A DNA stretch of 23,738 bases from Actinomycetota bacterium (GTDB lineage Bacteria > Actinomycetota > Thermoleophilia > UBA2241), in NCBI GenBank assembly GCA_003132645.1, contig PKYM01000332.1, positions 1 through 23,738 of the forward strand, given 5' to 3'. Under the pieces are notes generated by a model. It worked only from the letters and a program-made list of their open reading frames with translations. It made no database searches and was not told the origin of the DNA. Position 1 is the first letter of the stretch. Every line of letters starts with the position of its first letter. Below are positions 1-23,738 of the stretch, piece by piece. The translations under genes and the position numbers were made by a program.

Positions 1-103
1 GGCGCGCCGCGCGGCGTGCCGCACGCCCCTCACCGGGATCACAAGGTGCGCCCGTCGTCCTGACTGACGCCGTGAGGGCTCGTGGCAGGCCCTCGATCGC
101 CGC
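1..103. other. No recognisable feature
   Basis: GC-rich sequence downstream of the tetR stop. No gene, terminator hairpin with T tract, or repeat can be supported in it. Confidence 0.5.
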
Positions 104-781
104 TCAACCGCCAGGCGCTCCCGGCAACGAACGTTCGAGCATCCTGGCGAAGACCCGATACGGGGGCCCAAGGTCGAACCCTGGGTTGAGCGCCGCCTGG
201 ATGGCGAGTCCGTCGATGACGGCGCTGAGCACCTGGGCGAGGCCGAGGAGGTCGGGGTCCGCCATGGCCTTGGGTCCGTCCTGCACTCCCAGCCACTCGA
301 GCTTCACGCTCCAATACCACTGGTAGAGCCGCGCGATCCGGCGCCGCAGCACGTCGTCGCGCAGGACGTGGGGCAGGAGCTCGAAGAACACCTGGAAGTC
401 GTCGACGGCGGCATCCATGCGTCGCATTTCCGAGACGAGGCGCTGGGTGCGCTCGCCGGGAGCGACATCTCTCATGCGGTCCAGCGAGACGAGGTACTCG
501 TCGTGGATGACCGAGTCGAGGACCGCGGCGATGAGCCCGGCTTTGTTGTCGAAGTAGTAGGAGATCATGGCCTTGTTCTCGCCGGCCCGCTCGCTTACGG
601 CCTTGAGGGTGAGGGCCCCGAAGCCCTCGTCGGCGACGATCTCCTTGGCGGCGACCAGCAGCTTGCGGGCCGTTTCGGGGAGCGACGGAAGGGGATCCTC
701 GAAGGCGAAGCGCGGGCGAGTCGGAGCTGCCCCGCGGCGGCCGGCCTCACTTGTCTTGGGCGTCGCCCTGTCGGTACTCAC
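104..781 (-). CDS. TetR/AcrR-family transcriptional regulator
   Basis: A 225-residue one-component repressor-type protein. Residues about 37-90 form the TetR helix-turn-helix: an LVAAKEIVADEGFGALTL helix region, then the recognition segment with AGENKAMISYYFDNKAGL, whose YYF-x-NK-x-GL is the family hallmark. The rest (about 95-225) is a variable helical ligand-binding domain, so the inducer cannot be read. The first 30 residues are a poorly conserved extension. The start is GTG at 779-781 behind a purine-rich GGAGAGGGGGG stretch. The gene is divergent from the aldehyde oxidoreductase gene. A 20-bp near-palindrome at 865-884 in the shared spacer, with copies before mtbB and the transporter, makes this protein the likely master regulator of the locus. 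Family assignment is firm; the regulon is inference. Confidence 0.9.
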   Translation of the reverse strand: MSTDRATPKTSEAGRRGAAPTRPRFAFEDPLPSLPETARKLLVAAKEIVADEGFGALTLKAVSERAGENKAMISYYFDNKAGLIAAVLDSVIHDEYLVSLDRMRDVAPGERTQRLVSEMRRMDAAVDDFQVFFELLPHVLRDDVLRRRIARLYQWYWSVKLEWLGVQDGPKAMADPDLLGLAQVLSAVIDGLAIQAALNPGFDLGPPYRVFARMLERSLPGAPGG

Positions 782-830
782 GAGCCCCCCTCTCCTCCGG
801 CCACGTGCCCGGGCGTGCGTGTCGGCGCGT

Positions 831-859
831 TTGACATCCCCGCTGGACCGATGTGCAAT
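831..859 (+). promoter_or_regulatory. Promoter P1 of the aldehyde oxidoreductase operon
   Basis: A perfect -35 TTGACA (831-836) and a TGCAAT -10 (854-859) are separated by 17 bases. TTGACATCC at the -35 and GATGTG just before the -10 are repeated at the same spacing in promoter P2 before mtbB (19150-19178). Transcription would begin inside or next to the near-palindrome at 865-884, the classic position for repression by a TetR protein. Confidence 0.7.
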
Positions 860-864
860 GGGTA

Positions 865-884
865 CTAATTGACCGGCCGATTAG
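865..884. promoter_or_regulatory. Operator O1, 20-bp near-palindrome, probable TetR site
   Basis: CTAATTGACCGGCCGATTAG: the half-sites CTAATTGACC and (reverse complement) CTAATCGGCC agree at 8 of 10 positions. It starts 5 bases after the -10 of P1. A nearly identical 20-mer occurs at 19185-19204 in the same position relative to P2. Its AT-rich ends stand out in a very GC-rich background. Binding by the adjacent TetR protein is inferred. Confidence 0.7.
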
Positions 885-917
885 CGTTTGTCGGCCATCT
901 TACCAGACGAAAGCGCG

Positions 918-934
918 GCGCACGAGGGGTGCGC
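918..934 (+). other. Hairpin in the leader of the aldehyde oxidoreductase mRNA
   Basis: GCGCAC (918-923) and GTGCGC (929-934) form a 6-bp GC-rich stem with a GAGGG loop. It lies in a leader of about 200 bases between P1 and the start at 1070. Function is unknown. Molybdenum/tungsten cofactor riboswitches precede such genes in some bacteria, but I could not fit this leader to that motif. Confidence 0.3.
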
Positions 935-1069
935 GCCGATCATTCGTCGGTATCGGCGTCTGGGCCCTCCCGTCGCGAGCCTGCTCGGCTGTCTCCGGGC
1001 GGACGCGGTGGACGAATCGAGCTGACCCCGCCTATGGTTGCAGTGTCCCGTCGACAGCTGAGGAGAGCG

Positions 1070-2863
1070 ATGGACTTCTATGCCGGCCAGGTGCTCAGGC
1101 TCGATCTCACGCACCTGCAAGCCACGGTCGAGCCGCTCGATGCCGAGTGGGCGCGGCTCTACGTGGGCGGGAAGGGTCTGCTTCTGCGTTACCTTTTCGC
1201 GGAGCTGCCCCCGGGCTGCGAGGCGCTTGCTCCGGAGAACCCCCTGATCCTCGCCACCGGGCCCTTCGCAGGAACCCTCGCGGCCACCTGCTCGCGGCTC
1301 GCCGTGGGCTGCAAGAGCCCGGCTACCGGCATGCTCCTCGACTCCTACGTGGGCGGTTCCTTCGCCCCCGAGATCAAGTTCGCGGGCTACGACGTCGTCG
1401 TGATCGGCGGGAAAGCCTCCGAGCCGGTCCTCGTGCTGATCGAGGATGAGAAGGTGGAGTTCGTCCCGGCGGGGAGCCGCTACTGGGGCCTTGAGACCGC
1501 GTCGCTCGAGGCGCGCATCCGCGAGGACATGGGGCGCCGACACAAGGTGCTGTCCATCGGCCCTGCCGGCGAGCACCAGGTGCCCTACGCCTGTCTCTCT
1601 ACCGACCAGTACCACAAGGCCGGCCGCGGGGGTGCCGGAGCCGTCATGGGCAGCAAGAATCTCAAGGCGGTGGTGGTGCGCGGCACGGGCGCGGTCACGA
1701 TTCCCGGCATAGGCGCCTTCACCGCCGACATGCTGCGCCTGCAGCGCGACAGCGTGCTGACGCCCGACAACGCCTGGACGCATGAGGAGGGCACGCCGTA
1801 CCTGGTGGACGCCGTCAACGGCGCCGGCGCCCTGCCGACGCGGAACTGGCGGACCGGCACCTTCGAAGGCGCCGGCACGATCAACTCGGCGGCCCTGTTG
1901 CGCATTCGCACGAGGATCCGCGCCTGCACGCAGTGTCCCCTCGCCTGCCGCCAGGTGCACGCCTTCGATGGCTACGTCTGCGAGGGCCCCGAGTTCGAGA
2001 CCCTGGGTCTGTGCGGCGCCAACTGCGGCATCGGCGACCTCGCGGCGGTGGCCGCGTTCAACCGCGCTTGCGACGAGCTCGGCCTCGACACGATCTCCAC
2101 GGGAGCGGTCGTCGCCCTGGCCATGGACCTTTGCGAGCAGGGCGCCGCCGACTACGGCCTGGCTTTCGGCGATACGGCCGGCTTTCTCGCGGCGCCGCGC
2201 CTCATCGCGGCCCGCGAGGGGAGCGGCGCCGAGCTCGCGCTCGGCGCGCGCGCCCTGGCCGCCCTCAAGGGCCGGTCCGACCTTGCCCCCGAGGTCAAGG
2301 GGCTGGAGATGCCCGCCTACGACCCGCGAGGGACCTTCGGCATGGGCCTCGCCTACGCCACGTCTGATCGCGGAGCCTGCCACATGCGCGCCTTCACGGC
2401 GGGTGACGACATCCTGGGTGGAGCGGCCGCCGCCGATTCGCTTGTCGGCCGGGCCCGGCTCGTCGTCGACCAGCAGGACTTCAGCGCCGTCGCCTGGACG
2501 GGTGTGTGGTGTGCCAACATGGCCCTCGACACCGGCTTCCTCGGAGCCCACTTCAGGCACTTGTGGGGGCGCGAGACGTCACACGAGGAACTCATGACCA
2601 TCGGCGCCCGCATCTGGAATCTCGGCCGTCTCCTGAACTTGCGCGAGGGCCTCCGTCGCGACGACGACTGCCTCCCCCGGCGGATCCTCAGCGTGCCTCA
2701 TCCGGATGGTGTCGCGGCCGGCAAGGTCGTCGGCGCCGACGCTTTCCGCGAGGCTCTCGACGAGTACTACGCCCTGCGCGGATGGGATGCCGAAGGCGTG
2801 CCCACGCGCGAGACGCAGGCGAGGCTCTCGCTCACCGGACTGGGCCGCGACGACGCGGCGTGA
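1070..2863 (+). CDS. Tungsten-containing aldehyde ferredoxin oxidoreductase (AOR family)
   Basis: A 597-residue cytoplasmic enzyme that would interconvert aldehydes and carboxylic acids using a bis-pterin tungsten (or molybdenum) centre and one 4Fe-4S cluster. The N terminus (DFYAGQVLRLDLT) and YVGGKGLLLRYLF are typical of the AOR N-terminal domain. GRGGAGAVMGSKNLKAVVV near residue 185 is the pterin-contact motif. Cluster cysteines are C286, C289 and C293 (CTQCPLAC) with a fourth at C481 (VWCANMALD), close to positions 288/291/295/494 of the Pyrococcus enzyme. CDELGLDTIS and RGACHMRA are further family motifs. The start at 1070 is chosen because AGGAG lies at 1061-1065; an in-frame ATG at 1034 and TTG at 869 lack this, and 869 falls inside the operator. 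Substrate is not readable. It is probably co-transcribed with the next flavoprotein, a possible electron partner. Confidence 0.93.
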   Translation: MDFYAGQVLRLDLTHLQATVEPLDAEWARLYVGGKGLLLRYLFAELPPGCEALAPENPLILATGPFAGTLAATCSRLAVGCKSPATGMLLDSYVGGSFAPEIKFAGYDVVVIGGKASEPVLVLIEDEKVEFVPAGSRYWGLETASLEARIREDMGRRHKVLSIGPAGEHQVPYACLSTDQYHKAGRGGAGAVMGSKNLKAVVVRGTGAVTIPGIGAFTADMLRLQRDSVLTPDNAWTHEEGTPYLVDAVNGAGALPTRNWRTGTFEGAGTINSAALLRIRTRIRACTQCPLACRQVHAFDGYVCEGPEFETLGLCGANCGIGDLAAVAAFNRACDELGLDTISTGAVVALAMDLCEQGAADYGLAFGDTAGFLAAPRLIAAREGSGAELALGARALAALKGRSDLAPEVKGLEMPAYDPRGTFGMGLAYATSDRGACHMRAFTAGDDILGGAAAADSLVGRARLVVDQQDFSAVAWTGVWCANMALDTGFLGAHFRHLWGRETSHEELMTIGARIWNLGRLLNLREGLRRDDDCLPRRILSVPHPDGVAAGKVVGADAFREALDEYYALRGWDAEGVPTRETQARLSLTGLGRDDAA

Positions 2864-2936
2864 GCCGCGAACGCGCCGCGACCGGATGGAGCGCCCGTTC
2901 GCGGCGCCGCGCCGGAGCCGGGAGCGCGAGGCCGCT

Positions 2937-2954
2937 GTGACATACTGTCGTCAC
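2937..2954. promoter_or_regulatory. Small inverted repeat before the FAD oxidoreductase gene
   Basis: The arms GTGAC (2937-2941) and GTCAC (2950-2954) are separated by 8 bases, about 33 bases before the ATG at 2987. No convincing -35/-10 pair accompanies it, so it may be an internal operon site or chance. Confidence 0.25.
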
Positions 2955-2986
2955 GTGCAGACCTTTGAGGAGCCACGGGAGATCCG

Positions 2987-4345
2987 ATGACGCATATCGC
3001 CGAACAGGCGCGGACCACCCCGGTGCTGTGCGAGACGGAAGTGCTCGTCGTCGGTGGCGGGCCCGGCGGGCTTGCGGCGGCGATCGGTGCGGCGCGGGCC
3101 GGCGCGCAGACCACGCTGCTGGATCGCTACGGCTGTTTCGGGGGCGTCATCTCCCAGGTCGGGGTCGACAGCATCGCCTGGTACAGGCACGAGGGTACGG
3201 TCGACCTGGAGGGTATCGGCATCGAGTTCGAGCAGCGTGCCCGGGCCCTGGGCGGCACGCAGCCCGAGTCCCAGTCCTTGAGCGAAGCGCTCGACCCGGA
3301 GCTCTTCAAGGTCGTCGCCGATACCCTGCTGCAGGAAGCGCGCGTCGATCCGTTGCTGCACTGCCTGGCCACCGAGCCGATCGTCGACTCCGGCGTCATC
3401 AAGGGAGTGCTCACAGAGGGCAAGTCCGGTCGGCTGGCCATCCTGGCCCAACGGGTCATCGACGCGACCGGCGACGCAGACATCGCCTATCGTGCCGGGG
3501 CGCCGTGCCGCAAGACCCCGGTGGGCGAGATGATGGGTGTCACCGTCATGTTCTCGTGCTCGGGCGTGGACAAGAGGCGCTTCCTCGACTACGTCGCGGC
3601 CAGCAACCCCACCTACGGAGACTGGGGCAGGTGCTGGGCCATCGAGACGACGGGCAAGGAGGACGACCTCTTCAGCCCGTACCTCCAGGAGCCGTTCGAT
3701 CAGGCTCGCAGAGAGGGCATCATCCCCGAGGGCGTGGGCAGCATCGGCGGCACCTGGGGCCGTATCACCGACGCAGGCGAAGCGACCTCCCTCAACATGG
3801 TGGTGATGGCGGGCTACGATTGTACCGACGTGCGCGACATCACGCGGGCGGAGATCGAGGGCCGCCGCCAGGCCCTTCTGGCGATCGAGGCGCTGCGACG
3901 CTTTGCCCCAGGCTTCGAGAAGGCCCGACTGCGCTCCTTCGGCATGACTCTCGGCACACGCGACTCGCGCAAGATCGAAGGCCGGTACGAGCTCACTGCT
4001 CGCGACGTACGCAGCGAGGCGCGCTTCGGGGATTCGGTCGGCATCTTCCCCGAGTTCATCGACGGCTACGGCATCCTGATCCTGCCCACGACGGGGCGCT
4101 ACTTCCAGGTGCCCTACGGGATCCTCGTGCCGCAGGGGGTCGAGAACCTCCTGGTCGCGGGGCGTTGCGTGGCCGGCGACAGGGACTCGCACGCGGCCAC
4201 CCGCAACCAGATGTGCTGCGCCGTGACCGGCCAGGCCGCGGGCGTGGCCGCGGCCGTGTCGCTCGCGGACGGCCGGATCGCCGGCGACGTCGACATCCGG
4301 CACGTCCAGGCTGCACTCAGAGGGCAGGGCGTCCGGCTCGACTGA
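2987..4345 (+). CDS. FAD-dependent oxidoreductase (FAD_oxidored family)
   Basis: A 452-residue flavoprotein. The N-terminal dinucleotide-binding fold has GGGPGG at residues 23-28, followed by LDRYGCFGG at the end of the fold, as in the FAD_oxidored (PF12831) family related to HdrA and fumarate-reductase-type flavoproteins. VIDATGDADIAYRAGAPC and the C-terminal AGRCVAGDRDSHAATRNQ region are typical FAD-contact segments of this family, and LGTRDSRKIEGRY is another conserved stretch. No iron-sulfur motifs or membrane segments are visible. It begins 123 bases after the aldehyde oxidoreductase with a GGGAG-type ribosome site before ATG 2987. It could pass electrons from the aldehyde oxidoreductase or oxidise a substrate of its own; the sequence does not decide this. 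Confidence 0.85.
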   Translation: MTHIAEQARTTPVLCETEVLVVGGGPGGLAAAIGAARAGAQTTLLDRYGCFGGVISQVGVDSIAWYRHEGTVDLEGIGIEFEQRARALGGTQPESQSLSEALDPELFKVVADTLLQEARVDPLLHCLATEPIVDSGVIKGVLTEGKSGRLAILAQRVIDATGDADIAYRAGAPCRKTPVGEMMGVTVMFSCSGVDKRRFLDYVAASNPTYGDWGRCWAIETTGKEDDLFSPYLQEPFDQARREGIIPEGVGSIGGTWGRITDAGEATSLNMVVMAGYDCTDVRDITRAEIEGRRQALLAIEALRRFAPGFEKARLRSFGMTLGTRDSRKIEGRYELTARDVRSEARFGDSVGIFPEFIDGYGILILPTTGRYFQVPYGILVPQGVENLLVAGRCVAGDRDSHAATRNQMCCAVTGQAAGVAAAVSLADGRIAGDVDIRHVQAALRGQGVRLD

Positions 4346-4395
4346 GGCGAGCTCGACCACAGTGTTCTCGGCAGCGAAGACGGCAGCGCCGAGGG

Positions 4396-4420
4396 CCAAC
4401 GGGGGCGGCCCCCGGTTTGG
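4396..4420 (+). terminator. Probable transcription terminator hairpin
   Basis: A perfect 6-bp stem CGGGGG (4400-4405) / CCCCCG (4409-4414) with a CGG loop can be extended by CCAA (4396-4399) pairing with TTGG (4417-4420). It follows the FAD oxidoreductase stop by about 50 bases and precedes the transporter promoter. The following T tract is very short, so the call is moderate. Confidence 0.5.
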
Positions 4421-4527
4421 GAAAGCACCGAGTTGCACATCTGTTGGCGTATCCGCTGCCGGGCAGAGTATTTGGCTGCCATGGTATGACCGTGCAGAAC
4501 AATCATCCTCTTGTTGGCGGTCAACTG

Positions 4528-4547
4528 CTAACTAACCGGTCAATCTC
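4528..4547. promoter_or_regulatory. Operator-like site O3 before the transporter operon
   Basis: CTAACTAACCGGTCAATCTC matches the reverse complement of O2 (19185-19204) at 14 of 20 positions, including the uninterrupted core ACCGGTCAAT. Unlike O1 and O2 it sits just upstream of the likely -35 rather than after the -10, so it could be an activator-type or weaker site. A second GGTCAA lies at 4519-4524. Confidence 0.45.
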
Positions 4548-4549
4548 TA

Positions 4550-4578
4550 TTGCCAGACTGTTAGCGCGTGTGTATGGT
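4550..4578 (+). promoter_or_regulatory. Likely promoter of the ABC transporter operon
   Basis: TTGCCA (4550-4555) and TATGGT (4573-4578) are separated by 17 bases, about 80 bases before the start at 4661. The surrounding 4500-4600 stretch is clearly more AT-rich than the genes on either side. Together with the terminator at 4396-4420 and O3 at 4528-4547 it accounts for most of the 315-base gene-free gap 4346-4660. Confidence 0.5.
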
Positions 4579-4660
4579 GACTGGAATCGGGACGAAGCGT
4601 CGCCGTACAGCTCCGCCCCATTCTCATCGTAGGGCAAAGCTCTTATAGGGGAGTCGAACT

Positions 4661-6346
4661 ATGGCTGACGAGAAGTTCGCAAGAGAATATGGGCACCATC
4701 TGGTCGAGGAAGTCCTGAACGGCCATATGACGCGGCGCCAGTTGCTCGTCCGCGCCTCGGTCTTCGGCCTCTCGGCGACCGCCATCGCTCAGCTGCTCGC
4801 GGCCTGCGGTTCGTCGACCAGCTCGAGCTCGTCGCCCTCGGCGGCGGCCAGCGGCAGCGCCCTTCCGGCGGTCGTCACCGGCGGCACCATGAAGGCCGTC
4901 ATCCCGCCGCCGCTCAAGGCTCTCGATCCGGTCACCATCTACGACCAGGGCGGCATCGTCCTCGTCTACCAGATCGCCGAGTACCTGATCGACCTCACCA
5001 ACCAGAACGCGCTGAAGCCCAAGCTCGCGGTGAGCTGGGCGCCCAACGCGAAGGGCGACGTCTGGACCTTCAAACTTCGCCAGGGCGTCACGTTCAACGA
5101 TGGGAGCCCCTTCGAGGCGGCCGACGTCGTCGCCAGCATCGAGCGCGTCATCAACCCCAAGAGCGGCTCGGGCGCTCTCGCTGCCCTCGCCGGCATCCTC
5201 TCGCCCGGCGGCACGAAGGCGATCGACACGCACACGGTCCAGTTCAACCTCGACAAGCCGTTCGCCGACTTCCCGTACCTGGTGAGCGCGTCGTCGTACA
5301 ACACTGCCATCCTGCCCCGCAACTACGCCGGCAACTTCCAGAAGAAGGCCGTGGGCACAGGCCCGTGGATGCTCAAGAGCTTTGTCACCAACCAGCACGC
5401 CACGCTGGTCAAGAATCCGACCTACTGGGGCAAGGACACCCAGGGACGTCAGCTTCCCTACCTCGATCAGCTCGAATTCGCTCTGGTCACCGACACCTCG
5501 GCGGCCAACCTTCAGCTCCAGTCGGGCGCCGTCGACGTCCAGCCGCAGACGGTCTTCCAGGGTGGGGCGTCAGTGCTCAGCGATGCCAGTCTCAGGGTCG
5601 ACGTCTACCCGTCGACCGGCATCCGTGAACTCGCCTTCAACGTCAACAAGACTCCCTGGCAGGACAAGAGGGTCCGCCAGGCAGTCGCCTACTCCCTGGA
5701 CCGCAAGGCCATCAACCAGGCGCTGTACGGCGGCCGCAGCAACCTCGGCTACGACACCTTCTGGGAGCCGACGGTCTTCCCGGGCAGCCCGACTCCGCCG
5801 GCACGGGCCCAGGACTACACCAAGGCCAAGCAGCTGCTTTCAGACGCCGGTCATGCCAGCGGCGTCGACGTCACGCTGACCGTCGCCAACTACCTCGAGA
5901 ACCCGGCGTTCGCGCAGCTCATCCAGGCCCAGTGCAAGCCGGCCGGCATCAACGTCAAGATCAACGAGATCAGCTACAACGCGATCTACGCGGGCACCAA
6001 CACCACCACGCCATGGCTCAATGCGCCCTCGGTCATCGTCGAATGGGGCAGCCGGCCCACGCCCGGCGTGTACGCGCAAGCCATGCTCCTGCCGACCAGC
6101 GCCTGGAGCTCCTCGCACTGGAACGACAAGGATTTCGTCACCACCTTCAACCAGTACGAGTCGACCACCGACGAGGCGACCCGCACGACGCTGGCCAGCA
6201 AGCTGTCGTCGATCCAGCAGGATGAGACGCCGATCGTCGTTGCCTTCTACATCTCCCAGCTGCGCACGCAGAAGAAGAACGTGTACAACATTCAGGGCCC
6301 AGGCTCGTTCTACTTCGACGTCAGCCAGGCCTACATGACGAAGTGA
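4661..6346 (+). CDS. ABC transporter substrate-binding lipoprotein, family 5 (peptide/opine/nickel type)
   Basis: A 561-residue extracytoplasmic binding protein. The leader has a twin-arginine-like TRRQLL (R25, R26), a hydrophobic stretch, and a lipobox LLAAC with Cys49 as the likely lipidation site. A Ser/Ala-rich linker (about 50-70) follows. The mature part has SBP_bac_5 features: LKPKLAVSWAPNAKGDVWTFKLRQGVTFNDGSPFEAADVVASIERV and later AVAYSLDRKAINQALYGGR. A good GGGGAG ribosome site precedes ATG 4661. It heads the transporter operon 4661-10401. Family 5 proteins bind peptides, opines, nickel or sugars, so the ligand cannot be assigned; a link to the operator regulating mtbB makes an N-methylated compound a reasonable guess only. 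Confidence 0.92.
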   Translation: MADEKFAREYGHHLVEEVLNGHMTRRQLLVRASVFGLSATAIAQLLAACGSSTSSSSSPSAAASGSALPAVVTGGTMKAVIPPPLKALDPVTIYDQGGIVLVYQIAEYLIDLTNQNALKPKLAVSWAPNAKGDVWTFKLRQGVTFNDGSPFEAADVVASIERVINPKSGSGALAALAGILSPGGTKAIDTHTVQFNLDKPFADFPYLVSASSYNTAILPRNYAGNFQKKAVGTGPWMLKSFVTNQHATLVKNPTYWGKDTQGRQLPYLDQLEFALVTDTSAANLQLQSGAVDVQPQTVFQGGASVLSDASLRVDVYPSTGIRELAFNVNKTPWQDKRVRQAVAYSLDRKAINQALYGGRSNLGYDTFWEPTVFPGSPTPPARAQDYTKAKQLLSDAGHASGVDVTLTVANYLENPAFAQLIQAQCKPAGINVKINEISYNAIYAGTNTTTPWLNAPSVIVEWGSRPTPGVYAQAMLLPTSAWSSSHWNDKDFVTTFNQYESTTDEATRTTLASKLSSIQQDETPIVVAFYISQLRTQKKNVYNIQGPGSFYFDVSQAYMTK

Positions 6347-6387
6347 CGCGAGTGGCGTCGAACAGAGACTGACGTAGGGAGCCCGGG

Positions 6388-7335
6388 ATGGCGCGCCTCA
6401 TCGGTCGCCGGCTGCTTCTCATGGTGCCGACGCTGATCCTGGTGTCGATCCTCGTGTTCGCCTTGGCCGAAGTGCTGCCAGGCAACCTGGGGCGCTCCAT
6501 CCTGGGGCCCTACGCCACGCAACAGCAAGTCGATATCCTCAACCACCATCTTGGCGCCGACAAGCCGTTGTATGAACGGTACGCCGTGTGGGCCGGCCAT
6601 TTCGTCACCGGCCACTGGGGAGCGTCTCTGCAGCTCGGCACGCCCGTCTTCTCGACCGTCATGCGCGCGCTCGGCAACTCGCTCCTGCTCGCCGGCTTCG
6701 CGCTGGTGATCATCGTGCCCACCTCCATTCTGGTGGGCGTGTATGCCGGCCTCCGACGAGACAGCCTGCTCGACCGGGCGATCACGATCTCCACGCTGTC
6801 AATGACCGTCATCCCCGAGTTCGTGAGCGGCGTCATCCTCATCGTCGTTTTCGCCGTGACGCTCCATTGGCTCCCGGTCTCCGCCATGCCGCCTCAGGGC
6901 GCGCCCTTCGTGGACCGGTTCTACTACCTCATCTTGCCGGCCATCCCGCTGATGCTCCTCGAGCTGGGCTACATCGCGCGCATGGCTCGGGTGGGCACGG
7001 TGCAGGTGCTGGCGATGCCCTACATCCGCACGGCCGTGCTCAAGGGACTGCCACGCCATCGGGTCATCTTCGGCCACGTGCTGCGCAACGCCCTGGTGCC
7101 GACGGTCACCGTGATCGGCAGCCAGGTGGGCTGGCTCATCGGTGGCCTGGTGGTCGTCGAGTTCCTGTTCGTCTACCCCGGCATCGGCAACATGATGATC
7201 AATGCGGCGCAGTTCCACGACGTGCCACTGCTCGAAGCGTGCGTGCTCGTCGTGGCGGTGCTGTACATGCTTTCCAACCTCATCGCCGACATCGTGGTGG
7301 CTCTGCTGAACCCGCGCATCCGGATGGGAGGCTGA
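6388..7335 (+). CDS. ABC transporter permease, DppB/OppB type
   Basis: A 315-residue integral membrane protein with about six hydrophobic segments. It starts with the typical ARLIGRRLLLMVPTLILVSILVFAL first membrane helix, followed by a periplasmic region (LGADKPLYERYAVWAGHFVTGHWGASL) characteristic of DppB/OppB. The EAA-like cytoplasmic loop that contacts the ATPase lies around PRHRVIFGHVLRNALVPTVTVIG. It follows the binding protein by 41 bases and is immediately followed by the partner permease. It forms the translocation channel with that partner; transport substrate is unknown. Confidence 0.93.
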   Translation: MARLIGRRLLLMVPTLILVSILVFALAEVLPGNLGRSILGPYATQQQVDILNHHLGADKPLYERYAVWAGHFVTGHWGASLQLGTPVFSTVMRALGNSLLLAGFALVIIVPTSILVGVYAGLRRDSLLDRAITISTLSMTVIPEFVSGVILIVVFAVTLHWLPVSAMPPQGAPFVDRFYYLILPAIPLMLLELGYIARMARVGTVQVLAMPYIRTAVLKGLPRHRVIFGHVLRNALVPTVTVIGSQVGWLIGGLVVVEFLFVYPGIGNMMINAAQFHDVPLLEACVLVVAVLYMLSNLIADIVVALLNPRIRMGG

Positions 7336-7336
7336 G

Positions 7337-8236
7337 GTGGCGCCCGCCGGCGTCGTCGACGACAGCAGGACCCAGGAGATGCAGGCCGACGTCGCCGCCG
7401 CGCTCGAGCAGCGGCGGCAGCGTCGCTACCTCGTAAGGGCGCTCCTGCGCAGCCCGACCTTCGTGATCGGCGTTCTCATCGTGCTCTTCTGGGTCTTCAT
7501 GGGCATCTTCTCGACGGCCTTCACCCAGTCTCCCCTGGCACAGCACCCCTTCGCCATTCTGCAGTCGCCCAGTGCGGCTCACTGGTTCGGTACCGACGAT
7601 CTCGGCCGCGACGTGCTCGCGCGTACCATGGCCGGAGCTCGCACCGTGCTCATCATCGCGCCGCTCGCGACCCTTCTCGCCCTCCTGTGGGGCGGCATCA
7701 TCGGCCTCATCGCGGGCTTCTACCGGGGCATCACCGACGACATCATCATGCGCTTGGTAGACGTGCTGCTCGCGCTGCCCGTCATCATCACCTCGATCCT
7801 CATCCTGTCGCTGTTCGGCAAGTCGTTGGCCATCGTCATCGTCGTCATCGGGGCACTGTTCACACCGGTGGTCTCGCGCACCATCCGTTCGGCGGTCATC
7901 GGCGAGCGCGAGCGCGAATACGTCATGGCGGCGCGCCTGCGCGGCGAGCGCTCGGCGTTCGTCATGGCCCGCGAGATCCTGCCCAACATCACCCAGCCGA
8001 TCATCGTCGAGGGCACCGTGCGTCTCGGCTACGCCGTGTTCACTGCGGCGACGCTCTCCTTCCTGGGCTTCGGCCTCGGACCACCGTCGCCCGACTGGGG
8101 CCTCACCATCGCCACCGAGAGGGTCGACCTGCAGAGCGCCCCCTGGACCGTGCTGTTTCCCGCCTTTGCGCTGGCGTCCCTGGTGGTGGGCGTGAACCTC
8201 ATCACCGACGGTCTGTCATCGGTCTTCTCGAAGTGA
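7337..8236 (+). CDS. ABC transporter permease, DppC/OppC type
   Basis: A 299-residue partner permease. It has an N-terminal cytoplasmic stretch (to about residue 38), a first membrane helix around PTFVIGVLIVLFWVFMGIF, the family signature HWFGTDDLGRDVLARTMAGAR, and an EAA-type loop around AREILPNITQPIIVEGTVRLGYAVF. The start is GTG at 7337, one base after the previous gene's TGA (7333-7335), indicating tight translational coupling. Its stop at 8234-8236 overlaps the GTG start of the ATPase gene (GTGA). It is the second channel subunit of the importer. Confidence 0.92.
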   Translation: MAPAGVVDDSRTQEMQADVAAALEQRRQRRYLVRALLRSPTFVIGVLIVLFWVFMGIFSTAFTQSPLAQHPFAILQSPSAAHWFGTDDLGRDVLARTMAGARTVLIIAPLATLLALLWGGIIGLIAGFYRGITDDIIMRLVDVLLALPVIITSILILSLFGKSLAIVIVVIGALFTPVVSRTIRSAVIGEREREYVMAARLRGERSAFVMAREILPNITQPIIVEGTVRLGYAVFTAATLSFLGFGLGPPSPDWGLTIATERVDLQSAPWTVLFPAFALASLVVGVNLITDGLSSVFSK

Positions 8237-10401
8237 GTGCCGTGGACTCACAGGCGAACGCGACAGATGCCGCGCCGGCGGCGGCGCTCGACGTGCGCGA
8301 CCTCGAAGTGACGTTCCATCGTCGCGGTCGCGACCTGCCGGTGCTCAAGGGCGTCACGTTGCACATTGAGCCTGGCGAGGCGTACGGCCTGGTCGGCGAG
8401 TCGGGTTGCGGCAAGACCACGCTGGCGATGGCGGCCCTGCGCTACCTGGCAGGCAACGGCACGGTCGACGCCGGACAGGTGCTGGTCGAGGGCCGCGACG
8501 TCAGCACGCTCAGCGAAGAGGCGCTGCGCAAGTGGCGCGGCGAAGCCGTCGCCATGGTCTACCAGGACCCCGCCACGGCCCTCAGCCCCGCCATGCGCAT
8601 CGGTGACCAGGTCGCCGAGGTGTTCCGTTATCACGAGGGCCTCAAGAAGGCCGAGGCGCTCGAGCGCGCCCGCGAGAGCCTGCGTCGTGTGGCGCTCCCC
8701 GATCCCGACGCCACTCTGCGTCGCTACCCCTTCGAGCTGTCGGGGGGCCAGCAGCAACGTGTCGTCATTGCCATGGCGCTCGCCGTCAACCCACACCTGC
8801 TCGTCCTGGATGAACCCACCACCGGCCTCGACGCCACGGTAGAGGCGGAGATCCTCGATCTCATCGAGGAGCTGCGCGGGCGCATCCACGCGGCCATCCT
8901 CCTGATCACGCACAACCTCGGCCTCGTCGCCCATCTCTGCGAACGCGTCGGTGTGCTGTACGCGGGACGCATCGTCGAAGAGGGCCCTGCACGCGAGCTC
9001 TTCACCGACCCGCGGCACCCCTACACCATGGGCCTGCTGCGCTGCGCGCCGCGCTTCGGCATGAACAAGACCGACGCTGCGCTGCAGACCATCCCCGGCA
9101 CGCTGCCGGCCCTCGGGGAGCCGCTGGCGGGCTGTGTCTATTCAGCGCGCTGCCCCATGGCGAAGCCCGTGTGCACGCGCCGCGAGCCCGACCTCTACGC
9201 GTGGCCCAGCGACGCCGGTGTCAAGGGAGCCGCCGAGGCCGAAGCCATGCCGCCGGATCCGGTGGCCTACTCACCGCACCACGCCAGCCCCGTCGGCGAG
9301 GCAGCGCGGCACGCACGCTGCTACTTCTCGGCGCAGGTGCCGGAGATGCCGCAGATGGCGCCGGTGGTGGGCGCCAGCCTCGAAGCGCGGGGCGCGAGCA
9401 GTGGCGACGTGCTCGAGATCAAAGCCGTCGAGCGCACGTTCAAGGACGGCCGCAAGCGGCTCACGGCCGTGCATGACGTTTCTCTCAACCTGAAGCACGG
9501 CGAGACCTTCGGACTCGTCGGTGAGTCGGGCAGCGGCAAGACGACCCTGGCCAAGTGCGTCACCGGCCTGATCGCCGCCGACTCCGGCACCGTCACCTTC
9601 GAGGGCAAGCTGATGCGCTCCACAGCCGGTCGCCGCTCGCAGGATGCGCTGCGGGCCATCCAGATGGTCTTCCAGAACCCCGACTCGACGCTGAACCCGG
9701 CCTGGAGCACGCGTGCCATCCTCACGCGCTCGGTGCGCAAGCTCGCCGGGTCGCGAAGCGGCTCGGTGCGCGCCAAGGTCGACAAGCTCTCCGCCGACGT
9801 GCGCGTTGAGCCCCGGTTCCTGCTGCAAAAGCCGGCCGACCTCTCCGGTGGCCAGAAGCAGCGCATCGCCATCGCGCGCGCCTTCGCCGGCGATCCCAGA
9901 CTGGTGGTCTGTGACGAGCCGGCCTCGGCCCTCGACGTGTCGGTGCAAGCCAGCATCCTCAACCTTCTCGTCGAGCTGCAGACCAGCGAGTCGGTCTCGT
10001 ACATCTTCATCTCCCACGATCTCGCCGTGGTGCGCTACATCTCCGACCGTATCGGTGTGATGTACCTGGCGGAGCTCATCGAGGTCGGTTCCGCCGAAGA
10101 GGTCTTCAACCCGCCTCACCACCCCTACACCGAGGCGCTGCTGTCGTCGATCCCGAAGCTCGACTTCGACCGCAGACTGCAGCGCATTCCGCTGCGCGGC
10201 GCCATGCCCAGCCTGAGCGAGCCGCCCACGGGCTGCCGCTTCCACACCCGCTGTCACCGCTTCCTCGGCGACCTCTGCGTTCAGCAGGAGCCGCCGATCC
10301 AGGAGGCGGTGACGGGGCACACCTACAAGTGCCACATCCCGCCCGACGAGTTGCTCGCGGCCCAACTCGCCGACCGCCCGGCCAGTCCGGTCGAGGCGTA
10401 G
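8233..10401 (+). CDS. Fused DppD-DppF-type ABC transporter ATP-binding protein
   Basis: A 722-residue protein with two complete ATPase modules in one chain, doing the job of the usual DppD/DppF pair. Module 1: Walker A GESGCGKTT at 55-63, signature LSGGQQQR at 169, Walker B LLVLDEPTTGLD, then the oligopeptide-type C-terminal extension with RHPYTMGLLR and cysteines in CVYSARCPMAKPVC. Module 2: Walker A GESGSGKTT at 430-438, signature LSGGQKQR at 537, Walker B VVCDEPASALD, then HHPYTEALLSSIP and GCRFHTRCHRFLGDLC. The GTG start at 8233 overlaps the upstream stop (GTGA). It ends with TAG, relevant because this organism apparently decodes UAG as an amino acid; the frame after the TAG stays open for over 500 codons, antisense to etfA/etfB. 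Confidence 0.92.
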   Translation: MSAVDSQANATDAAPAAALDVRDLEVTFHRRGRDLPVLKGVTLHIEPGEAYGLVGESGCGKTTLAMAALRYLAGNGTVDAGQVLVEGRDVSTLSEEALRKWRGEAVAMVYQDPATALSPAMRIGDQVAEVFRYHEGLKKAEALERARESLRRVALPDPDATLRRYPFELSGGQQQRVVIAMALAVNPHLLVLDEPTTGLDATVEAEILDLIEELRGRIHAAILLITHNLGLVAHLCERVGVLYAGRIVEEGPARELFTDPRHPYTMGLLRCAPRFGMNKTDAALQTIPGTLPALGEPLAGCVYSARCPMAKPVCTRREPDLYAWPSDAGVKGAAEAEAMPPDPVAYSPHHASPVGEAARHARCYFSAQVPEMPQMAPVVGASLEARGASSGDVLEIKAVERTFKDGRKRLTAVHDVSLNLKHGETFGLVGESGSGKTTLAKCVTGLIAADSGTVTFEGKLMRSTAGRRSQDALRAIQMVFQNPDSTLNPAWSTRAILTRSVRKLAGSRSGSVRAKVDKLSADVRVEPRFLLQKPADLSGGQKQRIAIARAFAGDPRLVVCDEPASALDVSVQASILNLLVELQTSESVSYIFISHDLAVVRYISDRIGVMYLAELIEVGSAEEVFNPPHHPYTEALLSSIPKLDFDRRLQRIPLRGAMPSLSEPPTGCRFHTRCHRFLGDLCVQQEPPIQEAVTGHTYKCHIPPDELLAAQLADRPASPVEA

Positions 10402-10470
10402 CAGAAGTTCGCGCGACCGTCAGGGTGGCCCTGCTCAGCGGCGGCGTCACGCGGATCGTCGCTGCGGCGA

Positions 10471-11568
10471 TCAGGCTGTCGGCGCCGCGCCGCCTTGTTC
10501 GCGCTGCGCGGCGACGATCTCGGCCAGCTCCTCGATGACGGCTACGCCGTCGTCGAGGAGCAGCGCGTCCGAATCCCTGACGATCGGGGCGTGATCGTCC
10601 GGGTTGATCGCCACGATGAACCCCGCCCGCTCGATGCCCCAAGAGAGAGCCGGCGCGCCCGAGGCTCCCACGACGATGCACAGTACGGGAGCGGTACGAG
10701 TCCCCGAGACACCGATGAGCCGGTCCAGGGGAGCCCAGGCGTTCATCACCACGGGGCGGCTCGCGCCGAAGCCGGCGCCCATGCGCCGAGCCGCCTGCGC
10801 GATCCGCTTCGTAGCCTCGCGGCTGCCCGCTCCGTAGCCCGCGACCACGAGAAACCGGCTTTCGGCGAGGTCGTCGGTCGAGGGTGCCGCGACGAGCTCG
10901 ATGTCCTCGAAGGGTGTCGCTTGCGCCCCGCCTGTCTCGTCGGTATCAGAGAGGACGTAGTGCTCGAGAGCGGGTTTGAGGCTCGGGGAACGGGGCCCAT
11001 CGTTCCAGGAGGCGTCGATGCTGACACACCAGGGACGCGTGGTGAGCGCGAAGCGCCCCCTCAGGTGGCTGGAATAGACAGTGCGCCGGCCGCGGAGCTC
11101 CCGCGGCCCCACTTCGATGCTCAGCGCGTCGGTGAGGACGGCGCCGCCGGTGCGACAGGCGAGGCGCGTGGCGAGCTCCGCTCCTGTGGCGCCCCCGGCG
11201 GTGAGGATCAGGGCGATCTCGCCGCCCAGCGTGCCGGGGCCAGTCGAGTGAGCCCCGGCGCCCAGCGCCAGGAGATCGTCGACCATCAGATCGGGGCGCC
11301 GCGCGGTGGTCTTCACGAGCCGCACGTCGCGGGTCGGCGCGAGGTCGACGAGCCGCCGCTTGTCGCCGTCGTCGGCGTAGAAGACGAGGGTCTCCCCGGC
11401 CAGCTCGCCGCGCTCGGTCACGCCGCCGAGCTCGCCGCGCCCTCCCTCGGTCACGCCGGCGAGCTCGACGCTCGCGTCGCCCAGGCCGTCGCGCAGGAAG
11501 GCGGCCAGCGCCCGGGCCTGGCGCGCTACCGTGGTCACCGTCCCATCGAGGACGACGACGAACCTCAC
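10471..11568 (-). CDS. etfA: Electron transfer flavoprotein alpha subunit (YgcQ/EtfA type)
   Basis: A 365-residue FAD-binding ETF alpha subunit. The C-terminal domain (about residues 225-360) has the diagnostic series SRPVVMNAWAPLDRLIG, SGTRTAPVLCIVVGASGAPA and FIVAINPDDHAPIVRDSD, which cradles FAD. The N-terminal domain is divergent and contains a Gly/Glu-rich tandem repeat (GVTEGGRGELGGVTERGE) from an imperfect DNA duplication at 11402-11461. The start is GTG at 11566-11568, overlapping the etfB stop as GTGA. An open frame extends further upstream to 12363, but that part is the etfB antisense-frame shadow. As last gene of the ygc-like operon it should pass electrons with EtfB from the flavin oxidase to an acceptor. 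Confidence 0.88.
   Translation of the reverse strand: MRFVVVLDGTVTTVARQARALAAFLRDGLGDASVELAGVTEGGRGELGGVTERGELAGETLVFYADDGDKRRLVDLAPTRDVRLVKTTARRPDLMVDDLLALGAGAHSTGPGTLGGEIALILTAGGATGAELATRLACRTGGAVLTDALSIEVGPRELRGRRTVYSSHLRGRFALTTRPWCVSIDASWNDGPRSPSLKPALEHYVLSDTDETGGAQATPFEDIELVAAPSTDDLAESRFLVVAGYGAGSREATKRIAQAARRMGAGFGASRPVVMNAWAPLDRLIGVSGTRTAPVLCIVVGASGAPALSWGIERAGFIVAINPDDHAPIVRDSDALLLDDGVAVIEELAEIVAAQREQGGAAPTA
11402..11461 (-). repeat. Imperfect tandem repeat inside etfA
   Basis: Two units of 27 and 33 bases both contain AGCTCGCCGCGC and CTCGGTCACGCCG, the second with a 6-base insertion. The result is a duplicated GVTE-type peptide in the poorly conserved N-terminal region, probably replication slippage. 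Confidence 0.6.
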
Positions 11569-12488
11569 AGCGTCTCCATGATGTCGCGCAAGCGGGAGTC
11601 GAACAGGGTTTGCGCCTTGTCGTGCGGCGACTGCCCCTCGATGACGACGCCCCGGCGGCTGCGGTCGATCGTCTCGAATCCCGTCGGGAGGCACGTCTCG
11701 CGGTGGCGCTGCGCGGCGATGTCGACGCCCAGATCGGCTGCCGCGAGAACCTCGATGGGTCGATGGCGCCGGGCGAGTCGGTCTTTCAGCGTCGGCACGC
11801 GCAGGTGCGATACGACCGCGTTGCCCACGGCCAGCACACAAGGGCCGCGGAGCGTCAGGCGCAGCGGCCCGTCGTCGGCCACGCAAGCGACGCGCAGGCG
11901 GTCGTCGCTCAGCGGTTCGACCTCGGTCACCTGCGTCAGGCAGGGCCAGCCCAGCGCCTCGGCGACCCGGAAAGGCACCGTGCCGCTGTCGCCGGGACCG
12001 CTGCGCCAGCCGAGCACAACCAAGTCGCTGTGGGCGACGCGCTGCGCGTAAGCCGCGATGATCGAGGCGACGACGCCGGGGGCGAAATCGAGCCCGGACT
12101 CGCCGCCGGCGACCTCGGACTCGCCGCCGGCGGCCTCGGGGGGCACCCGGGTCGCGCGCTCGTAGCCGAGCGCGACGAGCGTTTTGAGGTACGGCTCGAC
12201 ATCGCGACCGCCGACGGACAGCGCGCCGAGCTCGGCCCTGACGCCGCGCCGCGCCGCGGTCTCGGACAGGCGCAGGGCCAGCTCGAGAGCGCTCTCGTCG
12301 AAACAGTTGAGGACGCGACGCACGTAGCGGGTCTCCACGCCGCCGGCCGCCGCGGTGGCCCAATCGGCTTCGCGCAGCGCCTCGAAGTCGGGGGTCGCCT
12401 TAAAGCAGGCCAGGACCCTCAAGTCGCTCATCTGAGAGGGGATCGCCTCTGTGTTCAAGCCGCCCATCCCCATGGTTGGGTCGCTCAC
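11565..12488 (-). CDS. etfB: Electron transfer flavoprotein beta subunit (YgcR/EtfB type)
   Basis: An ETF beta subunit (307 residues from the GTG at 12486-12488). The core begins SDLRVLACFKATPDF (in-frame ATG at 12429-12431), matching the usual ETF beta N terminus, so the first 19 residues are extra. I keep the GTG start because it overlaps the upstream stop as GTGA, exactly as etfA overlaps etfB, whereas the internal ATG lacks an obvious ribosome site. LNCFDESALELALRL and SDLVVLGWRSGPGDSGTVPFRVAEALGWPCLTQV correspond to the AMP/FAD-handling fold. An Ala-Gly-Gly-Glu-Ser peptide repeat (from 12096-12137) is inserted near residue 120-130. It pairs with EtfA. Confidence 0.88.
   Translation of the reverse strand: MSDPTMGMGGLNTEAIPSQMSDLRVLACFKATPDFEALREADWATAAAGGVETRYVRRVLNCFDESALELALRLSETAARRGVRAELGALSVGGRDVEPYLKTLVALGYERATRVPPEAAGGESEVAGGESGLDFAPGVVASIIAAYAQRVAHSDLVVLGWRSGPGDSGTVPFRVAEALGWPCLTQVTEVEPLSDDRLRVACVADDGPLRLTLRGPCVLAVGNAVVSHLRVPTLKDRLARRHRPIEVLAAADLGVDIAAQRHRETCLPTGFETIDRSRRGVVIEGQSPHDKAQTLFDSRLRDIMETL
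12096..12137 (-). repeat. 21-bp tandem duplication inside etfB
   Basis: The 21-base unit starting GGACTCGCCGCCGGCG occurs twice in direct tandem (12096-12116 and 12117-12137) with one mismatch. It duplicates a GGESEVA/GGES peptide segment without breaking the frame and looks like a recent slippage event. Confidence 0.7.
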
Positions 12489-13927
12489 AGGGGAAAGATC
12501 GTCCCCTTGTTCATGATGCCGTCGGGGTCGAATGCCTGCTTGAGCGTCTCGAGGATGTAGTAGGAGGAGCCGTACTCATCTTTGACCCAGGGAGCCCGCG
12601 CCTTGCCTATCCCGTGATGGTGGACGATGGAGCCGCCGCGCTTCAGGGTCTCTTCGCAGATGATGCTGATGATGGGGAGGTAGTACTTGGTGGTCTCTTC
12701 CGCGGGCCCCACATCGACGACGTTGAAGAAGTAGTTGAAGTACATGTTGGTGCCGTTGATGTAGCTGTGGGACGAGTGCCCGCCCATCATCGTGATGTCC
12801 GGGATCTCCTCGATGATGCGGGCCCGCGCCGCCTGGTAGATGTCGTTGATCGAGCTCCAGTCGGCGGAGATCTCGGTCGTGCGGTTCACGTTGCGCGTCT
12901 GGCGGATGCGTTCGTCTTCGGCGGTGATCTTGTCGGGACCCCAGCAGAGGTCGTTGAACCAGGTCTCGATGTAGGCGCTGTCGACCCTGGTGCACTCCGG
13001 AAAGGCGGCGACGATGCCTTCGACGCCCGCGGCCGTCGCCTTGGCGATTCCGGCCGGCCCCTCGGCCATGAAGAGCAGGACGCAGTCGTCGTCGGCGACG
13101 AAGTGGGAGAAGTGCAGGCCGGCGTCGCCGGGGTCGTAGACGCGCGCCACCGACGGCTTGTACCCGTTCACCATTACCGCGCGCAGGGCCTCGAAGCCCG
13201 TCTTCATGTCCTTCAGCGTATAGCCCAGGAAGACGTTGTTCTCAGGGAAGTACGGGAAGAGCTTTACGGTGACCTCGGTGATGAAGCAAAGGGCGCCTTC
13301 GTTACCGATGACGACGTGGCGGATGTCGGGCCCCGCGGCCCGGCGGGGGACGTTCTTGATGCGCGTCACGGCGCCGTTCGGGAAGACGGCCTCCAGACCA
13401 ACAACCATGTCTTCGATTCCACCGTAGAGCGTCGAGAACTGGCCGATGCTGCGAGTCGCGACGAGGCCGCCCATGTGGGCCACGGGCTTCGACTGGGGGG
13501 AGTGCCCCGTGGTGAGGCCCAGCTCGCGAACGCGGTCCTCGAGCACCTGAAGCGGCACGCCACACTGGCAGGTGGCCTGCATGTTGTAGGCGTCTATGTT
13601 CACGACCTCGTTCATGGCCGAGCCGTCGATCACGATCGAGTCGGGCACGGCGCTCTCGAGGCCGCCCTCGGTCGCGGTGCCCCCCGTGCGGGGGATGACG
13701 TTGATCCCGTGTCGGTCGGCGAAGCGCAGGATCGCCGCCACCTTCTCTGTGCTGCGCGCCATGACGACCGCGGCTGGGACCGGCATGGTGTGGACACCGA
13801 AGATGTTCTGCAGCTTGCGAAAGTTGTCGACGCTGCTTTCGATGAGGATCTTCTCGTCGGTGATGACGTCGCCGGGCTCGACGATGCGCTGCAGACCGTC
13901 GACTACGCCCTCTCTGCTCAGGTCCAT
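12485..13927 (-). CDS. ygcU: FAD-linked oxidase of the alkylglycerone-phosphate synthase/GlcD class, YgcU type
   Basis: A 480-residue flavoprotein of the VAO/PCMH fold. PVPAAVV (residues 49-55) and IPRTGGTATEGG (78-89) are the FAD-binding segments; GHSPQSKPVAHMGGLVATRS and IGQFSTLYGGIEDMVVGLEA are close to what I remember of E. coli YgcU. GGSIVHHHGIGK (from 431, histidines 436-438) is the AGPS-type catalytic signature. The start ATG 13927 has AAGGAT at the right distance. The gene sits between an FGGY kinase and etfB/etfA. An oxidase plus EtfAB resembles D-lactate dehydrogenase-Etf complexes, so it probably oxidises a hydroxy acid or polyol derivative and hands electrons to EtfAB. The true substrate is unknown to me even for E. 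coli. Confidence 0.88.
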   Translation of the reverse strand: MDLSREGVVDGLQRIVEPGDVITDEKILIESSVDNFRKLQNIFGVHTMPVPAAVVMARSTEKVAAILRFADRHGINVIPRTGGTATEGGLESAVPDSIVIDGSAMNEVVNIDAYNMQATCQCGVPLQVLEDRVRELGLTTGHSPQSKPVAHMGGLVATRSIGQFSTLYGGIEDMVVGLEAVFPNGAVTRIKNVPRRAAGPDIRHVVIGNEGALCFITEVTVKLFPYFPENNVFLGYTLKDMKTGFEALRAVMVNGYKPSVARVYDPGDAGLHFSHFVADDDCVLLFMAEGPAGIAKATAAGVEGIVAAFPECTRVDSAYIETWFNDLCWGPDKITAEDERIRQTRNVNRTTEISADWSSINDIYQAARARIIEEIPDITMMGGHSSHSYINGTNMYFNYFFNVVDVGPAEETTKYYLPIISIICEETLKRGGSIVHHHGIGKARAPWVKDEYGSSYYILETLKQAFDPDGIMNKGTIFPL

Positions 13928-13979
13928 GATGGCGATCCTTTGTCTACTCGCAGGTTGCGTCGGACTTCTTTTAGTGGCG

Positions 13980-15452
13980 TCAGCGGAAGATCGGATAGGA
14001 CCGCTTGAGGACCTGATCCGTGGAGTCGCGTATGGTCCGGTAGACCAGTTCGTTCAGACGCCAGTACATCTCGACGTTCGCCGGGTCGGGGGCAAACGAC
14101 TCGCGATCCTTCGTCATCGCGGCCACGGCGGTCTCGAAGTCGGCGTAGACGTTTGTCGCCACCGCTGCGCAGATGGCCGCGCCAAGGCTCGCGCCGCCGC
14201 TTGCCACGCTGCGCGACGAGGGGATCCCGAACACGTCCGCGAAGATGCGCATGAACAGCGGGCTGCTCGCACCGCCCCCCGAGACCACGATCGAATCGAG
14301 GGAGATCGCGAGCTCGGCGCACATCGCGTCGACCCGGTTCTTCATCGTCAGGGCGATGGCTTCGAGGATGGAGCGGTAGACGTGGGCCCTGGTGTGCCGG
14401 GCGTCGAAGCCGATCATCACGCCCTTGCGGAAGGGCTGGTCGCTCGGCGCGAGCCAGTCGAGCACGGTCATCAGGCCGTCACTGCCGGCCGGGACCTCCT
14501 GGGCTTCGCGTTCGAGGTACTGCTCGCGGGAGATCCCGAGCGACTCGGCCGATCGGGCGAAATCGTCGCCGAGAAGATCGAGGAACCAGCTGAGCGTCCA
14601 CATGCCGCGGCGGATGCCGTGGCTTTCGTAGAGGTAGCGGTTGGGGACGCAGGCGAAGTTCGTCCAGAACTCGCTGGGTTGCTTGACGTTCTCGCGCCCG
14701 TGCACCATCGAGGCGATGTAGGTGCCCAGGGAGATGAGAGCGGTCGTCTCGCCGAGCGATCCGGAGCCCAGAGCCTCGACCGCCTTGTCGTTGGCGGTCG
14801 CGACGACGGGGATCCCCTCGGGGATGCCGCACGCGGCAGCGGCCTCGGGGGTGACGTGACCGGCGATATCGCCGGGCATCTGCAGCTCGACGAGCATCTC
14901 ACGGGGGATGTTCCAGGCCGCCAGGACCGCCGCATCGTCGCTCCACTGCCAGGTGTCGGTGTCGATCGGCCACTGGCCCTCGATGTTGTTGGCGGCGCTG
15001 TCGCGAAAGCGCCCCGTGAAGCGGTGGGTGATGTAGCCCGACGAGGTGGTCACATGGGCCGTCTCGGGGTTGTCGTGCACGTAAGGCTGGTAGGCGCGGA
15101 CGTCCATCCAGCTCATGACCGGCGAGGCCAGCGAGCCGTCCTTCTTGAGAAAGGCCCGCTCGCAGCGGATCGTGCACAGGCCCACGCCGACGATCTCTCC
15201 GGGATCGCCGCCGAAGTGGGCCATCGCCTGTCGGCTCGCCGAGGTGATCGAATCCCAGAGGTCGTCGTCGGGATGTTCGACGATGCCGTTGCGGGGACGG
15301 CTCATGGGGCGCAGGACCTGCCGGCCCTCGCAGACGACGTCGCCCCTGAGGTCGAAGACGACGACCTTGGAGCTCTGCGAGCCCCCGTCGACGCCGATCA
15401 GGTACTTGCCCTCCATCGCTTTTTGCTGCTCTCGCTTTCCTTCTGTTCGCAT
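13980..15452 (-). CDS. FGGY-family carbohydrate kinase, YgcE type
   Basis: A sugar kinase using ATP to phosphorylate a sugar or polyol. The ATPase-fold phosphate-1 loop is LIGVDGGSQSSKVVVFD near the N terminus; the catalytic-base region is ATANDKAVEALGSGS (Asp about 210 counted from the internal Met); the C-terminal VSGGGASSPLFMRIFADVFG is the adenosine-binding FGGY segment. Two starts are possible: ATG 15452 (490 residues) or ATG 15416 (478 residues, MEGKYLIGVDGG), which fits family length better; neither has a strong ribosome site. The ATG at 15452 overlaps no gene but is in frame with the preceding SDR across that gene's TAG stop, so read-through would fuse them. The substrate is unassigned; a YgcE relationship is proposed mainly from gene order. 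Confidence 0.87.
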   Translation of the reverse strand: MRTEGKREQQKAMEGKYLIGVDGGSQSSKVVVFDLRGDVVCEGRQVLRPMSRPRNGIVEHPDDDLWDSITSASRQAMAHFGGDPGEIVGVGLCTIRCERAFLKKDGSLASPVMSWMDVRAYQPYVHDNPETAHVTTSSGYITHRFTGRFRDSAANNIEGQWPIDTDTWQWSDDAAVLAAWNIPREMLVELQMPGDIAGHVTPEAAAACGIPEGIPVVATANDKAVEALGSGSLGETTALISLGTYIASMVHGRENVKQPSEFWTNFACVPNRYLYESHGIRRGMWTLSWFLDLLGDDFARSAESLGISREQYLEREAQEVPAGSDGLMTVLDWLAPSDQPFRKGVMIGFDARHTRAHVYRSILEAIALTMKNRVDAMCAELAISLDSIVVSGGGASSPLFMRIFADVFGIPSSRSVASGGASLGAAICAAVATNVYADFETAVAAMTKDRESFAPDPANVEMYWRLNELVYRTIRDSTDQVLKRSYPIFR

Positions 15453-15488
15453 CCGCCGCCCGCGAGCGGCTTGAGCCGTCGCCGTAGC

Positions 15489-15491
15489 CTA
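15489..15491 (-). other. TAG stop in frame with the downstream kinase
   Basis: After this TAG the frame continues through 12 sense codons (Ala-Thr-Ala-Thr-Ala-Gln-Ala-Ala-Arg-Gly-Arg-Arg) straight into the kinase ATG at 15452 with no stop. If UAG is decoded as pyrrolysine here too, a dehydrogenase-linker-kinase chain of about 760 residues results. Confidence 0.6.
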
Positions 15492-16265
15492 GCGAACGAG
15501 GTAACCGCCATCCACCAGCAGGACGTGGCCGTTGACGTAGTCCGACGCCCGGCTGGCCAGAAAGACGACGGCGCCCATGAGGTCGGCAGGCTCGCCCCAG
15601 CGGCCCGTCGGGATGTGATCGAGGACGCGCTGGTTGGTCACGGGGTCGCTGCGCGTCTGCCTCGTGATCTCGGTCGCGTAGTAGCCGGGCGCGATGCCGT
15701 TGACCTGGATGTTGTACTGGGCGAGCTCGTCGCAGTAGGCCTTGGTGAAGCCGGCAAGGCCGTGCTTGGTGGCCGCGTAGGCCGACGACCACTGGCCGCC
15801 GAGGTACGAGAAGACCGAGCACACGTTGATGATCTTGCCGCTGCGCCGCGGGACCATGTGTTTTGCCGCCTCGTGGCTCATCTCGAAGGCGGCCGTCAGG
15901 TTGACCGCGACCGTCGCGTCCCACTGGCGGCGGCCGAAGTCCAGGACTTGCGCCAGCGGACAGACGCCCGCGCAGTTCACCAGGATGTCGACCGAACCGA
16001 GCCGCTCGACGCAGGTCGCGATGATCTTCTCGGGGGCGTCCGGCGCGGTGATGTCGGCCTTCATGAACTCATACCGGCTGCCCTCGGCCTCGATCAGCGC
16101 CCCGGTGGAACCGTCGTCGTCGATGATGCTCGGCACCAGGACGTCGGCCCCGCCCTTGGCCAGGGCCACGGCAAAGGCCTGGCCGAGCCCGGTGTTGCCT
16201 CCGGTCACGACAGCGTTCTTGCCCTTGAGGCTGAAGAAGTCCATCGCGAAATCTCTGATGTCCAT
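15489..16265 (-). CDS. ygcW: Short-chain dehydrogenase, YgcW/KduD-like
   Basis: A 258-residue classical SDR. TGGNTGLG (21-28) is the NAD(P) loop, NCAG (97-100) the conserved structural motif, and Ser150, Tyr163 and Lys167 the catalytic residues (Y-A-A-T-K). MDFFSLKGKNAVVTGGNTG, FSYLGGQWS and the end GHVLLVDGGYLVR closely resemble E. coli YgcW as I remember it, so orthology is likely. The start ATG 16265 is chosen because AGGAG precedes it by about 9 bases; the open frame further upstream runs into the promoter. It ends with TAG (15489-15491). It is the first gene of the operon and probably oxidises a sugar-acid or polyol hydroxyl. The closest characterised relatives act on deoxy-gluconate type substrates. 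Confidence 0.9.
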   Translation of the reverse strand: MDIRDFAMDFFSLKGKNAVVTGGNTGLGQAFAVALAKGGADVLVPSIIDDDGSTGALIEAEGSRYEFMKADITAPDAPEKIIATCVERLGSVDILVNCAGVCPLAQVLDFGRRQWDATVAVNLTAAFEMSHEAAKHMVPRRSGKIINVCSVFSYLGGQWSSAYAATKHGLAGFTKAYCDELAQYNIQVNGIAPGYYATEITRQTRSDPVTNQRVLDHIPTGRWGEPADLMGAVVFLASRASDYVNGHVLLVDGGYLVR

Positions 16266-16341
16266 CGCAGTCGTCTCCTTTGACCGGCACTCGGTGTCGG
16301 CGGGTTCCGGGACGTCAGACAAGGTCGATGACCGGCACGCG

Positions 16342-16358
16342 CGAATACTGAGTATTCG
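16342..16358. promoter_or_regulatory. Perfect palindrome over the ygc-like promoter -10
   Basis: CGAATACTGAGTATTCG: two 8-base arms related by perfect dyad symmetry around a single central base. It covers the -10 (AGTATT on the plus strand, 16351-16356) of the promoter reading toward the SDR. Its sequence is unrelated to O1-O3, so a different regulator is expected; no gene for one is adjacent. Confidence 0.7.
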
Positions 16359-16379
16359 GCGGAAAGTTCGTCGAGTCAA
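16351..16379 (-). promoter_or_regulatory. Promoter of the ygc-like operon
   Basis: On the minus strand TTGACT (16379-16374) and AATACT (16356-16351) are separated by exactly 17 bases, about 85 bases before ATG 16265. A 10-base palindrome AGAACGTTCT lies just upstream (16389-16398). This promoter explains the 244-base gap 16266-16509 and makes the five genes down to 10471 an independent transcription unit. Confidence 0.65.
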
Positions 16380-16509
16380 GCTCTTCAAAGAACGTTCTGC
16401 CGCCGAGGACCTGCGTAACGATATTGTGCGTCTTCGAGCGACCTCAAACGAGCGCACTTGTTCTTCGTTGGCGAGCTGTCCCCAGTCGCGGGTCGGCCGT
16501 GAGCTTCCG

Positions 16510-17430
16510 TCACTCGGGAGCCAGCTCCGCGGGGAATCCCGGCGCGCGCAGATCGGTGCCCACGACCTCTTCGAGCAGCTTGACGACCATGGGTGACTGC
16601 GCGTTGCCGCCGTAGGTCGCCCGGGCGCGGGCGAAGATCTGCTCGGTCAGCCCGGCGAGCTCGAGCGGCACGCCGAACTCGCGCCCCATCTGGTGGGCGA
16701 AGTAGAGGTCCTTGCGGGCGAGGTCCATGGTGAAGTTGATGTTGTAGCTGCCGTTCAGGATGAGCTGGCCTTCGGTCTCGTGGACGAAACTGTTGCCGGA
16801 GCTGGCCTTGATCACGTCCCAGGCCAGTTTGAGGTCGACCCCGCCGCGCTTGGCCAGCATGAGCGCCTCGCCGTCGGCGACCAGGTGGATGAAGGCCAGC
16901 ATGTTGGTGATCACCTTGATCACCGAGGCCTGGCCGAGCTCGCCGATGTAGAAGACCTTTCCGCCCATCGCGTCGAAGACGGGCAGGTGCTGGCGAAAGA
17001 CGGCCTCGTCGCCGCCCACGAGCACCGTGATCATGCCGGCGGCCGCGCGGTGCACGCCGCCCGTCACCGGCGACTCGAGCGTGGCCACGCCCTTGCCCGC
17101 GGCGATCGCCGCGAGGCGCTGCAGCTCGTGCAGATCGTTGGTGCTCATGTCGATCCAGGTGCCGCCGGAGGCGAGTCCTTCGAGGACGCCGTGCTCGCCG
17201 GTCACGGTGGCCGCAACGACCTCCGGGGAGGGCAGGCAGGTGATGACGGTGTCCGAGCCGCGCGCCGTCTCCGCTGCGGAGTCGGCCCAGGCGGCGCCCG
17301 CGGCGAGCAGGCCGGTCGCGGCGTCTCTGTCGATGTCGAACACGGTGACCGGGAAGCCCGCCTGCAGCAGGCTGCCGGCCAGGTGCCGACCGAGGCTGCC
17401 GAGCCCGATGTAGCCGATCCTCATGGTCAT
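16510..17430 (-). CDS. NAD-binding dehydrogenase of the 3-hydroxyisobutyrate/tartronate-semialdehyde reductase family
   Basis: A 306-residue beta-hydroxyacid dehydrogenase. The Rossmann loop is GLGSLG (9-14), ending in VTVFDID; the substrate-binding motif is SPVTGG (120-125); catalytic Lys172 sits in GQASVIKVITNM. The start ATG 17430 is supported by GGAGG at 17435-17439; a second in-frame ATG lies two codons later. It is 64 bases after the non-Pyl MttB gene on the same strand, so the two are probably co-transcribed. The family oxidises 3-hydroxyisobutyrate, D-glycerate and related beta-hydroxy acids. The pairing with a demethylase of the MttB superfamily suggests it processes the demethylated product or a breakdown product, which is inference. 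Confidence 0.88.
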   Translation of the reverse strand: MTMRIGYIGLGSLGRHLAGSLLQAGFPVTVFDIDRDAATGLLAAGAAWADSAAETARGSDTVITCLPSPEVVAATVTGEHGVLEGLASGGTWIDMSTNDLHELQRLAAIAAGKGVATLESPVTGGVHRAAAGMITVLVGGDEAVFRQHLPVFDAMGGKVFYIGELGQASVIKVITNMLAFIHLVADGEALMLAKRGGVDLKLAWDVIKASSGNSFVHETEGQLILNGSYNINFTMDLARKDLYFAHQMGREFGVPLELAGLTEQIFARARATYGGNAQSPMVVKLLEEVVGTDLRAPGFPAELAPE

Positions 17431-17494
17431 GGCGCCTCCGATGTCTGGGTCCGCGCGGCCGCCGGCGTGTCTGCTCAGGCGTTGCGCCGCTGTG

Positions 17495-18946
17495 CTACTC
17501 ACGGCGCGCCCGGCGCAGGATGTCGTCGCCGACGTGGCAGATCGCCGCCAGCTCGTCGAGCTGAGCGCCGCTGAGGTAGGGCTGCCTGGCGGCGTGTGCC
17601 GCCAGGACGAGGTCGACCTGCTCGCAGGCCGTGTCGTACTCGGTGGTGCCCTCCTCGAGCCACTTCTCGTAGGAGAGGCGGTTCGAGACCGAGGGCAGGT
17701 AGTGCTCGCCGGCACGGATGCGACGTGAGGTGTCCTTGAGGCCGAGGAAGCCGCCGCCCGGGCCCACCGCGGCGATGGCTTCGCCGGCCAGCGTGGCGGC
17801 GGAGACCTCGACCGGCGCGTTCAGGCGGCGGACCATGGCCGCGATCTCGTTGTCGACCACCGATTGCGGCAGGGACATCGTGTTGTGCGAGTCGATGAGG
17901 CCCCAGCCGGTGACGATGTCGGGGTTGGCGCCGCACACCGTGGCCGCCTTCAGCGCCTTCTCGTAGCCGTTCTGAAGCCCGGCGTGCTTGGCGTCGGTGG
18001 AGAGTCCGGGGATCAACGTGGGCACGCCGAGGTAGTGCCCGACCTCGGCGGCCATCGCGCCCATCAGGGCGCTTTCCAGGCAGCCCAGCGAGAACGTGGT
18101 GCGCAGCATGTCGAGCACGCCCGAGCCGAAACAGAAGACGAGCCTCGCCCCGGGCGCCGCGATCTGCAGGGCGGTGGCGACGCCCAGGAACTCGGCGAGT
18201 CCCTGCGCGACCGTGCCCGCCGGCGTCACCGGCGAAGTGGCGCCGGCGATGGTCATCGTATAGACCTCGATGGGCACGCCGTGAGCGGCCAGCGGAAGGT
18301 GGATGTCGAGGACGGTGCCGTCGACCTGGAGCGGCGACGCCGCGGTGACGACGGTGGAGACGCGGGGGCGGCGACGAGACCGCTCGAGGTCGCCGGACAG
18401 GACCTCGCAGAGGCGCAGCACCGCGGCGCTGTCACTGGGACAGTCGACGAACGTGACGTGCTTGGAGGTCTCCGTGAGCAGCGTGAAGTACTCGGTGAGC
18501 TCGCGTTCGTCGAGGGGCACGTCGGAGGCGCTGACCTGGGTCCACATGAGGTCGAGCTCCGGCATCTCGTCGAGCAGGGCGGTGGCCTCGCGCACGTCCA
18601 GCAGAGTGCTGGCTCGACGCAGGCCCGTGCGGTGGTCGAGCGTCTTGGCCACGCAGCCGCTCGGCGCGAAGTGGAACGGCTGGTCGGCGCCCAGCACGAC
18701 ATCGTCGGCCTCGGTGAGCCCAGCCATGACGAACGAGCGCGGGCACTGGGCGATCGTCCACTCGACGAGCTCTCGCGGCAGGCGCGCGATGCCGGTGGCG
18801 TAGTCGACCGAGGCGCCGCGCGCGGCCAGCAGAAGGAGCGCCCGGGAGCCGGTGAAGCGCATCCCCACGGTCGCGAGCAGCTCCAGGGCCTGGTCGGCGA
18901 TCAGGCCCTTCTCCGCCTCGCTGAGCCACGTCGTGTTCGCCCTCAT
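17495..18946 (-). CDS. MttB-superfamily methyltransferase lacking pyrrolysine
   Basis: A 483-residue member of the trimethylamine methyltransferase superfamily (COG5598), a TIM-barrel transferring a methyl group from a quaternary amine to a corrinoid protein. TATVGMRFTG-type N terminus, SPLQVDGTVLDIHLPLAAHGVPIEVYTMTIAGATSPVTPAGTVAQGLAEFL-type barrel segments and the C-terminal EEGTTEYDTACEQVDLVL region are typical. Aligning VPTLIPGLSTDAKHAGLQNGYEKA with VAGA-Pyl-GDAKVADAQSGHEKT of the mttB gene puts Ser316 where pyrrolysine would be. Non-Pyl members are known to demethylate glycine betaine, proline betaine, carnitine or gamma-butyrobetaine. The start ATG 18946 fits the family N terminus; the ribosome site is weak. 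It ends in TAG (17495-17497). The substrate is undetermined. Confidence 0.88.
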   Translation of the reverse strand: MRANTTWLSEAEKGLIADQALELLATVGMRFTGSRALLLLAARGASVDYATGIARLPRELVEWTIAQCPRSFVMAGLTEADDVVLGADQPFHFAPSGCVAKTLDHRTGLRRASTLLDVREATALLDEMPELDLMWTQVSASDVPLDERELTEYFTLLTETSKHVTFVDCPSDSAAVLRLCEVLSGDLERSRRRPRVSTVVTAASPLQVDGTVLDIHLPLAAHGVPIEVYTMTIAGATSPVTPAGTVAQGLAEFLGVATALQIAAPGARLVFCFGSGVLDMLRTTFSLGCLESALMGAMAAEVGHYLGVPTLIPGLSTDAKHAGLQNGYEKALKAATVCGANPDIVTGWGLIDSHNTMSLPQSVVDNEIAAMVRRLNAPVEVSAATLAGEAIAAVGPGGGFLGLKDTSRRIRAGEHYLPSVSNRLSYEKWLEEGTTEYDTACEQVDLVLAAHAARQPYLSGAQLDELAAICHVGDDILRRARRE

Positions 18947-19149
18947 GGCAGCACACTTTCTGGCCTGGACCGCCCGTGCCATGTCGCAGCGAGGCGATCG
19001 AACCGCACTCTCGCCCGTCGCCGACCGCGACCGTCGCGAAAGGATCATGTCAGGTTACACGACCGGCTCCTTCGACATCCTGATCGAAGCCCACCTGCCC
19101 GACAACGAGAGCCTCCACGAGAGAATGTCGGCAAGGAGCCGCTCGGCGC

Positions 19150-19178
19150 TTGACATCCGCCGCCGGCGGATGTGTAGT
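19150..19178 (+). promoter_or_regulatory. Promoter P2 of mtbB-mttB
   Basis: TTGACA (19150-19155) and TGTAGT (19173-19178) with a 17-base spacer. TTGACATCC and GATGTG lie at exactly the same offsets as in P1 (831-859). It lies in the 296-base divergent gap 18947-19242 between the non-Pyl mttB paralogue and mtbB. I could not see an equally good promoter for the minus strand there. Confidence 0.7.
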
Positions 19179-19184
19179 GAGGCA

Positions 19185-19204
19185 TTAATTGACCGGTCGA
19201 TTAG
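19185..19204. promoter_or_regulatory. Operator O2, 20-bp near-palindrome, probable TetR site
   Basis: TTAATTGACCGGTCGATTAG: half-sites agree at 8 of 10 positions and it differs from O1 (865-884) at only two positions. It begins 6 bases after the -10 of P2, against 5 in P1, so a bound repressor would block the start of transcription in both. GACCGGTC at its centre is a perfect palindrome. Confidence 0.72.
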
Positions 19205-19242
19205 TGGGACCGACGCCGCGGGGCGGGACTGGGAGGGACAAC

Positions 19243-20649
19243 GTGGTGAACGAGGGCCGACTTCCGACCCGCATGGGCGACGGCACTTTCGCGTGGCTGA
19301 CGCGCAGCGAGATCAGAGCCGATCTCGAAAGCGGCTCCGAAGCGGCGGCCAAGAGAGCCAAGCTGCCGCCGCTCACCGCCGACGAGATCGACCACCTGCT
19401 CGACATCTATGCCTCGCCGGCGCGCTTCACGGGGGTCGATCTGGGCGACGAGGTCGTGCTGTCCTGCGACGGCACCGGGATGAAGACCCACGCCACCCGC
19501 ATCCAGGATCTGCAGACCTACGAACAGTGGATGGGCGCCGACCTGCTCGAGCTGTGCGTGGGCGACTACTCGCTCAAGGTCGTGCGCACGATCCTCGCCT
19601 ACGAGGCGCAGTACATGCACGACGCTCAGCTCGCCACGGTGGCGCCCGTGCAGTATGGGGTTATGCCCAACCTGGGCCTCTACTCCAAGCCCGACGGTCC
19701 CTGCGACAACTGGAGCGAGCTGCTCCCCCAGGGCAAGATCGATGAGGCCCGCGCCTCGCAGGAAGAGGCCATCGAGATGGCCGTCCTCGATATGGTCCAC
19801 CTCGCCGAGTCGCAGTTCGAGGCCGGCGCCGACGCCATCGACTGGGACACCACCGCAGCCTCCGGCGACCCGGAGTTCCTGGCCGCTCTGAGAGCCACCG
19901 AGATCATCCACGCCAGGTACCCTGATCTCGGCATCCAGCTGGGCATGGCCGGTGAGTTCGTCCTGGGGATGCACGGCAAGCTTACGTTCAAGGGTACGAG
20001 GCTCGCCGGCCTGTGGCCGCGCGAGCAGCTCCTGCTCGCCCAGCAGGCCGGCGCCACCATGTTCGGCCCGGTCGTCAACGTGAACACGGGCAAGAGCTGC
20101 GCCTGGAACGTGGCCCGCGCCATCTGCCTCGTGAAGCCGTGCACGGAGGTCGCCGAGATCCCCGTGCACATGAACGCCGGCATGGGTGTCGGCGCGGTGC
20201 CGATGTTCGTGCATCCGCCGGGCGACGCCGTCTGCCGGGCGGCCAAGGCGTTCGTCGACCTGCTACGCCTCGATGGCTTGTAGGTAGGCTCGGGCGACCC
20301 TCACGGGATGCACAACGCTCACGCGCAGGCAGCGGGCATGGGCGGTATGCGAGCAGCCGGAGACCTGGTGGCTCGAATGCAGATGACCCGCAGCATGCGC
20401 CTAAAGGAAGCCAAGGAGTACGTCGCCGGCAAGCTCGGCGTGACGCCGTTCGACCTGAGCGACCCCGTCGTGATGACGGATGCGCGCAACGAGTTCGGCT
20501 TCGGCCGCATCCACAGCTACGCCATCAGTCAGCCGGCACAGGCCAACATGATCGAGGCGAAGTTCAACATCGCCCGCGTACTCGATATTCCCGTGAACTG
20601 CGTGGAGCGCTTCAAGGAGCGCACTGCCATGACCGGAGGTGAGCTGTGA
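19243..20649 (+). CDS. mtbB: Dimethylamine:corrinoid methyltransferase with in-frame UAG (pyrrolysine)
   Basis: A 468-residue enzyme if the TAG at 20281-20283 is read as pyrrolysine (residue 347). It would demethylate dimethylamine and pass the methyl group to a corrinoid protein (MtbC). The family is recognised from MGDGTFAWLTRSEI near the start, APVQYGVMPNLGLYSKPDGP, DWDTTAASGDPEFL, GMAGEFVLGMHG, TRLAGLWPREQ and NAGMGVGAVPM. The frame after the TAG reads VGSGDPHGM and then GMGGMRAAGDLVARM with KEAKEYVAGKL, which is the genuine C-terminal part of MtbB; the methanogen protein has Pyl followed by VGVGDP at the same place and a nearly identical length (467). The start GTG 19243 follows GGAGG at 19232-19236. 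A true TGA stop overlaps the mttB start as GTGA. Uncorrected, this gene is called as two ORFs. Confidence 0.95.
20281..20283 (+). other. UAG codon predicted to encode pyrrolysine in mtbB
   Basis: TAG lies between Leu-Asp-Gly-Leu and Val-Gly-Ser-Gly-Asp-Pro, in one continuous frame, at the position of the active-site pyrrolysine of characterised MtbB. Conserved MtbB sequence continues for 122 codons after it, which rules out a real end of the gene. Confidence 0.95.
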
Positions 20650-22115
20650 TACGAAATCCGCGGGCCGGCTCGCGCAAGAGCGGCGGCTTTCGACTCGAGG
20701 TGTTCACCGACGACGAGCTGCGCGAGATCCACCTCGCGACGCTCGAAGTGCTCTCTCGAACCGGTGTCTTCGTCGAAGACGCGGAGGCCCTGCAGATCTT
20801 CGAGGACGGTGGCGCCGACGTCGACCGCGAGCGTCGCGTGGTGTGCCTGCCGGCGCACGTGGTCGAGGGCGCCATCCGCTCCGCGCCTGCCAAGGTCGTG
20901 CTCTGCGGCCGCACGCCCGATCACGACGTCGTGCTCGAAGACGGCCGCGTGGGCTTCACCAACTTCGGCGAGGGTATCCAGGTGGTCGACCCCTACACGG
21001 GCGAGCTGCACGAGTCGCGCAAGGCCGACGTGGCCGACTGCACGCGGTTGATCGACGCCCTGCCCGAGATCGACGTCGTCGAACGCCCGCTCGGCGCCCA
21101 CGACGCGCCCGTCGACACGGCCGCGCTGCACAACGCCGAGGCGATCTTCTCGAACACGACCAAACACGCCACCATCGGTCCGCTCACGGGGTTCTGCGCG
21201 CGCAAGATGATCGACATGGCGGCCGCCATCGTCGGCGGTCACGACAAGCTGCGCAAGCGGCCGCTCCTCTCGTTTATCACCTGCCCGGTGAGCCCGCTCA
21301 AGCTGGTCGCCGACGCCTGCCACATCATCATCGAGGGCGCGCGCGCCGGTATCCCCGTGAACGTCCTGTCGATGGCGATGGCGGGGGCTTCCGCGCCGGT
21401 CAGCCTCGCCGGCACCCTCGTGACGCACAACGCCGAGGTCCTGGCGGGGATCACGCTCGCCCAGCTCACTGTCAGCGGCGCGCCGGTGATCTACGGCAGC
21501 TCCACGACCGCCATGGACCTGCGCTTCGCGAGCGCCTCGGTGGGCAGCCCCGAGTGCGGCATGATCGGGGCGGGCGTCGCCTGCCTCGCGCGCTTCTACC
21601 TGCTGCCGAGCTGGGTCGCCGGTGCGTAGGGCGACGCCAAAGTGGCGGACGCCCAATCCGGTCACGAAAAGACCATCACCAGCCTCTTGCCGGCGTTGGC
21701 AGGGGCCAACCTGATCTACGGGCTGGGGATGTTGGAGTCGGGCGTCACCATCGATTACGCACAGCTCGTCATGGACGCGGAGTTCGCGCGCATGGTCAAG
21801 TTCTGCCTGCCCGGCATCCCGGTGACCGACCAGACGCTTTCCGTGGACGTGATCGCCGAGGTGGGGCCGTTCAGCGACTTTCTCTCGCACGACGACACCT
21901 ATCGGGGCATGCGCGAACAGTCGCGATCGCAGCTGATCGACCGGCGGGTCCGGGAGGACTGGGCCGCCGCCGGCTCGACCACCGTCTACGAGCGCGCCCT
22001 CGCCGAGGCGCGCCGCATCCTCGAGACGCACGAGCCGCAGCCGCTGCCCGACGCGGTGGCGGCGGAGCTCAAGGCCATCATCCGCGCGGCCGAAGAGGAG
22101 CTCGGGGCCGGGTGA
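20646..22115 (+). CDS. mttB: Trimethylamine:corrinoid methyltransferase with in-frame UAG (pyrrolysine)
   Basis: A 489-residue enzyme when the TAG at 21627-21629 is read as pyrrolysine (residue 328; about 334 in Methanosarcina). It transfers a methyl from trimethylamine to the corrinoid protein MttC. The family is shown by FTDDELREIHLATLEVLSRTGVFV, VGFTNFGEGIQVVDPYTGEL, ATIGPLTGFCARKMIDM, FITCPVSPLKLVADA, ASAPVSLAGTLVTHNAEVLAG and GSPECGMIGAG. Up to the TAG the frame reads LLPSWVAGA, after it GDAKVADAQSGHEKT and ALAGANLIYGLGMLESGVTIDYAQLV, the normal MttB C-terminal part. The GTG start overlaps the mtbB stop (GTGA), so the two are one transcription unit. A hairpin follows the TAG directly. 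Confidence 0.95.
21627..21629 (+). other. UAG codon predicted to encode pyrrolysine in mttB
   Basis: TAG sits in the frame Val-Ala-Gly-Ala-UAG-Gly-Asp-Ala-Lys, the Pyl site of MttB proteins. 161 conserved sense codons follow before a TGA. Confidence 0.95.
21630..21653 (+). other. Hairpin directly after the mttB UAG
   Basis: GGCG (21630-21633) pairs with CGCC (21650-21653), and inside it CGCC (21635-21638) pairs with GGCG (21644-21647) around an AAAGT loop; only A and GA are unpaired between the stems. It begins at the base after the UAG, where a pyrrolysine-insertion (PYLIS-like) element would be expected. GC-rich coding DNA makes chance hairpins common, so function is uncertain. Confidence 0.4.
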
Positions 22116-22149
22116 GGGCCTGTGACGAGCAAAGTCCGAGCGCCCGGGG

Positions 22150-22155
22150 TAGACT
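22150..22155 (+). promoter_or_regulatory. Possible -10 element for a near-leaderless transcript
   Basis: TAGACT in the context GGGGTAGACTG ends 9 bases before the ATG at 22165, which would give an almost leaderless mRNA, common in some GC-rich bacteria. No matching -35 is seen, and the gene may simply be co-transcribed with mttB. Confidence 0.25.
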
Positions 22156-22164
22156 GGGGTCGCC

Positions 22165-23433
22165 ATGAGTACCCGTGCCGAGATGCGCGAGCGACTGCTC
22201 ATCCAGGCCGCCGACGTCGCGGCCGTCAACGCGTTCCTGGCGAGCCCCGACAACCCCCTCGTCAACTCACTGTTCGAGGTCGTCGACAAGTACGGCGGCG
22301 TCGAGCAGATCAACCGCGCGGCCGACGAAGCCGGCCGCCTCGAGACCCGGCTCGAGCGCCTGCGCGAGGAACACTCGCCCTACCTGGCCGACGTCGAGTG
22401 GCTCGCGGCGCAGCGCGACGCCGGTGCCTTCGTCACGCTGCCCGAGTATCGGCGCACCGTGCTCGGCGCCGCCGCCGACACTACGGTCGCAGACGAAGAG
22501 AGCGCCGTCACCCTCGAGATCTCCGCGCTGCAGTTCTTCCCCTGGCTGATCGCCGAAGCCCGCCAGGCGATCGAGAAGCGCGAGCTCATGCCCGGCCGCT
22601 TCATCCGCGAGCGCAACATGGCCGAGCAGTCGAAGCCCGGCGGCGACCTGCTCGCGGTCTGCGCCGCCATGCAGGTCATCGGGGCGACCCACGTCGAGAG
22701 CCTCGACACGCGCGGCATCGACGGCGCCAACCTCATGGTCGGCCTCGAGACCATCACCGGCTACTTCGGCGGCATCGGCGAGCCCAACGAGCACGTCCTC
22801 AGATACGTCGACGAGTACCTCCACTACCTCACCGAGTACGGCGTCCGCGAGGTGCTCAACTTCAACATCGGCACGATCCTCGCGGCTTTCGTGCTGCGCA
22901 AGCTCGGGGTGCGCAACGAGTTCAAGATCTCGGTCTTCATGGGCGTCGACAACCCCTGGTCGGTCCTCTGGCTGCTGATCGGGGCGCGCCTGGTGGGCGG
23001 CTCCGGAGGCGCCACCAGCCTGAGCGGCATCAACTTCTCGAACTCAGCCGACTCCGACACCCTGCGCGCCGCTTCGGCGGCGCGCGAGGCCCTGGGCCTG
23101 CGCGAGACGGTGCGCTTCGAACACCACGTCACCGAAGCCTACAAGTCGATCGTGCGTCAGCCCTACGAGCGTCGCGCCGAGGTCGTCGAGATCGCCGCCG
23201 AGGTGCCCAACATCTCCGCCGAGCACGAAGGCGGCGACCCCGCGGTCGAGGCCGGCCGCAAGCATCGCAGCGACATCCTCGACTACTTCATCTCGCAGAA
23301 CGTGATCGAAGCGGCCGGCGCCATGGAGGCCCTGGAGCGCAACTACTTGGATAAGCACGCCGCCTTGAACCACACCGCCGCCGACCTCATCCGGGCCGGC
23401 ATCGGCGTCAAGGCGGCGAGCCTGCTGCACTAA
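22165..23433 (+). CDS. Conserved-looking protein of unknown function downstream of mttB
   Basis: A 422-residue soluble protein I do not recognise. No signal peptide, clear membrane helix, cysteine cluster, Walker motif or B12-binding DxHxxG motif is visible. An N-terminal helical region (1-80) with charged heptads (AADEAGRLETRLERLREEHS) is followed by an alpha/beta-looking middle: GATHVESLDTRGIDGANLMVGLETITGYFGG, VLNFNIGTILAAFVLRKLG, FKISVFMGVDNPWSVLWLLIGARLVGGSGGATSL, SGINFSNSADSDTL. The glycine-rich loops and alternating pattern would suit a TIM-barrel-like enzyme. Position 49 bases after mttB on the same strand suggests a role in methylamine use, possibly a further methyl transfer or substrate-handling step, but that is context only. 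It is the only gene here ending in TAA. Confidence 0.75.
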   Translation: MSTRAEMRERLLIQAADVAAVNAFLASPDNPLVNSLFEVVDKYGGVEQINRAADEAGRLETRLERLREEHSPYLADVEWLAAQRDAGAFVTLPEYRRTVLGAAADTTVADEESAVTLEISALQFFPWLIAEARQAIEKRELMPGRFIRERNMAEQSKPGGDLLAVCAAMQVIGATHVESLDTRGIDGANLMVGLETITGYFGGIGEPNEHVLRYVDEYLHYLTEYGVREVLNFNIGTILAAFVLRKLGVRNEFKISVFMGVDNPWSVLWLLIGARLVGGSGGATSLSGINFSNSADSDTLRAASAAREALGLRETVRFEHHVTEAYKSIVRQPYERRAEVVEIAAEVPNISAEHEGGDPAVEAGRKHRSDILDYFISQNVIEAAGAMEALERNYLDKHAALNHTAADLIRAGIGVKAASLLH

Positions 23434-23472
23434 CGGCCGGCGCGCCCGGGTTCGGGGCGGGTTCGGGAGACG

Positions 23473-23738
23473 ATGGGATTGGCCGAGATCGACGACAACG
23501 GCGAGGGCGAGCGCGACGGCGAGCGCGAGCAGACCGATCACGTCGCGCGCAACAGGACGGCGTGGAACCAGTGGGCGGTCGATTTCGTGGGGCCCGGCGA
23601 GCACAACTGGGCGACCGACGAGCCCAACTGGGGCATCTGGGGCATCCCCGAGTCCGAGGCGCACGTCCTGCCCGACGAGCTCGCCGACGCCGACGTGATC
23701 GAGCTCGGCTGCGGGACCGCCTACGTGTCGGCCTGGCT
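23473..23738 (+). CDS. Class I SAM-dependent methyltransferase, N-terminal part (cut by the window end)
   Basis: The first 88 residues of a gene that runs out of the window. A charged, Glu/Arg-rich start (residues 5-25) is followed by RNRTAWNQWAVDFVGPGE, a block with repeated tryptophans (NWGIWGIPESE), and the SAM-binding motif I VIELGCGTAY (75-84). This layout is common in small methyltransferases of Actinomycetota and Chloroflexota. ATG 23473 is preceded by GGGAG. The acceptor substrate cannot be told from this part. Confidence 0.8.
   Translation, partial: MGLAEIDDNGEGERDGEREQTDHVARNRTAWNQWAVDFVGPGEHNWATDEPNWGIWGIPESEAHVLPDELADADVIELGCGTAYVSAW

Follow-up and report, generated by a model that had tools for sequence, protein, structure and literature searches.

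A putative pyrrolysine UAG followed by a covarying RNA hairpin in the dimethylamine methyltransferase gene of an uncultured Actinomycetota bacterium that also uses UAG as a stop

Introduction

What keeps the other UAG stops functional in a cell that contains a charged amber tRNA is an open question. It is raised in the relevant passages of PMC8211752, which nevertheless state that a cis element is not required, and the sections on this subject in PMC8211752, PMC9499178 and PMC2933860 hold such an element unnecessary in archaea or E. coli. In the current study, we address this question through a locus in the genome of an uncultured, GC-rich Actinomycetota (3.24 Mb, 370 contigs, 87.95% complete). 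The window, i.e., the whole stretch of DNA analysed, is 23,738 nucleotides long (contig C310, bases 1-23738) and carries a dimethylamine methyltransferase gene, mtbB, with an in-frame TAG. The original prediction, made from the letters of the window, was that the sequences on both sides of this TAG form one gene whose UAG encodes pyrrolysine (Pyl). What is added here is a second Pyl gene, mttB, the use of UAG as a common true stop in the same genome, and RNA hairpins in the messages of both genes.

The reading frame of mtbB

The following features of mtbB are considered in this section:
19243..20649, plus strand: mtbB, dimethylamine:corrinoid methyltransferase, predicted to be read through a single UAG, 468 aa (TAG-open translation, TIGR02368)
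20278..20280, plus strand: Leu codon TTG preceding the UAG, synonymously constrained (codon counts over 90 mtbB)
20281..20283, plus strand: putative Pyl codon, in-frame TAG, residue 347 (TAG in 44/44 full-length mtbB and in 99/99 matches crossing the site)

Translated with TAG open, the interval 19243-20649 contains the TAG at codon 347 as its sole internal stop and encodes 468 residues; GTG at 19243 is the predicted start and is preceded by a purine-rich GGGAGGGAC stretch. The joined protein scored 426.4 bits against TIGR02368 (NCBIfam equivalog cut-off 369.1), with a match spanning residues 9-460 of 468 and model positions 7-465 of 466. The expected agreement of the joined translation with the characterised family was thus borne out across the UAG, at 468 aa for a model of 466 positions, and the single in-frame UAG occupies the Pyl position of the PF09505/TIGR02368 family.

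A set of 44 full-length mtbB genes (49 segments found), built by opening TAG only, has TAG in one aligned column in all 44. We also searched 60 genomes (our own and 59 related ones) in six frames, with every stop read through and counted. This gave 110 mtbB matches in 17 of the 60 genomes; the 99 that cross the site each contain exactly one stop, which is always TAG, and the remaining 11 are partial, stop-free and do not extend to the Pyl position. A chance TAG is ruled out, because the codon stands in the same column in 44/44 genes and 99/99 matches contain one TAG. Together with the full-length TIGR02368 match, these counts confirm that mtbB is a single gene across an in-frame UAG.

Over all pairs of the 44 full-length genes, mismatch at the three codon positions was 0.33/0.26/0.45 upstream of the TAG and 0.32/0.24/0.47 downstream of it. 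The predicted conservation of MtbB sequence on both sides, in the same frame, is upheld by this equality, which shows that selection beyond the TAG is in frame and as strong as upstream. From these comparisons we infer Pyl at residue 347 of the MtbB protein. Two mtbB genes of the set (L084 and L086) contain another TAG close to the C-terminus; it may be their own stop, and a Pyl reading would pass through it. A PDB sequence search with MtbB gave no match, and no mtbB match was found in plasmid sequences.

Pyrrolysine machinery and its distribution

ARAGORN detected a tRNA-Pyl with a CUA anticodon on contig C71 (5547-5619, minus strand). The genes for PylB, PylC and PylD lie in a row beside it, on the same strand and running towards the tRNA gene. 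PylSn is encoded on the same contig and PylSc on contig C169, where its gene hits N bases close to its end in the present assembly; PylB, PylC, PylD, PylSn and PylSc each score above their own NCBIfam cut-off. A search with a tRNA-Pyl consensus pattern had found no pylT in this genome, a result overturned by the ARAGORN detection. The original prediction had let the Pyl reading stand or fall with the pyl genes. As pylT, pylB, pylC, pylD, pylSn and pylSc are all found in this 88%-complete genome, Pyl is supported as the reading of the UAG.

The PylRS is split, with pylSn and pylSc as separate genes that lie on different contigs here and on the same fetched stretch in 8 of 15 relative loci. This split is the bacterial arrangement: the part of PMC11764691 dealing with it describes 81 bacterial PylRS, all of the split PylSn/PylSc type, two of them from Actinobacteria.

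Among the 60 genomes, MtbB is found in all 15 of our genome's family and in two of another family in the class (17/60), and PylSn in 14 of the 15 and in the same two others (16/60). The family's genomes each hold 3 to 11 mtbB matches, and our own holds eight, one of which is a fragment. In the 15 stretches fetched around PylSn, tRNA-Pyl was detected by ARAGORN in 13, and PylB, PylC and PylD occur together in ten. Twelve loci bear names: ten, at 77-88% identity, are from metagenome genomes named Thermoleophilia, Actinomycetes, Actinobacteria or Actinomycetota, and two, at 50% identity, are from Syntrophomonadaceae. In the class of a Syntrophomonadaceae genome, mtbB occurs in 4 of 20 genomes, with six matches that all contain one TAG (6/6).

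The prediction that Pyl is uncommon in a GC-rich, non-methanogen genome needs qualifying, since within this family mtbB occurs in 15/15 and pylSn in 14/15 of the genomes searched. Throughout this uncultured Actinomycetota family, Pyl use would thus be an established trait, and standard gene calling would break each of its MtbB and MttB in two. A literature search on pyrrolysine in Actinobacteria and Actinomycetota found no paper on this lineage among the matches listed.

UAG as an ordinary stop

The use of UAG elsewhere in the genome was assessed on mechanical ORF picks from 419 kb, a sample enriched for methyltransferase contigs. With Pyl genes included, TAG terminates 106 of 317 picked genes (33.4%), compared with an intergenic TAG share of 25.9%; once Pyl contexts are removed, it terminates 81 of 271 higher-scoring picks (about 30%). 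There is no depletion of UAG stops relative to intergenic TAG in this genome. Five of ten TAG-ended genes scanned exceed the cut-off of a specific named family (gyrB, ychF, ligD, folC and homocitrate synthase). The TAG-ended gyrB is matched to the final model position, and behind its TAG the frame stays open for 837 codons, into an apparent gyrA recognised by eye. No enrichment of back-up stops was found behind TAG-ended genes within 10 codons, where TAA or TGA follows in 11% of TAG-ended and 19% of TGA-ended genes. The gene preceding mtbB in the window ends in the same way:
17495..19048, minus strand: non-pyrrolysine MttB-family gene with an ordinary terminal TAG (open in-frame run of 369 codons behind the TAG)

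Taken together, the sequence data indicate that UAG is also the normal terminator of many genes in this genome.

Two other genomes of the family have TAG stop shares below the intergenic ones (22.7% vs 25.3% and 13.9% vs 22.0%). In seven genomes of the class in which MtbB and PylSn were not detected, the TAG share ranges from 25.0 to 54.3% and is in each case above the genome's own intergenic share. The family may therefore avoid TAG stops mildly, yet it keeps TAG as a regular stop, and such mild avoidance would leave less need for a mark on Pyl UAGs. Two genomes of one genus in another family (G017 and G027), one with and one without detected MtbB and PylSn, have similar TAG stop shares (42.9% in the Pyl user, 47.2% in the other) and form a natural pair for the gain or loss of the Pyl code.

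A coding-like frame follows the TAG in 25 of 100 TAG-ended genes of our genome, nine of which are mtbB or mttB. For the rest, the counts are 16/91 after TAG compared with 10/167 after TGA and 7/34 after TAA. We considered these 16 non-methyltransferase frames as Pyl genes and rejected them: by eye, several are the next gene with its own start, as in gyrB followed by gyrA, and none continues a methyltransferase. A further Pyl gene among the 16 is possible.

A hairpin downstream of the mtbB UAG

The coding sequence behind the UAG contains a predicted RNA structure:
20347..20378, plus strand: coding RNA hairpin, 14 pairs in the family structure, 12/14 of which form in the window (66 to 97 nt after the T of the TAG)
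20359..20366, plus strand: hairpin apex GGAGACCU, two closing pairs and an AGAC loop, with the invariant GGA codon at 20359-20361 (GGA in 90/90)

At 159 conserved columns of 41 of the 44 mtbB, near-identical sequences having been dropped, the choice among synonymous codons was set against the codon usage of those genes. The highest-ranking column was the Gly at +26, encoded by GGA in 41/41 (KL 3.86), and the codon before the TAG was TTG or TTA in 36 of 37 Leu (KL 3.74), while the next-best column reached only 0.96. An enlarged set of 90 distinct TAG-bearing genes was obtained from 93 segments, the TAG-less pieces ending before the TAG site, and includes six genes from the Syntrophomonadaceae class. 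In this set, all 90 genes encode the hairpin Gly by GGA, which accounts for 5.5% of their remaining Gly codons. Immediately upstream of the UAG stands TTG or TTA in 77 genes, TAC in 11 and CTG in two; TTG makes up 4.4% of Leu codons elsewhere in the mtbB genes, and TTG or TTA precedes the terminal TAG in 1 of 81 TAG-terminated genes of our own genome.

The hairpin spans codons +22 to +32, with the GGA at its apex, and the apex reads GGAGAYCU in 78 of 79 unique sequences. Corrected mutual information was calculated from these 79 sequences (of 80 gap-free genes among the 90). The wobble pairs +24/+29, +23/+30 and +25/+28 rank 1, 2 and 3 of 741, followed by +22/+31 and +18/+34, which are nested around them. 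When the analysis is extended to every codon position over a wider span (27,993 pairs), the three leading pairs rank 1, 4 and 7, and the intervening pairs do not fit pairing.

Three of five pairing measures exceed every shuffle. Over the 79 sequences, 88.4% of hairpin cells are paired (shuffles, 79.8%; slid structures, no more than 41.5%), and 88 cells are changed on both sides, compared with 32.5 in shuffles. The covariation score is 0.239; for shuffles it is 0.089 (sd 0.009), and slid structures do not exceed 0.098. Neither the number of pairs with change on both sides (5, reached by 351/500 shuffles) nor that of further pair types (20, reached by 77/500) was above shuffles. The weak pairs of the helix are columns 19-38, paired in 37/76 rows, and 15-42, paired in 53/76. 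RNAalifold, with the structure not supplied, recovers the core of the same hairpin. For the window itself, the 100 nt after the mtbB UAG have no folding advantage over shuffles (z -0.35), and their predicted structure of minimum energy is a different one.

On a FastTree tree built from protein columns outside the hairpin, four wobble pairs have 9, 8, 6 and 5 compensated double changes (28 in total) and rank 1-4 of 741 pairs, for which the median is 0 and the 95th percentile 2. The GGA wobble has zero changes on the tree, compared with a mean of 16.8 per wobble site. A covariance model of the hairpin finds the seven mtbB of our own genome at E up to 5.6e-8, all of them in its training set. In 419 kb of the 3.24 Mb, no other match falls below E 1, and two lie at E 1.8 and 2.8. 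By covariation and codon choice, selection acting on the RNA rather than on the protein maintains the hairpin.

The downstream mttB gene and its surroundings

A second gene of this kind follows mtbB:
20646..22115, plus strand: mttB, trimethylamine:corrinoid methyltransferase, predicted to be read through one UAG (TIGR02369, 731.8 bits, cut-off 525)
21627..21629, plus strand: in-frame TAG of mttB (column common to 19/19 TAG-bearing mttB)
21695..21710, plus strand: mttB hairpin GUUGGC-AGGG-GCCAAC (68 to 83 nt after the mttB UAG)

Its GTG start overlaps the mtbB stop as GTGA (20646-20649), as read from the sequence. Among 19 distinct Pyl mttB, codon +24 is GCA in 14/14 Ala (three have Gly and two are cut off), +22 is GCG in 18/18 and +23 is TTG in 13/18, and the codons +22 to +24 build GUUGGC-AGGN-GCCAAC. 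The stem has 6/6 pairs in 12 of 17 complete genes, in one of them (L093) through a change on both sides, 5/6 in one gene and 3/6 in four, three of which are from the Syntrophomonadaceae class. The 100-nt stretch of the window folds better than all 200 shuffles (z -3.59), with the hairpin in the minimum-energy fold. In a control of non-Pyl family members (51 rows, 28 from our own genome and 23 from other loci), the 30 Ala are encoded by GCC (23), GCG (7) and GCA (0); after removal of contained duplicates (44 rows, 26 Ala), the counts are 19, 7 and 0. A UUR codon precedes the UAG in only 3 of 19 mttB. The mttB hairpin likewise appears to be kept by selection on RNA and not on protein, with covariation support weaker than for mtbB.

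Altogether, our genome contains 28 MttB-family matches, some of them fragments, two of which contain a Pyl TAG within the gene. The size of the non-Pyl set suggests that methylated amines are broadly used. An in-frame TGA in one MttB match (C265), considered as a candidate, is merely its terminal stop. Two MtmB-family genes of this genome, C25:6309-7655 (L068) and C42:4614-5975 (L069), have no in-frame stop, and in our reading of the alignment the former has Tyr at the Pyl202 position of the solved MtmB1. PMC13044021 (2026) ties a non-Pyl MtmB homologue to the use of tetramethylammonium and choline. Just after mttB, a 422-aa frame (22165-23433) has no Pfam match up to E 1, and its product is possibly a partner protein. 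Genes for an aldehyde ferredoxin oxidoreductase, an FAD oxidoreductase and a dipeptide-type ABC transporter lie consecutively at 869-10401 of the window.

Proposed decoding and alternatives

Based on these results, we consider it very probable that the mtbB UAG is decoded as Pyl by the genome's own Pyl system to give full-length MtbB, the hairpins most likely aiding the decoding. In the proposed scheme, pylBCD, pylT and the split pylSn/pylSc would place Pyl at the mtbB UAG and yield a corrinoid-dependent dimethylamine methyltransferase, and the GTGA overlap would carry ribosomes from mtbB on to mttB. The hairpins, together with the UUR codon before the mtbB UAG, would raise Pyl insertion or hinder release there. 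A ribosome halted at the UAG would not cover the mtbB hairpin, 66 nt downstream, so simple blocking would be less likely than the action of a bound factor or an influence on the following ribosome. Taken by itself, a role of the hairpins in UAG decoding is somewhat favoured by the evidence, and by inference the hairpin might decide which UAGs become pyrrolysine. A more general proposal, for which we judge the chances to be even, is that bacteria using UAG both as a stop and for Pyl mark their sense UAGs by a cis-acting hairpin about 70 nt downstream with a purine-rich apex. This apex (GGAGAYCU in mtbB, AGGN in mttB) would be read by some factor or by the ribosome.

Two other readings of the UAG appear very improbable. 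If it terminated translation, the downstream half would be a relic or a separate protein; the frequency of UAG as a true stop in this genome is in line with that idea, while the in-frame purifying selection downstream, equal to that upstream, the full pyl set and the identity of the stop (TAG and never TAA or TGA in 99/99) speak against it. It is just as hard to credit that another suppressor or a near-cognate tRNA reads the UAG as an ordinary amino acid. Pyl itself is invisible in DNA, and nothing specific points to such a tRNA, whereas tRNA-Pyl and both PylRS parts are present and pylSn occurs in 14 of the 15 family genomes searched.

A reading that deserves more weight, though we lean against it, accepts Pyl at the UAG and leaves the choice between stop and sense to competition of Pyl-tRNA with the release factor and to a methylamine-induced Pyl system. 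The hairpins would then serve otherwise, for example in message stability, in ribosome pausing at a Shine-Dalgarno-like GGAG or in the binding of a regulator. In its favour, GGAG and AGG are sequences that we take to be Shine-Dalgarno-like, and the hairpin presumably lies well past the region covered by a ribosome stopped at the UAG. Competition is also the view put forward in the pertinent passages of the reviews PMC8211752, PMC9499178 and PMC2933860. On the other hand, mtbB and mttB belong to different families and have hairpins at nearly the same distance from the UAG (66-97 and 68-83 nt). Moreover, the GCA marker codon of mttB is missing from the non-Pyl family members, those of our own genome included, and TAG-ended genes have no excess of back-up stops (11%, as against 19% after TGA). 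This genome makes the question of UAG stops directly testable: about 30% of its picked genes terminate at UAG with no enrichment of back-up stops, and two Pyl genes of different families have hairpins under selection.

Comparison with known systems

MtbB as a Pyl gene is of an already known kind, and the novelty is the covarying hairpin with an invariant loop in a bacterium that stops at UAG. The gene resembles the methanogen and bacterial Pyl MtbB (TIGR02368/PF09505) in its whole-length match, the UAG at the Pyl position and the presence of pylT/S/B/C/D. It differs from the known cases in its host, an uncultured GC-rich Actinomycetota with eight mtbB matches in the genome and UAG as a common true stop, and from methanogens in its split PylSn/PylSc.

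The mtbB hairpin qualifies as a PYLIS by its conserved, covarying structure downstream of the Pyl UAG, and the mttB hairpin does so less strongly. The Rfam families PYLIS_2 (RF02509, mtbB) and PYLIS_3 (RF02510, mttB) match directly from the two TAGs (74.1 and 74.4 bits; gathering thresholds 36 and 38), and our mtbB hairpin is in register with the second helix of RF02509. According to the relevant text of PMC2933860, the first observation of a PYLIS-like element was made in mtmB and mttB, with nothing similar in mtbB; covariance in mtmB was limited, and PYLIS replacement lowered the full-length product and did not abolish it. The corresponding part of PMC3639795 (2013; 18 mtbB and 18 mttB) reports that mtbB has a canonical structure and that no significant one was obtained in mttB. 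Unlike the PYLIS of these parts of PMC3639795 and PMC2933860, the mtbB hairpin described here is invariant at its apex, covaries when the tree is taken into account and lies at a fixed distance, and, in contrast to the same part of PMC3639795, mttB has its own hairpin with a marker codon absent from non-Pyl relatives. In the open-licence literature on PYLIS and pyrrolysine, we found, among the matches listed and in the portions they display, no report that the mtbB or mttB genes of bacteria have this invariant loop or a hairpin that covaries. The hairpin is restricted to the UAG-read genes in our data: the mtbB model finds only the seven training-set mtbB in 419 kb, and the mttB GCA occurs in 0/26 non-Pyl Ala.

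If true, the proposed marking of sense UAGs would give the 22nd amino acid a rule resembling that of SECIS, contrary to the prevailing view that none is needed. SECIS hairpins direct selenocysteine to UGA, and the bacterial SECIS lies directly behind its UGA. In both cases, an mRNA hairpin would single out a stop codon for decoding as an additional amino acid; unlike the bacterial SECIS, the mtbB hairpin begins 66 nt after the UAG.
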